Shown here: one piece after another, positions 1 to 64,000 of the stretch
Layout: each line of letters starts with the position of its first letter
How positions within the stretch are numbered: position 1 is the first letter of the stretch
NCBI GenBank assembly: GCA_028284195.1
Contig: JANQSE010000012.1
Location: 62,001-126,000, forward strand
Length of the DNA stretch: 64,000 bases
Direction: 5' to 3'
DNA from: Balneola sp.
GTDB lineage: Bacteria; Bacteroidota; Rhodothermia; Balneolales; Balneolaceae
Notes under the pieces: generated by a model
Told to the model about the DNA's origin: nothing
Databases searched by the model: none
Seen by the model: only the letters and a program-made list of their open reading frames with translations
Program-made: the position numbers and the translations under genes

Positions 1-2
1 TT

Positions 3-344
3 TCTGTAGCTAAGAAGTTTTTGATCTTACTTTCACCTTTCGCTCCTCATATTGCAGAGGAACTGTGGGAAAAGATAGGAGACACCGAAACCCTTGCCTA
101 TGTTACCTGGCCCGATTTTAATGAAGAATATTTAAAGGCAGAACACGTAACCTATCCTGTTCAAATAAATGGAAAGGTGCGTAGTAATTTACAAGTACCC
201 GCCGGCAAAGCTATGGATAAACAATTTGTGCTTGAAACAGCAAAAAGCGATGCTAAAATTTCAGAATATCTGGATGGTGCTGAGATCGTAAAGGAAATTT
301 TTGTTCCACAGAGAATAGTAAATATTGTTGTTAAGCCTGCTTAA
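3..344 (+). CDS. leuS: Leucyl-tRNA synthetase, C-terminal fragment (5' end off the window)
   Basis: This is the last ~113 codons of a reading frame already open at the left edge. The encoded piece matches the end of class Ia leucyl-tRNA synthetase: the anticodon-binding helix ending in SPFAPHIAEELWEKIG, the conserved WP, then a C-terminal domain with QINGKVRSNLQVPAG, which contacts the tRNA elbow. The enzyme charges tRNA-Leu in the cytoplasm. Nothing can be said about its promoter or N-terminus. The gene converges on gltA. Identification is secure from the conserved C-terminal motifs. Confidence 0.93.
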   Translation, partial: SVAKKFLILLSPFAPHIAEELWEKIGDTETLAYVTWPDFNEEYLKAEHVTYPVQINGKVRSNLQVPAGKAMDKQFVLETAKSDAKISEYLDGAEIVKEIFVPQRIVNIVVKPA

Positions 345-400
345 TATTTAAGTACCAGGCTTTCATAACCTGTTTTTCATTTCTTTTTGTCGGGGATATA

Positions 401-431
401 AAAAAAGCCTGATAAAGTGATTATCAGGCTT
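401..431 (-). terminator. Rho-independent terminator of gltA
   Basis: A perfect 11-bp inverted repeat (AAGCCTGATAA / TTATCAGGCTT, 405-415 and 421-431) with a 5-nt loop. On the minus strand it is followed by a run of six T, as expected for a terminator just downstream of gltA. On the plus strand, after leuS, the T-run is weaker, though the hairpin could act in both directions. Confidence 0.8.
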
Positions 432-454
432 AGAAAATAGAAGAGATATAAAGT

Positions 455-1624
455 TTAACGTTTTTCTACAGGAACCCAATCCAGGTTTTTTTCTCCTACA
501 TAAAGCGCTCTTGGGCGGATTAATCTGTTATTCGCAGCTTGTTCCATAATATGTCCTGTCCAACCAGAAATACGGCTCATCGTAAAAATACATGTGAATA
601 AATCGGGCTGAATTCCTATGGAGTAATACACCGTAGCTGAGAAGAAATCCACATTTGGGTCGATATCTTTTTCGCTCTTCATTGTGTTGAGCATGTCCAT
701 ACTCCAACGGTACAATTTTTCATGGCCCGTTTCTTCAGATAGAGCTTTGGCCATTTTTTGAAGATGAAATCCACGAGGATCGAATACTTTATATACGCGA
801 TGGCCGAACCCCATAATCTTTTCCTTGTTATCAAGCTTCTTTTTAGTGAATGCAACTGCATCAGCATCTTCACCTTGTTTAGAAAGCTCCAGCAGGCTAT
901 TCATTACAGCGGTGTTTGCGCCACCATGCAAAGGCCCTTTCAACGCCCCAATAGCACCGGTTACAGCAGAATACATATCTGCCATTGTAGCTGTGATTGT
1001 TCTTGCCGTAAAGGTGGATGCATTCATACCATGCTCGGCGTGTAAAATCAGGCAAAGATCCATAGTTTTTTCAGCCTGCTTTCCCGGTTTTTCTCCATTC
1101 AACATGTACAGGAAATTAAATGCCGTACTGCCTTCTTTAAGAGGAGCAACGATTTCTTTTCCTTTTCTCGCTCTGTCATATGATGCGATAATGGTTGGAA
1201 TTTGTGCCGTAATTGCAATCGCTTGATCCATGAAAAGAGATTCATCGTACTTTCCAAAAGTCGCGTCTGAGTCAGCAAGCATAGAAACAGCTGTTCTTAA
1301 TACAGCCATTGGCTCGGCGTCTTTACTCGTAGTTGTGATGTAACTTAGAACAGCTTCAGGAAGTTGCCTTTGCGAGATCAATTTCTGTTTTAAATTTTCT
1401 AACTCTTCAGTATTCGGTAGCCTGTCGTTCCAAAGCAGAAAACAAACTTCTTCGAAAGTAGCATGCTCTGCTAAAGTATCGATGTGGTAGCCTGAATAAA
1501 TTAAATCGCCAACTTTCCCGTCTATAAAACTTTTTGTAGTTGAAAAAGCTACAATGCCGTCAAGGCCTCGATTGATATGAGGGTACTCTCGTTCGTTAAA
1601 TCCAGTGTGTAAATCAGAAGACAT
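455..1624 (-). CDS. gltA: Citrate synthase
   Basis: 389-residue citrate synthase, which condenses oxaloacetate with acetyl-CoA to citrate at the start of the TCA cycle. The catalytic segments are all visible: HAEHGMNAS near residue 194, GHRVYKVFDPRG near 272, and the Asp in NVDFFSA near 323. HGGAN, typical of the family, lies between them. The length is that of the shorter type I-like bacterial enzyme rather than the ~430-residue Gram-negative type II form. It is a single gene with its own terminator. A 2-methylcitrate synthase cannot be excluded from motifs alone, but no prp genes are near. Confidence 0.93.
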   Translation of the reverse strand: MSSDLHTGFNEREYPHINRGLDGIVAFSTTKSFIDGKVGDLIYSGYHIDTLAEHATFEEVCFLLWNDRLPNTEELENLKQKLISQRQLPEAVLSYITTTSKDAEPMAVLRTAVSMLADSDATFGKYDESLFMDQAIAITAQIPTIIASYDRARKGKEIVAPLKEGSTAFNFLYMLNGEKPGKQAEKTMDLCLILHAEHGMNASTFTARTITATMADMYSAVTGAIGALKGPLHGGANTAVMNSLLELSKQGEDADAVAFTKKKLDNKEKIMGFGHRVYKVFDPRGFHLQKMAKALSEETGHEKLYRWSMDMLNTMKSEKDIDPNVDFFSATVYYSIGIQPDLFTCIFTMSRISGWTGHIMEQAANNRLIRPRALYVGEKNLDWVPVEKR

Positions 1625-1695
1625 TCGATCTCCAAATTTTAATGTTCAATAAATTTCTGTGTGTCCTGTATCAGGGATTCAAGCTCTTAAACCCG

Positions 1696-1714
1696 AAACG
1701 CTTAGCGAGCGTTT
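1696..1714. other. Small hairpin in the gltA upstream region
   Basis: A 7-bp perfect stem (AAACGCT / AGCGTTT) with a 5-nt loop, within the 220 bp between gltA and the M16 protease gene. On the minus strand it would lie in the 5' leader of gltA. On the plus strand it is followed by T-rich sequence but no plus-strand gene feeds it. Function unknown. Confidence 0.3.
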
Positions 1715-1803
1715 ATTTTTATCAAAATTTTTCCCTGCTAAGTAAGACCAATAAAATAAGATTATCTAAAGAAAATTATAGGATTAATTTAGTACCTGTA
1801 ACA

Positions 1804-1830
1804 TAAAAAAAGAGCGGGGATATTCCGCCC
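1804..1830 (-). terminator. Terminator of the M16 protease gene
   Basis: On the minus strand the sequence reads GGGCGG, a 7-nt loop, then CCGCTC followed by seven T. The stem has one G-T or mismatch position. It lies 15 bp past the stop codon of the M16 protease gene, the expected place for an intrinsic terminator. Confidence 0.75.
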
Positions 1831-1844
1831 ATAAAGCAAGCCAT

Positions 1845-4670
1845 TTAATTGCCTTCTTTAAACCGTTCGTTTATTAAAATGGGTTCACCAAATCCTAACG
1901 CTTCTAATCGATTCATCTGAGTTTTGGCATCCCCAACAACCAGCCATATCATTTTACCAGGATTGGCATATTTTTTTGCGAGTTCTCCAATCTCATCCTT
2001 TGTAATGTCTCGAACGATTTGCTCTCGTTGCTTAACATAATCAGCACTCCATCCATAATCGCTGATGTCATCCAGCATATTTAACTTTGCGCCAAGTGTT
2101 TCAAAGCGGCGGGCATTGCTTTTTAAAAGAAAGCTTTTCGTTGTCTCCAGATCTTTATCAGTAAAAGTAGAAGGGTACTCTTCTAAAATATCTTTCACTA
2201 AGGCTGCTGATTCATAAGTAACATTGGTTCTGACCCCACTACTAATGGTGAATGCTCCCGGAATATTACTTCCTGAAAAACCGGATCTGATTCCATACGT
2301 ATATCCTTTGCCTTCGCGTAGTTCTTGAGTGAAACGGGAAGCAAATCCACCACCGCCTAAAATATAGTTCATTACAGTTGCTGGGTAGTAATCTTCATCT
2401 GTTTCCGGCATAGCTAAATACCCAAAGCGTATTACAGATTGTTTAGCATTTGGAACATCGTAAAAATAAACGGTTGACTTGTTGAGGGGTTCAGGTGATT
2501 GAAACTCAGGAATGGCTACTGCTTTAGCTTCCCATTTGTGTTCAAGGTCCACAAGGGAATTCATCACTTCCTGCTTTTCGATGGAGCCTACAATCATAAA
2601 GTCTGCAACTGAAGGAGATATATACGCATCGTAGTAATCCTTCAGATCCTGCAGGGCGATAGATTCTATGCTTGAAGTAGTTCCTGCAGAATTAAAAGAA
2701 AGAATATGATCTTGGCCGTATAAAAGCTTGTTGTATGCATTTGCAGCAATACTATTTGGGTTTGCACTTTGTTGAGCAATTTGGCTGAGGGTACTTTGTT
2801 TTGCAAGCTCGAATTCTTCCGCATCCCATCTGGGTTCGAGGAGAATTTCTTCAACCAAACCTAATGTTTGTTGATAGTTTCGTGCCAATGTATTTCCTGA
2901 AATGGTTACCGTCTGGCGGCCGGCATTAACATTGATAGTAGCTCCCAATTCATTAATAGCTTCTTCCAGCTCTGCGGGCGTTTTATTGGCAGTACCTCGC
3001 ATCATAAGTTGTGCCATCAAATTCGAAACACCAGTTTTATCGGTATCCTCAAGCAAAAGCCCCCCTTCCATTTCGATACGAAACTGCACAAGAGGCAGCT
3101 CATTGTTCTCGATACCAAAAACCTGCATTCCATTATCAAGCTGACCTTCCCAAACATTGGGAACTTTAACTTCGGGAGTTTCACCGTACGGAGGTTCTAC
3201 CGTTCGGTCGAAACTGGAAGCCGTTCGCTCATATTCTGTTTCTTCAGGCAGCTCAAATTCTTCATTTGTATTGCCCTGTACAATTTGTTCTTCAACGACA
3301 TCTGCCAGTACTGAACCCTCCAGAATTAAATCTTTTTGTCCTTTAGGTACAAAACTGGTCGCAATGAAGTTTTCCCCTTTTATATACTCTTCATATACTC
3401 TCATTACATCTTCTTTGGTAACAGCAAGTGTTTGTTGAATGTCTTCGTTGATGTAGCCCGGGTTGCCTGCAAAAATATTGTATTGAGCCAGCTGAAAAGC
3501 TTTACCTAGCACACTTGATAACCCGTTATAAAACTGAGTTTCAATTCCGGCTTTAATTCTGTTTAGATCGGATTCTGTAAAACCTTCGTTTTCAAACTTT
3601 GCAAAAGCTTCATCTATAGCAAGAGCAACTTCATCCAAATCGGTGCCAGGGTATGCTCTGATTAGTAACGTAGTTTCTCCGGCAATTTCAGAATTTTGAC
3701 TGAACATAAATACGTTGGAAGTGAGTTGTTTGCCATCAACCAAAACTTTTGTGAAAGGAGCTTTTTTCCCATCTACTAAAAGCTGAGTCAGTATATCCAG
3801 AGCGTACATGTCAGGATGATAGTTCTCAACAGTTGGCCAGACCATTCTGAGTTCAGGTAATCGGGCGAAATTATCCTCGTAGTATAATTTTTTGGTGTCA
3901 GTAACTGTAACTGGTTGTTTAGGCAGCGGAGTAATTTCTTCTCCTCGTGGAATTTCGTTAAAGTATTTTTCCACCCATTCTTTGGCCTGAGCAAAATCAA
4001 AATCTCCCGCAATAACTAATGTTGCATTATTAGGTACATACCATTTGTTATAAAACTCTTTTACGTCGGTTAAAGTCGCATTTTGTAGATCTTCCAGAGA
4101 GCCGATTACCTGCCAGTTATACGGATGTTCTTCAGGGTACAGGTTTTTACCAATCACATAACTTGCATGGCCATAAGGCGCATTATCTATACCTTGGCGT
4201 TTTTCGTTTTTAACGACTTGTTTTTCTTTAGCCACCACAGCTTCCGTTACCGTGTTAATAAAGAAACCAAGTTTGTCAGCTTCTGCCCAGATCATTTTTT
4301 CAAGAGCATCCTTTGGAACGGTTTGAAAGTAATTGGTGCGATCACGGCTGGTTGAACCGTTTGCACCTGATCCGCCAATACGGCTGCTCATTTTGTCTAA
4401 TCCGCCTTTACCAAGGTTTTCTGATTCGAGAAATAGTAAATGCTCGAACAGGTGAGCAAAACCGGTTTTACCTTCTTTTTCTCTGGCAGAGCCCACATGA
4501 AAAGTCAGGGCTACGGCAGTAACAGGGTCAGATTCATCCTTATGGAAAATAACTTCCAGGCCATTATCGAGAGTAAATTTTTCATAGTCGACTGAGAATG
4601 AAGATTTATTTCCTGAACAGGAAAGCACAAAACAAAAAAGTAACAGAGTGGGGATATGGTGAAGTTTCAT
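1845..4670 (-). CDS. M16 family zinc metalloprotease, lipoprotein
   Basis: 941-residue pitrilysin-type protease with two tandem M16 units in one chain. The N-terminus is a lipoprotein signal (lipobox LSCS, Cys18), so the protein should be anchored in the outer membrane facing the periplasm or the outside. The inverted zinc motif HLFEH (His73, Glu76, His77) is intact in the first half. The second half (about residues 500-930) is the non-catalytic M16 repeat with the typical glycine-rich RFTQELREGKGYTYG. Two-domain M16 lipoproteins are widespread in this branch and degrade peptides. The gene stands alone with its own terminator. Substrate unknown. Confidence 0.88.
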   Translation of the reverse strand: MKLHHIPTLLLFCFVLSCSGNKSSFSVDYEKFTLDNGLEVIFHKDESDPVTAVALTFHVGSAREKEGKTGFAHLFEHLLFLESENLGKGGLDKMSSRIGGSGANGSTSRDRTNYFQTVPKDALEKMIWAEADKLGFFINTVTEAVVAKEKQVVKNEKRQGIDNAPYGHASYVIGKNLYPEEHPYNWQVIGSLEDLQNATLTDVKEFYNKWYVPNNATLVIAGDFDFAQAKEWVEKYFNEIPRGEEITPLPKQPVTVTDTKKLYYEDNFARLPELRMVWPTVENYHPDMYALDILTQLLVDGKKAPFTKVLVDGKQLTSNVFMFSQNSEIAGETTLLIRAYPGTDLDEVALAIDEAFAKFENEGFTESDLNRIKAGIETQFYNGLSSVLGKAFQLAQYNIFAGNPGYINEDIQQTLAVTKEDVMRVYEEYIKGENFIATSFVPKGQKDLILEGSVLADVVEEQIVQGNTNEEFELPEETEYERTASSFDRTVEPPYGETPEVKVPNVWEGQLDNGMQVFGIENNELPLVQFRIEMEGGLLLEDTDKTGVSNLMAQLMMRGTANKTPAELEEAINELGATINVNAGRQTVTISGNTLARNYQQTLGLVEEILLEPRWDAEEFELAKQSTLSQIAQQSANPNSIAANAYNKLLYGQDHILSFNSAGTTSSIESIALQDLKDYYDAYISPSVADFMIVGSIEKQEVMNSLVDLEHKWEAKAVAIPEFQSPEPLNKSTVYFYDVPNAKQSVIRFGYLAMPETDEDYYPATVMNYILGGGGFASRFTQELREGKGYTYGIRSGFSGSNIPGAFTISSGVRTNVTYESAALVKDILEEYPSTFTDKDLETTKSFLLKSNARRFETLGAKLNMLDDISDYGWSADYVKQREQIVRDITKDEIGELAKKYANPGKMIWLVVGDAKTQMNRLEALGFGEPILINERFKEGN

Positions 4671-4697
4671 GAATGGATACTTGTATTAATTAAAGTT

Positions 4698-4705
4698 CAA
4701 ATATA
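4698..4705 (-). promoter_or_regulatory. Candidate -7 box for the M16 protease gene
   Basis: The minus strand reads TATATTTG, an exact match to the Bacteroidota -7 consensus TAnnTTTG, 28 bp upstream of the start codon. No convincing TTTG -33 element is seen at the right distance, so this is a partial match only. Confidence 0.35.
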
Positions 4706-4809
4706 GGACGTGCCAAGAAGAGGGTTTGTTAAATGTTTAACGATTTTTTTATAGCGATACCTACTGGGAGAGGCTGCAGAAATTGAATCCACAATTCTTA
4801 TCTTGAACC

Positions 4810-5394
4810 ATGTTCAAAGTTCAGAATACAGTACTTGCGGAAGAGATAGCAACCACTAAATTTGCATGTGATTTACCCAAATGTAAAGGAGCTTGCTGTG
4901 TGGTTGGCGACGCTGGTGCTCCTGTCTCAAAAGAGGAAATTCCGGTTCTTCACAAAGCGTATCGATTATTAAAAGAGGAATTAAGGCTCGAATCGACTGA
5001 AGTAGCTGAACGGGAAGGAGTGGTTATTGGTAGTAAAAAAGCAGGATATGAAGTTGCATGTGTAAATGGAGCAGAGTGTATTTTTGTGAAATACGATGAG
5101 AATGATATTTCTTACTGCGCTATTCAAAAGGCATACTATGAAGGAAGGTTTAACTGGGAAAAACCACTAAGTTGTCACTTATTTCCGGTTCGGTTAAAAA
5201 GGATCGCAGATTTTGATTACGCAAACTACGAATATGTAGATCGCCTGTGTTCTGCTGCCTGCACAAAAGGAGAGAAAGAAGGCATTTACCTGGCCGAATT
5301 CCTGAAGAAACCGTTGATTCGTAGATATGGAAAAGAATGGTACAATGAGTTTTTAGCAGCATGTAATTACATAAGAGAACAAGAAGAGAAGTAA
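4810..5394 (+). CDS. DUF3109 family cysteine-rich protein
   Basis: 194-residue protein of the DUF3109 family, related to the YkgJ/zinc- or iron-binding cysteine cluster proteins. Conserved cysteines appear early (Cys20, Cys25, Cys29, Cys30 in CDLPKCKGACC) and again in CVNGAECIF, YCAIQKAYYEG, LSCHLFPVR and LCSAACTKGEKEG, the usual signature and order. The family is thought to bind a metal or Fe-S cluster, but its role is unknown. It has no signal peptide and is probably cytoplasmic. Its stop codon is 4 bp before the TTG start of rpoN, so the two are likely co-transcribed. Confidence 0.85.
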   Translation: MFKVQNTVLAEEIATTKFACDLPKCKGACCVVGDAGAPVSKEEIPVLHKAYRLLKEELRLESTEVAEREGVVIGSKKAGYEVACVNGAECIFVKYDENDISYCAIQKAYYEGRFNWEKPLSCHLFPVRLKRIADFDYANYEYVDRLCSAACTKGEKEGIYLAEFLKKPLIRRYGKEWYNEFLAACNYIREQEEK

Positions 5395-5398
5395 GAAA

Positions 5399-6907
5399 TT
5401 GCTAAGGAATCAGCAAAATATATCCCAGAAACAGCAACAATCGCTACAGCAAAAGCTGTCTCCACAGCAACTGCAGTTTATAAAATTGTTGCAACTTCCA
5501 ACTATCGCTCTTGAACAGAGAATTAAAGAAGAGCTGGAACTAAACCCGATACTTGAGGAAGCTAATCAGGTTGAAGTTGGCCAGGAAAGACTGGAAACCG
5601 ATGATGAAAAACCTGTTTCAGAAGAAAAAGAAGAAGGACTTGAAACACTGGAAGAATACGAAGTAGACTGGGATGAGTTTGATTCTAATACAGAATATGA
5701 CGGCGAAAGCTATTTTACGCAAACACATCCTGATGCAGAAGAATGGCAGAATATTCCCGATCCATATCATGCAACACTGCTTGAAGAATTAGAAAGCCAG
5801 GTAGCACTGTTAGATTTGAATGATGAAGAGCAATTGATTGCGGATCAGATCTTAGGTTCTCTGGATGAGGATGGGTATTTCCGCAGGGATTTAGAAGCGG
5901 TTGCCGATAACATTGCATTTAATCATTCAGTATATATTGAGGTTGAAGATGTGGACCGGGTACGAAAGCAGATACAGCTATTAGATCCGATCGGAATTGC
6001 TTCGGTAAGCTTGCAGGATTGTTTATTGGTTCAGCTTGAACAAGCCTCTAATGAACTGGATGGTAGAGAACTCGCCATCGACATAGTGCGTGATGCATGG
6101 ACAGCCTTTGAGAAGAAACATTTTAATAAACTACTTCAAAAGTATGGCGTAAGTGAAATGGAGCTGAAAGACGCATTTGACGCTATCAAAGGGATGGATC
6201 CACGGCCGGGAGCGGTAGCAACCGAAATGGAAGAGAGCCAGAATTACATTGAGCCCGATTTTGAGGTTTATTGGCGGAATACCGATAAGAAAAATCTCGA
6301 TAAAGGTGAATTCATTATTAATTTGAATCAAAGAAATACGCCGTCACTTCGAATTTCTCCCGACTACGAACAAATGTGGAATGAAATTAAACAGAAGAAA
6401 GAAAAACCCGATCAGCAGACCCAGAATTTTATAAAAGGGAAAATAGACTCTGCAAACTGGTTTATAGAATCCATAAAGCAACGCCAGAATACATTAATGA
6501 ACGTAATGAAAACGATGGTGGCTTTGCAGGAAGATTTCTTTAAATATGGCGACAATCTAAAGCCAATGATCCTTAAAGATATTGCTGAGCGAATAGGTAT
6601 GGATATATCTACCATTTCAAGAGTGGTTAATGGGAAATACGTGCAAACTAATTTTGGAGTGTATGAGTTGAAATATTTCTTTAACGAGGCATTGGAAACC
6701 GAAAGTGGGGAAGAGGTTTCCAACAGAGAAGTGAAAAATACGTTGAAGGAAATTATTGATAACGAGGATAAGAGAAGTCCTTTGAGCGACCAACACCTTG
6801 CTGATCGATTGAACGAACAAGGTTATAAAGTGGCGCGTCGTACGGTAAGTAAATACAGAGAGCAATTAAATGAACCGGTTGCACGACTCAGGAAGCAGAT
6901 TATTTAA
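5399..6907 (+). CDS. rpoN: RNA polymerase sigma-54 factor
   Basis: 502-residue sigma-54. Region I is the N-terminal glutamine-rich helix (KLSPQQLQFIKLLQLP then LEQRIKEELELNP), which contacts enhancer-binding ATPases. An acidic stretch (about residues 55-115) is region II. The core-binding domain follows, then an HTH (IAERIGMDISTISRVVNGKY). The C-terminal RpoN box is VARRTVSKYREQL. The only start before the in-frame stop at 5372-5374 is TTG, with a purine-rich ribosome site inside the end of the DUF3109 gene. It directs transcription from -24/-12 promoters; a good candidate site lies at 18253. Confidence 0.93.
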   Translation: MLRNQQNISQKQQQSLQQKLSPQQLQFIKLLQLPTIALEQRIKEELELNPILEEANQVEVGQERLETDDEKPVSEEKEEGLETLEEYEVDWDEFDSNTEYDGESYFTQTHPDAEEWQNIPDPYHATLLEELESQVALLDLNDEEQLIADQILGSLDEDGYFRRDLEAVADNIAFNHSVYIEVEDVDRVRKQIQLLDPIGIASVSLQDCLLVQLEQASNELDGRELAIDIVRDAWTAFEKKHFNKLLQKYGVSEMELKDAFDAIKGMDPRPGAVATEMEESQNYIEPDFEVYWRNTDKKNLDKGEFIINLNQRNTPSLRISPDYEQMWNEIKQKKEKPDQQTQNFIKGKIDSANWFIESIKQRQNTLMNVMKTMVALQEDFFKYGDNLKPMILKDIAERIGMDISTISRVVNGKYVQTNFGVYELKYFFNEALETESGEEVSNREVKNTLKEIIDNEDKRSPLSDQHLADRLNEQGYKVARRTVSKYREQLNEPVARLRKQII

Positions 6908-7252
6908 AGTCATGCTTAATCTTTATAAACTAGCATTATATCTAACTTGGTTTGGACTCTTAAAATGTATCCTCCTATTTAATGCAGAGTAACTTTATTG
7001 TCATTCTGAACGGAGTGAAGAATCTGCATAATTTTGCTTACACTCACTCTATGATTGGATAGACTCTTTTCCTACCTGTAAAACAATGCTAGAAAGCTGC
7101 CTCTCTAAATCTATGGGAGGGGTTTAAAGTAATGTGTATATCTTAGATTTGATTTGCAGCCTTAGCCAAGTAGGGCGTTTACATTCGCCTATCCAGCATA
7201 TAAATTAGTACTTGTATCTATTATTAATATGCACGTAATTCTTACGCATAAT
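6908..7252. other. Gene-free stretch with repeat-like sequence
   Basis: About 345 bp without a credible gene. Around 7001-7026 it holds CATTCTGAACGGAGTGAAGA, which resembles an intergenic repeat common in genomes of this branch. A short inverted element (CCTCTC ... GGGAGG, about 7101-7126) follows. No clear promoter or terminator for the adjacent genes was found. Confidence 0.4.
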
Positions 7253-7309
7253 AGGAGGGATATATAAATGTACTTAGCTATGGAGGTGGCTAAACATGAA
7301 CGATAAATT

Positions 7310-7723
7310 ATGCATAGCATAGATAAAGCTCCGAACATTTTAGAAGAAAACATAGGTTCTATTCATAATATAACTGAATGGGCTTACAAAATGGGTTATA
7401 AGAAGCTCTCCAGGTTTTCATGGGAATTCAGGGATTGTCATGGAATCAGGCCTAGTGAAATTTTTATTGAGAAAAGAGTGAAATGTGTCATTGATTACAT
7501 GAAAGAACACCCCAAGCTTAAAAACTATTGTATTTGTAAAGAATTCGGTTTTGCAAATGAGAAAGCATTATACAAATTTCTTAAAAGACATACCGGCCAA
7601 AGTCCAACCCAGTTGAGAAAAGGGATAACAAAAAGGGATAGTAATTCCATTGGCTTAAACCTTACTGATCACTTATGCTTTTTTGGTTTTTGCAAAAGTG
7701 TATCTGCATGGACCAAGTTATAG
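7310..7723 (+). CDS. AraC-type HTH protein, probably interrupted at its 5' end
   Basis: 137 residues with two AraC-like helix-turn-helix units. The first is ITEWAYKMGYKKLSRFSWEF followed by HGIRPSE, the second ICKEFGFANEKALYKFLKRH followed by TGQSPTQLR. No ligand-binding domain is present. A perfect ribosome site (AGGAGG, 7253-7258) stands 9 bp before an ATG at 7268 in the same frame, but TAA at 7304-7306 stops that reading after 12 codons. Translation could restart at 7310, or the gene is a nonsense mutant. The C-terminus overlaps the next gene by 16 bp. It is probably the regulator, or former regulator, of the propeller cluster. Confidence 0.55.
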   Translation: MHSIDKAPNILEENIGSIHNITEWAYKMGYKKLSRFSWEFRDCHGIRPSEIFIEKRVKCVIDYMKEHPKLKNYCICKEFGFANEKALYKFLKRHTGQSPTQLRKGITKRDSNSIGLNLTDHLCFFGFCKSVSAWTKL

Positions 7724-8043
7724 TTAATTATCTGAAATATCTCGGTATCCTTGTCTCGGAGGCATACTGCAAAAAGGCTGTTCTATCGCATCCTGATTAT
7801 TCCTCTTTACTCAGTATATCAGATGTGTTGCAACGATTGGGCATCCCTTGCCAGATTGGCCGAATTGAAGAGAGGTATCTTCCTAAAGTGGAATTCCCTT
7901 TTTTAATACAAATGGAAAACTCAGGAGAGTTAGTTCAAATAACCAAGAGAACAGATTTTGAAAAAAATGAGCTTGATTTTCTGAATAGTCAATGCGAAAA
8001 TTTTCCATTAAAATTTAATTATAAGTTTGATGACGCATATTAG
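7708..8043 (+). CDS. C39-like domain protein without catalytic cysteine motif
   Basis: 111 residues from the ATG at 7708; a longer start at 7675 is possible but overlaps the HTH gene more. The core LSHPDYSSLLSISDVLQRLG and the following FPFLIQM...GELVQI segment match the C39-like domain that opens vitamin-K-epoxide-reductase/thioredoxin fusion proteins of Bacteroidota-type bacteria. The QxDCG motif of true C39 proteases is absent, and so are the VKOR and thioredoxin parts. It may be a non-catalytic leader-binding domain or the remnant of a larger protein. It overlaps the first propeller gene by 14 bp, so the two are translationally linked. Confidence 0.6.
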   Translation: MDQVIVNYLKYLGILVSEAYCKKAVLSHPDYSSLLSISDVLQRLGIPCQIGRIEERYLPKVEFPFLIQMENSGELVQITKRTDFEKNELDFLNSQCENFPLKFNYKFDDAY

Positions 8044-9316
8044 AAGAGAGCTTATCTTTTATCTACTAAGTTTTTGTTTTCTTTCTCAATGTTCGAGGAG
8101 CCCAGAGTCAGAAATCGGTGCCTCTAAAAAAAATATTGACTTAAATAGAGAAGAAGAACTATACATGTACAATAGTACATCAAATGAGATACCGAAAAAT
8201 ATCCGTGAGATCGAAAATATTAACGTTTTTCCAGTTGATGCTGAGCCTTCGCATTCAATTAAGCTCATCCCCATTCATAAATATGGAGATACCGAAGAGC
8301 CTTATATTGGATTTGTACTTAGAGCAATTGAAGATATAAATGGTAAATTAATAATTTGGACAGTTAATTCTAGTAATTACAAACAAAGTGTATACATATT
8401 TCACAGTGATGGAACATTTTATAAAAACTTAGGCAGGAATGGGAGAGGTCCGGGCGAATATCTTCACATTAGTAGAATACATGCCAAAAATGACAAAATT
8501 TATGTTCAAGATGGAACCAATAAGTGGTTAAATGAATATTCAACAACTGACTATAGTTTTGTCAAAACTATACGTTTTGAAACATGGAAAAGTAGTCGAG
8601 ATTTAAACTTTGCCTTTGTTGAACCTCGAATGGATGGGAATTTTTTTACAGCATTTATGGACTTTGGACCTAGATTTGGCAGAACAAATGTTGAATATCA
8701 AATCATGGATAGTACAGGTAATACTTTAAATGATGAGCCAATTATACTTCCGGACGCTTTCAAAATTGATGCAGAAACTTCGTTTCAACCAAAAATGCCA
8801 CTAGGGTTTATGGGTGGGAGTATTACTTCTCTCACAACAGAAGACGAAATCTACTACATAAATACACATGACTTTCTAATAAAAAAGTTTGATCAAAAAG
8901 GTGAATATCAATCCAGTATTTATTATCCAATTGAAAGATTACCCCTTGATTTAGATGGTTATGTTAAAAAACAATTATTTAGTCATGATTCACGAGATAT
9001 TAAAAAAGCATTTGCCTCAATGAATCTTGAGCTGCCTAAGGAATTTTCTGGTGTAGAACGAATGGTAGTAGATGATGAAAACAGGATTTGGGTAGCTTTA
9101 CTAAATGGTTCTAACAGTGAATATTATCAGTGGTGGATACTAAAAAAAACCGGGGAACTGCTTGCCAAATTAAAGCTGCCTCGGGAGCAACAGATTTACG
9201 ACATCAAAAACGGGTATTTATACAGCAAAAAGAAGAATGAAGAAACAGACGATGAGTATGTGGTTAAATACAAAATTGAACTTACAGAAAGACACACCAA
9301 AGAACTTGTTAAATAA
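8030..9316 (+). CDS. 6-bladed beta-propeller lipoprotein (copy 1)
   Basis: 428 residues from ATG 8030 (an in-frame TTG lies just before it). A signal peptide ends in the lipobox LSQC, so the mature protein is lipid-anchored in the cell envelope. The family hallmark GRNGRGPGEYLHI sits near residue 140. Repeated four-stranded units with YFPI/YYPIERLPL and a late DDENRIWVALL...WWILKKTGELLAKL support a TolB/NHL-like 6-bladed propeller (the PF17170-type family). It is one of three tandem paralogues. Its last bases start a direct repeat that also follows copy 2 and leads into a tiny gene. Function unknown. Related propellers in Bacteroides often neighbour small secreted peptides, which suggests peptide binding. 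Confidence 0.8.
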   Translation: MTHIRRELIFYLLSFCFLSQCSRSPESEIGASKKNIDLNREEELYMYNSTSNEIPKNIREIENINVFPVDAEPSHSIKLIPIHKYGDTEEPYIGFVLRAIEDINGKLIIWTVNSSNYKQSVYIFHSDGTFYKNLGRNGRGPGEYLHISRIHAKNDKIYVQDGTNKWLNEYSTTDYSFVKTIRFETWKSSRDLNFAFVEPRMDGNFFTAFMDFGPRFGRTNVEYQIMDSTGNTLNDEPIILPDAFKIDAETSFQPKMPLGFMGGSITSLTTEDEIYYINTHDFLIKKFDQKGEYQSSIYYPIERLPLDLDGYVKKQLFSHDSRDIKKAFASMNLELPKEFSGVERMVVDDENRIWVALLNGSNSEYYQWWILKKTGELLAKLKLPREQQIYDIKNGYLYSKKKNEETDDEYVVKYKIELTERHTKELVK

Positions 9317-9401
9317 ACAGGCCCGTTTTACTTGTTCCAGTTAAAAAAACAAGATTAACTATAATTAAACCATAGAGGATTCTGTTATGGAATTTTTAAA
9401 T
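9301..9401 (+). repeat. Direct repeat, copy A (propeller end - hairpin - peptide start)
   Basis: A ~101-bp segment covering the last codons of propeller copy 1, the spacer and the first five codons of the following tiny gene. It matches 10849-10947 closely. Shared blocks include AGAACTTGTTAAATAA (CGAACTTGTTGAATAA in copy B), ACTTGTTCCA, AACTATAATTAAA and GGATTCT followed by the start codon. Inside it, CTTGTT (9331-9336) and AACAAG (9348-9353) can form a small hairpin that is conserved in copy B. Confidence 0.8.
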
Positions 9402-9452
9402 ACTTTAAGCAGCGACTGGTGGCACACATTATCTTGCAGCGCTATGCTATAA
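9387..9452 (+). CDS. 21-residue peptide with MEFLN start (possible leader/precursor)
   Basis: A tiny gene encoding MEFLNTLSSDWWHTLSCSAML. AGAGG lies 8 bp before the ATG. The first five codons and the whole upstream region are shared with the peptide gene at 10933, which supports real translation. A single Cys lies near the end. It may be a truncated bacteriocin/RiPP-like precursor: shifting frame after codon 7 gives a reading with Ala-Thr-Gly-Gly followed by ten residues, which would resemble a double-glycine leader, but this is speculative. It sits between propellers 1 and 2, before a hairpin. Confidence 0.45.
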   Translation: MEFLNTLSSDWWHTLSCSAML

Positions 9453-9471
9453 CTAAATTATCAAAATAAAT

Positions 9472-9525
9472 TCAATTGCGCTAAGTTAGGCAATATATTC
9501 GCTTACATTAGTGCAATTGATTTTT
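9472..9525 (+). terminator. Hairpin with T-run after peptide 1
   Basis: Inverted repeat TCAATTGCGCTAA (9472-9484) and TTAGTGCAATTGA (9508-9520), 12 of 13 pairs, with a 23-nt loop and TTTTT directly after. It ends the first propeller-peptide module and is consistent with an intrinsic terminator or attenuator before propeller 2. Confidence 0.6.
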
Positions 9526-9558
9526 CAAGTTGATTACATCTCAAAATAACTTAGTACA

Positions 9559-10863
9559 ATGAAGGCTAGTGCTTTAATAATATTACATCTATTGACTATT
9601 ATTTTAATTGCTAGTTGCTCTTCAAATAATAAAACTGAACCCTACTACTTCAATAATGCCAAAGACTATGAAAATAACTTAGTTTTTGAAGAAAATGGAA
9701 AGCTTAAAAATATCCTCATACAACCAATAAATGCGGAAGCTCCTTTCGAAGTCTCATTTGTTGACAAAGTGGTTTTTAGCGATGCAGACGAAAATTTTAT
9801 TGGTAGCAAAGAAAACATCGCTGTAGATAAACATAATAATGTATATATAGCTGTTGGAGGGCTCGGTACTATACAATCGATTTATGTTTTTCAACCTGAT
9901 GGGCAGTACATAAAAAATATTGGACGCAAAGGTAGAGGGCCTGGAGAATTTGAAATGCTTTCGAACATCAGCATAAGGTCTGATACCCTCTTTGCTTATG
10001 ATAATATACAGAAGCGAATCACTATTTTCTTTCTTAAGGATGCTAAATCAAATAAAAGTATAGTGCCAGATAGAAGGTCTTTGAATAGGATTGAAGCATT
10101 AGATAATTATTTAGTAAGCTCTGATTTTTATCCAGTTGCAGATGGTAAGATTTTAATGAAATTTAATAAAGCTTCTCTATTTATTAACGCGGTACTAAAG
10201 AAAAAAACGAACAAGACAGAAAAGGATGACAGATGGTTTCGATATTATCTAATTAATGAGGAAGGTGAGGTAGATTCTAATCAAATATTTCAACAAAAAG
10301 ATACCGGTTTTCAAGATGCTTTATCACCTTTTAATGAAAATCGTCTACCTTATGCAAGAAGCACACTGATTTCTATAGGACCTAATGATAAAATCTATTC
10401 AGCCTGGACTGAAGATTTCTTAATAAAAATTTTTAGTCCAAATGGAGAGTATGAAAGAGCCATCTATTTCCCAATAGAAAAAAGTACTCTAAATCCCGAT
10501 AAGATCATTGAAAAATATAAACGCTATCCAATTCCAAAATCTGTTGCGACAGGCGCAGATCACCCTAAGACATGGCCAGCTTTAAATGATATGTTCATTG
10601 ATGACGAAGGTAGAATCTGGGTTTCAACGATTACTGATGATGATGAAAATTATGAATGGTGGATACTTAACAACAAAGGGGAATTGATATCAAAGTTTAA
10701 CTGGCCTGGAAAAAGATTAGATAGGAACATAGAAAGAAAACAGATTAGCCTTGTAAAGAATGGGTACATGTATATACATGAAAAAGACACTCTGACTGAT
10801 GACATTCAAGTAGCAAGATACAGAATAGTTTTTAAAAGAAGAGTAATCGAACTTGTTGAATAA
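9559..10863 (+). CDS. 6-bladed beta-propeller lipoprotein (copy 2)
   Basis: 434 residues with signal peptide and lipobox IASC. It carries the hallmark NIGRKGRGPGEFEML near residue 120 and a late block (DEGRIWVSTITDDDENYEWW) equivalent to that of the other two copies. It is predicted to be a lipid-anchored envelope propeller of the same PF17170-type family. The 3' end carries copy B of the direct repeat and leads into the peptide gene at 10933, so propeller and peptide appear to have duplicated as one module. No ribosome site of strong consensus precedes the ATG. Ligand and role unknown. Confidence 0.8.
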   Translation: MKASALIILHLLTIILIASCSSNNKTEPYYFNNAKDYENNLVFEENGKLKNILIQPINAEAPFEVSFVDKVVFSDADENFIGSKENIAVDKHNNVYIAVGGLGTIQSIYVFQPDGQYIKNIGRKGRGPGEFEMLSNISIRSDTLFAYDNIQKRITIFFLKDAKSNKSIVPDRRSLNRIEALDNYLVSSDFYPVADGKILMKFNKASLFINAVLKKKTNKTEKDDRWFRYYLINEEGEVDSNQIFQQKDTGFQDALSPFNENRLPYARSTLISIGPNDKIYSAWTEDFLIKIFSPNGEYERAIYFPIEKSTLNPDKIIEKYKRYPIPKSVATGADHPKTWPALNDMFIDDEGRIWVSTITDDDENYEWWILNNKGELISKFNWPGKRLDRNIERKQISLVKNGYMYIHEKDTLTDDIQVARYRIVFKRRVIELVE

Positions 10864-10947
10864 GCAAGAGCGGTTTACTTGTTCCAATAAAAAAACAAGG
10901 TCAACTATAATTAAATCAAAAAGGATTCTATCATGGAATTTTTAAAT
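10849..10947 (+). repeat. Direct repeat, copy B
   Basis: Second copy of the 9301-9401 repeat, from the last codons of propeller 2 through the first codons (MEFLN) of the next peptide gene. The hairpin arms CTTGTT (10878-10883) and AACAAG (10894-10899) are conserved. The variable spacer bases between conserved blocks show that this is an old duplication, not an assembly artefact. Confidence 0.8.
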
Positions 10948-11040
10948 GTATTAACAAGAAACGAAATGAGAAATATTAAAGCAGGAAACTGTCGGGTATT
11001 TGCATACGGGGAGTGGGTAGGAGAATGCAGGTGTCTGTAG
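10933..11040 (+). CDS. 35-residue Cys-rich peptide with leader-like N-terminus
   Basis: Encodes MEFLNVLTRNEMRNIKAG followed by NCRVFAYGEWVGECRCL. The first part has the layout of Bacteroidota natural-product/bacteriocin leaders: short, LxxxEMxxIKxG, with Gly-type processing site. The second part is a Cys-containing core. AAGG lies 8 bp upstream of the ATG and is shared with the peptide at 9387. The stop at 11038 seems premature: another frame continues with a Cys-rich tail (next entry). C39 peptidases cleave after double-glycine-type leaders, and one lies 1.4 kb downstream. The site here is Ala-Gly, not Gly-Gly. Function inferred, not shown. Confidence 0.5.
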   Translation: MEFLNVLTRNEMRNIKAGNCRVFAYGEWVGECRCL

Positions 11041-11144
11041 AGGTAGCACAAGCACTGTTTCAGGAACGCGATGATGTAACTGTCTAATGCTGTGCAAGTT
11101 GTGGTGATGGGTCTTTTGAAAATGCAACACCTTGCGAGGCATAG
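11034..11144 (+). pseudogene. Out-of-frame tail of the Cys-rich peptide
   Basis: From 11034 a second frame reads SVEVAQALFQERDDVTV, then TAA (11085-11087), then CCASCGDGSFENATPCEA and TAG. The CC-x-x-C pattern and the smooth continuation from ECRC suggest that the original precursor was about 70 residues long and was broken by one frameshift near 11034 and one nonsense codon. Alternatively the tail is chance, but four cysteines in 18 codons next to a Cys-rich gene is unusual. Confidence 0.4.
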
Positions 11145-11155
11145 CTTCAATTTTT

Positions 11156-11187
11156 AAAAAGTGGAGGCAACCCCTTCACTTTTTTAA
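11156..11187 (+). terminator. Terminator after peptide 2
   Basis: AAAAAGTG (11156-11163) pairs with CACTTTTT (11177-11184), with further G-C pairing inside the loop, and the T-run continues. It separates peptide 2 from propeller 3. Confidence 0.65.
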
Positions 11188-11207
11188 AGCCAACCCAATG
11201 TTAAAGA

Positions 11208-12419
11208 ATGGATTCAAGAATATTATTCATTACATTTTTATTGTTTCTATGTGGGTGCAGCAGTTTTGAAAAGAAACAAGATCTATCAATTCCAGAGTAC
11301 CTGAATAAGTATGATAATCTAACCATCTATTCAGTAGATCAACAAGTAGATTCTATTAAATTGGTCAAAGAAACGACTTTTGAGAGCAATTCCGAAGTTC
11401 TTATTGACGGTTATATAGGTGATTTTGAGGTTGATAACATGAAACGGGTATATATAGAAGGAGGCAGGCCTGGTGCTGTAGGAATTTATGTTTTTAACTC
11501 CGATGGATCATTCTTGAGAAAAATAGGAAGAGCAGGAAGAGGCCCGGGGGAATTTGAAGCCATATCTTCTATCGATATCTTAAACGATCGTTTATATGTA
11601 CTCGATTCCAGGTTACAAAAATTTTCTGTTTTTGACCTGAATACCCATACACATCTTTTCGATGAAACGATTGAAAAACCCGAAGCTTCCAGGGCAGATG
11701 AATTTTCAATAAAAATGAGAGGAAAAGAATTCTTTGCAGTCGATTCAGGCCATTTATTAATGCATTTTCAAGTGCACAATATCTTCAATTTCAATGAATT
11801 TCTATTTACAAGATATTATCAATTAAGCAAAGAAGGCGTAGTTGATTCCAACAAAATACTGGAAGTAAAGAGATATAGCAGTTATAATGCAGAGGGATTT
11901 AATAAACGCAAGTTTCCATTTACAGCTCCTTTTACACGGCACTCTATTTCAGCTATTTCTAAAGATGGGAATATATATACGGTTTGGTCAGAAGATTTTT
12001 TTGTGCGGCTATACGATTCTTATGGAAATTATATGCGCTCGTTTTACTATCCTGTAAAAAAGGCTCCGCTTAATTTAGCCGATGTACCAATCTATAAAGA
12101 GCGAAAAAGAATTATGGCTAAAGAGGGAGTTCCAAAAACCTGGCAGGCTGTTTATACAATAGAATTAGATGACCAAGGACTACTCTGGGTTGCTACGTTA
12201 ACAGCAGATGACTCTACTTTCGACTGGTTTGTGTTAAACGATGTTGGTGAGTTAAAGGCAAAGTTTAGATGGAGCAGGAGAAAAAATACGATATACGTAA
12301 AAAATAAACCCTTGATTAAGATTAAGGATGGATACTTTTATATACACGAAGCCAATGAAAAGCGTGATATAGATCGAATAGTTAAATACAAAATCATTTT
12401 TGAAAAAAGGGATAAATGA
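11208..12419 (+). CDS. 6-bladed beta-propeller lipoprotein (copy 3)
   Basis: 403 residues with lipobox LCGC (Cys17) and the same hallmark as its two upstream paralogues (KIGRAGRGPGEFEAI near residue 110). The late block LDDQGLLWVATLTADDSTFD and the YPVKKAPL motif are also shared. It is predicted to be a lipid-anchored envelope propeller. Unlike copies 1 and 2 it is not followed by the repeat and peptide. Its stop codon overlaps the ATG of the C39 peptidase gene (ATGA), so the two products are translationally coupled and probably act together. Confidence 0.8.
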   Translation: MDSRILFITFLLFLCGCSSFEKKQDLSIPEYLNKYDNLTIYSVDQQVDSIKLVKETTFESNSEVLIDGYIGDFEVDNMKRVYIEGGRPGAVGIYVFNSDGSFLRKIGRAGRGPGEFEAISSIDILNDRLYVLDSRLQKFSVFDLNTHTHLFDETIEKPEASRADEFSIKMRGKEFFAVDSGHLLMHFQVHNIFNFNEFLFTRYYQLSKEGVVDSNKILEVKRYSSYNAEGFNKRKFPFTAPFTRHSISAISKDGNIYTVWSEDFFVRLYDSYGNYMRSFYYPVKKAPLNLADVPIYKERKRIMAKEGVPKTWQAVYTIELDDQGLLWVATLTADDSTFDWFVLNDVGELKAKFRWSRRKNTIYVKNKPLIKIKDGYFYIHEANEKRDIDRIVKYKIIFEKRDK

Positions 12420-12910
12420 GAAACTTTCCACATTACCATCAACTAGACCAAATGGACTGCGGGCCTACCTGCTCAAGAATGGTAGCCAAACATTATGGGC
12501 GTACTTATTCGCTGGAATCCTTACGCAAGCAAAGTGGAATCAGCCGGGAAGGGGTTTCTTTATTAGGGATAAGCGAGGCAGCAGAGAATATCGGGTTCCG
12601 TACGGTAGGAGTAAAACTCACTTCTGAACAATTGTTTAAAGAAGCACCGATGCCATGCATTGTATATTGGAATCAGCAGCATTTTGTGGTGGTATATAAG
12701 ATAAAAGGAGACAAAGTATATATTGCTGACCCTGCTGCGGGCAAGGTGGTATATTCTAAACAAGAACTTTTAAAGTGCTGGTTAAATCACAAAACCGGAT
12801 CTGAAAATAGCGAGATTGCCTTGCTTTTTTATACAACGCCAAAATTTTTTGAGCAAAGTGGCAATGAAAAAGATACTGCAATGCGCCAATACCGGGCTGT
12901 TATGTTATAA
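12416..12910 (+). CDS. Stand-alone C39 cysteine peptidase (bacteriocin-processing type)
   Basis: 164 residues. The C39 domain fills nearly the whole protein: HQLDQMDCGPTC with Gln9 and catalytic Cys15, His89 in WNQQHFVVVY, and Asp105 in IADPAAG. All triad positions are present. In bacteriocin exporters this domain precedes an ABC-transporter membrane and ATPase part of about 550 residues. Here it ends soon after the domain (KFFEQSGNEKDT, typical of the linker) and no transporter follows. It may be a natural single-domain leader peptidase or a truncated exporter. It would cleave leader peptides in the cytoplasm. It overlaps propeller 3 by 4 bp. Confidence 0.82.
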   Translation: MRNFPHYHQLDQMDCGPTCSRMVAKHYGRTYSLESLRKQSGISREGVSLLGISEAAENIGFRTVGVKLTSEQLFKEAPMPCIVYWNQQHFVVVYKIKGDKVYIADPAAGKVVYSKQELLKCWLNHKTGSENSEIALLFYTTPKFFEQSGNEKDTAMRQYRAVML

Positions 12911-12921
12911 GGCAGTTTTTT

Positions 12922-12957
12922 GAAAGAGAAAATCGGAGTTTATTTATTTTCTCTTTC
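12922..12957 (+). terminator. Hairpin closing the propeller/C39 cluster
   Basis: Perfect 12-bp inverted repeat GAAAGAGAAAAT / ATTTTCTCTTTC with a 12-nt loop, 12 bp after the C39 stop codon. Only a short pyrimidine run follows, so termination strength is uncertain, but the position fits an operon end. Confidence 0.6.
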
Positions 12958-13046
12958 TTCGTTGTCATCATTCAACTTGTAAGGACTGCAACTCCTAAGT
13001 TGCAACCAGGCTAAGAACATTCCCATGTCTTCTAAAGATAAAGGGG

Positions 13047-14186
13047 CTATTCTGGCCGGTGCACACAAGTAAAAGTAATATCATCGAGTGGAGCTTCCTG
13101 CCCGATAAAAACCTCGAGTGAGCTTTGTAGCTTTTTTATAATAGTTTTAGCGTGGAGAGAACCATAGATCTCCATCAACGATTGAATACGTTCTTCGCCG
13201 TATTCTTCGCCCCTGTAATTTCGGGCTTCATTCAAACCATCGGTATAGAACAGAACAGAATCGCCTTTTTTGAAATGGAATTTTTTTACTTCGAGATGAT
13301 TTCTGAGAAGGCTACTGCTGGTCATTCCCAATGCAAATCCATCCGCCTTTAGATTAAATGTAGTATCCCTTTCTCTGCTGTAGTACACGGGGATGTTATG
13401 CCCGGCGCGAACATACTCGAATTCTTCTTTATCATTTGGGAAAAACCCAACACATCCTGTTACAAACGTTTTGTCTTTGCTGTTACTTTTAACGAAATCA
13501 TTGAGCTGAATGAAAAGATCTTTGGGGGAAGGATGTTCTTTTGTTACCAGCATATTTACCAGTGCCTGCATTCGCACCATATACAGTGCAGCCGAAAGTC
13601 CTTTACCTGATACGTCTGCAATAACAATATAGGTGCCTTTGTCGGTATCAATCACATCCAGGTAATCACCACCAACTTCTTTAGCAGTATGGGCAAATGA
13701 GTACACTTCAAGATTATCTTTGTTCAGAGAGGTACTGGGAAGTAAGCTCAACTGGATGTCGCGGGCCAGATCAATTTCTTTCTGTACATCCGATTTTTCC
13801 AAAAGTTCTACCAAAAGCAGTAAAAACATAGATACCGCACTAAACGGAAGAAAAAGTTCAGAGAAGAAAATGATTCCCTCAAGCCCAAAAATACTTACGA
13901 GAAAGTGAGCTACAAAACTTACAGAGCCTAATCCGAAAGCAAGTCGTCTGGTAGGGTTCAGGCGTTGAGTAAGGTCAGAAAAAAGGCGAAGGAATTTAAC
14001 ATGCCCTGGCAGATGTTGCCCTTGTGATCGTTCAATGTCTTCAACGGCTTCTTTGTAAAGGAGTTTTAAGCGATCGGTATCGGCTACGAGATCTTTTGAT
14101 ATCCTGTCTTTCGACATCCCGGAAACATATTCCTGATAGAATCTTTTTGTGCCGTAACCTGATTGTGCTTCGTTCTTTAAACTCAA
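13047..14186 (-). CDS. PP2C-family (SpoIIE/RsbU-type) serine phosphatase, membrane-linked
   Basis: 379 residues. The N-terminal ~75 residues are soluble. Two hydrophobic segments (about 83-125: FGLGSVSFVAHFLVSIFGL and FLPFSAVSMFLLLLVELL) anchor it in the inner membrane. The C-terminal phosphatase domain starts with the linker DIQLSLLPS, then has KEVGGDYLDV and IADVSGKGLSAAL with metal-binding Asp/Gly, and ends with FYTDGLNEARN and PLDDITF. RsbU-type PP2C enzymes dephosphorylate anti-anti-sigma (STAS) proteins. No STAS or kinase partner is in this window. It lies 55 bp downstream of the adenosine deaminase gene on the same strand. Confidence 0.85.
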   Translation of the reverse strand: MSLKNEAQSGYGTKRFYQEYVSGMSKDRISKDLVADTDRLKLLYKEAVEDIERSQGQHLPGHVKFLRLFSDLTQRLNPTRRLAFGLGSVSFVAHFLVSIFGLEGIIFFSELFLPFSAVSMFLLLLVELLEKSDVQKEIDLARDIQLSLLPSTSLNKDNLEVYSFAHTAKEVGGDYLDVIDTDKGTYIVIADVSGKGLSAALYMVRMQALVNMLVTKEHPSPKDLFIQLNDFVKSNSKDKTFVTGCVGFFPNDKEEFEYVRAGHNIPVYYSRERDTTFNLKADGFALGMTSSSLLRNHLEVKKFHFKKGDSVLFYTDGLNEARNYRGEEYGEERIQSLMEIYGSLHAKTIIKKLQSSLEVFIGQEAPLDDITFTCVHRPE

Positions 14187-14241
14187 AGTATGTGTATTTG
14201 TGCTTTTAGTGGCGGCTTGTTCGTAATAATACTTAAAAAGT

Positions 14242-15231
14242 TTAGACTCTGTAAGCCTTTTCCAATTTCTTTTTTAATTCAAGTTTTGTGTCTCCCTCAG
14301 CGAAAGCTGCTTCGACTGCAAAAAGATTTACAGCCAGATAATCCTTTAATTGCCAGTTAAAAGATTCACGCATATGTTCATATTCGTCACAAAGGGTAAC
14401 ATCAGAAAGTGAACGCCCATCGGTATTTACACTTAGCGAAATACCGTTCTTATAAATATTATCAATGTTGTGTTCTGCCATCGAAGAATAAATACCGGTT
14501 TTAAGGTTGCTGGTTGGGCATACTTCGAGATGAATGTTCTTTTTTTTCAGATATGTCATCAGTTTGGCATCTTCATAGCTTCTAACCCCGTGCCCAATTC
14601 GTTCAACATGAAGCTCATCAATAGCTTCCCATACATTTTCGGGTCCGCATGCTTCTCCGGCGTGGCAGGTACATGGAATTCCATGAGCTTTAGCATATTC
14701 GAAAGCCGGCTTATGGGCATCAACAGGGTATCCGGCCTCATCTGCAGCTAAATCAAACCCAACCACATGCGAATTTTTAAATTGATGCACAAGCTGAATG
14801 GTTTGCATACTTTGCTTTTCGTTAAAATGCCGAAGAGAGCAAAGAATAAGCCCTGCTATAATGCCTGTTTCTTTAATTCCTTTTGTAATTCCATCATTAA
14901 CAGCTTGTACTACTTCGTTAGCAGTTAACCCCTTTTTTAAATGCTGCAGAGGCGCAAATCTTATTTCAGCATAAACAACGTTATCATTTTGTAGCTGTTC
15001 AAAAAGATCCAGAGTTACCAGTTCCAGTTGTTCCTTGGTTTGCATTAGGTCAATGCTTGCCGAAGCACAGCGAATGTATTCCACTAAACTTCCACAATTA
15101 TCAGGAGCTACAAATTCTTTTCTGTAATCCTCCGGGCTTATTTTGGGGCGGAGTTTTTTAACTACATTATAGCTTAAAGAGCAATCGAGGTGCAGATGTA
15201 ATTCGATTTTTGGGAGCTGTCTGTAGTTCAA
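14242..15231 (-). CDS. add: Adenosine deaminase
   Basis: 329-residue amidohydrolase converting adenosine to inosine (purine salvage, cytoplasm). Motifs are in order: zinc ligands in ELHLHLDCSL near residue 12, CHAGEACGPENVWEA near 190 with the third His, ERIGHGVR near 210, EVCPTSNLKTG near 237 and SVNTDGRSLSD near 264 with the last metal-binding Asp. The common NTDDP is NTDGR here, a variant seen in other bacterial deaminases of the family. The length is usual. It diverges from polA; the space between them holds a long imperfect palindrome. Confidence 0.88.
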   Translation of the reverse strand: MNYRQLPKIELHLHLDCSLSYNVVKKLRPKISPEDYRKEFVAPDNCGSLVEYIRCASASIDLMQTKEQLELVTLDLFEQLQNDNVVYAEIRFAPLQHLKKGLTANEVVQAVNDGITKGIKETGIIAGLILCSLRHFNEKQSMQTIQLVHQFKNSHVVGFDLAADEAGYPVDAHKPAFEYAKAHGIPCTCHAGEACGPENVWEAIDELHVERIGHGVRSYEDAKLMTYLKKKNIHLEVCPTSNLKTGIYSSMAEHNIDNIYKNGISLSVNTDGRSLSDVTLCDEYEHMRESFNWQLKDYLAVNLFAVEAAFAEGDTKLELKKKLEKAYRV

Positions 15232-15246
15232 TGAGTATTAGGATTT

Positions 15247-15364
15247 GAGTACCGAATATTGAGATAAAAGATGTAAGATTAAAGATAATAGATGATATAT
15301 TGCCCCTTCACAATCTTTTCTTGTGTCTTTTATCTTTAATCTAACTACTTAATACTTGGTACTT
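15247..15364. repeat. Long imperfect palindrome between add and polA
   Basis: The 147-bp divergent spacer is mostly one interrupted inverted repeat. AGATTAAAGATAA (15276-15288) pairs perfectly with TTATCTTTAATCT (15330-15342). Outer arms around GAGTACCGAATATT (15247-15260) and AATACTTGGTACTT (15351-15364) match at 11 of 14 positions. It looks like a dispersed palindromic element rather than a terminator. Confidence 0.6.
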
Positions 15365-15377
15365 AAAATACTCACGC

Positions 15378-18128
15378 ATGTCTAAGAAAACACTTTATCT
15401 TCTTGATGGAATGGCTCTGGCTTACCGGGCACATTTTGCATTTGTAAATTCAAGGCTCAAAAATTCAGAAGGAGTACCTACAGGGCCGGTTTTGGGATTC
15501 GCCAATACATTGGTAAGAATGCTGGACGAAGCAAAACCTACCCATATTGCCGTTGCCTGGGATACTCATGCCCCAACGTTTCGCCACAAAGCTGATGAAA
15601 CCTACAAAGCTCAAAGGCCTCCGCAGCCCGAGGAATTAAAAATCGGTATTCCGCTAATTAAGGAAATGGTTGAAAAATGGGGAATAAAAAATATTGAGCA
15701 GGATGGATATGAAGCGGATGATATCATTGGTACGATAGCGTCAGGAGCAAATGCAGATGATGTAGATGTATATATGGTTACTCCTGATAAAGACTTTATG
15801 CAGCTGGTTCACGACCACATTAAAATGATGAAGCCTGACAACAAAAATGGAGGGTTTGATATTATTGGCCGGGAAGGGGTGATGGATTATTTTGGAGTAT
15901 ATCCGGAACAGGTTATTGATGTATTAGCAATTATTGGAGATACAGCAGATAACATTCCCGGAGTTCCCGGAATAGGAAAGAAAGGAGCGCCCAAGTTAAT
16001 TAACGATTTTGGATCTCTGGAAGAAGCCATTGCGCAGGCAGGTGCTATCTCAGCAAAACGGCAAAGAGAAAGTTTACAGGAATTTGCCGATCAGGCCATG
16101 GATGCCAAATTCATGGTTACCATTAAAACAGATGTGCCTGATACAGCGGATTGGGAAGAGCTGGGGTGGGGCGGCCCGGATAAGAATGAGCTTGGTGCTT
16201 TTTTTAAACGAATGGAATTCCGGACCCTAACCAAAAGGTATCTTGGCGAAGAATCGATTGAAAACAAAGTTGGAGATCAGGGGGATTTATTTGGAATTTT
16301 TGTAGAAGAAGCCTCCACCGAAAAGCTCGACAAAGAAAATAATGCGTATGAGCTTATAAAAGATACAGGCTCGGTGAGAAAGCTGGTAGAAAAGCTCAGA
16401 TCAGAAAGTGTGCTATGTTTTGATACGGAAACAGATTCCCCGAATCCGGTATCAGCAAACCTGGTAGGATTTTCGTTTTCGGCCAGGCCGGGAAGCGGTT
16501 ATTACGTTCCGGTAAATGTAGCAGGCGGATTGGATGAAAAAGAGGTGCTTGATCTGATCCAGCCATTATTCGAAAATGAGAAAACTACACTGGTAGCTCA
16601 TAATTACAAGTTTGACTGGCTGATGCTTCATCGGGCCGGAGTTGGAATTAAAGCAAAACCATTTGATACCATGGTTGCGGCCTACCTGATAGATGCCGGC
16701 CAAAAGATTAAAATGGATGAACTTTCAAAAAAATATCTGAACTATTCTCCGGTCCCGATTGAAGAACTGATCGGAAAGGGGAAAAAGCAGATTTCGATGG
16801 CTGATCTGTCTCCTGAAGAAGTATATTTATACGCCTGTGAGGATGCAGACATCACGCTTCGTCTGTACGAGATATTTAAAGAACAGTTGAAAAAAGATGA
16901 GTTGGAAGAAACGGCTCATACTGTGGACTTTCCTTTAATGGAGGTACTTGCCGAAATTGAATATCAGGGAGTAAAGCTTGATGTGGAAATGTTGGAAGGA
17001 TTTTCGAAGGATTTGGAAACAGATCTAAAAGAGCTTGAGCAGCAGATCTATGACAAGGCCGGAGAAGAATTTAACATCAACTCCACACAGCAATTGGGAG
17101 AAATTCTTTTCGAAAAACTGGGTTTGCCATCAGGTAAAAAGACCAAAACCGGACGTTACTCTACCAATGAATCTGTGTTGACCAAGCTCGCTGTGAAATA
17201 TGAAATACCAAGCTTGATACTGGAATACCGCCAGCTTGCTAAGCTAAAATCTACCTATGTAGATGCTTTGCCTTCACTGATTAATGAAGATACAGGAAGA
17301 GTGCATACAGATTTTAACCAAAGTGTAGCAGCAACAGGACGGTTATCTTCTTCCAATCCAAACCTACAGAATATTCCAATTCGAACTAAACGAGGCCGGG
17401 AGATACGCAAAGCATTTATCGCTGACGAAGGATTTAAAATTCTTTCTGCCGATTATTCACAAGTTGAACTTCGTGTGATTGCTCATATTGCTAAGGATGA
17501 AGCTATGATTAAAGCATTCCGGAACGGAGAGGATATTCATGCCCGAACAGCGAAAGAAATTTTTCATCTCGATTCACTGGGAGAGGTAACACAGGATCAT
17601 CGCCGAAAAGCAAAAGAAGTGAATTTTGGAATTCCTTATGGATTGAGTGCATACGGTTTGGCCCAAAATCTTGGCATTGAAAATTCTGAAGGCAAGGAAA
17701 TGATTGACGAATACTTCAACCAGTTTCCGAATATTCTGAACTATATAAACGACACCAAACAGTATGCTAAAGAATATGGGCATGTGAAGACACTGATTGG
17801 CCGGCGCAGGTATGTACCCGATATAAATTCCGGAAACTGGAATGTGCGCGGCTTTGCCGAACGTGTGGCCATAAACATGCCCATACAGGGAACTGCAGCC
17901 GATATTATAAAACTGGCAATGATCAATATTCATAACTGGTTAAAAGAGAATGGCAAGAAAAGCCGGATGCTACTGCAGGTACATGATGAACTGGTATTCG
18001 AAATTCACGAAAGTGAATTGGATGAGGTACCATCAAAGATAGAAGAGGTGATGGAGCAGTCGTTTGAAATGGATGTGCCACTAAGCGTGGAAGCCGGAAT
18101 AGGAGAGAATTGGTTAGAAGCGCATTGA
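15378..18128 (+). CDS. polA: DNA polymerase I
   Basis: 916-residue polymerase I for Okazaki-fragment processing and repair. The N-terminal 5'-nuclease covers residues 1-290 (YKAQRPPQPEEL, EADDIIGTIA, GDTADNIPGVPGIG). The 3'-5' exonuclease is present with intact DTET near residue 347 and a late YACEDADITLRLYE, so proofreading is likely. The polymerase domain has motif A DYSQVELRVIAHI near 691, the O-helix RRKAKEVNFGIPYGLSAYGL, and motif C QVHDELVFEIH near 866. Length is normal for the family. The ATG is preceded by no strong ribosome site. It is transcribed alone, away from add. Confidence 0.95.
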   Translation: MSKKTLYLLDGMALAYRAHFAFVNSRLKNSEGVPTGPVLGFANTLVRMLDEAKPTHIAVAWDTHAPTFRHKADETYKAQRPPQPEELKIGIPLIKEMVEKWGIKNIEQDGYEADDIIGTIASGANADDVDVYMVTPDKDFMQLVHDHIKMMKPDNKNGGFDIIGREGVMDYFGVYPEQVIDVLAIIGDTADNIPGVPGIGKKGAPKLINDFGSLEEAIAQAGAISAKRQRESLQEFADQAMDAKFMVTIKTDVPDTADWEELGWGGPDKNELGAFFKRMEFRTLTKRYLGEESIENKVGDQGDLFGIFVEEASTEKLDKENNAYELIKDTGSVRKLVEKLRSESVLCFDTETDSPNPVSANLVGFSFSARPGSGYYVPVNVAGGLDEKEVLDLIQPLFENEKTTLVAHNYKFDWLMLHRAGVGIKAKPFDTMVAAYLIDAGQKIKMDELSKKYLNYSPVPIEELIGKGKKQISMADLSPEEVYLYACEDADITLRLYEIFKEQLKKDELEETAHTVDFPLMEVLAEIEYQGVKLDVEMLEGFSKDLETDLKELEQQIYDKAGEEFNINSTQQLGEILFEKLGLPSGKKTKTGRYSTNESVLTKLAVKYEIPSLILEYRQLAKLKSTYVDALPSLINEDTGRVHTDFNQSVAATGRLSSSNPNLQNIPIRTKRGREIRKAFIADEGFKILSADYSQVELRVIAHIAKDEAMIKAFRNGEDIHARTAKEIFHLDSLGEVTQDHRRKAKEVNFGIPYGLSAYGLAQNLGIENSEGKEMIDEYFNQFPNILNYINDTKQYAKEYGHVKTLIGRRRYVPDINSGNWNVRGFAERVAINMPIQGTAADIIKLAMINIHNWLKENGKKSRMLLQVHDELVFEIHESELDEVPSKIEEVMEQSFEMDVPLSVEAGIGENWLEAH

Positions 18129-18252
18129 TTTGCGTTTTTCTCAGTTGATAACTTTAAATAGGCAAAATAAAGACTATACGTACAACACCGGGTAACTTGG
18201 GAAAATTGGGTGTACCGTAAAAAAGGCAGAGTAGGGGAAATTTCTCAAAGCA

Positions 18253-18268
18253 TGGCACATAGCTTGCT
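18253..18268 (+). promoter_or_regulatory. Candidate sigma-54 (-24/-12) promoter for the rhomboid-ispG genes
   Basis: TGGCACATAGCTTGCT matches the sigma-54 consensus TGGCACGnnnnTTGCW at every defined position but one (A for G at position 7). The spacing between the GG (18254-18255) and GC (18266-18267) is the required 12. Transcription would start near 18280, about 130 bp before the first rhomboid gene. The same window encodes RpoN. No enhancer-binding protein gene is close, and upstream activator sites cannot be assigned. Confidence 0.5.
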
Positions 18269-18412
18269 AAATCGGATACCAAATGAAACACCATTTTGCA
18301 GTTTATATCTCGTTAGTGATGCTACATATTCCAGACGAGGAATTCTGGACGTAACTTTAAGCGTTATCAACGTATATTGGCTCATTAAAAATAATCAGAA
18401 ATAAGGTTTACA

Positions 18413-19036
18413 TTGAATCAGTTTTCACCCAACACTCAGTTTTCTGTTTTTCCACCGGCTATTAAATACCTCCTCATCTGGAATGGTATTTTCTTTTTGG
18501 CCACAGTTAATGTTTTTTCAGGAGGCTGGACTCCCTTAGGAAGTACACTTGCGCCACTAATTGTTTTGCAGCCATTTGGCGATGGCTTTTTACCCTGGCA
18601 GTTGGTTACTTACATGTTTTTGCATGCAAGTTTCTCACATATTTTTTTCAACTTGTTTGCTTTATGGATATTTGGCCAGGCATTGGAAAATTTATGGGGA
18701 ACCAGAAGGTTCTTGTTATACTATTTTCTCACGGGAATTGGTGCAGGCATAATACAATTATTTGTTAGCAGTGGTTATACCATTGGTGCTTCGGGTGCGG
18801 TATTTGGAATTCTTCTTGGGTTTGGGATGATGTTTCCCGATCGGTACATTATGTTATTATTCCCGCCCATCCCGATAAAAGCAAAGTATTTTGTTGGTTT
18901 TTATGGAGCGTTTGAACTATTTAATGGTATTACAACAACAAATAGCGGCATCGCTCATTTTGCTCATTTGGGTGGGCTTTTGGTAGGTTTTATTCTAATC
19001 AAGGTGTGGAAAATCAAAAAACCAAGTGTGTATTAA
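18413..19036 (+). CDS. Rhomboid-family intramembrane serine protease (first of pair)
   Basis: 207 residues and about six membrane helices. The catalytic Ser is in GASGAVFGILLG near residue 127, and the catalytic His is in AHFAHLGGLLVGF near 184. Other rhomboid marks are the HASFSHIFFNLFALWIFG segment and the WGTRRF loop. It cleaves membrane-protein segments inside the lipid bilayer; substrates are unknown. The start is TTG with AAGG seven bases before it, and no in-frame ATG fits better. It is followed after 19 bp by a second rhomboid gene and then ispG, probably one transcript. Confidence 0.88.
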   Translation: MNQFSPNTQFSVFPPAIKYLLIWNGIFFLATVNVFSGGWTPLGSTLAPLIVLQPFGDGFLPWQLVTYMFLHASFSHIFFNLFALWIFGQALENLWGTRRFLLYYFLTGIGAGIIQLFVSSGYTIGASGAVFGILLGFGMMFPDRYIMLLFPPIPIKAKYFVGFYGAFELFNGITTTNSGIAHFAHLGGLLVGFILIKVWKIKKPSVY

Positions 19037-19055
19037 ATAGTTCGGTAAGGGAGAA

Positions 19056-19907
19056 ATGAACAATCAAGCATACGACTCATTTTGGAATACTTCGAAGCGT
19101 GGCTTCCAGCGCATGCCGGTTGCAATACGTACAATTATTGCAATAAATGCGGTTTTTTTTATAGTACAAACTTTAGGAGGCTCAGTTGTTAATAGTTGGT
19201 TGATACCTAGTCTTGGGTTTGATCCTTCTTTTCCTACATTCATTACTCAACCATGGAGGCTTGTTACTTATTCCTTTTTGCATAGTGGCTTTCTTCACTT
19301 TTTATTTAACATGCTCTGGCTTTGGTGGATGGGAAGATCTGTTGAAGAAGCCACTGGCCCAAGATCATTTACTGTGGTCTATTTTGGAGCGGCAATACTC
19401 GGGGCACTTCTGGATGCAGGAATTGCACAATTAGTTGGAGGAGCATTGGTGATCGGAGCTTCCGGAGCTGTTACAGGTGTCTTAGTTGCATTTGCAATGT
19501 TATTTCCCCGAACTCCAATTATGTTATTTTTACTACCACCAATCGAAGCTCGTTTTTTTGTGGTGGGATGGATAGCAATTGACATTCTGTTTCTTGGAAG
19601 TGGTGACAATGTTGCCCGGCTGGTACATCTTGGAGGTGCTTTGGGTGGATATTTATTACTCAGAGCTCATTTAAATGGAACAGATCTTGACAAAGTCATT
19701 CGTTATTTTGAGTATGTTTTTGGTAGAATGAAACCCACTTCAAAGCCAAAAAATAAGAATATGAGTATTGTTCGCGATGTGGAAATTGTAGAAGAAGTAG
19801 AGCAATCTGAACTTGATGAAATTCTTGAAAAGATATCTAAAAGCGGATATGATGCTTTAACTAAAGAAGAGAAACAGAAATTATTCGAACTAAGTAAAAA
19901 GGATTAG
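19056..19907 (+). CDS. Rhomboid-family intramembrane serine protease (second of pair)
   Basis: 283 residues. The N-terminal ~205 residues form the rhomboid membrane core, with HSGFLHFLFNMLWLWWMG, the catalytic Ser in GASGAVTGVLVAF near residue 136 and the catalytic His in ARLVHLGGALGGY near 190. A soluble, charged C-terminal extension (about 225-283) ends in SELDEILEKISKSGYDALTK, a small helical tail typical of one of the two rhomboids that Bacteroidota-like bacteria carry side by side. A ribosome site GGGAGAA lies 7 bp before the ATG. Substrate unknown. Confidence 0.88.
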   Translation: MNNQAYDSFWNTSKRGFQRMPVAIRTIIAINAVFFIVQTLGGSVVNSWLIPSLGFDPSFPTFITQPWRLVTYSFLHSGFLHFLFNMLWLWWMGRSVEEATGPRSFTVVYFGAAILGALLDAGIAQLVGGALVIGASGAVTGVLVAFAMLFPRTPIMLFLLPPIEARFFVVGWIAIDILFLGSGDNVARLVHLGGALGGYLLLRAHLNGTDLDKVIRYFEYVFGRMKPTSKPKNKNMSIVRDVEIVEEVEQSELDEILEKISKSGYDALTKEEKQKLFELSKKD

Positions 19908-19917
19908 GGCAAAATAA

Positions 19918-21132
19918 ATGGCTTCTATAAAAAGAAGAAAGTCAATTCAGGTAATGGTTGGCGATGTTCCTGTTGGTGGTGGAGCTCCCGTTGTGGTTCA
20001 ATCAATGACCAATACAGATACAGCTGATATCAATGAAACGGTAGATCAAATAGATCATTTGCACCAGGCAGGTTCAGAGATTGTAAGAATCACTGTGAAT
20101 AACGACTCGGCTGCCAAAGCGATTCCTTATATAAAAGAAAAACTTATGAACAAGGGAGTACCGGTTCCTATTGTCGGAGATTTTCATTATAACGGCCATG
20201 TGTTGTTAACAAAATATCCGGACACAGCGGAGGCGTTGGCAAAATTCAGGATTAACCCCGGTAATACTGGTACAAAAACACGGGATGAGAATTTTACTAC
20301 TATTGTAGAGCAAGCCATAAAATATGATAAACCTGTACGAATCGGGGTAAACTGGGGGTCACTAGATCAACAGTTGCTTGCACAAAAAATGGATGCCAAT
20401 AATGAATTAGAAACCCCAAAGTCAGCAAAAGAGGTAATGCTTGCTACTATGGTAGAAAGTGCCAAAAGATCGTCCAAATTGGCAGAAGATGTAGGCCTGG
20501 GGTCGGATAAGATTATCATTAGCTGCAAGATGAGTGGTGTACAGGATGTAATTGAAGTGTATTCAAGAATCGCTGAAGAGGTTCCATATCCATTACATGT
20601 AGGTTTAACAGAAGCAGGTATGGGTATGAAAGGGATGGTGGCAAGTGCGGCTGCGCTTTCTGTGATCTTGCAAAAAGGGATCGGAGATACAATCAGGGTT
20701 TCTCTTACACCTCAGCCAGGGGCAGATCGAGCGTTAGAGGTACAAGTTGCTCAACAAGTACTTCAATCTCTGGGAATCAGAAGCTTCATTCCTCAGGTTA
20801 CATCCTGTCCCGGATGTGGAAGAACTAAGAGTACGTACTTTCAGGAATTGGCGGAAGAGATTCAGGATTATATCGTAGAATCTATGCCCATTTGGAGAGA
20901 AGTATACCCCGGGGTAGAGGAAATGGATGTGGCTGTAATGGGCTGCATAGTGAATGGCCCGGGAGAATCAAGAGCGGCAAATATAGGTATATCACTACCT
21001 GGAACTTTTGAAGAGCCAAAAGCACCGGTCTATGTGGATGGAGAGCATTTCAAGACATTAAAGGGAGAGGGAATAGGTGCAGAGTTTAGAAAAATTCTTA
21101 ATGATTATATAATTAAGAACTACAAGAACTGA
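19918..21132 (+). CDS. ispG: 4-hydroxy-3-methylbut-2-enyl diphosphate synthase
   Basis: 404-residue IspG, the Fe-S enzyme of the MEP isoprenoid pathway that converts MEcPP to HMBPP. The TIM-barrel part holds [19 protein letters not shown] and GDFHYNGH. The [4Fe-4S] ligands are in SCPGCGRT near residue 297 and [11 protein letters not shown] near 341, the standard three cysteines plus Glu. Length fits the two-domain bacterial form, not the longer plant/Bacteroidetes form with an extra domain. It starts 10 bp after the second rhomboid gene. Isoprenoids feed the phytoene/squalene synthase at 50098. Confidence 0.93.
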
Positions 21133-21248
21133 ATTCTTTACAGATTAATATTAAAATGCTTTTACTTGGCTGTTTTCCAAAAGGTTGTAGCCGATATTAG
21201 TAATTGCTGTTAAAAGAGCTTTTTAAAAAAAACTTCAACAGTTCTTTT

Positions 21249-21266
21249 ATTATCAATCATGATAAT
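21249..21266. promoter_or_regulatory. Inverted repeat upstream of the glucan operon promoter
   Basis: ATTATCA and TGATAAT form a perfect 7-bp inverted repeat with a 4-bp centre, about 25 bp upstream of the predicted -33 box. It could bind a second regulator; no protein can be named. Confidence 0.3.
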
Positions 21267-21290
21267 TTTACAAAGAAACAATAAAATTAC

Positions 21291-21322
21291 TTTGAAAAAT
21301 GTAAGCGCTTTCATTATAATTG
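21291..21322 (+). promoter_or_regulatory. Promoter with LacI-type operator for the alpha-glucan operon
   Basis: TTTG (21291-21294) and TATAATTG (21315-21322, one mismatch to TAnnTTTG) are spaced by 20 bp as in Bacteroidota promoters. Between them lies TGTAAGCGCTTTCA (21300-21313), a near-perfect palindrome around AAGCGCTT and the classic LacI/GalR/CcpA operator shape. A bound repressor would cover the promoter. The LacI gene at 31011, in the same locus, is the obvious candidate. Confidence 0.6.
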
Positions 21323-21352
21323 AACTGTTAGTCAAATCTGTTATTCAAGTTC

Positions 21353-24055
21353 ATGAGTACGCGCCGCTTCTTTTTAGTTTTGTCTGTTGCACTTTTCATT
21401 AGCACCTCAATTCACGCCCAATATGGCAAAATAAGAGGCATAATTACTGACGCAGATACTGGAGAGCCTATTATCGGTGCTACCGTTTTAATACAAGGTA
21501 CTACCAAAGGCGCAGCTACAAATGTTGATGGTGAATACATAATTGTTGCAGTTAATCCAGGAGTATATAACCTGCGGGTATCTTACATTGGTTACAGCAC
21601 AACTGTAATAGAAGATGTAAAAGTCAGTATTGATCTTTCAACTCAGATTGATGTAAAACTGAAAACACAAACCCTTCAAGGAGAAGAAATTGTAGTAATC
21701 GCTCAACGGGATCTTATCAAGAAAGACGTTACGGCTAGTTTGGCTACAGTGGATGCAAAACAAATAGAAGCAATACCTGTAGAAAATTTCAGTGAAGTAG
21801 TTGAATTACAAGCTGGGGTTGTAGATGGTCATTTTAGAGGAGGAAGAAGAGGTGAGGTTGGCTATTGGGTAGACGGTGTTCCGGTAACAGATGCTTTTGA
21901 TGGTAGTTTATCAGCCGGGGTTGAAAACTCTTCTGTGCAAGAAGTTCAGGTTGTAACGGGTGCTTTTAATGCAGAATATGGCCAGGCGATGAGTGGAATT
22001 GTTAATATCGTAACAAAAAATGGTAATAATGATTTTGAAGGTTCTGTGCACTCATTTGTTGGTGATTATGTTTCTTCAAGAGATAATTTATTCAGAAATA
22101 TTGACAATGTTTCTCCGGTTGCGGTTAGAAACTTGGAAGGGAGTTTAAGTGGTCCGGTTTTGAAGGATAAACTCTTTTTCTTTAGCTCTGTGCGATATTT
22201 CCAAAATGAGGGTTGGTTATACGGAAGAGAGGTTTTTGATTTTAATGATGTAGGCATTAATAGCTTAGGTCAACTTGCATTACTGGATACTACAGGAACT
22301 GGTAGTGGGGATATAGTTTCTATGAATTCTTTTGAAAAAATTAACGGGCAATTAAAACTGACGTGGAAAGGGATTAAGGGTGTTACTTTATCTGCCAATG
22401 CTATTTATGGCGTGGAAGATTTTCAAGATTATAATCACTCTGCTCAATTTTTACCTCAGTTTTTAAGGGGTCAACGTACTAACAATAGAAGTTTTTATGT
22501 AAAAGGCACACATCTTCTTTCCAATTCTACTTTTTATGATATAAGTATTTCTAATAGCTACAAAAAGTTTGAATCCCATTTGTTTGAAGATCCTTTTGAT
22601 GAAAGATATGTTATAAATGAGTATGCAAACTTCAGAGCTAGTAACGTTACATCAAATTTTTTAATTGGAGGGACAGACAACGGTAGAACAGAACGCGAAA
22701 CTTCAACTTATATCGCTAAGTTTGATCTATCCAGCCAGGTTAATAATGAGAACCAGATAAAAATAGGGATAGAAGCTAGGCAGCACAACCTTAAGTTTCT
22801 GGATCAAGTTTCTATTGTAACGCAACCTGGCGGGCCTGTAGACGGTATTTTTACCAATGCCCAATATGATGTAAATCCATTTGAGATATCTGCCTATGTT
22901 CAAGACAAAGTGGAAATTGGGAGTATTATTATTAATGCAGGAATCAGGTTTGATTATTTTGATTCTAACTTTAAGGTATTTCGAGATCCGACAGATCCAA
23001 ATGTTGTTTTTGAAGGCCAGAGACCCAGGGATAGTGGTGGAAACATTGTTGAAAACTTAGTTTTTAAAAAATCTACTCCTACATCCCAATTTAGTCCTCG
23101 ATTAGGTATCGCATTCCCAATTTCTGAAAAAGGGGTAGTGCACTTTTCATATGGACACTTCTTCCAAACTCCGAATCTCCAACTCCTATATCAAAATCCA
23201 TTCTTTAGATTGAGCAGTGGTGGTTCCGGTCTTATTGGACTGCTTGGTAATGCAAATCTAAAACCTCAAAAAACGATTAATGGAGAATTAGGATATAAGC
23301 AAGAACTGAGTAGTAGTTCAGCGATAGAGATCACAGCTTTTTTTAGAGATATAAGAAATCTTGCAGGTACCGCCACTGATCCTATTGCTGTTCAGGGAAC
23401 TTCAGCCAGATATGGTATTATTACTAATTCTGATTTTGGTTTTATCAAAGGGGTGGTTCTGGCTTTCGACCAAAGTTTTGGCCCAAACATTTTTGCAACA
23501 GCTGATTATACTTTTCAGATTGCTAAAGGCAATTCATCTGATCCGGATCAGGCTTTTAACGCAGCGGCTGCTAAAACCGAACTTGAGCAAATCATTGTGC
23601 CCTTAAACTGGGATCAAACTCATACTCTTAACATTACTGGTTCTTATCGTTCAAAAAATGGATGGGGTGCTGGTTTTATTTTTAATGCAGGTTCTGGTTT
23701 TCCATATACCAGAGATTTTAGTAATCCAATTTTGGATAAAACTCCACCATCTAAAATTCCTCTTAATTCGGCACGAAGACCAACAGTTTATAACCTTGAT
23801 ATTAATATTACAAAAGACATCACATTCTCAGATAATACCAATGTACAGGTGTATGCAAAGTTAGATAATGTGTTAGACACAGGTAACGAAAGGGGAGTTT
23901 TTAACGATACAGGACGAGCAACTTACTCCTTGTTCCGCAATGTAGATGCTAAGACATTTATTGGCGATGAGGTTTTTTTGAATCAGAACTATACGCGCCC
24001 GGATTTTTACAATGAACCAAGACGACTTGTATTAGGAATGAGGATAAGATTTTAA
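21353..24055 (+). CDS. TonB-dependent outer-membrane receptor (SusC-like) of the glucan locus
   Basis: 900 residues. A signal peptide ends at HAQYG. A carboxypeptidase-regulatory-like beta domain covers about residues 27-110 (GEPIIGATVLIQGTTKGAAT). The plug domain (about 115-230, VVELQAGVVDGHFRGGRRGE) and the 22-strand barrel follow, ending in RRLVLGMRIRF with the C-terminal Phe needed for barrel insertion. It imports large substrates across the outer membrane with TonB energy; the locus points to malto-oligosaccharides. No SusD gene follows, as would be usual in Bacteroidota. It is the first gene behind the LacI-type operator. Confidence 0.88.
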   Translation: MSTRRFFLVLSVALFISTSIHAQYGKIRGIITDADTGEPIIGATVLIQGTTKGAATNVDGEYIIVAVNPGVYNLRVSYIGYSTTVIEDVKVSIDLSTQIDVKLKTQTLQGEEIVVIAQRDLIKKDVTASLATVDAKQIEAIPVENFSEVVELQAGVVDGHFRGGRRGEVGYWVDGVPVTDAFDGSLSAGVENSSVQEVQVVTGAFNAEYGQAMSGIVNIVTKNGNNDFEGSVHSFVGDYVSSRDNLFRNIDNVSPVAVRNLEGSLSGPVLKDKLFFFSSVRYFQNEGWLYGREVFDFNDVGINSLGQLALLDTTGTGSGDIVSMNSFEKINGQLKLTWKGIKGVTLSANAIYGVEDFQDYNHSAQFLPQFLRGQRTNNRSFYVKGTHLLSNSTFYDISISNSYKKFESHLFEDPFDERYVINEYANFRASNVTSNFLIGGTDNGRTERETSTYIAKFDLSSQVNNENQIKIGIEARQHNLKFLDQVSIVTQPGGPVDGIFTNAQYDVNPFEISAYVQDKVEIGSIIINAGIRFDYFDSNFKVFRDPTDPNVVFEGQRPRDSGGNIVENLVFKKSTPTSQFSPRLGIAFPISEKGVVHFSYGHFFQTPNLQLLYQNPFFRLSSGGSGLIGLLGNANLKPQKTINGELGYKQELSSSSAIEITAFFRDIRNLAGTATDPIAVQGTSARYGIITNSDFGFIKGVVLAFDQSFGPNIFATADYTFQIAKGNSSDPDQAFNAAAAKTELEQIIVPLNWDQTHTLNITGSYRSKNGWGAGFIFNAGSGFPYTRDFSNPILDKTPPSKIPLNSARRPTVYNLDINITKDITFSDNTNVQVYAKLDNVLDTGNERGVFNDTGRATYSLFRNVDAKTFIGDEVFLNQNYTRPDFYNEPRRLVLGMRIRF

Positions 24056-24082
24056 ATCTACGAAGGTACTATATACTAAAAA

Positions 24083-27000
24083 ATGAAATTTTTTAACCGT
24101 ACAGTTTTTCTCTTTTTAATTACTCTGATAGGTAGCGAAATAGTTATTGCTCAACAGTTCATAATACCAGAGTTCTTAAGAAATCCGCAGTACAGATCAA
24201 GTCGTAACTTTGAAAAAAGTGCTACATCAGATGGAAACAGAGTAAACATAACATTCAGAAATACCGGTTTACTTGGTGGAGTTGGGGAAGTAAGAGGGGA
24301 ATGGCCGAGAGGTTCTGATGTGAATTATGTAGGAGATGTATCGCCAATAATTGCTTTAGAGATTCCAATTGATTTGGACAATGATGGTGTAGCAGATACT
24401 TTAATTCAACATGCAGTTACCAATAGAGGGCCTCGTGCCGGACAAACAGGGCCAAGGCCGGGTCAAACTGTGTTTTGGGGTTTTGAACCAATGGGAGGGT
24501 TTGCTAATAATGATGGGGTTAACGATCGACCTGCTTTAAGTATAGATGAATCCACATGGCCGGAAAGATGGCCGGATCAACCTGATTGGGTAGATGGAAC
24601 AGGAAACGCAGAATGGAATGGGTTTTTTGGACGAGGCGTATTTAATGCTGATTTCGAAACTTACTTTTGGATAGATGACCATAACGACCAATTTATGTTT
24701 GACCGTTATGGCTTTCTACCGGATTCTACAGATGAGACTCGTTTTGGACAGGGATTGGCAATGAGTGTTCGAGGTTTGCAATGGAGCCAATTCCTTGCTC
24801 AAGATGCAATGTTCTACATCTATGAACTCACTAATACAAGTACAACTACATATCCTAGAGTTTCGGTTGGTTTAGCAGTGGGAACTGCTGCAGGAGAAAG
24901 TGGAATTAGTGGCAGTGGTGACACTCAAGATGACTTGGCTTTCTTTGATCAAGCTAACAGAATTGTATATTCATGGGATAGCGACGGAACTAATTCTGAT
25001 GGAAATGAAGTAGGTTATGTGGGGTACGCTTTTATGGAAAGTCCTGGAGACCCAAATGATGGAATTGATAATGATGGAGATGGGGACCCGGCCGTTCTTA
25101 ACTTAGACGATGTGCCTTATGTAGAACCAGGAACCGAAGGCAATGGAAATATATTTCAATCCCAAGATTTTGAAGATCGTGTTCTTGCTGAAGGGGACCC
25201 AATTATTTTGATAGATGAGCAAACTGGAGAACGATCTTTCGTGTTTCTGGGTAATGGCCCTCAGACGGTAATATCTCAGGGTAGAACATACAATATCGCT
25301 CCAGGAACGGTTCTTCGGGAAAAAGAAGTGACTATCCAAGGTCAGATTGATAATATCACTGTTACAGAAAAAAACCTTATCGATGAAGATCTTGATGGAA
25401 TAATAGATGAGGATGTGTTTCTCCATTTTACAAGAAGATCACAAGCCCTTACCGGAGAAATAAATACTCTGCCTGCGTTGCGTTATAAGAATTACATTAG
25501 CTTTGCCCAGGATGTAGGTAACGGAACACCTACTACTCAGGATTCACTCAATCATGGTTTACTTAATCAAATGATTGATGAAAGTGGAGATGACGGAATT
25601 GATAACGATCGTGATTGGGATGCTTTGAGGGATGATGTTGGAGCAGATGGGCGATCCGGAACAGGTGATATAGGAGAAGGCGATGGTAAACCAACTGATG
25701 GAGAACCAAATTTTGATAGGTTAGATAAAGATGAAACCGACCAGGTTGGTTTATCAAGTTTCTTTTATTTCACTCCTCCTGGGGCCGTTGTACTAAACAA
25801 CGATAGTCAGATTTGGTCGTCAATGACGCCTGGTTTCTTTACCACAAACAATGAACTTCAACAGCAACAGGCAAACGGTGGTATAGATGGTGATTTTATT
25901 TTCAGTTCGGGATACTTCCGTTTAGAGCCAGGCCAGACATTGCGCTTTTCTCTCGCTATGGTTTTTGGAGAGGATTTGGCAAACATCACAAATAATGTTA
26001 GAACCATTCAAGAAATATATGACCGGAATTATAACTTTGCCCGGCCTCCTGAAAAACCAACATTGAAAGCAGCAGTAAGTGATGAAAAAGTAACTTTATA
26101 TTGGAATAGTATTTCAGAAGAAAGTGTAGATCCTGTGCTTGGGAAAGATTTCGAGGGATATAAAATTTTTAAAAGCACCGATCCAAATTTTCTGGACCCT
26201 GATCGGTTAACAGATGCTTTTGGAAATCCTGCCTTAATTAAACCATTGGCTCAGTTTGATCTGAATAATGGGATAAAAGGGTTATGGCAGGCTGCTGAAG
26301 ATACTTCTACCGGACAAAGTGACCCTGCATATATTTTTAATCCAGACTTAGCTGAAAGGGTTAGAGGAGTGCCTTTTTATTTAGGAGATGATACCGGAAT
26401 AGTACACTCTTTTGTTGATACCAATGTGGTAAATGGGCAAACCTATTATTATGCTTTGGCTTCATATGACAGGGGTAGCATTGATTTCTTTCCGGCGGAA
26501 AATAATTTTGCAGTTACTGTACGGGACGATGGTTCAGTAATAACAGATATTAATGTAGTGCAGGTAGAGCCTGCAACACCTGTATCAGGGTATAGTGCCG
26601 GAGCCGTGGCAACAGAAGTTTTACATCCGACAGGTGATGCCACAGGGGATGTTATTGTAGAAGTTTTGGATCCTATATTCTTGAGCGAAAATGCGAATTA
26701 CGAAATACAGTTTCTGGAAGATGGACTGGCATCCAGTACATATTCGGTGTTGCAAGATGGAAACTTGGTGTTGCAAGATGCTCTAATCTCTGAAGCAGAA
26801 TCAAACATTTTTGATGGGATGCGGATTGCTTTTGGAAATGACGTGAACAGATATAATCCTGATGCATCCTCATGGAATAATAATCCGAATGAAAAGATAG
26901 AAGTTTTAGTGCGAGAAGGAGTTTTAAGTAATAGTCCATTCTGGCAGTTTAATGGTATTCGTGCACCATATGATTATGAGGTTATTTTCTCTGACCAAAT

Positions 27001-27706
27001 TATTGCTACTTCGTTAGATACGGTAAATGGTTCAGGTTTTCAGGCGCGAAATACACCATCTGTACAAACTTATTTTAATGTAAGAAATGTTACTACGGGC
27101 AATGATGTGTCTTTTGCTTTTGACGAAACTCAGGGTAATGCTGATGGACGATTAGGAGACAGAGAGTTCATTTATATATATGATAGTTTTGGAGACTCGC
27201 TGGATATGACCTATGAGTTCAGGATAAGATATGAATCAACGATAAATGGGAGAATTCCTACCGGAGATCTTCCGGAAGATGGTGATATCTTTACGATAAG
27301 AACATATAAAGCATTCAGGTCGAATGATGTATATAGTTATTCGACTCGTGCTTCTAGTGTTAACCAGGAAGATGCTAAAGCAGCATTGGATGATGTAAGG
27401 GTAGTGCCGAATCCCTATGTGGCAGCCGCAAGTTGGGAAGGTAAACTTCCTCCAACAATTACCAGTGGAAGAGGCGAACGAAAAGTTCAGTTCCAAAATG
27501 TGCCACAAAATTCGACAATCCGAATTTTTACTTCCCGTGGCGAATTGGTACGTGTTTTGAAACATGAAGACGCAATTGACAGAGGGTTCGTAGATTGGGA
27601 TTTAAAAACCCGTGAAAACCTGGATGTAGCATACGGAGTATATTTTTATCATCTGCAAGCTCCAGGCGTGGGGTCAACAACAGGAAAAATAGCACTTATA
27701 AAATAA
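24083..27706 (+). CDS. Giant secreted surface protein with T9SS-type C-terminal domain
   Basis: 1207 residues. Signal peptide ends near IVIAQQF. Several Asp-rich Ca-binding-like motifs are visible (DLDNDGVAD near residue 97, GIDNDGDGDP near 332, DEDLDGIIDED near 434, GIDNDRDWD near 507). A fibronectin-III-like part begins near residue 655 (KPTLKAAVSDEKVTLYWNS, DFEGYKIFKS). The end (DDVRVVPNPYVAAA ... GVYFYHLQAPG ... GKIALIK) is a type IX secretion sorting/attachment domain. It follows the receptor gene by 27 bp and is probably its surface partner, taking the position SusD has elsewhere. No catalytic domain recognised. Confidence 0.7.
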   Translation: MKFFNRTVFLFLITLIGSEIVIAQQFIIPEFLRNPQYRSSRNFEKSATSDGNRVNITFRNTGLLGGVGEVRGEWPRGSDVNYVGDVSPIIALEIPIDLDNDGVADTLIQHAVTNRGPRAGQTGPRPGQTVFWGFEPMGGFANNDGVNDRPALSIDESTWPERWPDQPDWVDGTGNAEWNGFFGRGVFNADFETYFWIDDHNDQFMFDRYGFLPDSTDETRFGQGLAMSVRGLQWSQFLAQDAMFYIYELTNTSTTTYPRVSVGLAVGTAAGESGISGSGDTQDDLAFFDQANRIVYSWDSDGTNSDGNEVGYVGYAFMESPGDPNDGIDNDGDGDPAVLNLDDVPYVEPGTEGNGNIFQSQDFEDRVLAEGDPIILIDEQTGERSFVFLGNGPQTVISQGRTYNIAPGTVLREKEVTIQGQIDNITVTEKNLIDEDLDGIIDEDVFLHFTRRSQALTGEINTLPALRYKNYISFAQDVGNGTPTTQDSLNHGLLNQMIDESGDDGIDNDRDWDALRDDVGADGRSGTGDIGEGDGKPTDGEPNFDRLDKDETDQVGLSSFFYFTPPGAVVLNNDSQIWSSMTPGFFTTNNELQQQQANGGIDGDFIFSSGYFRLEPGQTLRFSLAMVFGEDLANITNNVRTIQEIYDRNYNFARPPEKPTLKAAVSDEKVTLYWNSISEESVDPVLGKDFEGYKIFKSTDPNFLDPDRLTDAFGNPALIKPLAQFDLNNGIKGLWQAAEDTSTGQSDPAYIFNPDLAERVRGVPFYLGDDTGIVHSFVDTNVVNGQTYYYALASYDRGSIDFFPAENNFAVTVRDDGSVITDINVVQVEPATPVSGYSAGAVATEVLHPTGDATGDVIVEVLDPIFLSENANYEIQFLEDGLASSTYSVLQDGNLVLQDALISEAESNIFDGMRIAFGNDVNRYNPDASSWNNNPNEKIEVLVREGVLSNSPFWQFNGIRAPYDYEVIFSDQIIATSLDTVNGSGFQARNTPSVQTYFNVRNVTTGNDVSFAFDETQGNADGRLGDREFIYIYDSFGDSLDMTYEFRIRYESTINGRIPTGDLPEDGDIFTIRTYKAFRSNDVYSYSTRASSVNQEDAKAALDDVRVVPNPYVAAASWEGKLPPTITSGRGERKVQFQNVPQNSTIRIFTSRGELVRVLKHEDAIDRGFVDWDLKTRENLDVAYGVYFYHLQAPGVGSTTGKIALIK

Positions 27707-27710
27707 CCTT

Positions 27711-28736
27711 ATGCTCAATTTTAATTTCAAAAAGCTTTTTCTTTGCGGTCTTTTTTCCTTTTTCTTTTTTCAAGGTTACGTTTATGCCCAGGATAAAGTA
27801 GGTACAACAGCTGCTCCTTTTCTGGGAATAGCATCAGGTGCAAGGTCTACAGCCATGGGAGGTGCATATGTTGCTTTAGCGAACGATGGGAATGCTATGT
27901 TTTATAACCCCGCTGGTATGGCACAAATTAAATTAAATAACATCAGTTTCTCTAATGTAAATTGGTTTCTGGATTCACAAATACAAGATGCCACTGTTAT
28001 AGTAAGTGGTGCTGAAAAAGGAAATTTTGGGCTGTCAGTACGAGCATTAAATTATGGTGAGATAGATGTTACTACTATTTCCAATCCTGAAGGAACCGGA
28101 GAACAATTCACACCAATAGATCTGTCAGTTGCATTTACATATTCAAGATACATCACCGACAAATTTTCTATTGGTGCTACTGCAAAATATATTCAACAAA
28201 AGATATGGAATGAATCTGCACTTGGTTTTGCTGTAGACTTAGGAATGCTGTACAGAACTGATTTTAAAAACCTCACAATAGGCATGTCGATTCTGAATTT
28301 TGGAACCGATATGCAGTTGTCGGGGGATGATTTGAGAGAGCCTATTGATCTTGATCCAATTAATGGGAATAATGATAGAATAGAAGCATTTTTGGGAACT
28401 GATGAGTGGGCACTTCCTCTTATTTTTAGAGTTGGTATAGCCATGGATGCAGTGGAAGTTGAAAATCACAAATTAATTGTGGCAATAGATGCTAAACATC
28501 CTAATGACAACTCAGAAAGCGTGGATGTTGGAGCTGAATATGGGTTTAATGATCTGTTGTTTTTACGCGGAGGGTACAGAAGTTTGTTTAGCTCACAAAC
28601 AGAAGACCAGGGTGTTACAGCAGGTTTTGGATTGAAATATGAAATTAATGGGGTGATTGCAAAACTAGGAGGAGCTTACATGTCTCACAAATATTTGCAG
28701 GATCCTTTAATGTGGACTTTAGAAATACAATTCTAA
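27711..28736 (+). CDS. PorV/PorQ-family outer-membrane barrel
   Basis: 341 residues with a signal peptide (cleaved near YVYAQ). The N-terminal FLGIASGARSTAMGGAYVALANDG and FYNPAGMAQ are the signature of PorV/PorQ-type (UPF0164, FadL-related) barrels. The chain ends in an aromatic barrel strand (WTLEIQF). PorV proteins act as shuttle/attachment subunits for cargo of the type IX secretion system. A copy inside the glucan operon suggests a dedicated factor for the secreted proteins encoded around it. It starts 4 bp after the giant surface protein gene. Confidence 0.8.
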   Translation: MLNFNFKKLFLCGLFSFFFFQGYVYAQDKVGTTAAPFLGIASGARSTAMGGAYVALANDGNAMFYNPAGMAQIKLNNISFSNVNWFLDSQIQDATVIVSGAEKGNFGLSVRALNYGEIDVTTISNPEGTGEQFTPIDLSVAFTYSRYITDKFSIGATAKYIQQKIWNESALGFAVDLGMLYRTDFKNLTIGMSILNFGTDMQLSGDDLREPIDLDPINGNNDRIEAFLGTDEWALPLIFRVGIAMDAVEVENHKLIVAIDAKHPNDNSESVDVGAEYGFNDLLFLRGGYRSLFSSQTEDQGVTAGFGLKYEINGVIAKLGGAYMSHKYLQDPLMWTLEIQF

Positions 28737-28786
28737 ATAATAAAACTGCTACGGCAGAAAACAATAACAAACAAAGGAGTCAAAAA

Positions 28787-30943
28787 ATGACCCATATTTA
28801 CAAACATAAAATGCCTTTAAAAGGTATTAGAACTGTGATTTGTACTTGTCTAGTTGCTATAGTTGGATTAGCAGCAACTTCATCAGGTACGAATGCTCAG
28901 GATGTTTTTATCTCGGAGTATATTGAGGGTTCTTCCAACAATAAAGCTATAGAGATATTTAACGGAACAAATGGGGAGATAGATTTATCTAACTACTTGA
29001 TGCTTCGTTCTAATAATGGTGCTTCTGCATGGGTGTCAGATACACTTAGAATGGAAGGGAATTTAGCAAAAGGAGAAGTTTTTGTAATAGCTAATCCAAA
29101 TGCTGATGCAGCTATTTTAGCAGAAGCTGATACTACACACTCAATGACATTTTATAATGGGGACGATGCACTTGGTTTGTTTAGAATCTCAGGCTCAGAT
29201 ACAACTCTTATTGATATTTTTGGCGCTCTTGGAGTTGATCCGGGCAGTGCCTGGGATGTAGGTTCTACAGTAGGGGGAACTAATGAACAGACCTTGGTTA
29301 GAAAGTCGGCTATCTTTCAGGGAAATCCTGATTCATTAGGCTCTTTTGGAACAGATGATTTGACTTCTGAGTGGATTGTGAGTGCTCGGAATGATTTCTC
29401 CAATCTTGGATCTCATACCATAGATATGTGGGATATCACATTTCAGGTTAACATGAATGCTGCGATTGATTCAGCAGTATTCTTACCCGCAGAACATGAA
29501 GTATTTGTTGCTGGGGATTTTAACGGGTTCTCCACTACTCAGGATACTTTAAAGGATGGTGATGGAGACGGTATTTATAGCAAGCAAATTACACTTCAAG
29601 TAGGTAACTATGGATTTAAGTACTATACCAATACAACTCGTGTAAATGGTTGGGAAGCTGATCCAAATCGTTCTTTGGCAGTTTCTAAAGACTCAGTATT
29701 AACAGCTGATTCCATCCGAATTGCCACTCCTAATCTTACAGAGGCAGTTTTTGGCAATGTTCAGTTATTCTTTCAGGTGAATATGGAAGTACAGCGAGTA
29801 GCAGGCAACTTCGATCCGGCTAACAATGCAGATCATAAAGTATCAGTGGCTGGCAGCATGAATGACTGGAGCACTACAGCTAATGTATTAACACAATCTC
29901 AGGATGAAAATATCTATGAGACCACTATTATGCTTGAAGATGTACAAATTCCATCAGACTGGAAATACAAGTTTGTATTAAACGGAAGCGGCTGGGAAGG
30001 TGGTGCCGATAAAGATATAGGTGTTACCGTAAACGACTTAAATAATAATGTATATGTTGGCATTAACAATACTGGTACACCTCCATTCTTTGATGGAATT
30101 ACCTTAGATGATATCTTTACCTCAGCTGGAACAGTTACTTTCGAAGTAGATATGCGACCCGCATACTATTTTGCAGAAGATTCTTCTGGTTTGCCAGTTG
30201 ATATTCAGACTATGAGTTCTACAGGAGATGATGTTGATTCTGTATTTACTAACGGGCCTCTAACCAATACAACCAATGGTTGGGAAACCTGGGGTGATGC
30301 AAATCTTGGCCTAAGGTCAGATCTAAGGCTTTATGATGACGGATCAACCGAAGGTGATTTAGTAGCTGGTGATTCCGTATTCACAATTACTGTTGATTAC
30401 GCAATTGGGAATGCTAAAACAGGTGAATTCAAATTCAGTGCTAATGGATTTGATAACGAGAACAGTTTTGGTGGTAATCACAAGTTAAAAGTGGAAGCCG
30501 GCGGACGTTATCGGGAAGTATTTGGTGCTATGCTTCAGGATGATGGTACAATTGACGATACGATCTATGATGAATACATACTTGTTACTACTGAAGGTGC
30601 TACTCCGGTTCGTAATGGTGGTAGTGGTGATGATGCAGTTGTTACTTCTAATGAAGATGAGGGCAACGATCGTCCTACTGGTTTTGTATTAGAGCAAAAC
30701 TATCCTAATCCATTCAATCCAAGTACTAATATCAGTTTTAATCTGCCGCAGGCATCTGATGTTACTCTTACCATTTATAATATACTTGGGCAAAGAGTGG
30801 CCACTCTTCTAAACAACAAAAAATTTACTTCAGGTAATCACTTAGTTCCGTTTAATGCAAGCAATCTTGCTTCCGGAATCTATATTTATCGCTTAGAAGC
30901 TGGTTCATTTACAAGCCAAAAGAGAATGACATTAATTAAGTAA
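28787..30943 (+). CDS. Secreted lamin-tail / glucan-binding-like protein with T9SS tail
   Basis: 718 residues. The ATG at 28787 is chosen over the upstream in-frame codons because AAAGGAGT lies 6 bp before it. Signal peptide ends at TNAQ. A lamin-tail-type domain covers about residues 42-170 (FISEYIEGSSNNKAIEIFN, DALGLFRISG). Then come beta-sandwich units with VFVAGDFNGFSTT and VSVAGSMNDWSTT, the fold used by starch-binding E-set/CBM modules. The end (LEQNYPNPFNPSTNISF ... GIYIYRLEAGSF) is a T9SS sorting domain. Likely cell-surface glucan binding; there is no enzyme motif. A terminator follows. Confidence 0.75.
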   Translation: MTHIYKHKMPLKGIRTVICTCLVAIVGLAATSSGTNAQDVFISEYIEGSSNNKAIEIFNGTNGEIDLSNYLMLRSNNGASAWVSDTLRMEGNLAKGEVFVIANPNADAAILAEADTTHSMTFYNGDDALGLFRISGSDTTLIDIFGALGVDPGSAWDVGSTVGGTNEQTLVRKSAIFQGNPDSLGSFGTDDLTSEWIVSARNDFSNLGSHTIDMWDITFQVNMNAAIDSAVFLPAEHEVFVAGDFNGFSTTQDTLKDGDGDGIYSKQITLQVGNYGFKYYTNTTRVNGWEADPNRSLAVSKDSVLTADSIRIATPNLTEAVFGNVQLFFQVNMEVQRVAGNFDPANNADHKVSVAGSMNDWSTTANVLTQSQDENIYETTIMLEDVQIPSDWKYKFVLNGSGWEGGADKDIGVTVNDLNNNVYVGINNTGTPPFFDGITLDDIFTSAGTVTFEVDMRPAYYFAEDSSGLPVDIQTMSSTGDDVDSVFTNGPLTNTTNGWETWGDANLGLRSDLRLYDDGSTEGDLVAGDSVFTITVDYAIGNAKTGEFKFSANGFDNENSFGGNHKLKVEAGGRYREVFGAMLQDDGTIDDTIYDEYILVTTEGATPVRNGGSGDDAVVTSNEDEGNDRPTGFVLEQNYPNPFNPSTNISFNLPQASDVTLTIYNILGQRVATLLNNKKFTSGNHLVPFNASNLASGIYIYRLEAGSFTSQKRMTLIK

Positions 30944-30970
30944 TTAATTTTCTCTCTAATAAGTCTTTCG

Positions 30971-30992
30971 CAGGCGCTTTGATCGGCGCCTG
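30971..30992 (+). terminator. Terminator between the surface-protein genes and lacI
   Basis: Perfect 7-bp stem CAGGCGC / GCGCCTG with an 8-nt loop followed by TGTATTTATT. It lies 28 bp after the stop codon and divides the locus into an abundant surface-protein transcript and a regulator/enzyme part. Confidence 0.7.
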
Positions 30993-31010
30993 TGTATTTA
31001 TTATATAGAT

Positions 31011-32000
31011 TTGGCATCCACGATCTACGATATCGCAGAAAAAGCAGGGGTGAGTATAGCCACTGTATCCAGAGTTTTCAATAACAGTAACAATGTATCT
31101 GAGAAAACCCGCAATCGCGTTATGTTAGTGGCCGATGAAGTTGGATACCATCCTCAGGCTCATGCTCAAGGGTTGGCAAGTAAAAAAACGAATACAATTA
31201 CAGTAGTAGTGCCGGTAATGTCAAATTACTTCTTTATCGAGGTATTAGGAGGCATACAAGATAAGCTGAATGAGCTGAATTATGAACTGGCTATCATAAA
31301 TATAAGCCCTAATAAAGATACATTTTCTCAGGTTGAACATGTGTTAAAACGCAGAGCATCGGAAGGTTGCCTATTCATATCTATTCATCTTTCTCAACAA
31401 GAGTGGCAAACCCTTCAAAGATATAACATTCCTATTACTCTTATTGATGAGTATTTTGAAGGTTTCGATTCTGTTAGTGTTGATAATACTCAAGGTGCAT
31501 ATCGGGCAACTAAATACTTATTGTCGCAAGGTTATAGCAGAGTGGCAATGTTATCTGCTTTGGAAACATCCAAACCTATCAAAAGCCGAATTATGGGCTT
31601 TCACAAAGCACACAAAGAAGCAGGCATACCCTTTTGCGAAGAGCTAATCATTAACGGCGACACAACATATAGGGATGGATTTACCGAGCGAAGTGGATAT
31701 GAGGCAATGATCAAGATACTGACGGTTGAACCTAAAATAGATGCCTGTTTTTGTGCTTCTGATGTTCAGGCAATTGGGGCTTTAAAAGCCATGCAAGACG
31801 TAGAAAGAACCATTCCATTGATTGGATACGATGATATTGAACTGGCTGAATATGTAGGATTATCTACTATCAGGCAGCCAATGAGGGATATGGGCTTTTT
31901 TGCTACTCAAAATCTGATTGAACGCTTTGAAAACCCCAAAAAAGCGATCTCTCAAACAATTTATACCCCCGAACTAATCCTGAGAAACTCCACGGATTAA
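31011..32000 (+). CDS. LacI/GalR-family transcriptional regulator
   Basis: 329 residues. The N-terminal HTH is textbook LacI (TIYDIAEKAGVSIATVSRVF, residues 4-23), followed by the hinge helix and a periplasmic-binding-protein-like sugar domain (TITVVVPVMSNYFF, ACFCASDVQAIGALKAM, PLIGYDDIELAEYVGLSTI). The start is TTG. It lies inside the glucan locus between surface proteins and amylases, and an operator of the right form overlaps the promoter at 21291. The effector is probably a maltose-type sugar. It starts 18 bp after a terminator and ends 5 bp before the first amylase gene, so it is likely to share the enzyme transcript. Confidence 0.9.
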   Translation: MASTIYDIAEKAGVSIATVSRVFNNSNNVSEKTRNRVMLVADEVGYHPQAHAQGLASKKTNTITVVVPVMSNYFFIEVLGGIQDKLNELNYELAIINISPNKDTFSQVEHVLKRRASEGCLFISIHLSQQEWQTLQRYNIPITLIDEYFEGFDSVSVDNTQGAYRATKYLLSQGYSRVAMLSALETSKPIKSRIMGFHKAHKEAGIPFCEELIINGDTTYRDGFTERSGYEAMIKILTVEPKIDACFCASDVQAIGALKAMQDVERTIPLIGYDDIELAEYVGLSTIRQPMRDMGFFATQNLIERFENPKKAISQTIYTPELILRNSTD

Positions 32001-32005
32001 CCGCT

Positions 32006-34924
32006 ATGCTTAATTTCTTAAAGAAAGTTGCTTTATTTCTGACTATTGCAATTACTTCAAGTGACTTATACAGTCAGGTTGTTACTTTTGAGCCCTCCTT
32101 TGCTACTCAATTTGATACACTAACACTTACTTTTGATGCTACCAAAGGCAATGGAGGTTTAGCAGGTTTTACTGGCGATGTATTTCTTCATACGGGTGTA
32201 ATTACAAATCTGAGCAGCAATGATTCGGATTGGAGGTATGTACAATCTGGTTGGGATTCTTATCCATCAAAGCTAAAAGCCACTTTTCTTGGGAATGATA
32301 AATGGGAATTTCAATACCCATCCTCAGTAAAAGAATTCTATGGTGTTCCTTTAAACGAAACAGTAGAAAAAGTATCATTGCTATTTCGGGGCACTAATGA
32401 TGGTTCAGGTAACCCAGACAAGGTGGGTAGAGATATAGATAATGGAGATATCTTTCTTACTCTTTTTGAGGAGCAAGTAGCCGCTCAATTCATTTTTCCA
32501 TCTAAGAGTTCAAAGATTATTAAATCAAGTGAGGTTTTAGAAATAAAGGGAAAGGGGACATCGCCTTCGGGGGTATTAAACTTGAGTTTAAAACTGGAAG
32601 AAAACATTGTTGCGCAGACAAGTATTGCAGATAGTCTTTTATATTCATTTTCATCAACTAATGAAGGAAACTTTGACTTTAAACTGATTGCTGATGATGG
32701 CATTGGTAATGCTGATTCTGTTTCTTTAAAAGTTATCGTTTCCGATGGGGCAAAACCAGAAACAAGGCCTTCAGGGTTACAAGACGGCATTACTTATGGG
32801 AATGATGGTACATCTGTAACTTTATCTTTATTTGCCCCAGGAAAAAGAAGCGTATTTGCTATTGGAGATTTCTCTGACTGGAATCTCGATTTTGATTATG
32901 AGATGAAAAAAGATTCTCTTAATCCCGATAGTGTATGGTTTTGGACGGAAATCACCGGTCTTACATCCGGACAACAATATGGCTTTCAGTATGAAGTAGA
33001 TGGGGCTTTAAGAATTGCAGATCCATACTCTGAGTTGGTTTTGCACCCTTCTGGGGATAGTGGAATTTCCGAATCTATTTTCCCTAATCTGAAACCATAC
33101 CCATCAGGTAAAACAAGTAACTATGTGGGAGTGCTCTCTCCCGGTAAACCAGAATATAATTGGACGGCTACGGGGTATCAACGCCCGGCGAAAGAAGAAC
33201 TGGTTATTTATGAGTTGTTGGTAAGAGATTTTTTAGGTGATCACAGTTTTTCATCGCTTATTGATACGTTGGATTATTTGGACCGATTAGGAATTAATGC
33301 AATAGAACTTATGCCTGTTAGTGAGTTCGACGGTAATGAAAGCTGGGGATACAACCCTAATTTCCACTTAGCATTAGATAAATACTACGGTACACCAGAA
33401 AAATTTAAAGAATTTGTTGATGAAGCTCACAAAAGAGGTATAGCTGTAATTCTTGATGTAGTAATGAATCATGCTACGGGTCAGAATTCGCTATACAGGT
33501 TATATGAATTTGGCAATAATCCTTATTTCAACACTTTGCCAAGGCATGCATTTAACGTGTTTAATGACTTCAATCATCAGTATTCAGGAACACAATACTA
33601 CAGCAAAAGAATGATCGAATACTGGATTGAAGAATATAAGATTGATGGCTTCAGATGGGATTTAACCAAAGGTTTTACTCAAAATTGTACAGCTGGTGAT
33701 GAAGTATGTACAGGAAATTTTCAACAAGACAGAGTAGATCTGTTGAAGAAGTATGCCGACTACCAGTGGGCAGCAGATACTGATTTCTATGTAATTTTTG
33801 AACACCTGGGTATTTCAACCGAAGAAAGGGAATGGGCTGATTACAGGATTGACGAAGGCAAAGGTATTATGCTTTGGGGAAATATGAATGGTGCGTATAA
33901 CGAAGCTACTATGGGATATATCTCAGGTTCAAACTTAAACAGGGTTATATCAGAATCCAGGGGCTTTCAAGAGAAACGATTAATCGGTTATATGGAAAGC
34001 CATGACGAGCAATGGCTAATGTTTAAAAATATCAGTTTTGGTAATTCTAATGTTAATTATGATGTAAAGGAACTCAATACAGCTTTAGGTCGGCAAAAAC
34101 TCGCTGGAGCGTTTTTCTTTACACTTCCGGGCCCAAAAATGATGTGGCAATTCGGTGAACTGGGTTATGGGTATGGTAATAATGGTGAGCAATGCCTAAA
34201 ACCTGGAGATGGGAGCAATGGTGATTGTCCGTCGTTTGCGCCTTCAAGAGTAGGTAATAAATCAATTAGGTGGGATTACCTCAATGATGGGGAAAGAGTG
34301 AAGCTCTATAAAACCTGGGGCGCAATTATCAATCTGAGAAGAGCAAGTTCTGCTTTCACAGAACCAGATCTTTTGACTCATTCACTGGATGGAGCTGTAA
34401 AATGGATCAAGATCAGAGATGTTGATACAGATGTAGTAATTATGGGGAATTTTGATATCACAGGTCAAGTTCTTGATTTAGCTTTTCCATCAATTGGTAC
34501 ATGGTATAATTATTTTGAAGGTACTGAAATGGAAATTGTAGATGGGAATACTTCTTTTTCTCTTAAGCCGGGAGAGTTTAGGATTTATACTACCCGAAAA
34601 TTCCAAACTCCTGAAGAGGGAATACTAACTGAAAATGAAGCAACTGATGGTACTATACCAAAAAATTACCGTTTGCATAACAATTACCCGAATCCATTTA
34701 ATCCTTCTACAAAGTTAAGGTATGACATCCCAAAAACAGGCCCTGTAAAGTTAGAAGTTTTTGACATCTTGGGTAGAAAAGTAGCTAATGTATTAACAGG
34801 TACTAAACCTGCAGGTTCTTACTCGGTTATTTTCGATGCTTCTGCCTTAAGCAGTGGTGTATATATTGTTCGATTTAAAGCAGGTAATTTCGTTCAAACT
34901 CAAAAAATCACTTTACTTAAATGA
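32006..34924 (+). CDS. Secreted GH13 alpha-amylase with T9SS sorting domain
   Basis: 972 residues. Signal peptide ends near LYSQ. N-terminal beta domains (residues 25-370) include an E-set unit with SVFAIGDFSDWNLDF. The GH13 barrel follows with all four signatures: DVVMNH near residue 484, the nucleophile in GFRWDLTK near 551, the acid Glu in IFEHLG near 598, and ESHDEQ near 666. The C-terminal 80 residues (NNYPNPFNPSTKLRYD ... GVYIVRFKAGNF) are a T9SS sorting domain, so the enzyme is exported to the surface or medium. It acts on alpha-1,4-glucan and starts extracellular breakdown. It overlaps the next amylase gene by 4 bp. Confidence 0.88.
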   Translation: MLNFLKKVALFLTIAITSSDLYSQVVTFEPSFATQFDTLTLTFDATKGNGGLAGFTGDVFLHTGVITNLSSNDSDWRYVQSGWDSYPSKLKATFLGNDKWEFQYPSSVKEFYGVPLNETVEKVSLLFRGTNDGSGNPDKVGRDIDNGDIFLTLFEEQVAAQFIFPSKSSKIIKSSEVLEIKGKGTSPSGVLNLSLKLEENIVAQTSIADSLLYSFSSTNEGNFDFKLIADDGIGNADSVSLKVIVSDGAKPETRPSGLQDGITYGNDGTSVTLSLFAPGKRSVFAIGDFSDWNLDFDYEMKKDSLNPDSVWFWTEITGLTSGQQYGFQYEVDGALRIADPYSELVLHPSGDSGISESIFPNLKPYPSGKTSNYVGVLSPGKPEYNWTATGYQRPAKEELVIYELLVRDFLGDHSFSSLIDTLDYLDRLGINAIELMPVSEFDGNESWGYNPNFHLALDKYYGTPEKFKEFVDEAHKRGIAVILDVVMNHATGQNSLYRLYEFGNNPYFNTLPRHAFNVFNDFNHQYSGTQYYSKRMIEYWIEEYKIDGFRWDLTKGFTQNCTAGDEVCTGNFQQDRVDLLKKYADYQWAADTDFYVIFEHLGISTEEREWADYRIDEGKGIMLWGNMNGAYNEATMGYISGSNLNRVISESRGFQEKRLIGYMESHDEQWLMFKNISFGNSNVNYDVKELNTALGRQKLAGAFFFTLPGPKMMWQFGELGYGYGNNGEQCLKPGDGSNGDCPSFAPSRVGNKSIRWDYLNDGERVKLYKTWGAIINLRRASSAFTEPDLLTHSLDGAVKWIKIRDVDTDVVIMGNFDITGQVLDLAFPSIGTWYNYFEGTEMEIVDGNTSFSLKPGEFRIYTTRKFQTPEEGILTENEATDGTIPKNYRLHNNYPNPFNPSTKLRYDIPKTGPVKLEVFDILGRKVANVLTGTKPAGSYSVIFDASALSSGVYIVRFKAGNFVQTQKITLLK

Positions 34925-37284
34925 ATTTTAAAAACATGAGATATTGGGTAACTATTCTTTCGCTACTTTTTGTTTGGGGGTGTAGTTCCTCTTATGATGT
35001 CGAGTATGGGAATGAGATAGTCGGGCTTGGGTCGCCCATTGTATTAGAGTATGACAGTACCAGAATAGTACTTAAAGATTTCTTCATAAACCCGGATAAA
35101 CTTGATTCTGTAAAGGTGCCAGTTGGCTTAACGTATAGCTTTTCGGATGACAGGATGCTGCTAACATTATTTGGAGATATAGGGGAGAAATTAGACATAG
35201 CTTCTTTCTACTTTGGGGAAAGTAAATATGACATTCTACTAAAAAAGACCAACAAGCGGGAAATTACTTTTGCATTAAAAGATGCGGGATATCAGAAGGT
35301 ACAAGTTAAAGGGGAGATGAATAGCTGGAACCCAAACGCTACCGTTTTACAGAAGAAAGACGATACATGGAAAGCTACCATGCTTGTAACCGAAGGTATT
35401 TACCAGTACTTGTTCATGGTTGATGGTAAAGAGATGAAAGATCCGTTAAATCCTGAGGTGGTTTCTAATGGGATGGGAGGAAGTAATAACGTATTAATTG
35501 TGGGGCAGCCGGATATACTTAAACCAACACTCAAAACCTGGAATTTTGACTCAAAAATAATTTATCTGCAATCCGATTCTCCAAACAATGTAGTGGCATT
35601 TTGGGAAAACCATCAGCTTAAAACCGAATACAAAGATAATATTGTCAGAGTTTATCTACCTGAGTCTGCAAGAAATGTCGGTCGCTCTCATGTAAGAGCA
35701 TGGACGTACAATGAAAGTAATATTTCAAACGATGTGTTGATTCCAGTAGAAAATGGTAAGGTTTTAAAAAGCACGGAAAGCCTCACTCGTCAGGATGTCC
35801 GGGCGTGGAATATGTACTTCATATTAATTGACCGTTTCAAAGATGGAAACCCTGGTAATACTCGAAAAGTCGATGATCCGGATATCCATCCAAAAGCCAA
35901 CTATTATGGGGGAGATCTGGCTGGAATTACCCAGAAAATAAAAGACGGATATTTTGACAAGTTGAATGTAAATGCTCTATGGTTATCACCGATTTCTCAA
36001 AACCCGGAAAACGCGTATGGCTTATGGGACAAGGGAGGGATAAAGACTAAGTTTTCAGGCTACCATGGTTACTGGCCTGTTTCTTCCTCTAGGATAGATG
36101 ACCGGTTTGGGACTTCCGAAGAATTTAAAGAACTACTGCGTGTAGCCCACGAAAACGGGATAGCAGTGATTCTCGATTATGTAGCCAATCATGTTCATGA
36201 ACTGCATCCGGTGTATCAAAATAATAAGGATTGGGCAACAAGCTTATATTTACCAGATGGAAGATTAAACACTGAGCTTTGGGATGAGCAGCGTTTAACC
36301 ACCTGGTTCGATGTATTTATGCCTTCACTTGATTTCTCTAATCCTGAGGTAATCGAAACTATGACTGATTCAGCACTTTTCTGGATTCAGGAGTATGATC
36401 TGGATGGTTTCCGACATGATGCTACAAAGCACATTCAGCTTGAGTTTTGGAGAACATTGACTCGTAAAATGAAGGAAGAAGTGATTGTCCCCCAAAACCG
36501 CCAGGTATTTCAGGTTGGTGAGACATATGGAAGCAGAGAGTTGGTAGCCAGTTACATAAACTCAGGAATGTTAGACAGTCAGTTCGATTTCAGTATGTAT
36601 GATGCAGGTTTAAATGCATTTGGACAGGATTTATCCTTTACTAATTTGCAAAGCCAGCTTCAGGAGAGTTTTAATTATTTTGGCTATCATCATATGATGG
36701 GAATCATTTCAGGAAATCATGATAAGCCTCGATTCATTACTCTAACCAGTGGCGAAGTAAGTTGGAGCGAAGACTCTAAACTGGCCGGCTGGACTAGGGA
36801 AATTGGTACACCACAAGCCTTTGCTTATGACAGGCTTAGTATGCTGCACGCTTTTAACCTCACAATTCCGGGAATCCCTGTTACATACATGGGAGATGAA
36901 TTTGGGATGCCGGGTGCTAACGATCCTGATAATAGAAGATGGATGCGTTTTAATGATGAAGAATTTAGTGAACTGGAGTTAAGAAACCGCAATATCTATT
37001 CGAAATTAACAGAACTCAGAACTAGTAATCTTGCCATACTATACGGAGATTTCAATTTTCATCAGGTAGAAGATCATGTTATGGTTTACTCCAGATCTTA
37101 CTTTGAACACCAAGTGGTAGTGATTTTTAACAAGGAAAAAGTCGCTAAAGAAATAACTATTGAACTCAAAGATGGTTTTGACTATACCAGATTGATTTCA
37201 AACTTTGGAAATGATTTTAAAGTAGATGAGAATACTCTTACAGTAAGCTTACCATCCAATTCATTCGAAATTTTAACACTATAA
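34921..37284 (+). CDS. GH13 amylase/neopullulanase-like lipoprotein
   Basis: 787 residues. The lipobox is VWGC, so the enzyme is lipid-anchored. The N-terminal region carries a glycogen-binding-like E-set (VKGEMNSWNPNATVLQKK near residue 140). The GH13 barrel has DYVANH near residue 419, the nucleophile in GFRHDATKH near 497, Glu in QVGETYG near 533 and GNHDKPR near 598. The order, with an N-terminal E-set and a 780-residue chain, resembles SusA/neopullulanase-type enzymes that cut malto-oligosaccharides in the periplasm. The ATG overlaps the stop of the preceding amylase (ATGA), indicating coupling. Confidence 0.87.
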   Translation: MNFKNMRYWVTILSLLFVWGCSSSYDVEYGNEIVGLGSPIVLEYDSTRIVLKDFFINPDKLDSVKVPVGLTYSFSDDRMLLTLFGDIGEKLDIASFYFGESKYDILLKKTNKREITFALKDAGYQKVQVKGEMNSWNPNATVLQKKDDTWKATMLVTEGIYQYLFMVDGKEMKDPLNPEVVSNGMGGSNNVLIVGQPDILKPTLKTWNFDSKIIYLQSDSPNNVVAFWENHQLKTEYKDNIVRVYLPESARNVGRSHVRAWTYNESNISNDVLIPVENGKVLKSTESLTRQDVRAWNMYFILIDRFKDGNPGNTRKVDDPDIHPKANYYGGDLAGITQKIKDGYFDKLNVNALWLSPISQNPENAYGLWDKGGIKTKFSGYHGYWPVSSSRIDDRFGTSEEFKELLRVAHENGIAVILDYVANHVHELHPVYQNNKDWATSLYLPDGRLNTELWDEQRLTTWFDVFMPSLDFSNPEVIETMTDSALFWIQEYDLDGFRHDATKHIQLEFWRTLTRKMKEEVIVPQNRQVFQVGETYGSRELVASYINSGMLDSQFDFSMYDAGLNAFGQDLSFTNLQSQLQESFNYFGYHHMMGIISGNHDKPRFITLTSGEVSWSEDSKLAGWTREIGTPQAFAYDRLSMLHAFNLTIPGIPVTYMGDEFGMPGANDPDNRRWMRFNDEEFSELELRNRNIYSKLTELRTSNLAILYGDFNFHQVEDHVMVYSRSYFEHQVVVIFNKEKVAKEITIELKDGFDYTRLISNFGNDFKVDENTLTVSLPSNSFEILTL

Positions 37285-37293
37285 ATAATCAAA

Positions 37294-38658
37294 ATGATAA
37301 AGAGATCTATATTACTGATTCTGTTAGCTGTTGTTAGTTTTGTGGCATGTACTCCTTCAGAAAAGCCAATAAATAAAAAACAAAGCGAAGTTGTTCATCC
37401 GGAATGGAGTAAAAACGCTAACATTTACGAAGTCAATATTCGCCAGTATTCAGAAGAAGGCACATTCGATGCCTTCAGAAAAGACCTTCCCCGTTTAAAA
37501 GAAATGGGTGTTAAGATTTTATGGCTTATGCCTGTTCATCCAATCGGAAAAATAAATAGAAAAGATACCGAAGAAAGCAGAGGCAGCTACTACTCCGTTG
37601 CTGATTATAAAGATATAAACCCAAACTTCGGCACAAAAGAAGATTTCCGGGAACTGGTAGATGCCGCACATAAAATGGGTGTTAAACTGATTATTGATTG
37701 GGTAGCAAATCATTCGGCCTGGGATAATTCCTGGACAGAGAATAAAGATTGGTATGAATTAGATGAAGAAGGAGGATTTATGCCTCCAAGAGGCACCGAT
37801 TGGACGGATGTAATTCAACTAAATTATGAAAATGAAGAAATGAGAGCAGCGATGTTGGATGCTCTGAAATATTGGGTTGAAGAGTTTGATATCGATGGGT
37901 ACCGATGTGACGTTGCAGGAATGGTTCCCATAGATTTTTGGGAGAATGCCCGGGTTGAGCTGGATAAAATCAAGCCGATATTTATGTTGGCAGAAGATGG
38001 AGAACCGGAACTCTTGCATAAAGCTTTTGATATGAATTACGCCTGGGAGTATGCTCACATAATTCGCGAAATTGCGAAAGGTGAGCAAACCTTTGAAGAT
38101 TTAGATGCGTTGTTTGAACGAGATAGTAAGCGATTTCCTGATAATGCGTATCGAATGTATTTCACTTCCAATCACGATGAAAACTCGTGGAATGGAACTG
38201 ATCCGGAGATGTACGGAAATAACTTTGAGAACTTTGCAGTTTTATCAGCTACTGTAAAAGGCATGCCGCTTATTTATAATGGTCAGGAAAGTGGATTGGA
38301 TAAACGTCTCGAGTTTTTTGAAAAAGACCAAATTGAGTGGAAAGACTATAGATATTCTGATTTTTATAAAATACTGCTAAAGCTTAATACCGAAAACAAA
38401 GCACTTTGGAATGGATCATATGGCGGCACAACTGAAAGGATAGAATCGCCAAGTGGAACTTACGCCTTTAAAAGAAAGAAAGGTAATCATGAAATTATAG
38501 TAGCCATAAATAATAATTCTGTACCTGCTACTATTTTGCTGCCTCAATGGGGACATAACAACTATGCAGTTTATGGAGTTTTGGAAGGCTTAACTGATTT
38601 GTCTGAAATTAGGCTTCCGGCACATGATTGGTTCATTATTTCAACACTTAATGATTAA
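37294..38658 (+). CDS. GH13 alpha-amylase lipoprotein, short form
   Basis: 454 residues with lipobox FVAC. It is a compact GH13 enzyme lacking extra beta modules: EVNIRQYSEEGTFDAF marks the start of the barrel, then DWVANHS near residue 137, the nucleophile in GYRCDVAG near 205, Glu in MLAEDGEPE near 232 and TSNHDENSW near 293. Compact lipoprotein amylases of this type process short malto-oligosaccharides in the periplasm. It starts 9 bp after the neopullulanase-like gene and ends 17 bp before the transporter gene, in one operon. Whether it hydrolyses or transfers glucosyl units cannot be told. Confidence 0.87.
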   Translation: MIKRSILLILLAVVSFVACTPSEKPINKKQSEVVHPEWSKNANIYEVNIRQYSEEGTFDAFRKDLPRLKEMGVKILWLMPVHPIGKINRKDTEESRGSYYSVADYKDINPNFGTKEDFRELVDAAHKMGVKLIIDWVANHSAWDNSWTENKDWYELDEEGGFMPPRGTDWTDVIQLNYENEEMRAAMLDALKYWVEEFDIDGYRCDVAGMVPIDFWENARVELDKIKPIFMLAEDGEPELLHKAFDMNYAWEYAHIIREIAKGEQTFEDLDALFERDSKRFPDNAYRMYFTSNHDENSWNGTDPEMYGNNFENFAVLSATVKGMPLIYNGQESGLDKRLEFFEKDQIEWKDYRYSDFYKILLKLNTENKALWNGSYGGTTERIESPSGTYAFKRKKGNHEIIVAINNNSVPATILLPQWGHNNYAVYGVLEGLTDLSEIRLPAHDWFIISTLND

Positions 38659-38675
38659 TTGAAAAAGGAAAATGG

Positions 38676-40043
38676 ATGTCTGAACAAAACACTGATACAA
38701 AACCAAAACTGAGTTTTTGGCAAATTTGGAATATGAGTTTTGGATTCCTTGGAATTCAGTTTGGCTTTGCACTCCAAGGCGGCTTTATGTCCAGAATATT
38801 CCAAACTCTTGGAGCAGAAAAAGACGCTATCCCTTTACTTTGGATTGCCGCTCCATTAACGGGACTTCTAGTACAGCCCATTATCGGGTACTTAAGTGAC
38901 AGAACCTGGAATGTACGATTTGGTAGGCGAAGGCCTTATTTTTTGATTGGGGCAGTTCTTAGCTCAATCACACTGTTATTTGTTCCGCATTCTCCTTACT
39001 TATGGGTAGCTGCTGGTTGTTTATGGATTCTGGATGCATCTATCAATATAAGTATGGAGCCGTTTCGGGCCTTGGTTGCAGATAAATTACCAGAATCGCA
39101 ACGCTCCTATGGGTTTGTAGTACAAACATTGATTATTGGTATCGGTACATGGATTGCCAGTAACTTGCCATGGATAGTAAGCCAGCTTGGTGTTTCAAAT
39201 GAAGCAGCAGCTGGAGTTGTGCCGATGTCTGTAAAAGTTGCTTTTGGGATTGGAGCCTTTGTATTCATTTCAACCATTCTTTGGACCATTTTTACTACAG
39301 ATGAATATCCTCCGGAGGACATGGAAGCCTTCGAAAAGGAAAAGGCTGAAAATGCAGGCTTCTTTCACGGCATTAAAGAGATTTTTTCAAACATCTCAAA
39401 TATGCCGATTGTAATGAGAAAATTGGGGGTGGTGCAATTTTTTAGTTGGTTTGCATTTTTTACCATGTGGAGTTTTGCAGTTCCTGCTTTAACGGAACAT
39501 GTATTTGTTGCTCCGGCCCCTTTAGCAGATGCTTTAAATTTTGATGCAGCTAATAAAGCATATAATGATGCTGCCAATCTGGTTGGATCGTACATGGGTA
39601 CTTACGGACTGTCTTCAATGTTCTTTGCTCTGTTGTTAACTTTTGTAACGAGTAAAATCCAAATCAATAGAAAGCTAGTTCATTTCGGATCTTTGTTAGT
39701 AGGTGGAGTTGGTTTTATAAGTATGTACTTCGTCCCATCAAACTCAACAGCAATGCTGAATCTTAGTTTTATCTGCGTTGGTATTGCCTGGGGTAGCATT
39801 CTTTCCATGCCTTATGCAATGCTTTCCAGTAGCATTGATCCTAAGAAAATGGGTCTATATATGGGGTTGTTCAATATGTTCATTGTTATACCCCAAATTA
39901 TAGCTGCTTTGGGAGGAATTAACTTTCTGTACAAAACGATATTTGGAGAAGCTACTATTGGCACTATGTTATTAGCAGGGACATGCCTCATAATTGCAGG
40001 GCTTAGCAATTTTTTAATTACGGAGCAGGAAGCAATACGATAA
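38676..40043 (+). CDS. MFS sugar transporter (SLC45/GPH-like), likely maltose or malto-oligosaccharide
   Basis: 455 residues with about twelve membrane helices. The loop GRRRPYFLIGA after helix 2 and the start FWQIWNMSFGFLGIQFGFAL match the SLC45/GPH-like sugar:cation symporters found next to amylase genes in Bacteroidota. It should carry the products of the three amylases across the inner membrane, which completes the chain from surface binding to uptake. No glucokinase or alpha-glucosidase gene follows in this window. The substrate is inferred from the neighbours only. Confidence 0.83.
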   Translation: MSEQNTDTKPKLSFWQIWNMSFGFLGIQFGFALQGGFMSRIFQTLGAEKDAIPLLWIAAPLTGLLVQPIIGYLSDRTWNVRFGRRRPYFLIGAVLSSITLLFVPHSPYLWVAAGCLWILDASINISMEPFRALVADKLPESQRSYGFVVQTLIIGIGTWIASNLPWIVSQLGVSNEAAAGVVPMSVKVAFGIGAFVFISTILWTIFTTDEYPPEDMEAFEKEKAENAGFFHGIKEIFSNISNMPIVMRKLGVVQFFSWFAFFTMWSFAVPALTEHVFVAPAPLADALNFDAANKAYNDAANLVGSYMGTYGLSSMFFALLLTFVTSKIQINRKLVHFGSLLVGGVGFISMYFVPSNSTAMLNLSFICVGIAWGSILSMPYAMLSSSIDPKKMGLYMGLFNMFIVIPQIIAALGGINFLYKTIFGEATIGTMLLAGTCLIIAGLSNFLITEQEAIR

Positions 40044-40081
40044 GTTGTAACCGTTATTAAACTAATTGTACTTCTATCATT

Positions 40082-40231
40082 TTGCAAAGCTGGTATGCTA
40101 TAAATGAATTCCTATATGAATACAAAGTAGTAATTAAGCCAGGTTTTAAAGATGATCCTTTACATGCCTACTGTGATATAAGGATTGATGAGCACAAAAT
40201 AAATAGCACTAAGGCGGGGAATTATTCTTAA
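40082..40231 (+). other. Possible small ORF or gene remnant
   Basis: A 49-codon reading frame starting at TTG (LQSWYAINEFLYEYK... to ...KAGNYS). It has no ribosome site and no in-frame ATG. It fills most of the gap between the transporter and the thioredoxin-like gene and has a protein-like composition, but no family was recognised. It may be a decayed gene or chance. Confidence 0.2.
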
Positions 40232-40240
40232 GTTTTGTCC

Positions 40241-40768
40241 ATGAAGTTAGATAACAAGTACTTTCCAATCTTTATGGTTGTGGTAGCCGTTCTTTCAGCA
40301 GTTGCCATCGTGTATTCATCATTTTCTTATAAAACAACTCAAAAAGAGCGATTTCAGAAAGCTATAGTAGAACATGACTCTTTAATGAGTAAACCCAGGT
40401 TAGTAATTAATACTTCAGATTCAATCCGGTTTAACCAATTAACAGGTAAAGATTTTGTAGTAGTATTTTGGGCAACATGGTCAGAGAAATCTGATTTAAT
40501 GATGCAGGAAATATATACTCTTCAGGATCAGATAGATTCTTTGATAGTAATTTCTGCTCTGGTTTTAGATGCTCATGAAACTATTGATCAGAATCAGTTA
40601 AATGACAGTTTTATCCACATTGATGGGGCTTCTCTTTATAATGAGTTAAAAGTTCCGGGAATTCCTTCCTACATATTATTCAGTAAATACGGAAGCTTCA
40701 AATATGCACATATAGGTTACCAAGAAAATGCAGGTTATCGGGTGTTGAAAGAAAAGATCAATGAGTAA
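40241..40768 (+). CDS. Membrane-anchored thioredoxin-fold protein lacking the CXXC site
   Basis: 175 residues from ATG 40241 (an in-frame TTG lies 6 bp earlier). One N-terminal membrane helix (residues 8-27, FPIFMVVVAVLSAVAIVYSS) places a thioredoxin fold on the outer side of the inner membrane. The segment VVVFWATWSEKSDLMMQEI is where TlpA/ResA-type proteins have W-C-x-x-C; here both cysteines are replaced (WSEKS). The cis-Pro motif VPGIPSYILF is kept. A reductase role is therefore unlikely; binding or scaffolding is possible. It overlaps the pabC-like gene by 8 bp. Confidence 0.72.
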   Translation: MKLDNKYFPIFMVVVAVLSAVAIVYSSFSYKTTQKERFQKAIVEHDSLMSKPRLVINTSDSIRFNQLTGKDFVVVFWATWSEKSDLMMQEIYTLQDQIDSLIVISALVLDAHETIDQNQLNDSFIHIDGASLYNELKVPGIPSYILFSKYGSFKYAHIGYQENAGYRVLKEKINE

Positions 40769-41615
40769 TCATCAATATGTAATTGTAAATGGCGCGCTGG
40801 CTTCTGCCAACGAAAAAATATTTCCTGTTTCATCACGCGGGGTGGCTTATGGTGATGGGTGTTTTACTACGCTTAGAAGCTACAGTGGAAACTTTTTATT
40901 CTTTGATAAACATATTTCAAGATTACAAGAAGGAGCTCAATATCTTGGGATAAACTTCGACTTAAAAGTAGAAGAAATACACTCACAGGTAGATACTCTT
41001 CTATCAAAGAATAATTTGTATGGATCTGATTGTATAATAAAAATACTGTTACTCCGGCAAGGAGAAAGAGGGTTTAGTGCTGTCTCTAATGAATGCTCTT
41101 ACTTTATAACAACTGTAAATCTTTCTGGGAATAAGAGGCCTGTCATACTGCGATCAGTTGAAACAAGAGCGATCCCAGCAATTTCATTATCCAGAAAATT
41201 CAAGTTAACTAACAGTATTAATTATATAAAAGCAGTTCAGGAAGCAGAACGAAAAGGCGGGAATGATGCATTAATGTTAACGGTTGATGGCAATATCAGC
41301 GAAACAACCATTGCCAATATTTTTTGGATCAAAGGCAATCGGGTTTTTACCCCTTCTGCATCATGTGATATACTTCCGGGAATAACTCGATCTTTGGTTA
41401 TTGGCTTGTGTAACAACAATCTGAATGTCGAAGTTATTGAAGGTGAATTCAAATTGGATGAGGCATTAGATGCTGAGGTGGTTTTCGTAAGTAACTCTGT
41501 GCGCGAAATAACAGCTGTATCTGAAATAGATGAATATCACTTTGATGTGAGAAATCCTATCCTGAAAAAAATAAAAGAGCATTTTGAGATTTATAAACTG
41601 GCTAATCTGAAATAA
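40761..41615 (+). CDS. pabC: Class IV aminotransferase, probably aminodeoxychorismate lyase
   Basis: 284-residue PLP enzyme of fold type IV. YGDGCFTTLRSYSGN near the start, the PLP Lys in FKLTNSINYIKAVQEA near residue 140, and NISETTIANIFWI with ILPGITRSLVI near 200-225 are the usual landmarks. D-amino acid and branched-chain aminotransferases share these marks. Lyase activity, which makes p-aminobenzoate from aminodeoxychorismate, is favoured because the stop codon shares a base with the start of folC. The first residues overlap the thioredoxin-like gene. Confidence 0.75.
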   Translation: MSNHQYVIVNGALASANEKIFPVSSRGVAYGDGCFTTLRSYSGNFLFFDKHISRLQEGAQYLGINFDLKVEEIHSQVDTLLSKNNLYGSDCIIKILLLRQGERGFSAVSNECSYFITTVNLSGNKRPVILRSVETRAIPAISLSRKFKLTNSINYIKAVQEAERKGGNDALMLTVDGNISETTIANIFWIKGNRVFTPSASCDILPGITRSLVIGLCNNNLNVEVIEGEFKLDEALDAEVVFVSNSVREITAVSEIDEYHFDVRNPILKKIKEHFEIYKLANLK

Positions 41616-42880
41616 TGAGTTCTTTTTATTCAATTAATGATGTTTGGAACTATTTAGATACTATCCCAAAATTTCATGATAAAGGAGTAAATGCCACTAA
41701 TTTTACTCTCAAAAATATTATCGATTTTTGTGAATCAATAGGGAACCCACAAAATAGCTATCCATCAATTCATGTGGCAGGCACGAACGGCAAAGGAACA
41801 ACCTGCTATTTACTGGAAGCTGTTTATAAACAAGCCGGATTTAAACCAGGAATGTTTACTTCCCCACATTTACTTCGATACAACGAACGGATCCGTATAA
41901 GTGGCGAAGAGGCACATGATGTTATGATCTTGCACTTCTTCCAGAAATTTGAATTGGAGCTCAAAAAGACTTCTCTGACCTATTTTGAAATTAGTACGGC
42001 TTTAGCATTCTGGATTTTTTCTGAAAAGAAAATAGATATAGCGATCATCGAAGCCGGGTTAGGAGGGAGGCTTGATTCAACCAACATCATTAGCCCTGAA
42101 CTCTCAATCATAACAAATATAGGCTTGGATCATCAGGATATACTGGGAGATAGCATTGAAGAAATTGCTTTCGAGAAGGTGGGTATCGTGAAAGAAGGTA
42201 TTCCTGTAATTCTTGGAAACATCAATTCAACGGCAGAACGTGTAATTAAAGAACAAGCTGAAAAGAAGAATTCCGTTGCCATTAAATGCAGAGACATAAA
42301 TCCGGATTGGGATAATGGAAAGGTTCGCATTAGCAATGACAACTTCAGTACAAATCTAGTTGAGCCTGTTAACAGGTGGAATGTAGCATCAGTTTTTCTT
42401 GCAGTTAAAGCGTTGAAGAGCAAATTTGATGTAAGTAAAGATGATTTCAAAAAGATGTTGGGATCATTTAAAGGCGTACCTGCCCGGTTCGAAAAACTGC
42501 ATCCCGAAAAGGATTGGTATTTCAGTGGTGCTCATAACAAGGAAGCACTGGAATCCACATGTAACACAGCGAATGAGATATCACCAAAAAAGCCTGTTTT
42601 TATCTTTTCGATGATGAAAGACAAAGTAAACTCTGAAATGATTAGCCTTTACAAGCCATATAAGAATATATATTACTTTGATATGGAAACGGAAAGAGGA
42701 GCAAGCTTTAAAGATATTCAACAATGGTTTCCAGTAAAAAAAATAGATAAAAGCACTGCAAAAAGTATTTTAAAGGAATTAGAGACTTCATTAGTTATTT
42801 TTACAGGAAGTTTTTACTTTTACAGCACAGTTAAGCGATGGGTTAACAAAAGTAAATCCCATCAATCTTTCCTTACCTGA
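41615..42880 (+). CDS. folC: Dihydrofolate / folylpolyglutamate synthase
   Basis: 421-residue Mur-ligase-family enzyme that attaches glutamate to dihydropteroate and folates. The P-loop is HVAGTNGKGTTCYLLEAV near residue 50. The folate-binding loop TSPHLLRYNERIRISGE follows, then EAGLGGRLDSTNII and the metal-binding His in ITNIGLDHQDILG. The C-terminal ligase domain has FSGAHNKEAL, a variant of the usual DGAHN. It starts on the last base of the pabC-like gene, so both folate steps are coupled. Confidence 0.9.
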   Translation: MSSFYSINDVWNYLDTIPKFHDKGVNATNFTLKNIIDFCESIGNPQNSYPSIHVAGTNGKGTTCYLLEAVYKQAGFKPGMFTSPHLLRYNERIRISGEEAHDVMILHFFQKFELELKKTSLTYFEISTALAFWIFSEKKIDIAIIEAGLGGRLDSTNIISPELSIITNIGLDHQDILGDSIEEIAFEKVGIVKEGIPVILGNINSTAERVIKEQAEKKNSVAIKCRDINPDWDNGKVRISNDNFSTNLVEPVNRWNVASVFLAVKALKSKFDVSKDDFKKMLGSFKGVPARFEKLHPEKDWYFSGAHNKEALESTCNTANEISPKKPVFIFSMMKDKVNSEMISLYKPYKNIYYFDMETERGASFKDIQQWFPVKKIDKSTAKSILKELETSLVIFTGSFYFYSTVKRWVNKSKSHQSFLT

Positions 42881-42977
42881 TTGAGTGTCATAAAAATTAT
42901 CAAATAAAGATAATGAGGCATTCACCCCAAACTCAGTAAGTATTCAAATAGTTGTATCGTAATATTTAAAGTTTTTT

Positions 42978-44621
42978 ATGTCAGATAATCAGACCGTAAA
43001 TCTAACGGCTGGGGAACTGGAATCCTTAGAAAAAAAGAAATTACCCGAGCTTAAAATACTCGCCAAAATGATTGGTGTTAAACGTGTTACAGGCGTTAAA
43101 AAGCAAGAGCTCATTGCTAAAATTCGTGAAGTTTCAAATTCAAAACCAAAAGGTATTACAGTAAAGCTTCGGCCTAGAAATGAGCCGCTTCCAACTTCGG
43201 TAGAAATTATTTCAGATGATAAAACGGAAACGGCAAAGCCAGAAAATGGAAGAGAGGAAGCTCGACAAGAAATAACCGCGGATGATTATAAAAAGGAACA
43301 ATCATCCCGCAAAGATGATGAATTGCTGGAGTATGGCGGGCAGTCTCATATAGTTTCGTACAAGAAAAAAGAAGAGGAACCGCAAAAAGAACAACACCCG
43401 AAAGAGAATAGTAATATAAAGCATAAAAAGCCGGAGCAGGATGTTCTTCCTGAGTCGGATGCCCCCACGTTACAAGAGCGTATTGATGAATTAACACCAC
43501 AGCTGGGGCCTTATTTGTTTAATGAAGGCACGCTGGAAATTTTACCGGATGGATATGGCTTTCTTCGTTCTGTAAACTACAATTACAAAGCCAGCCCGGA
43601 TGATATTTATGTTTCACCATCTCAAATAAAACGTTTCAGGCTTAAAAGTGGCGACTGCGTAATCGGAATTATTCGCCCTCCAAAAGTTGGAGAAAGATAT
43701 TTTGCTTTGCTTAGAGTGGAAGGCGTAAACGGGCGCGTTCCTAAAGACATGGACAATCGACAGGAATTTGATGATATGCTTCCAATTCATCCGGACGAGA
43801 GATACGTGATGGAATATGATCCGAGTAACTATTCAACCCGTTTTATCGATTTATTTGCGCCGCTGGGTAAAGGGCAGCGCGGTTTGATTGTAGCACAACC
43901 TAAAACCGGAAAAACAACGTTACTTCGGGGTATCGCCAATGCAGTAGCCACTAATCACCCGAATGCAAAAATTCTGATTTTGCTGATTGATGAGCGCCCT
44001 GAAGAAGTAACCGAAATGGAACGTACCGTTAAAGGTGCAGAAGTTGTTGCTTCTACTTTTGATGAAAAACCAGAAAATCATATTGATCTGGCTGAAATCA
44101 CCTTTATGAAGGCTAAAAGGCTGGTAGAGGGTGGTCACGATGTAATACTGCTTCTAGATTCTATTACGCGCCTTGCACGAGCTTATAATGTGAAGGCGAG
44201 TAATAAAGGAAGAACTATGACTGGTGGTGTAGATTCGGAAGCGTTGAAGAAACCACGCCAGTTATTCAGTTCTGCCCGCAATATCGAAAACGGTGGTTCA
44301 TTGACCATCCTGGCAACTGCTTTGGTTGATACAGGTTCCCGAATGGACGATGTGATTTTCGAGGAATTTAAAGGAACTGGTAATATGGAAATTGTTTTAG
44401 ACCGCCGTATTTCAGACCGCAGAATGTACCCGGCTATTGATGTATTCAGAAGCGGAACCCGCCGCGAAGAATTATTGGTAGCTGAAGAGGAGAGAGAAAA
44501 GGTTGTACTATTACGTCGCTATATGACCAACATGAATGCTTTTGAAGCGATGGAATTTCTACTCAAACAAATCAAAGGAACAAAAACCAACGAAGAGTTT
44601 TTGATCTCGATGAATAAGTAG
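42978..44621 (+). CDS. rho: Transcription termination factor Rho
   Basis: 547-residue hexameric RNA helicase. The N-terminal Rho_N helices are [21 protein letters not shown] charged linker (about residues 60-165, rich in Glu/Lys/Gln) is longer than in E. coli, as is common in Bacteroidota-like Rho. The cold-shock RNA-binding domain is [15 protein letters not shown]. The ATPase core has the P-loop [15 protein letters not shown] near residue 305, [13 protein letters not shown], the Walker [15 protein letters not shown], and the Q/R-loops ([16 protein letters not shown]). It terminates untranslated transcripts. Single gene with about 100 bp upstream. Confidence 0.95.
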
Positions 44622-44730
44622 AAGCGGATTTTTCTTGCTAATTTATTAATCTTTGTTTCATTGGTTGGGGGAGTAATAGTAACTACGACATTAACGGGCG
44701 TGCTTTAAGATGCACCAGTTTAATGAATAG

Positions 44731-44847
44731 TCATACACTATTGTTACTTTCGAACTCTTTCTTTAATTCGAGATAATCGGTATATCTCATTTCTTTAATT
44801 TCTTGTTCAGTAAATGGATTTTCCTGAACTTTACGATCAGGACGAAT
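44731..44847 (-). pseudogene. 3' remnant of an unknown gene
   Basis: An open minus-strand frame of 38 codons without a start codon, containing PFTEQEIKEMRYTDYLELKK and ending in EFESNNSV-stop. The composition is protein-like and helical. It is cut at its 5' side next to motif A, which suggests a rearrangement there. No family recognised. Confidence 0.35.
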
Positions 44848-44855
44848 TCATCTTC

Positions 44856-44881
44856 AACGGCCAGGTATAAGCGTAGTACAG
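44856..44881. repeat. Cassette-end-like motif A
   Basis: AACGGCCAGGTATAAGCGTA followed by GTACAG. It matches motif B (46268-46293) at 22 of 26 positions in the same orientation, and the TlpA-like gene lies between them. The 13 bases to its left (ATTCATCTTCAAC) also occur in the palindrome at 48316-48351. Confidence 0.55.
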
Positions 44882-45029
44882 CCTCTTAGAAAGCATTATC
44901 GTTATGTCTTACAGGACTGTCATTAATTGGTTATATCAAATGATATTTGTTCCAATTACTACTATTTGAGTACCTGCTAATACTGTTTTCAATTTATTTA
45001 TCTGGTCAAAACAAAAGTAGTGGGAGATG

Positions 45030-46247
45030 TTAAAGTTGATCAACCCGGTTTAATAAAACAGATGGATGAATATTCATTTCAACTATTTTACCGGAAGGGT
45101 CAATCAAGATATTTCTCGGCAAACCATATATAAATAATTCTTCATTGATTTGAGATGTGGAATGGCCGTTCACCCACGATATCTGGTATTTGTCTAAAAA
45201 TGACTCAATTTTTTCAATATTTTCATTATAGTTTAAACTGATAAGTGTAATCTTATCAGAGTAATTGGAATGAATATTTTTTAAATCATCAACCTCCTGA
45301 TGACAACCAGCGCACCAGTTAGCCCAGAAATTAATATAGAAATATCTTTGACCGTCCAGAAAATCATACATTGAAGTTTCTTCACCCGAAAGTAGCTTAA
45401 ATGTGTAATTGGAAATAGGCTGTCCTTCTGTAATTCTTTTCTTAATATTATTATTTAAAGCAGGTTTGATTGAAATAGAGCTGCCATCAACAGCTACATC
45501 AGTAACTTCAAACCCATAATTGTTACCATGAAAGTACGTTGTGGAATCAAGAACGACGGCACCTGAAGCTTCTTCAGTACCATTTATAATGCCTTCATAT
45601 GTACCGATAACAATTCGATCAGAATCTAAATCATTATATTTTCCATTTACGTTGTAATCCATTATTCCAATTCTTATCGAATCTTGTTTATATACAAAGT
45701 CGCCTACTTTGATATTTCTTCGTTGGTCAAAGTAAAAATCGACAAATGGTTTTCCTCTTGTTATAAATTGCTCAATCGCCGGCTTGTTCTGAGCTTTTTG
45801 TGCAGAATCAGGTTTGTGAAATCGGATAGTATGGGAAAGGCTAGGTTCTTCAGCATTAGGTATAGAAATGTCAATAAATTCCTCCGAAAATTGAAGTGAT
45901 TCATTATTATCTGAGAAATCGAGATCATTATCATAGTCAACCCAGAATTGAGGTGATTCAGATGAATAATCTCCAACCAATATCAATACACCGTCTTTGA
46001 TAGCAGATTGATTCTTACCTGTGAAATAGATTTGAGCAAAAGCTGTATCAGGTACCTCTGACAAATTTGGGAAATTAATTTTTGCGCCTATACTGCTGTC
46101 TTCCATTTCTGTTATTGGATAGAGAATAAGAAATCCTCTATTTGGGGAATCATACGTGGTATCCAAATCAATTCTTAAATAATCTTCTCCCTGATTTGAA
46201 CATGAAACAATAAAAAGACATAAAGTTAAAATGAGATAGTATTTCAT
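45030..46247 (-). CDS. TlpA-like thioredoxin-fold lipoprotein
   Basis: 405 residues. Lipobox FIVSC at Cys16. The first ~270 residues form an unrecognised beta-rich part. The C-terminal ~130 residues form a TlpA/ResA-type thioredoxin domain with FYINFWANWCAGCHQEV near residue 310, giving an intact C-A-G-C redox pair, and the cis-Pro segment LFIYGLPRNILIDPSGK. It is predicted to be a periplasmic thiol-disulphide reductant or sensor on a lipid anchor. It is flanked by direct repeats of a 26-bp motif and by gene remnants, so it looks like a mobile cassette. It ends close to the start of that repeat region with no obvious terminator. Confidence 0.78.
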   Translation of the reverse strand: MKYYLILTLCLFIVSCSNQGEDYLRIDLDTTYDSPNRGFLILYPITEMEDSSIGAKINFPNLSEVPDTAFAQIYFTGKNQSAIKDGVLILVGDYSSESPQFWVDYDNDLDFSDNNESLQFSEEFIDISIPNAEEPSLSHTIRFHKPDSAQKAQNKPAIEQFITRGKPFVDFYFDQRRNIKVGDFVYKQDSIRIGIMDYNVNGKYNDLDSDRIVIGTYEGIINGTEEASGAVVLDSTTYFHGNNYGFEVTDVAVDGSSISIKPALNNNIKKRITEGQPISNYTFKLLSGEETSMYDFLDGQRYFYINFWANWCAGCHQEVDDLKNIHSNYSDKITLISLNYNENIEKIESFLDKYQISWVNGHSTSQINEELFIYGLPRNILIDPSGKIVEMNIHPSVLLNRVDQL

Positions 46248-46267
46248 ATTGCTTGTGTTTGAGGTAT

Positions 46268-46293
46268 AACGGTCAGGTATAAGCGCAGTGCGG
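46268..46293. repeat. Cassette-end-like motif B
   Basis: AACGGTCAGGTATAAGCGCA followed by GTGCGG, 22 of 26 identical to motif A. It begins 20 bp upstream of the TlpA-like start codon. The DUF1572-like remnant ends inside this motif: its stop codon is read from the motif itself. Confidence 0.55.
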
Positions 46294-46455
46294 GATTTGG
46301 TGGTTTACTGCTTCTACGATGGTATGTATTTGGTTTCGAATATAGATCTCAGTATCAAAATTTGAATCGTTTATTGAGTTTAATGTATCAAATAAGCATT
46401 TCCAGCCTTGATTCCATTTCGCAATTAATTGTATACCTTCTTGCCAAATGTAGTT
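46273..46455 (-). pseudogene. DUF1572 (DinB-like) gene fragment
   Basis: The minus-strand frame after the hydrolase stop codon reads KWNQGWKCLFDTLNSIND, then TEIYIRNQIHTIVEAVNHQI and PHCAYT-stop. This is the C-terminal helix region of DUF1572/DinB-superfamily proteins, in which AVNRQ...HYAYH is followed by GQIVF. The N-terminal two thirds and the last ~15 residues are missing. The break is exactly at motif B. It has no start codon and is not functional. Confidence 0.6.
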
Positions 46456-47781
46456 TCATTCCAATTCTTTCAACTTTTCAGTTGCGTGTTTATTTTGTGG
46501 GTTTATTTCCAGGCTCTTTTTATAATTGACAATAGCCTTTTCTCTTTGCCCTGCCTGTAACTGGAAATCTGCTAAAAAGCTATAGGGGAGGCTTTCGTCT
46601 GGATAAGCATTTGTAACGATTTTTGCAATATCAATAGCTTCTTTATGTTGCCCATATCTTGCATATTTTTCAGCAAAATTTAAAGTGTTTCCCAAAGAAA
46701 TATTGTTGTCAAGTTTGACAAGTAATTCACTCGCTTTTTCAAAACCTTGCGTTTTGTAGGTTTTAATAAATTTCTCCGTATTTAAAAATTTTTTGATCTG
46801 TGGTGTGATACCAAAAAATTCTTTTCTGATATGAGTTCTAACTTGTGCCCAACCATCCATAGGACTTCGGTTGGATAATGTAATAATGATCAATGACTTT
46901 TCCTTGACCATATCTAATTCTCCGGCAACTCCTGGCGCACCACCATTATGCCCGTAAATATTATTACCGTTCAATTCTCTTAGGCTCATACCATAGCCAT
47001 AGCCATTACCAAAATGGTCTGTAGTCATAGCGGCCAATGATTCTTGACTAATAAGAGAATTGTTTTTAAGTGCAAGGGCAAATTTGTAGATATCATTAAC
47101 TGTCGAATTGCCACCCCCAGCAGAAGATGAAAATGGTCCGGTTGACAACATCCCTGTGGGTTGTAATATATTTTTAGATACATAAGTATTGTAATCTGTA
47201 TTCGAAATCTTTTCAATCATTAAACCTAAGACAACAAACCCTCCATTACTGTATCGCATTCTTTCGCCAGGTTCAAATTCCAAAGGGTCAGATGCAAAGA
47301 AAGGCAAATAGTCTTCTAGGGATCTGACTGAGTCTTTGTATCGATCGTACTCTGGTCCGAAATAATCACCAATTCCTGAGGTATGAGATAACAATTGTTC
47401 AACCGTAACTTTCTTGGCTTCTTCATTTGGGTAATCTGTTAGAATATCTCCAATGGTCTGTTCAAGAGAAATTTGATCTTTTTCCTTCAATTGCATTATA
47501 GAAACGGCTGTAAACATCTTAGGCATTGATGCCATGCCGTATTTTGAATTTGGTTTATTTGGTTCTTGATTATTTCCGTTAAATCCATAAGCCTCTTCTA
47601 TCAACACTTCATGTCCATCAGCGATTAGGATTGAGCCGTTGTAGTTGTTACTCAGATCAGCACTGTCAAGTAGTTTTTTCAGGGTAGCTGCATTCTTAGA
47701 ATATTCTGATTGCGAATGATTGTTTTCTTTGCAAGCGGTCAGAAAGGCGAAACATATGACTGTAATAATTATTTTTTTCAT
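46456..47781 (-). CDS. Serine beta-lactamase-like hydrolase lipoprotein with TPR tail
   Basis: 441 residues. Lipobox LTAC, Cys17. Class C beta-lactamase/penicillin-binding fold: the nucleophile motif SMPK (Ser85, Lys88), YSNGG near residue 178 and HNGG near 277 are all present. The last ~100 residues form TPR-like helices (LPYSFLADFQLQAGQREKAI, VNYKKSLEINPQNKHATEKL). Such proteins are esterases or D-amino peptidases more often than beta-lactamases. The start codon overlaps the marR stop, so regulator and enzyme form an operon, possibly responding to a toxic small molecule. Confidence 0.83.
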   Translation of the reverse strand: MKKIIITVICFAFLTACKENNHSQSEYSKNAATLKKLLDSADLSNNYNGSILIADGHEVLIEEAYGFNGNNQEPNKPNSKYGMASMPKMFTAVSIMQLKEKDQISLEQTIGDILTDYPNEEAKKVTVEQLLSHTSGIGDYFGPEYDRYKDSVRSLEDYLPFFASDPLEFEPGERMRYSNGGFVVLGLMIEKISNTDYNTYVSKNILQPTGMLSTGPFSSSAGGGNSTVNDIYKFALALKNNSLISQESLAAMTTDHFGNGYGYGMSLRELNGNNIYGHNGGAPGVAGELDMVKEKSLIIITLSNRSPMDGWAQVRTHIRKEFFGITPQIKKFLNTEKFIKTYKTQGFEKASELLVKLDNNISLGNTLNFAEKYARYGQHKEAIDIAKIVTNAYPDESLPYSFLADFQLQAGQREKAIVNYKKSLEINPQNKHATEKLKELE

Positions 47782-48215
47782 TTCGATGTGTTTAAAATTA
47801 TCTTATCTAAGGTTTTAAAGAGCATTTCTTTTTCTTTTTTGGTTATGTTCTTTTGAGCAGTTTTTCTGTTTTCAGAGATTACAGGGATTGCTAAATCCAA
47901 TAATTTTTTTCCTTTTTTGGTGACTTTTAAATCCTTTTTCCTTCGATCACCCTTATTTTCTTCTCTTTCAATAAAGTTTTTTTTTACCAAAAGTTCTATC
48001 ATTCGAGTTATTGAGGCGACATCTTTAAATAAGAGCTCTGCCAATTCCACTTGACTTATTTCGGGTGTTCGGTCAATTTGCAGCATCAGTAGAATTTGGT
48101 TTAGTGTTGCTTTATATCCTAGCTTGTTCAGATTTCCTTGTGCCATCATTCGATACTGCTTTATAGCTTTTTCGATTTGATAGAAAATGGTTTTGGAGGG
48201 GTTTTTAAATTCCAT
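47778..48215 (-). CDS. MarR-family transcriptional regulator
   Basis: 145 residues from the ATG at 48215. A longer frame to 48257 is rejected because it would run through the predicted -7 box. Winged HTH: VELAELLFKDVASITRMIELLVKKNFIERE and the wing NKGDRRKKDLKVTKKGKKLL. MarR dimers repress their own operon until a small ligand binds. A perfect palindrome, TTGATATATCAA, lies just upstream of the promoter and is a likely operator. The stop overlaps the serine hydrolase start (ATGA). Confidence 0.87.
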   Translation of the reverse strand: MEFKNPSKTIFYQIEKAIKQYRMMAQGNLNKLGYKATLNQILLMLQIDRTPEISQVELAELLFKDVASITRMIELLVKKNFIEREENKGDRRKKDLKVTKKGKKLLDLAIPVISENRKTAQKNITKKEKEMLFKTLDKIILNTSK

Positions 48216-48232
48216 AATTCTTTTTTTTGATA

Positions 48233-48253
48233 CAAATATAATTGATATATCAA
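48233..48253 (-). promoter_or_regulatory. marR promoter -7 box and operator palindrome
   Basis: Minus-strand TATATTTG (48233-48240) is an exact TAnnTTTG box, 18 bp before the marR start. The perfect 12-bp palindrome TTGATATATCAA (48242-48253) sits directly upstream, where a MarR dimer would block polymerase. No clear -33 TTTG was found. Confidence 0.5.
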
Positions 48254-48315
48254 ACATATCATAAAATTTTTTTTAACTATGTTAAGTTTGACAACTTTGT
48301 ACTTAGCCCAGCCAC

Positions 48316-48351
48316 GTTGCAGATGAAGAGCGGAGCGGATTCATCTTCAAC
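48316..48351. repeat. attC-like palindrome before the truncated recombinase
   Basis: GTTGCAGATGAA (48316-48327) and TTCATCTTCAAC (48340-48351) form a 12-bp inverted repeat with one mismatch and a 12-nt centre. The GTT...AAC ends are reminiscent of integron recombination sites. Its right arm recurs next to motif A (44845-44858). A second, perfect 8-bp inverted repeat (AAAGTGAA / TTCACTTT, 48360-48380) follows. Confidence 0.45.
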
Positions 48352-48437
48352 AACAGAGTAAAGTGAACTCTATTCACTTTATCCCTATTTCAAATGTAAG
48401 TGTTATTCATTTTATTGTTATTAAAACGGGGGATAAA

Positions 48438-48644
48438 ATGAATAAATCAGATTTAATTTCAAAATACGAGAGTAAGCTTATTCTTAAAAATTATAGCGAA
48501 CGAACCATTCAGGTTTACCTAAGCTCACTTGGCATATTTTTGCATTACATTCAGCGAAACAAAGTTCGTGATGTTACTTCAGAAATACTTCAAGAGTTTT
48601 TCAAATATGCTCAAAAAGACTTGTGTATGGCTTGTTGTTGGTAA
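48438..48644 (+). pseudogene. Truncated tyrosine recombinase (N-terminal domain only)
   Basis: 68 codons from ATG 48438: KNYSERTIQVYLSSLGIFL and RNKVRDVTSEILQEFFKYAQ match the N-terminal SAM-like, core-binding domain of integron/phage-type tyrosine recombinases. The catalytic R...HxxR...Y domain (~200 residues) is missing; the frame ends in foreign codons (CMACCW-stop). The start is covered by a perfect 12-bp inverted repeat (48404-48415 with 48433-48444), which could hide the ribosome site. The remains of an integrase beside palindromic sites suggest a former recombination platform. Confidence 0.65.
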
Positions 48645-48654
48645 TAATTTTTAT

Positions 48655-48972
48655 TTATTCTCTAATGGGCTCAAATCCTAAATCATCCATTTCTAACCAT
48701 TTAAGATCCAGCTTTTGTTTGTCCTTTAAATACCTTAATTCTATTGAAATCAATTGAAGAGCCATGGACAGAGCTTGATATGAATCCACACCAAATGCTA
48801 ATTTGATTCTTTCTCCTATTTGAATTGGACATTCCCAATCACCTCCAGGTTTTGAATCAGGCCTTGGTTTCCCTAATTTGACCATTAGGATTTGTTCTCC
48901 CTTTTCAGAACTATAGTTTAACTTTCGTTTTGCTATTACCTCATCTAATTCAGCATCAATTGTATTATCCAT
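48655..48972 (-). CDS. DUF6968-type small protein
   Basis: 105 residues from the ATG at 48972 (a TTG lies 6 bp upstream). VKLGKPRPDSKPGGDWECPI followed by KLAFGVDSYQALSMALQLI and a final DLGFEP fits the DUF6968 family as I remember it. These are small cytoplasmic proteins of unknown role, often found in variable regions. It lies tail to tail with the broken recombinase and 42 bp downstream of purC on the same strand. I am fairly, not fully, sure of the family. Confidence 0.65.
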   Translation of the reverse strand: MDNTIDAELDEVIAKRKLNYSSEKGEQILMVKLGKPRPDSKPGGDWECPIQIGERIKLAFGVDSYQALSMALQLISIELRYLKDKQKLDLKWLEMDDLGFEPIRE

Positions 48973-49014
48973 AATCAATCTTTTATCAATGTTAATATAG
49001 TAACTATAAAAAGG

Positions 49015-49971
49015 TTATACGTTACTCAAAATATCAGCCAAAACTGTATCAAAATTCTTTTCCAATCTCGGCTCAAGTTTGTTTCCGGTGAGCAATTCAA
49101 ATAGTTCGGCATACCGCTCATATACTTCCAGGCGGAAGGCATCAGGCAGATCGGGGAGGGTTTGTCCTTCCAGCCCCTGGAAGTCATTTGTCATCAGCCA
49201 TTCACGAAGGAATTCTTTAGAGAGCTGTTTCTGGGGTTTATCTTTAGCTTGTCGCTCTTCATATCCTTCCAAATAAAAGTAACGGGAGGAATCTGTTGTA
49301 TGAACTTCATCAATTAACGTAAGCTCGCCATTATGTAGTCCAAACTCATATTTTGTATCGACCAAAATAAGCCCTTGTTTCGCAGCTACTTCCGTTCCAC
49401 GTTGGAAAAGCTTAAAGGCAATTTCCCTGGTTTGACTCCATAGTTTTTCATCAACAATATTTCTCTTCAAAATATCCACTTCAGAAATATCTTCGTCGTG
49501 ACCTTCTTTCGCCTTAGTAGCGGGGGTGAGGAGGGGTTCCGGAAACTTGTCGTGTTCTTTCATTCCTTTGGGCAGGGGAGCTCCGCATAATTCACGTAAT
49601 CCGGATTTGTATGTTCTCCAGGCGTGTCCCGTCAGATAACCCCTGATTACTACTTCAATAGGAATAGACTCACATTTTTTAGCAATAGTTACATTTGGAT
49701 GCGGTACATCAATAATATGAGTTGGAACAATATCTTTTACTTTTTCGAAGGAAAACGCAGCCATTTGATTTAGAATTTGTCCCTTAAAAGGAATGGCTTG
49801 CTTCATAATATAATCGAAAGCAGAAATACGATCAGTAACAACAATCCCGAGTTTATTATCCCCCAATTCGTACACTTCGCGGACTTTGCCTTTGTACTTT
49901 TCAAAATTTTCAATGCGCGTTTCAGTAATGCAATGATCGAGAGCATCCTGAGCTGAGAAATGGCTAATCAC
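49015..49971 (-). CDS. purC: SAICAR synthase
   Basis: 318-residue phosphoribosylaminoimidazole-succinocarboxamide synthase, which couples aspartate to CAIR in de novo purine synthesis. KYKGKVREVYELGDNKLGIV near the start is the ATP-binding glycine loop. DRISAFDYIM, EVVIRGYLTGHAW and the metal-binding LTLIDEVHTTDSSRYF are all intact. The length matches the longer, yeast-like SAICAR synthases found in Bacteroidota, not the 240-residue E. coli form. It diverges from the phytoene/squalene synthase gene. No purine riboswitch was recognised upstream. Confidence 0.93.
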   Translation of the reverse strand: MISHFSAQDALDHCITETRIENFEKYKGKVREVYELGDNKLGIVVTDRISAFDYIMKQAIPFKGQILNQMAAFSFEKVKDIVPTHIIDVPHPNVTIAKKCESIPIEVVIRGYLTGHAWRTYKSGLRELCGAPLPKGMKEHDKFPEPLLTPATKAKEGHDEDISEVDILKRNIVDEKLWSQTREIAFKLFQRGTEVAAKQGLILVDTKYEFGLHNGELTLIDEVHTTDSSRYFYLEGYEERQAKDKPQKQLSKEFLREWLMTNDFQGLEGQTLPDLPDAFRLEVYERYAELFELLTGNKLEPRLEKNFDTVLADILSNV

Positions 49972-50097
49972 TAAGTTCGAAATTAAATTGATACAATTAA
50001 TATGGATATGAATAGATTGAAGATAACGAACTTTTGCAAAGAATTTTAAAACCTTACAGGAACTATTTAGGTTAGTTTTTGCATTATATGCTTATTT

Positions 50098-51075
50098 ATG
50101 ATGACAAACTTTCTCCACATACCATATTCAATTATCCGGCCTTTTTATGAAATGACCTCGTTTCATAAATCCGTGATTGAAGATGTCAGCAATGAAGATC
50201 TTAAAATTGCCTACAGCCATTGCCGTGCAATTACTCGTTTTCATGCCAAGACATTTTATTTGGCTACACGTTTTCTTCCTAATGAAAAGCAGCGAAGTAT
50301 TTTTGCCATTTATGGAATGTGCAGATACCTGGATAATCTTGTTGATGACGCGGAGGATCTTATCCAACAAAGAAAGATTACCATACGCCAGGTTGATGAA
50401 AAACTCGATGAATTCAAGGAAAACCTTGACCTTGTGTATTCAGGGCACTGTGTAAGTGATCCAATATTTATTGCTTTATCTGATACTTTGAAGAACTATT
50501 CGATCCCCAAAGAATATCCTCTTTTGCTGATTGATGGAGTTCGCCAGGATTTAGAGAAAACAAGATTCAAGAATTTCCAGGAAGTGTATGATTATTCATA
50601 TAAAGTAGCGTCAGTTGTCGGGTTAATGACCTGTGAAGTATTTGGATATTCATCGGAGAAAGCGATTGGCAAAGCAATTGACCTGGGAATTGCAATGCAG
50701 CTTACCAATATTTTGAGAGATATAGGTGAAGATTTGCAGCGAGGGCGTATTTATCTTCCTCAAAATGAGTTGGCAATGTTTGGAGTTTTAGAAAGTGATC
50801 TATTTAGCAGTTCGATAAACGATAATTTTATCGAACTAATGAAATTCCAGATTACACGTGCCAGAAAATATTATGCCAGCGCTTATGAAGGAATTGAAAT
50901 GCTTTCTAAGGATAGCCGATTACCGGTTTACCTGGCTCATAGGAATTACAGCAGGATCCTCGATAAAATTGAAGAAAATGGATATGATGTATTTTCACGG
51001 CGGGCTTATCTCAATCAAACAGAGAAGCTTTTAATTCTTCCTAAAATTTTATTGGATATTAAAAAAGCAAGCTAA
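50098..51075 (+). CDS. Phytoene/squalene synthase family protein
   Basis: 325-residue all-helical head-to-head prenyl synthase. The two Asp-rich motifs that bind diphosphate through Mg are DNLVDDAED near residue 81 and DIGEDLQRGRIYLP near 209. AITRFHAKTFYLATRFLP is the usual N-terminal mark. It joins two C20 units to phytoene (carotenoids) or two C15 units to squalene. No crtI, crtY or hopanoid gene is adjacent, so the product is not settled. Substrate comes from the MEP pathway (ispG is in the same window). Confidence 0.88.
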   Translation: MMTNFLHIPYSIIRPFYEMTSFHKSVIEDVSNEDLKIAYSHCRAITRFHAKTFYLATRFLPNEKQRSIFAIYGMCRYLDNLVDDAEDLIQQRKITIRQVDEKLDEFKENLDLVYSGHCVSDPIFIALSDTLKNYSIPKEYPLLLIDGVRQDLEKTRFKNFQEVYDYSYKVASVVGLMTCEVFGYSSEKAIGKAIDLGIAMQLTNILRDIGEDLQRGRIYLPQNELAMFGVLESDLFSSSINDNFIELMKFQITRARKYYASAYEGIEMLSKDSRLPVYLAHRNYSRILDKIEENGYDVFSRRAYLNQTEKLLILPKILLDIKKAS

Positions 51076-51140
51076 TCCTTCTTGGAGAATCTCTTAGTAA
51101 AGCGGTATTATTCCCGAAAATAAAATCCCTCGCTTACAGA

Positions 51141-52622
51141 ATGCCGGAAATTAAAAAAGTACTGATAGCAAACCGTGGTGAAATTGCGGTACGTGTAATT
51201 CACAGTTGTAAAGAATTAGGAATTAAAACTGTGGCAGTTTTTTCTCGCCCTGATGCCGCTTCTCCACATGTAATGCTGGCCGATGAATCGGTTTTTATAG
51301 GAGAAGCTGCTTCCTCTGAAAGTTATTTAGTGATGGATAAAATCATTGATGCTGCCAAAAAAACCGGTGCTGATGCAATTCATCCAGGCTATGGTTTTTT
51401 GAGTGAGAATGCAGTTTTTTCTGATAGATGCGAAAAAGAAGACATCATTTTTATAGGCCCCAAACCTTATGCTATAAAAGTGATGGGGGATAAAACCGCC
51501 GCTCGCGAACTAGTTACGGAACTAGGTATTCCTACTCCTCCGGGATTAAAGTCTGAACTTAAAGACCTGGAAGAGGCTTCAAAAATCGCAGATGAAGTCG
51601 GCTATCCTATTTTAGTAAAAGCAGCGGCAGGGGGTGGTGGAAAAGGGATGCGGATTGTTTATAAAAAAGAAGAATTCGAAAGTAGTATTAAAGCCGCAAA
51701 GTCTGAAGCTAAAAATGCCTTTGGAGATGATCGCATATACATTGAAAAATATTTAGAAGAACCACGTCATGTAGAGTTTCAGGTTATGGCGGATACTCAC
51801 GGTAATGTGGTTCATGTATTTGATAGGGAATGTTCAGTTCAGCGCCGCCATCAAAAAGTAATTGAAGAAGCTCCTTGCCCAATCATGACAGATGAACTGC
51901 GATCTAAGATGGCAGAAGCGGCTATTAAAGCAACAAAAGGGTGTAACTATGTAGGTGCCGGTACTATTGAGTTCCTGGTTGATAAGCATTTAGACTTCTA
52001 TTTTCTGGAAATGAATACCCGCCTTCAGGTTGAGCATCCTGTAACCGAAATGATCTCAGGTATTGATCTTGTTGCTACTCAGATTTTAGTAGCAGAAGGG
52101 AAAAAATTACCATTTACTCAGGCAGATTTGGCAATAAATGGCCATGCCATTGAATGCAGAATTTATGCAGAAGACCCGTTTGGCAACTTTTTGCCAAGTA
52201 CAGGTTTGCTTCATAAACACAGAGTTCCAACCGGTGATGGAATTCGTGTTGATGCCGGGGTGGAAGAAGGGCAAGAAGTTACCATTAATTATGATCCCAT
52301 GATTTCCAAATTAACGGTTCATGGAAAAGACAGAGCAGCTGCTATTAGCAAAATGCTTCGTGCTTTGGATGAATATGAGATTGCAGGGTGTAAAACTACT
52401 ATACCGTTTTGTGAATTTACACTAACGCATAAAGCGTTTGTGGAAGCAAAGTACGACACTCATTTTGTTAAGGACCATTTTAAACCTGAGGAAATAGAAG
52501 ATGGTGTTGGAGATGATATTATTGCACTAGCTGCGGCTTTACTTAAAAACGATGAACAGGCTGCTTCCACACCAGTAAAGGAAGAATCTACTCAATCAGA
52601 TTGGTGGGCGAATAGAAGATAG
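51141..52622 (+). CDS. accC: Biotin carboxylase subunit of acetyl-CoA (or propionyl-CoA) carboxylase
   Basis: 493-residue ATP-grasp biotin carboxylase. KVLIANRGEIAVRVIHSCKE opens the biotin-carboxylase N-domain. The ATP-grasp has the glycine loop AAAGGGGKGMRIV near residue 163, FDRECSVQRRHQKVIEEAPC and EMNTRLQVEHPVTEMISG near 290. It carboxylates biotin on a carrier protein. No biotin carrier gene lies next to it. The ~45 extra residues at the end (EEIEDGVGDDIIALAAALL) suggest the acyl-CoA-carboxylase A-subunit type used with propionyl-CoA; that choice is unresolved. Confidence 0.85.
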   Translation: MPEIKKVLIANRGEIAVRVIHSCKELGIKTVAVFSRPDAASPHVMLADESVFIGEAASSESYLVMDKIIDAAKKTGADAIHPGYGFLSENAVFSDRCEKEDIIFIGPKPYAIKVMGDKTAARELVTELGIPTPPGLKSELKDLEEASKIADEVGYPILVKAAAGGGGKGMRIVYKKEEFESSIKAAKSEAKNAFGDDRIYIEKYLEEPRHVEFQVMADTHGNVVHVFDRECSVQRRHQKVIEEAPCPIMTDELRSKMAEAAIKATKGCNYVGAGTIEFLVDKHLDFYFLEMNTRLQVEHPVTEMISGIDLVATQILVAEGKKLPFTQADLAINGHAIECRIYAEDPFGNFLPSTGLLHKHRVPTGDGIRVDAGVEEGQEVTINYDPMISKLTVHGKDRAAAISKMLRALDEYEIAGCKTTIPFCEFTLTHKAFVEAKYDTHFVKDHFKPEEIEDGVGDDIIALAAALLKNDEQAASTPVKEESTQSDWWANRR

Positions 52623-52632
52623 GTACGCTTCA

Positions 52633-53565
52633 ATGAGGCAAGAAAATCAGGATCTATTTAAAAAACTGGAAAAACTGGCTACTGAGCAACGTAATGAAGC
52701 GAGTATGAATATTGATGTGGCTTCGCCTCAGGAAATAGTTCACATTATTAACAATGAAGATCAAAAAGTAGCCGAACTGGTTTCAAAAAGGCTTGACGTT
52801 ATTGCTGAAGCAGTAGAATTGGTGAGTATGAGTTTTACACTGGGAGGGAGATTACTCTATTTTGGTGCCGGTACAAGCGGGCGATTGGGGGTAGTTGATG
52901 CTGCTGAATGCCCGCCCACTTTTGGGTCCAGTCCTGAACAGGTACAGGGTTTTATTGCGGGCGGAAAAGAAGCAATGTATGTGGCCCAGGAAGGCGCAGA
53001 AGATTTTGAAGTGAATGGGGAAAAGGATATCGAAGAGCAAAAAGTTTTTCCTCCCGATGTAGTTTGTGGGTTGGCAGCAAGTGGCAGAACTCCTTATGTG
53101 GCTGGTGCAATAAAATCAGCTCAAAAAAAAGGGTGTAAAACCATTTTGGTAACCACAGTACCCAAAGAGCAGGTTGATGTTCAGCCGGATATAATCATTG
53201 ATATCCCTGTAGGTTCTGAGGTTGTAATGGGAAGCACCCGTATGAAAAGCGGTACCGCTCAAAAAATGGTACTTAATATGCTAACAACGGGTGCTATGAT
53301 TCGCCAGGGAAAGATCTATGAAAATGTTATGGTAGATCTTCAACTTACAAACAAAAAACTTGTTGAACGCGCCAAAAGAATTATCATGTTGTTTACTGAG
53401 GTTGAGTATGATGAAGCCAGCGAATATTTAGCTAGATCTGGGAATCACGTAAAAACGGCATTAGTGATGATATCTGGAGGCATATCAAAGGAAGAAGCCC
53501 AAGTCCTTTTAAAAAATAACAATGGCTTTATAAGAAAAGCGATAGCAGAGCTGAAAACAAAATGA
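52633..53565 (+). CDS. murQ: N-acetylmuramic acid 6-phosphate etherase
   Basis: 310-residue etherase that converts MurNAc-6-P to GlcNAc-6-P plus D-lactate in peptidoglycan recycling. The SIS sugar-phosphate domain is visible: LLYFGAGTSGRLGVVDAAEC with the catalytic Glu followed by PPTFG near residue 92. GLAASGRTPYVAGAIKSAQ and the second-half ILVTTVP and MGSTRMKSGTAQKMVLNML are typical. Length matches the family. It starts 10 bp after accC and overlaps plsC by 4 bp. No MurNAc kinase or anhydro-MurNAc permease is seen. Confidence 0.9.
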   Translation: MRQENQDLFKKLEKLATEQRNEASMNIDVASPQEIVHIINNEDQKVAELVSKRLDVIAEAVELVSMSFTLGGRLLYFGAGTSGRLGVVDAAECPPTFGSSPEQVQGFIAGGKEAMYVAQEGAEDFEVNGEKDIEEQKVFPPDVVCGLAASGRTPYVAGAIKSAQKKGCKTILVTTVPKEQVDVQPDIIIDIPVGSEVVMGSTRMKSGTAQKMVLNMLTTGAMIRQGKIYENVMVDLQLTNKKLVERAKRIIMLFTEVEYDEASEYLARSGNHVKTALVMISGGISKEEAQVLLKNNNGFIRKAIAELKTK

Positions 53566-54287
53566 AGACCCTGTTTAGCATTTACTTGTGGACATACTTT
53601 GTAATTTTGTTCACACTGTTTTTTGTAATTATTTCGGTAGTATTCTTGTTTACTTTTTTGTTTGATCCCTACCGAAAAATACCCAACAAAATACTAGCGA
53701 TGATGGCCTGGTGTATGATGAAAGCCAGTCCGGGATGGAAAATTAACATAGAAGGAGCTGAAAGATATAATTTTGAGGCACCTACTGTTTTTATAAGCAA
53801 TCACCAAAGTTTTTTAGATATGGCCGTTGCTTATCACTTGCCATGGCAAATGAAATGGGTATCGAAACGAAGCCTTGCGTTTATTCCGGTAATGGGTTGG
53901 CTGGTTTGGTTAACAGGTCATTTAACAATTAATCGGAAAAGTAAATCGGCACTTAAGCGATTAGGTAGTTTAGTTCAACCATTAAAAGATAAAGTTCCTG
54001 TCATGATTTTTCCTGAGGGTACACGATCGCTTGATGGTGAAATTAAAAGGTTTAAAAACGGCGCATTTCTATTGGCGAAAGAATACGGCTTTTACTTACA
54101 ACCTATGGTTATAGAAGGGGGGCATCAAGCAATGAAGTCGGGTTCTAAAGTTGTGGATCCAAATGTGAACTTTACTATTTCAATTCTTGATCCAATAAAA
54201 ACTTCAGATTTCGAAGATTTAAACATATTAAAAGAGCATACCCGTCAGTTAATATCTGAAGAATTACAACGAATTCGTTCTACATGA
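53562..54287 (+). CDS. plsC: 1-acyl-sn-glycerol-3-phosphate acyltransferase
   Basis: 241-residue membrane acyltransferase making phosphatidic acid from lysophosphatidic acid. A hydrophobic N-terminal segment (residues 8-35) anchors it in the inner membrane. The acyltransferase motif NHQSFLDM (H-x4-D) lies near residue 85 and the substrate-binding FPEGTRS near 149. Overlap with murQ and with the downstream TonB gene (both ATGA) means tight coupling. A related lyso-lipid acyltransferase role is possible. Confidence 0.87.
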   Translation: MKTLFSIYLWTYFVILFTLFFVIISVVFLFTFLFDPYRKIPNKILAMMAWCMMKASPGWKINIEGAERYNFEAPTVFISNHQSFLDMAVAYHLPWQMKWVSKRSLAFIPVMGWLVWLTGHLTINRKSKSALKRLGSLVQPLKDKVPVMIFPEGTRSLDGEIKRFKNGAFLLAKEYGFYLQPMVIEGGHQAMKSGSKVVDPNVNFTISILDPIKTSDFEDLNILKEHTRQLISEELQRIRST

Positions 54288-54964
54288 GTTTTTTTAACCC
54301 AAATAGGTTGTACAAGGATATCAATTACCGGCACAAGGTAATGATGTGTATTATAATCTCTCAGTTTATTTTAATAGGTGTTTTTAGATTTTGGCCTTCT
54401 AAAGAAATATCTAACGAAAGAATTGTATATGATATCCCGGACCAGGAGTTTTTTGTAGAGGAGATAATTCAAACAAAACAGGAAACAGCTCCGGCAGCCC
54501 CACCAAAACCTCAAATACCTGTGCCTGTACCAGACGAACAAATAATAGAAGATGAAATCGAATTGCTTGATTTCGAAGACATGTTATCTTTGGATGAAAT
54601 CGGTGAAAATGAGATAGGGCAGGTTGGAAATTCTGACGCAATTGTTGGGAGTCCTGAACAAGTTCCCAATCCCCGTAGAATTGTGGAACCTAATACACCA
54701 GAAGCCGCAAAAAAAGCAGGTGTAAAAGTAGAAGTACATGTTACTTTTTTAGTAGATAAGAATGGAGAGGTGGAAGAAGTTTTTATTTCTAAAATCAAAG
54801 AGTACGATGAAAAAAGAAAGCGGTATGTGATCGTAAACGAAATTGGATATAACATAATGGGAGTAACTTTGACTGCGGCTCAAAAATGGAGATTTAATCC
54901 TGCCCGTGATAACGGAAAGCCTGTAAAAGCATATTCAACACAAGTATTTTCTTTCGGTTTTTAA
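54284..54964 (+). CDS. TonB-family energy-transducing protein
   Basis: 226 residues. One N-terminal membrane helix (about residues 20-36, MMCIIISQFILIGVFRFWP) is followed by a proline-rich, acidic linker (PAAPPKPQIPVPVP then EDEIELLDFED). The C-terminal TonB domain (about 145-226) has VEVHVTFLVDKNGEVEEVFI and a final AAQKWRFNPARDNGKPVKAY, which packs on TonB-box segments of outer-membrane receptors. It would drive uptake through receptors such as the one at 21353. ExbB/ExbD genes are not adjacent. Confidence 0.85.
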   Translation: MSFFNPNRLYKDINYRHKVMMCIIISQFILIGVFRFWPSKEISNERIVYDIPDQEFFVEEIIQTKQETAPAAPPKPQIPVPVPDEQIIEDEIELLDFEDMLSLDEIGENEIGQVGNSDAIVGSPEQVPNPRRIVEPNTPEAAKKAGVKVEVHVTFLVDKNGEVEEVFISKIKEYDEKRKRYVIVNEIGYNIMGVTLTAAQKWRFNPARDNGKPVKAYSTQVFSFGF

Positions 54965-55027
54965 TATTGATATAAGCTTAGAATAGCTCTATCATTGACG
55001 CCCTATCGTACTTATTGAAGGATAAAC

Positions 55028-55115
55028 GGAGAGGTGCCGGAGTGGTCGAACGGGCTCGCCTGGAAAGCGTGTGTGCCTCACAAGGGTACCGAGGGTTCGA
55101 ATCCCTCCCTCTCCG
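55028..55115 (+). tRNA. tRNA-Ser (anticodon GGA)
   Basis: 88-nt tRNA with a 7-bp acceptor stem (GGAGAGG / CCTCTCC) and discriminator G. The anticodon loop CTGGAAA gives GGA, so it reads TCC/TCT serine codons. A long variable arm (GTGTGTGCCTCACAAGGGTACC region) is typical of the serine type. The T arm is GAGGG-TTCGAAT-CCCTC. CCA is not encoded. It lies alone after the TonB gene. Confidence 0.93.
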
Positions 55116-55174
55116 CTCAACTGTGCTAAAGCTTCGTTGAACAGGCTCTTCATCTTTTGCTAAGTTCAGGGCTT

Positions 55175-55197
55175 TGAATGACTTTCTTAGTCATTCA
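55175..55197. other. Hairpin downstream of tRNA-Ser
   Basis: Perfect 8-bp inverted repeat TGAATGAC / GTCATTCA with a 7-nt loop, about 60 bp after the tRNA. There is no T-run. The surrounding 280 bp before the lipoprotein gene hold no other recognised feature; no integrase gene or duplicated tRNA end was found. Confidence 0.4.
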
Positions 55198-55397
55198 TAG
55201 GGGTAGCCAATGAATCTCACAATATTGTTTCTATTAAATTCTGATTGGGCAGGCTCTTTGGTGTTTACAAAGAAAACACTCATCTATGTAGGCATTTCTA
55301 TTACAGATTCTTAATATTTTTCTACTTTAAATCTGAGTATAATTTTCTAAGTTCTTTAAAAAAGGATAGATTCAATACGTAACAAAACATTAGGTAG

Positions 55398-57659
55398 ATG
55401 ACTAAATTAAAATTGCTGGTATTGATTTTTATGGGGTTTATTTTTGTTACTTCATGTGACTTGAGCATACCCGATAAACCGGATTTTACCACATCGCATG
55501 CTATTGAAGTCCCAGTAGTGAATAACAGAACATTTGTATTTTTAGGAGATAGCACGGGGGCTTTAATTGATACCACAAGTGAAGATCTTGACTCATTATT
55601 TACGATTGGCACAGATGGATTGATTTCAATTTCTACTGAAGAAGAATTTGACTTTGGAGACCTCAATGATGCCATTCCCGAAGTAGATGGTTCTTCAACA
55701 AACTTTAATTCTGCGGTTGGAGAAATTGAAATTGGTGATTTTTCTTCAGGTTCCGGTGATTTGGGCTCTACTGGTTTTGCTGAAATCTCCGGAGCACCAA
55801 CTCCCCTAGGAGGTACTCCGGTACCTGCGGGTAATAACTCTGCCACTCCGGTAAATATAGATATTGGCACTACCTCAGATTTTTTTACCAGTGCTACCAT
55901 TAAAAGCGGGTCTTTAACTATTACCGTTGCCAACGATTTGGGTTTTGATATCGAAACATTAGAAATTTCTTTACTCTCTAATGGCGTGCAAGTAGGAACT
56001 ACTGCAAGTTTTAGTGCTGTTAATGGTAATCAATTAACTGTTGTTGATTCAATCCAAACAGCGGGTTTTGTATTTTCGGATGGAGACGCCCTGAGCAATC
56101 TTACAGTGGATGTTGTATTGTCATGGAATGCTTTTAGTTTCCCAAACAGTCCCGGTAATCTGGTTATTAAATCAGCTAACGGTAGTAACCTATTTGCTTC
56201 TTCAGTAACTGCAAATCTGGAGCCGCAGGATTTTAGTACATCCAATACATCCAGCTTTAGTGATACTGAGTTTCAGTTTACAGATGCCTCTCACTACATA
56301 GAATTGGATGGAGGGCAAATTTCTGTTGCAAACATTGTGAACAATATGGGTATTGGCATTGAAACACTTCAAATCTCGTTTCCAGGAATCAGAGACGACG
56401 ACTTTGGGACAGAAGATAGCCTGGTCATTAATTTCCCTACTATACCAAGAAATTCTAATGCAGCCAATGTTAATGTTGATTTAACAGGTTATAGAATTTT
56501 TGCCCTGAATAATGAAGTAACCTATAACATTGTAGCAGCTACAGAAAATACGCAATCAGGGCCTGGTGCAGGAGCTGTTACTATAACTGAAAATGATGAT
56601 ATAAGTGCTTCAGTAAATATTTCCGGTTTATCAGTAAGTGCAGCCCGTGGAATTGTGCTTAGCCAAACGGTTCTTTTAGGCGATAATGATCCTTTGAATG
56701 ATATGGGAACAGAAATACTGGATGTATTTAATGATATAGAAGCGGATACGACAAACATTGATGGGCTTGATGAATTTTCTGATCAGATTGATGGGCTCAG
56801 GTTTACCAATCCGGTCATTAACATTAATTACAGTACCAATATTGGCATTGAAACCACAATTTATGCAGCAATGGTAGGCATAGATAGTGAAGGGAATGAG
56901 ATTTATTTATCGGGGAAGCCTGGTAGCCCTAATGAGGTAACAGCTGGTGATCCTATTACAGGTCTGGTTGCTAACGGGGTACAATTGCAGCCAAGTCAGC
57001 TAATTAAGTTTGGGATAACAAACTCTCCTGGGGGTACTATAAATGATCAGATATCTTTTAATAAAAACACTACAAACGTTGATGATTTTCTGAACAACCT
57101 ACCAAGCGAGATTAGATTTGTAGGTCGGGCAATTATAAACGAAAGTGAAAATGAAGGTTCAATCGCTATTCCTCTAGAATTCAACCCAACATTAAGCGTC
57201 GATCTTCCACTTGCTTTAAGTACAGAATCAGGAAACCCTATCAGTTACTCTGATACTACCGACTTTGAAATTGACCTGGATGACGATCAGGATTTCTCAG
57301 AGGCGCGCTTTTTTATGACTTATACAAATGATCTTCCTCTTGGCATTGATGTGGATTTGGTCTTTCAAGATTCATTGAATAATGTATTGTTTACAAACAA
57401 TGATATTTCACTTACAGCTGCTCCTGTAGATGCTGTTACCCGGTTCTCAACGGGAGGTACAGAAGATGTAGTTATTGTTACGCTCGAAAATGACGGCACT
57501 GTAAATGAGCTGGATTTACTAAAACAAGTAGCATATATAGAATTTTCAGTTTCAATGATAACCTCAGCTAATGAGGAAGTTCGATTAAGGGCGGATGATT
57601 CATTTACACTAAGCCTGGCAGCTAAAATAAGACTGGAAACTAAAGTTGGGGGAGAATAA
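55398..57659 (+). CDS. Large beta-rich envelope lipoprotein of unknown function
   Basis: 753 residues with signal peptide and lipobox FVTSC (Cys20). The rest is predicted beta-sandwich rich, with Asn/Asp/Ser-rich turns and repeated ETLxISxxS/xPG-like units (for example DIETLEISLLSNGVQVG near residue 187 and GIETLQISFPGIRDDD near 325), suggesting at least two related domains. No family was recognised with confidence. The gene overlaps the frame of the following DUF5723 barrel gene and must be co-transcribed, so the pair probably acts at the outer membrane. No T9SS tail. Confidence 0.7.
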   Translation: MTKLKLLVLIFMGFIFVTSCDLSIPDKPDFTTSHAIEVPVVNNRTFVFLGDSTGALIDTTSEDLDSLFTIGTDGLISISTEEEFDFGDLNDAIPEVDGSSTNFNSAVGEIEIGDFSSGSGDLGSTGFAEISGAPTPLGGTPVPAGNNSATPVNIDIGTTSDFFTSATIKSGSLTITVANDLGFDIETLEISLLSNGVQVGTTASFSAVNGNQLTVVDSIQTAGFVFSDGDALSNLTVDVVLSWNAFSFPNSPGNLVIKSANGSNLFASSVTANLEPQDFSTSNTSSFSDTEFQFTDASHYIELDGGQISVANIVNNMGIGIETLQISFPGIRDDDFGTEDSLVINFPTIPRNSNAANVNVDLTGYRIFALNNEVTYNIVAATENTQSGPGAGAVTITENDDISASVNISGLSVSAARGIVLSQTVLLGDNDPLNDMGTEILDVFNDIEADTTNIDGLDEFSDQIDGLRFTNPVININYSTNIGIETTIYAAMVGIDSEGNEIYLSGKPGSPNEVTAGDPITGLVANGVQLQPSQLIKFGITNSPGGTINDQISFNKNTTNVDDFLNNLPSEIRFVGRAIINESENEGSIAIPLEFNPTLSVDLPLALSTESGNPISYSDTTDFEIDLDDDQDFSEARFFMTYTNDLPLGIDVDLVFQDSLNNVLFTNNDISLTAAPVDAVTRFSTGGTEDVVIVTLENDGTVNELDLLKQVAYIEFSVSMITSANEEVRLRADDSFTLSLAAKIRLETKVGGE

Positions 57660-57669
57660 GGTGAGCATT

Positions 57670-59181
57670 ATGAAAAAAGTACTATCAGTTGGTTTATTAT
57701 TTATTTTGTGTGCCACTTTCGAAAGCATGGCACAGTCAAGGCATTATAATTCAATGAGCCTTGGAATGGGGGGTGGGGGAACCGCTTATGTAGATGGTTA
57801 CCATGCCAACTTTATCAATCCTGCTAACTTGATGATCAATACAGCCCGAAAACGCCCTAAAAGAAGTTTGGGATTAATTGGTACGGGGCTACGTGCCGGA
57901 GGTACATTGGTAAATCTGGATGTATATAATCAGTATCTAACCAAAGGGTTAACATTAGAAGGTGAAATAGCTGAGAATATGTTAACTGACTTATTTGGTG
58001 GAACAGATCTAACCTTGGAGAGGGATGCCTCAGGTACAATTGATATTGTGCCGTTTGGCTTCTCAAACCGAGGAAATAAATCAGCGATTAGCTTGGTAAG
58101 CCGTATTCGTGTTACCGAAGATTTTACAGTAAATCGTGGTTTTGCTGAACTGGCGGTCTATGGGCTTGACCCGGATCAGTTTGGAGCTTCTACACCTGTT
58201 GATTTTTCATTGGGTACGGTAGCTTTTACTGAAATATCAGTGGGCTATGCGCGACAGATTCTATCTTTACCAAATTTACTATTTGCAAAAGATATTAAGC
58301 TATACGCAGGCGTTGCACCAAAATATCTGATAGGCATACAGCATTCTACCTTCGATTTTAATTCTACTCTGCAAATGAGGCAGAGGAATGTTGGTGGAGA
58401 AAGGGTAACGGATCGTATCACACACCAATTCGATTATAGGTGGAATACTGTTGGAGCATTAGCAGAAGATTTGAAAGCATTTGAGCAAGCTCACAATCTT
58501 GATAATACAGTGGTTCTTGATGATTACTTGGTTAATGAAGATGAATATGCCCAGGTAAATGCAACCGGTTTTGGTCTAGATATGGGAGCTACTATGGAAA
58601 TGGATATTTCTGGTGTCCCTATAATTGATGGTTTCTTTGGAAAAAGAAAGACTCTCCGCTTATCAATGTCTTTAACTGATTTGGGTTCCATGACTTTCGA
58701 CAAAACTCCCACCTCAATATTTGCAAGTGGTGAATTTGATTTTACTGGTCAGGGGAATGATGATAATGATGATTTCTTTGATGACCTTGCAGATAGTTTA
58801 CAGAACGAGGTTTATGGCGATTTTAACTCTGAAGAAACTGGAGGTATAAAGTATAAGTTACCTGCCATGTATAACTTCGGTGCTTCTTTAGTAATGGGTA
58901 AGCTTACAACGTCTGTAGATTTTGGATTTGGGTTTAATGACAGAGGCACAAACTCAAGAAGAAGTGCTCTAAACCTTGGTATGGAGTATCGTTTACTTGG
59001 AATTATTCCTATACGGGCCGGTACAAGAGTTGGTGGTTACAGTTCTACAGTATATTCTTTCGGAACCGGTTTAGATCTTAACTTCCTTGAATTATCAGCA
59101 GGTTTGTCGGTTGTTGGTAATGATCAGCAAAATGGAGGATCTGTAGCTACCGCATTTAGTGGGTTAGTATTACGCTTTTAA
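57670..59181 (+). CDS. DUF5723-family outer-membrane beta-barrel protein
   Basis: 503 residues from ATG 57670, chosen because AAGGTGAG lies just upstream; the frame is open back to 57646. Signal peptide cleaved near SMAQS. The N-terminal NSMSLGMGGGGTAYVDGYHA and FINPANLMI match DUF5723, a FadL/PorV-related barrel group. The end FSGLVLRF is an outer-membrane insertion signal. It begins 10 bp after the lipoprotein gene. A strong terminator follows. Function unknown. Confidence 0.78.
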   Translation: MKKVLSVGLLFILCATFESMAQSRHYNSMSLGMGGGGTAYVDGYHANFINPANLMINTARKRPKRSLGLIGTGLRAGGTLVNLDVYNQYLTKGLTLEGEIAENMLTDLFGGTDLTLERDASGTIDIVPFGFSNRGNKSAISLVSRIRVTEDFTVNRGFAELAVYGLDPDQFGASTPVDFSLGTVAFTEISVGYARQILSLPNLLFAKDIKLYAGVAPKYLIGIQHSTFDFNSTLQMRQRNVGGERVTDRITHQFDYRWNTVGALAEDLKAFEQAHNLDNTVVLDDYLVNEDEYAQVNATGFGLDMGATMEMDISGVPIIDGFFGKRKTLRLSMSLTDLGSMTFDKTPTSIFASGEFDFTGQGNDDNDDFFDDLADSLQNEVYGDFNSEETGGIKYKLPAMYNFGASLVMGKLTTSVDFGFGFNDRGTNSRRSALNLGMEYRLLGIIPIRAGTRVGGYSSTVYSFGTGLDLNFLELSAGLSVVGNDQQNGGSVATAFSGLVLRF

Positions 59182-59204
59182 GCAAATAGCGAATTAAACA
59201 AAAC

Positions 59205-59238
59205 AAAAGGCTCGCTATCCTATGATAGCGAGCCTTTT
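59205..59238. terminator. Strong bidirectional terminator
   Basis: Perfect 15-bp stem AAAAGGCTCGCTATC / GATAGCGAGCCTTTT with a 4-nt loop and T-runs on both strands. It separates the DUF5723 gene (plus) from the oxidoreductase gene (minus), which converge here. Confidence 0.92.
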
Positions 59239-59263
59239 TTTGTATATAGCACACAATAGTTAT

Positions 59264-60409
59264 TTAAGAAAACCGATCGAGGCGAAGTTCAACAGGCAGT
59301 TCTTTATTAAAGGCAAAATGCTGCCCTATTTGTTTACTAAGCAAACTGCTGTAGAGCAACCCTTTTGATCCCAGTCCGGCTAAAACCAGGCAATTTGTAC
59401 GTTCTTTATGGTAATCCAAAATGGGCAGCCGGTCCGGGGTAGAAGCACGTACTCCTGCCCACCGAGCTTTAAGTGTAACACGCCCTTGTAATTCTGGCAT
59501 CACTTTAAAAAGTCTTTTAGTTATATATTCTTCACCAAATTCATCAGGTTCTTCATGATCAAACTTATGTTCATAGGTACTACCGGCTACAAGAGTTTTT
59601 CCATCTAATGAAGCAAAATATCCCAATGCAGACACCGCACTTTTAAAAGGAAAAGCATCTTCACATTCAAAAACCAGTGCCTGGCCTTTTACAGGGATAA
59701 GGGGGAGGCCTTTCCAAAAATCGAAATTCTTCGTTTTTATCCCGGCAGTTAAAATAAGAGTATCAGCCGTAATACTATCTCCGTTTGCCAGGTTAATGAT
59801 CCAATACGGTTTTTTTATTGTTGATACATCGTCGCTTTCATGGTTAGGGAAAACCGGAGGTTGAGGTTGGGTTTGATATTCTACATTGAATGGAATGCCA
59901 TGAATAATGTTTACTCCTTTTTTGAGAAGGTACTTGCAAAGTAATGTAAGGTAACCGGGCATTTCTACGGTTATTCCACAGTTAACCTTTACACCGCCAA
60001 TGGTACAGTTCAGTCCCGGATACTGCTCTCTTATTTCTTTTTCAGAAAGCCACTCACACCAGCCTGGTGGCCAGTGGTTTTCTTGTATATTAGCTTGCAT
60101 TCGTTCTGCTATCTTTAGCTCCATAGCTGGCCTGATTACTCCTGATTCTGAGTAAAAAATCCGGTTTGACGAGCCTGTTACATCTTTCAGATTTTGTTTG
60201 GCCTGTTTCACCGCTTCTTCTGCTTTCCATGTTTTATTAGCGTAACGTCCTGTAGCAGGGTTTATAAGACCGATGGGTGAACCTGAAGCTCCTTTACCAA
60301 TTCCTGCCGGGTCTAAAACCAAAATTTTGCATTTCTGAAGATCCGAGATCCCCTTGGCAACAGAAAGCCCGGCAAGTCCGGCTCCAAGAATACAGAAGTC
60401 GTAATTCAT
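59264..60409 (-). CDS. FAD-dependent oxidoreductase, DAO family
   Basis: 381 residues. The FAD Rossmann motif is DFCILGAGLAGLSVAKGI at the N-terminus, with the DAO-family second motif KGASGSPIGLINPATG near residue 40. Late in the chain, WAGVRASTPDRLPILD and LVLAGLGSKGLLYSSLLSKQ close the FAD site. The family covers glycine/D-amino acid oxidases and the C-terminal oxidase of MnmC. The latter resemblance (GxINPxxGR) makes a tRNA-wobble modification role conceivable, but no MnmC methyltransferase part is attached. It starts 1 bp after the pncA stop, so it shares the NAD-salvage transcript. Confidence 0.8.
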   Translation of the reverse strand: MNYDFCILGAGLAGLSVAKGISDLQKCKILVLDPAGIGKGASGSPIGLINPATGRYANKTWKAEEAVKQAKQNLKDVTGSSNRIFYSESGVIRPAMELKIAERMQANIQENHWPPGWCEWLSEKEIREQYPGLNCTIGGVKVNCGITVEMPGYLTLLCKYLLKKGVNIIHGIPFNVEYQTQPQPPVFPNHESDDVSTIKKPYWIINLANGDSITADTLILTAGIKTKNFDFWKGLPLIPVKGQALVFECEDAFPFKSAVSALGYFASLDGKTLVAGSTYEHKFDHEEPDEFGEEYITKRLFKVMPELQGRVTLKARWAGVRASTPDRLPILDYHKERTNCLVLAGLGSKGLLYSSLLSKQIGQHFAFNKELPVELRLDRFS

Positions 60410-60410
60410 G

Positions 60411-61037
60411 CTATTTTTTTAAAAGGCGGAGCAGATCATGAGATTCAATGAATTCAACTCCGTTATCACACATTTCCTTAACAGAAAGTTCAACAGAATT
60501 ATCGATGTCTATCCCTTTCACGGCGTCACTTACTATGTATGTTATATAGCCATTTTTTATGGCATCCAGAGCCGACCATTTTACACAAAAATCGGTTGCC
60601 AGTCCTGCAATAAAAACGGTATCAACATTCATTTCTTTTAAAAACCCATTTAATCCCGTTATTGTGGTTTGGTCGTTCTCGTAAAAAGCAGAATAAGAAT
60701 CGATATTAGGATTGTACCCCTTTCTGATTATTAAACTCGCATGGAGTGTATCAAGTTCAGGATGAAAATCTGCTCCTCTGCTACCTTTAACGCAATGGTT
60801 TGGCCATAGAACTTGTTCGCCATAAGGCAACCCGATAGTGTCATACGGTGATTTACCAGGATGATTAGAGGCAAAGCTGGTATGATTTAATGGATGCCAG
60901 TCCTGTGTTTGTACCACACAATCGAAAAAAGGAGAAAGTTGATTGATAACAGGAATAATCTTATCCCCATCGGAAACGGGCAGATTACCACCGGGGCAAA
61001 AATCATTTTGTACATCAATAATTAGTAAGGCATGCAT
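60411..61037 (-). CDS. pncA: Nicotinamidase
   Basis: 208-residue isochorismatase-fold amidase converting nicotinamide to nicotinate. Catalytic Asp8 is in LLIIDVQNDFCPGG, the Lys in IIRKGYNPNIDSYSAF near residue 108, and the nucleophilic Cys in IAGLATDFCVKWSALDA near 154. Zinc is bound by QDWHPLNHTSF. It follows pncB directly, so product and next enzyme come from one transcript for NAD salvage (nicotinamide to nicotinate to NaMN). Confidence 0.93.
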   Translation of the reverse strand: MHALLIIDVQNDFCPGGNLPVSDGDKIIPVINQLSPFFDCVVQTQDWHPLNHTSFASNHPGKSPYDTIGLPYGEQVLWPNHCVKGSRGADFHPELDTLHASLIIRKGYNPNIDSYSAFYENDQTTITGLNGFLKEMNVDTVFIAGLATDFCVKWSALDAIKNGYITYIVSDAVKGIDIDNSVELSVKEMCDNGVEFIESHDLLRLLKK

Positions 61038-62444
61038 CTACTTGTTCGATTTTAAGTGTATGATTTTGTCTCTTAATTGCTTTAACCCTGTACTAATACC
61101 CACTTTGTACACATGGGGATTGTCGAAACGTTTGTATTCGGGGCTTAGTTTGCTGAACTGATTGTTACAATATTCTGAACTTTCGGAGGCAGATGGAATA
61201 GATTTTGTTGGTTGCCCGTTTCGCATAATCTGATTCAGCAATAAAGCAGATTCCAGGTTGCTAACTGTTGTTTTCTTGGAGGGGAAGTAGGGATGCTCGA
61301 TGCTATCAGGTGTTATTTCATCAGCTAATGAAATGCCATCGGCATAAAATGTACCGTCGGTATTAAAGTATCTTGTTACAGTTTTAGCTCCTGGCAAGGT
61401 TATTTTCTCAATATTTTCTGAAATTTTTAAAGTAGGCTGCTCATTTACTGCTGCAAGCTTGTAAACTCCATCTAGTGCCGGATTATCATAAGCGGTTACG
61501 AGCTTTGTGCCCACCCCAAAAATATCAATAGGTGCTTCCTGGTCCAGCAAGCTTTTGATCAGATATTCATCTAATTGATTGGATACAGCAATGTTAACCT
61601 CATTAAACCCTGCATCGTTAAGTTGTTTTCTGGCTTTTTTTGAAAGGTAAGCAAGATCGCCGCTGTCTAAACGAATGGCTTTTAAAGAATGACCTTTTTC
61701 AGCCAGTTCTTTTGCAACTTTAATTGCGTTTGGAATGCCCCGCCCAAGCGTATCATACGTATCAACAAGTAATACCGTAGAATCAGGGTAAAAATCTGCA
61801 TAGGTTCTGAAAGCAGTTAGTTCATCTGGAAATGATTGTATCCACGAATGTGCCATTGTACCGCTTACGTTCAATCCATGAGCTACGCCTGCATACACAT
61901 TCGAAGTTCCATTCAGTCCGCCAATTACTGAGGCTTTGCTTGCCTGTATTCCCCCAAACCCCTGAGACCTGCGTAAACCAAAATCGAGCACCACTCTGTT
62001 GCCTGCTGCCTCCCGGATTCTTCGGGCTTTGGTAGCGATCAAAGATTCAAAGTTAAGGATGTTGAGAAGCAGTGTTTCTATAAGTTGTGTTTCAATGATG
62101 CTGCCTTCAACCCGCACAACAGGAGCATTATTAAATACAATTTCTCCCTCAGTAGCAGCATACATATTTCCTTTGAACCTGAAATCTTTCAGGTATTCTA
62201 AAAAAGAAGCTTCAAATCCCTGAGATTTTAAATATTCAATTTCTTCTTTGTGGAATTTAAAATCTGTTAGCAGAGCCAGAAAATCAGACAAACCCGCAAA
62301 AATTACATAACCACCTTTAAAAGGTATTTTCCGGAAAAAATAATCGAATACAGCGGTGTCATCTTTTCTTCCGGAAAGAAAATACCCCTGAGCCATGGTT
62401 AGCTCATAAAAATCTGTATAAATAGCCGGGTAGTTCGGGAGCAT
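61038..62444 (-). CDS. pncB: Nicotinate phosphoribosyltransferase
   Basis: 468-residue enzyme forming nicotinate mononucleotide from nicotinate and PRPP. YTDFYELTMAQGYFLSGRKD at the start, FGLRRSQGF near residue 155 with the conserved Arg pair, SGTMAHSWIQSFPDELTAF near 200 (phospho-acceptor His) and IRLDSGDLAYLSKKARKQL near 254 are all typical. First gene of the three-gene NAD-salvage operon, ending one base before pncA starts. Confidence 0.93.
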   Translation of the reverse strand: MLPNYPAIYTDFYELTMAQGYFLSGRKDDTAVFDYFFRKIPFKGGYVIFAGLSDFLALLTDFKFHKEEIEYLKSQGFEASFLEYLKDFRFKGNMYAATEGEIVFNNAPVVRVEGSIIETQLIETLLLNILNFESLIATKARRIREAAGNRVVLDFGLRRSQGFGGIQASKASVIGGLNGTSNVYAGVAHGLNVSGTMAHSWIQSFPDELTAFRTYADFYPDSTVLLVDTYDTLGRGIPNAIKVAKELAEKGHSLKAIRLDSGDLAYLSKKARKQLNDAGFNEVNIAVSNQLDEYLIKSLLDQEAPIDIFGVGTKLVTAYDNPALDGVYKLAAVNEQPTLKISENIEKITLPGAKTVTRYFNTDGTFYADGISLADEITPDSIEHPYFPSKKTTVSNLESALLLNQIMRNGQPTKSIPSASESSEYCNNQFSKLSPEYKRFDNPHVYKVGISTGLKQLRDKIIHLKSNK

Positions 62445-62471
62445 TTCTGTAGTTAAATGAAATGAAAATAA

Positions 62472-62499
62472 AAAAGGCTTCCAGAAACTGAAAGCCTTT
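62472..62499 (-). terminator. Terminator of the lpoB-like gene
   Basis: On the minus strand AAAGGCTT pairs with AAGCCTTT, extended inward by TCAG/CTGG with one wobble, and is followed by TTTTATTTTC. It lies just past the lipoprotein stop codon and upstream of pncB. Confidence 0.8.
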
Positions 62500-62522
62500 A
62501 AATAGTAATTCTATAATAAGAG

Positions 62523-63134
62523 TTAAGGTAAACCTCTGTAATGCTTACGCTCTATCAATTTTTTGATTTTTTTATTTCCGATCCACACTTTTTGGTTGGT
62601 TTCTACATTCACAAATTCAAGATTAACTGTATAGAACACAGCCAGCGTTCTGCTGTCTATGGCTTCATCTACAATGGAACTAATATTCCCGATCATCATA
62701 AAGTCGGCTCCAAGTTCCTGAGCCATTTTTTTAGTGGTTGCGTATGAAGCATTTGTTTGTTGATCCAGGCGTTCTTCACGTATTTCCCGACGTTCTTCTG
62801 AATTTGCCACAACAGAAATTTCTCCTGAGTTAACAAAGGAGCGTTCCAGTTCTTTGGTAAATACCTCTGTATCTATGTGCTCCATGCTTTCGTTACGTAC
62901 GCGACCAACGATTACCACTGGTGGTTTTTGGTTTTTGCGGTTAAATTGATCTAACCAAGGCTTGGTCATAACATCTTCAATCATTTCTTCTGCTACCAGC
63001 CGGGCATCTGTATCATTCCATTTTCCTGAAAGGTCGGTGGTTGTTCCCGGATCAATTCGGGATACTTTTTGAGAGGGTTTGCATCCTGTCAGCAAAAAAG
63101 AAACCAGAAGGGCAGTAAGTAGTGAGTATTTCAT
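62523..63134 (-). CDS. LpoB-family lipoprotein (penicillin-binding-protein activator type)
   Basis: 203 residues with lipobox LTGC at Cys18. After a short linker the LpoB domain runs to the end: VVIVGRVRNESMEHIDTEVF near residue 75, RSFVNSGEISVV, then AQELGADFMMIGNISSIVDE and VNLEFVNVETNQKVWIG. In E. coli LpoB stimulates PBP1B from the outer membrane. In distant bacteria the same fold is common but the partner is unproven. It lies downstream of a COG3014-type gene, a pairing known from many Bacteroidota-like and other genomes. Confidence 0.83.
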   Translation of the reverse strand: MKYSLLTALLVSFLLTGCKPSQKVSRIDPGTTTDLSGKWNDTDARLVAEEMIEDVMTKPWLDQFNRKNQKPPVVIVGRVRNESMEHIDTEVFTKELERSFVNSGEISVVANSEERREIREERLDQQTNASYATTKKMAQELGADFMMIGNISSIVDEAIDSRTLAVFYTVNLEFVNVETNQKVWIGNKKIKKLIERKHYRGLP

Positions 63135-63163
63135 AACAGTAGGTTTTGTTTAAAAGTTAAGTT

Positions 63164-64000
63164 TTAATTCGCATAAATTGATTCAACCAGTTCAAGTTCG
63201 GTATCAGGTCGTATATCAACTTCAAATTCATCGAAGTAAAGTGTTTTTCCTTGGGTACCTATATATTCCAGGCGAACTGTATTTAATCCCGCAGGTAGTT
63301 TTATAATATGCATCCAGGCTTTGCCTGGCATGGTTTGCCATCCTCTTAGATCAGCTTTTTCTGTAGCTTCCTGGCTGATAAACCCAAGCAATTGCAGAAA
63401 ATCAGCAAGCCATTCGTTTTTCTTTCTTACAGCACCGGCTATGAGTTTAGTTCCGGCAGATTTTGAAGTAGCTCTCACCAAAGCGCGGGCATAAATTACA
63501 GGCTGTTTGGCACTATAAACTTCGGTAGCAACCATATCCATTTCTTCAATTAAATTGAGATGTGTTTTTATAGAATCATTGATTACAGCTCGTACATAAT
63601 TTACATTTGATGGGTATACTTTCAGCTCGGGAAATGAAAATTTGAGGTAAAACTCATTGTCATCTTCATCGTCAAAGTCATCTATGAATGCCCGTGCATC
63701 TTTTTGAACTTTATAGGGCGCTCTTCCAGTAAAGCCGGTTAATAAAACGTTGTAAGAATCCGGGTTTTGCAGCTGGTCAAAATTTTCGTTGGGTCGTACT
63801 CTGAAAGTTGATAAGGTTGCTTGCTCTTTGAGGGCTATATCAAGCTTTTCTCTTTCAATACGAGCTCCGTCAATGTTGCCTGACTTAGCATATAATACAG
63901 CAGCCATATAATGACTTAGGGCACTGTTTTGAATGTTTACTTTCCCTGTTTCCCAGTTTGCTTTTGATGAAGTGTCAGATTTTGCAAAAGCCTCAGCAAG
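63164..64000 (-). CDS. COG3014-type envelope protein, 5' end off the window
   Basis: At least 278 residues; the frame is open to the right edge, so the N-terminus and any signal peptide are missing. The visible part begins within a TPR-like helical region (SHYMAAVLYAKSGNIDGARI) and continues into a beta domain (FSFPELKVYPSNVNYVRAVI ... GWQTMPGKAWMHIIKLPAG ... TLYFDEFEVDIRPDTEL). This matches COG3014-type proteins, which neighbour lpoB-like genes as here (29 bp apart). Exact function unknown; an envelope assembly or secretion role has been suggested by such neighbourhoods. Confidence 0.7.
   Translation of the reverse strand, partial: LAEAFAKSDTSSKANWETGKVNIQNSALSHYMAAVLYAKSGNIDGARIEREKLDIALKEQATLSTFRVRPNENFDQLQNPDSYNVLLTGFTGRAPYKVQKDARAFIDDFDDEDDNEFYLKFSFPELKVYPSNVNYVRAVINDSIKTHLNLIEEMDMVATEVYSAKQPVIYARALVRATSKSAGTKLIAGAVRKKNEWLADFLQLLGFISQEATEKADLRGWQTMPGKAWMHIIKLPAGLNTVRLEYIGTQGKTLYFDEFEVDIRPDTELELVESIYAN

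Follow-up and report, generated by a model that had tools for sequence, protein, structure and literature searches.

Bacteroidetocin loci consist of four genes and combine a peptide bearing a GG leader with a C39-ABC exporter and a thiol oxidoreductase (Coyne et al., 2019; PMC6671954). Their producers have no immunity protein (PMC6671954), and the target of the peptides is BamA (PMC8546649). GG-leader peptides with C39-ABC exporters have also been described in Bacteroidales, in a study that does not mention propellers (PMC10352776). In V. cholerae, the immunity arrays of the T6SS arose by displacement (PMC5361080). Here, we analyzed a peptide–propeller locus in a stretch of 64,000 nucleotides from a Balneola sp. 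genome (hereafter, the window), and compared it with the intact islands of other Balneolaceae and with these systems.

Gene content of the window locus and of intact islands

A preliminary description of the window had listed an AraC-type regulator, a C39-like domain, three propellers with two small peptide genes between them, and a C39 peptidase. An ORF re-check and a profile search of the window confirmed this gene order and its coordinates (Table 1), together with overlaps between neighbors at three points (7675–7723, 8027–8043, and 12416–12419); with the homologous start of the oxidoreductase ORF, the first overlap is 7708–7723 only. The ORF at 7675–8043 had been called C39-like, which is fair at the domain level, but the protein is the remnant of a VKOR-thioredoxin oxidoreductase. 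It corresponds to residues 1–91 of 535, with 59% identity to the VKOR protein of the genus relative G004 (tblastn, E = 8e-30). Full-length homologs have 535–546 amino acids and contain PF07884 and PF13462, and those of Pedobacter match PF03412 (C39) at the N-terminus.

Table 1. Features of the locus and its right-hand boundary (window positions).
Feature	Position	Strand	Evidence or remark
AraC-type HTH regulator	7310..7723	+	PF12833, E 3e-13
Oxidoreductase remnant	7708..7977	+	Inside ORF 7675-8043; tblastn with G004 VKOR
Propeller 1	8027..9316	+	PF17170, E 1.6e-14; open frame
Remnant peptide gene	9388..9453	+	MEFLNTLS, then unrelated sequence
Propeller 2	9559..10863	+	PF17170, E 3.2e-9; open frame
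Broken peptide gene	10933..11135	+	PSSM leader match; tblastn with G062 peptide
Propeller 3	11208..12419	+	PF17170, E 1.6e-13; open frame
Exporter 5′ part, C39 domain	12416..12910	+	PF03412, 130.8 bits
Rearrangement junction	12878..13046		Exporter fragment joined to SpoIIE-type gene
SpoIIE-type gene	13047-14186	-	Partner at window junction

The AraC regulator of the window was 64–68% identical to a 114-aa regulator of two relatives, G003 and G004 (blastp, loci L077 and L078), where it is the first gene of an intact island. The gene order of intact Balneolaceae islands is AraC, VKOR-thioredoxin, a repeated unit in which a leader plus Cys-rich peptide is followed by a six-bladed propeller lipoprotein, the C39-ABC exporter, and HlyD. 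Between its oxidoreductase and exporter, G003 carries three intact leader peptides (L077 9223–10150). Other genes were observed near these islands. A large RHS-repeat gene (PF05593, DUF6443; L077 14286–17999) lies downstream of the exporter and HlyD of G003. Beside the G004 island, L079 370–3287 contains a second AraC gene, a 150-aa membrane-type protein, a 93-aa ORF resembling a secreted peptide, and an S26 signal peptidase, and is possibly a second small-peptide locus.

The three window propellers scored 54.3, 36.9, and 51.0 bits against PF17170, above its cut-off of 22.9. Propellers 1 and 2 have lipoprotein-like N-termini (LLSFCFLSQC and LIASC, respectively), and a crude rule recognized a lipobox in 75 of 146 propellers. 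The AlphaFold2 model of propeller 3 (pLDDT 91.6, pTM 0.88) was a six-bladed β-propeller with an N-terminal signal helix. Foldseek placed B. fragilis BF0058, NHL propellers, and a Bacteroides DUF4221 protein nearest to it among solved folds, with the BtuG surface lipoproteins lower in the ranking. Judged from this predicted structure, no neighbor settles the function of the propellers.

Split exporter and loss of production

The last gene of the locus had been described as a C39 peptidase. The C39 domain is present, but the ORF of 164 aa keeps only residues 1–154 of a C39-ABC exporter of approximately 729 residues, including the catalytic residues C15, H89, and D105 (conserved columns). In 92 family genomes, the best relatives of the exporter were open frames of 729–740 aa, with the C39, ABC membrane, and ABC ATPase domains in one protein; the combination of membrane and ATPase domains expected of a PCAT was thus found in the relatives and not in the window genome. 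Exporter residues 156–341 sit on another contig of the same genome (C4) and are 88% identical to the G004 exporter, the gene being cut between codons 154 and 156. The C4 fragment is flanked by the genes for a transketolase and an RND pump, and related RND genes adjoin the island in G004 and G001. When the contigs of the genome were searched, neither exporter residues 342–729 nor HlyD was found. The preliminary description had advised a search for a full-length C39-ABC exporter elsewhere in this genome, and there is none: the genome has one C39 domain only, and the other ABC matches were low-identity general exporters or ATPases.

The partner of the window junction is on C4 (L105 10347–10520). 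In G003 and G007, the transketolase and SpoIIE genes are convergent neighbors, 23–66 bp apart. Both junctions carry a 12-nt identity, CTGCAATGCGCC, in inverted orientation, and it falls inside a match of approximately 40 nt between the junctions (score 30, compared with 28 for the best of 500 shuffles). Taking the arrangement of G003 as the reference, one inversion would account for both joins. An excised 143-kb circle was also considered as the cause of the split, and was rejected because the contig ends do not overlap and one inversion explains the G003 arrangement.

The peptide genes of the window are also damaged. The Cys-rich peptide ORF at 10933–11040 is present as described, but it is only the front half of a frame-broken gene, with an intact leader (MEFLNVLTRNEMRNIKAG) and the front of the core. 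The rear of the core (CCASCG..FENATPC) is in a different frame at 11034–11135, with an in-frame stop, and this segment has 58% identity to a peptide of the genome G062 (tblastn, E = 5e-10). In the ORF at 9388, only the first leader residues (MEFLNTLS) are left and the leader processing site is absent. This remnant has the same 5′ module as the peptide at 10933, and the DNA upstream is also common to the peptides of G003 and G004. The locus had been suspected to be decaying or split, and it is both: the oxidoreductase is cut, the peptides are broken, and the exporter is on two contigs. Every production part in the window is broken, yet all three propellers are open, and this copy is dead for production.

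Two explanations in which the locus, or the island of the strain, is still functional have to be weighed against these observations. In the first, the 164-residue C39 piece, which keeps the catalytic C, H, and D, acts alone on peptides that are exported by another transporter. We regard this as extremely improbable, because both peptide genes are broken, the oxidoreductase is cut, HlyD is absent, and the remainder of the exporter gene is stranded on another contig. In the second, the strain has an intact island, and errors of assembly or sequencing make its genes look broken. The assembly is a draft of 19 contigs, in which a short ORF could be interrupted by a single-base error. However, there are two reciprocal junctions with short inverted identity, the genes at the joins (transketolase and SpoIIE) lie side by side in G003 and G007, the rest of the exporter and HlyD occur nowhere in the genome, and the oxidoreductase and the peptides were damaged independently, so errors of this kind are a very unlikely explanation.

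Pairing of peptides with propellers and its distribution

The preliminary description had proposed a peptide system with a C39-type leader, and a leader profile bore this out in the Balneolaceae relatives. The profile search covered 48 stretches of family genomes (750 kb) and found 61 leader peptides; at the same threshold, a shuffled control gave none. Leaders in the intact relatives have approximately 15–25 residues and end in GG or AG. The MEFLN start is conserved in the genus relatives; in G004, MEFLNVLSREEMRNVKGG is followed by Cys-rich cores, each ahead of a propeller.

Fifty-five of the 61 leader peptides immediately preceded a propeller encoded on the same strand, and 47 of the 169 full propellers had a peptide. 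Across genomes, the similarity of the cores tracked that of the downstream propellers (r = 0.49, 0/5000 permutations within genomes; permuted mean 0.07, SD 0.055), and the best hits of core and propeller agreed in 21 of 50 cases, compared with 4.9 expected. For the 24 peptides flanked by propellers on both sides, r was 0.68 with the downstream propeller (0/5000) and 0.16 with the upstream propeller (106/5000). This indicates that the unit is a peptide and the propeller that follows it, and partner-specific pairs that move as a unit are a feature of effector–immunity arrays. The suggestion that the propellers are specifically linked to the adjacent peptides is therefore supported by both adjacency and covariation in the family genomes. 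The preliminary description would have been abandoned if the propellers of relatives never neighbored short ORFs or C39 genes, and they do adjoin both short ORFs and C39 exporters. Because physical linkage alone could yield covariation between core and propeller, these results show a unit of inheritance, not binding.

Leaders and cores had different histories. Leader similarity was 0.68 within genomes and 0.46 between genomes (0/5000), whereas core similarity was 0.039 and 0.035, respectively (1568/5000). At the DNA level, the leader and the 60 nt upstream were homogenized within genomes, but the core and the 60 nt downstream were not. These results indicate that the cores are mobile and the 5′ module stays in place. 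The leader–core edge might have come from a bias of the leader model, but this was rejected because 5′ DNA outside the model shows the same homogenization.

The arrays also contain fragments of the production genes. Intact exporters usually begin 7–122 nt after a propeller. Inside the arrays we found 13 exporter 5′ fragments, most of them 2–112 nt behind a propeller, a placement like that of the intact junction, along with five HlyD 3′ fragments, mostly ahead of peptides. Both orphan partners (122 of the 169 propellers had no peptide) and displacement scars (the 13 fragments) are marks of effector–immunity arrays, and by analogy the pattern resembles the displacement model of V. cholerae (PMC5361080). 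Strong propellers without a close exporter occurred in 16 genomes and the reverse in G003 only (E ≤ 1e-40), the former count resting on draft assemblies, which can hide exporters. No propeller was detected in the G003 genome despite its three peptides; a cognate partner is thus lacking in one producer, which argues against obligatory immunity. The role of receptors or immunity factors that had been assigned to the propellers is not established, given this genome and the other partner genes found outside the Balneolaceae.

A scan of genome contigs with propeller 3 as the only protein gave no confirmed relative; with the exporter alignment, the search succeeded. In Pedobacter and Mucilaginibacter, the exporter was found at 61–69% identity, with leader peptides, VKOR, and HlyD. 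For 28 of 87 peptides, the following gene encoded a thioredoxin-like lipoprotein; the other genes in this position included an outer-membrane barrel and a glycosyltransferase, and almost never a propeller. With the leader model, which was trained on Balneolaceae leaders and still detected Sphingobacteriaceae leaders well, no leader peptides were found beside the propeller relatives from other families of the order or from the wider class and phylum. Across the genomes examined, these two results point to a pairing that is apparently confined to the Balneolaceae. Lineages without leader peptides also have propellers that stand without a peptide, and the propeller family may serve other functions.

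Individual loci of this wider group had the following features. A peptide of Pedobacter alluvionis (L138 8227–8445) resembles the Balneola GYCCASC core and is followed by a thioredoxin-like lipoprotein in the propeller's place (L138 8507–9994). In Pedobacter, large outer-membrane β-barrel genes (PF14905) come after peptides (L143 6293–9100 and L188 6381–9170) and possibly encode receptors or resistant targets. Peptides also lie beside glycosyltransferase genes (L206 6662–8572 and L186 3429–4595) and a DUF6625 gene (L194 9052–10008), neighbors that may indicate modified forms of this type of peptide.

The thioredoxin-like lipoproteins show that the partner slot can hold a redox protein, and a one-to-one pairing would also suit a dedicated chaperone. 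The propellers might then be periplasmic maturation or folding partners, one holder per peptide class during disulfide formation or outer-membrane crossing. We consider this unlikely: the island already has a VKOR-thioredoxin enzyme, a maturation factor would not be expected to occur so often without a peptide, G003 lacks a propeller despite its peptides, and outer-membrane barrels and glycosyltransferases are among the other genes in the slot. A fairly unlikely alternative is a signaling or display pair, in which a pheromone-like or structural peptide has the propeller as its receptor or anchor and no killing is involved. Antagonism is usually recognized by such marks as high cassette diversity, orphan propellers, and displacement scars, and the mapped islands showed no sensor kinase or comparable relay, although the propellers look lipoprotein-like, an AraC regulator stands at the head of the island, and the solved folds near propeller 3 include small-ligand-binding Bacteroides lipoproteins such as BtuG.

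Proposed role of the propellers and comparison with described systems

Based on these results, we propose that the window locus was once a Balneolaceae island for secreting disulfide-rich peptides, with propellers that would bind the peptides or protect the producer, and that it is now inactivated and split. We give this explanation as a whole about an even chance, and our confidence in the architecture alone is higher. In an intact island, the C39 domain of the exporter would cut the leader at GG or AG during export, and the VKOR-thioredoxin protein would introduce disulfides into the Cys-rich core. After each peptide gene comes its own six-bladed propeller lipoprotein, and core and propeller behave as one exchangeable cassette behind a genome-specific 5′ region and leader; incoming cassettes would displace older ones, so that peptide-less propellers and exporter fragments remain. 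The peptides are probably antagonistic, like bacteroidetocins, and the propeller would bind its peptide in the envelope and protect the producer. Because the working parts are bacteroidetocin-like and the arrays behave like those of antagonistic systems, immunity or peptide binding is the most likely role of the propellers, and we infer that they are cognate peptide-binding lipoproteins, most likely for immunity. The window genome would have retained its three propellers as orphan immunity after the loss of production, or these may have survived neutrally.

A wider proposal is that six-bladed propeller lipoproteins are immunity or peptide-binding proteins of a new class, cognate to a large, cassette-swapping family of disulfide-rich secreted peptides in the Balneolaceae, with unrelated proteins such as thioredoxin-like lipoproteins and outer-membrane barrels filling the slot in other Bacteroidota. 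This is tentative, and we rate its chances somewhat below even. In a literature search with few subscription journals, no paper linked six-bladed propellers to such peptides, and this absence is weak evidence. PF17170 propellers are common in Bacteroidota, and the pairing gives the family a concrete and testable role, with approximately fifty pairs. It also adds a Gram-negative peptide system that bears the marks of effector–immunity arrays, and suggests that peptide systems of this kind, in contrast to bacteroidetocins, may draw their self-protection from unexpected protein families. The window illustrates the death of such an island, in which production disappears first and the partners are left behind.

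Compared with described systems, the propellers share their domain family and fold with PF17170 (DUF5128) proteins such as BF0058 (PDB 4raa), and what is new is that they are paired with leader peptides. The Bacteroidales GG-leader peptides with C39-ABC exporters (PMC10352776) have the same leader type and exporter, although the leaders reported here fall just under both curated cut-offs (NF047798: best score 22.2 against 23.5, with 13.6 for the window peptide; TIGR04149: best score 24.8 against 25). The pairs of Pedobacter and Mucilaginibacter have the same exporter, VKOR, and HlyD, and one Pedobacter core resembles a Balneola core, but a thioredoxin-like lipoprotein or some other gene occupies the position of the propeller. 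With the V. cholerae T6SS arrays, the islands share a constant 5′ region, variable cassettes, orphan partners, and fragments left by sequential displacement; the secretion route and the protein families differ, and immunity is only predicted here. With the bacteroidetocins, they share a short GG-type leader, a Cys-rich mature peptide, a C39-ABC exporter, a dedicated thiol oxidoreductase, and an origin in Bacteroidota. A leader ending in GG or AG beside a C39-ABC exporter and an oxidoreductase (VKOR and thioredoxin) are both found in the intact relatives, whereas in the window the exporter is broken and the oxidoreductase truncated. The likeness described here concerns the working parts of the locus. 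Bacteroidetocin loci have no propeller, while in the Balneolaceae each peptide has its own propeller lipoprotein, the cores are many and unrelated, and the arrays carry displacement scars.
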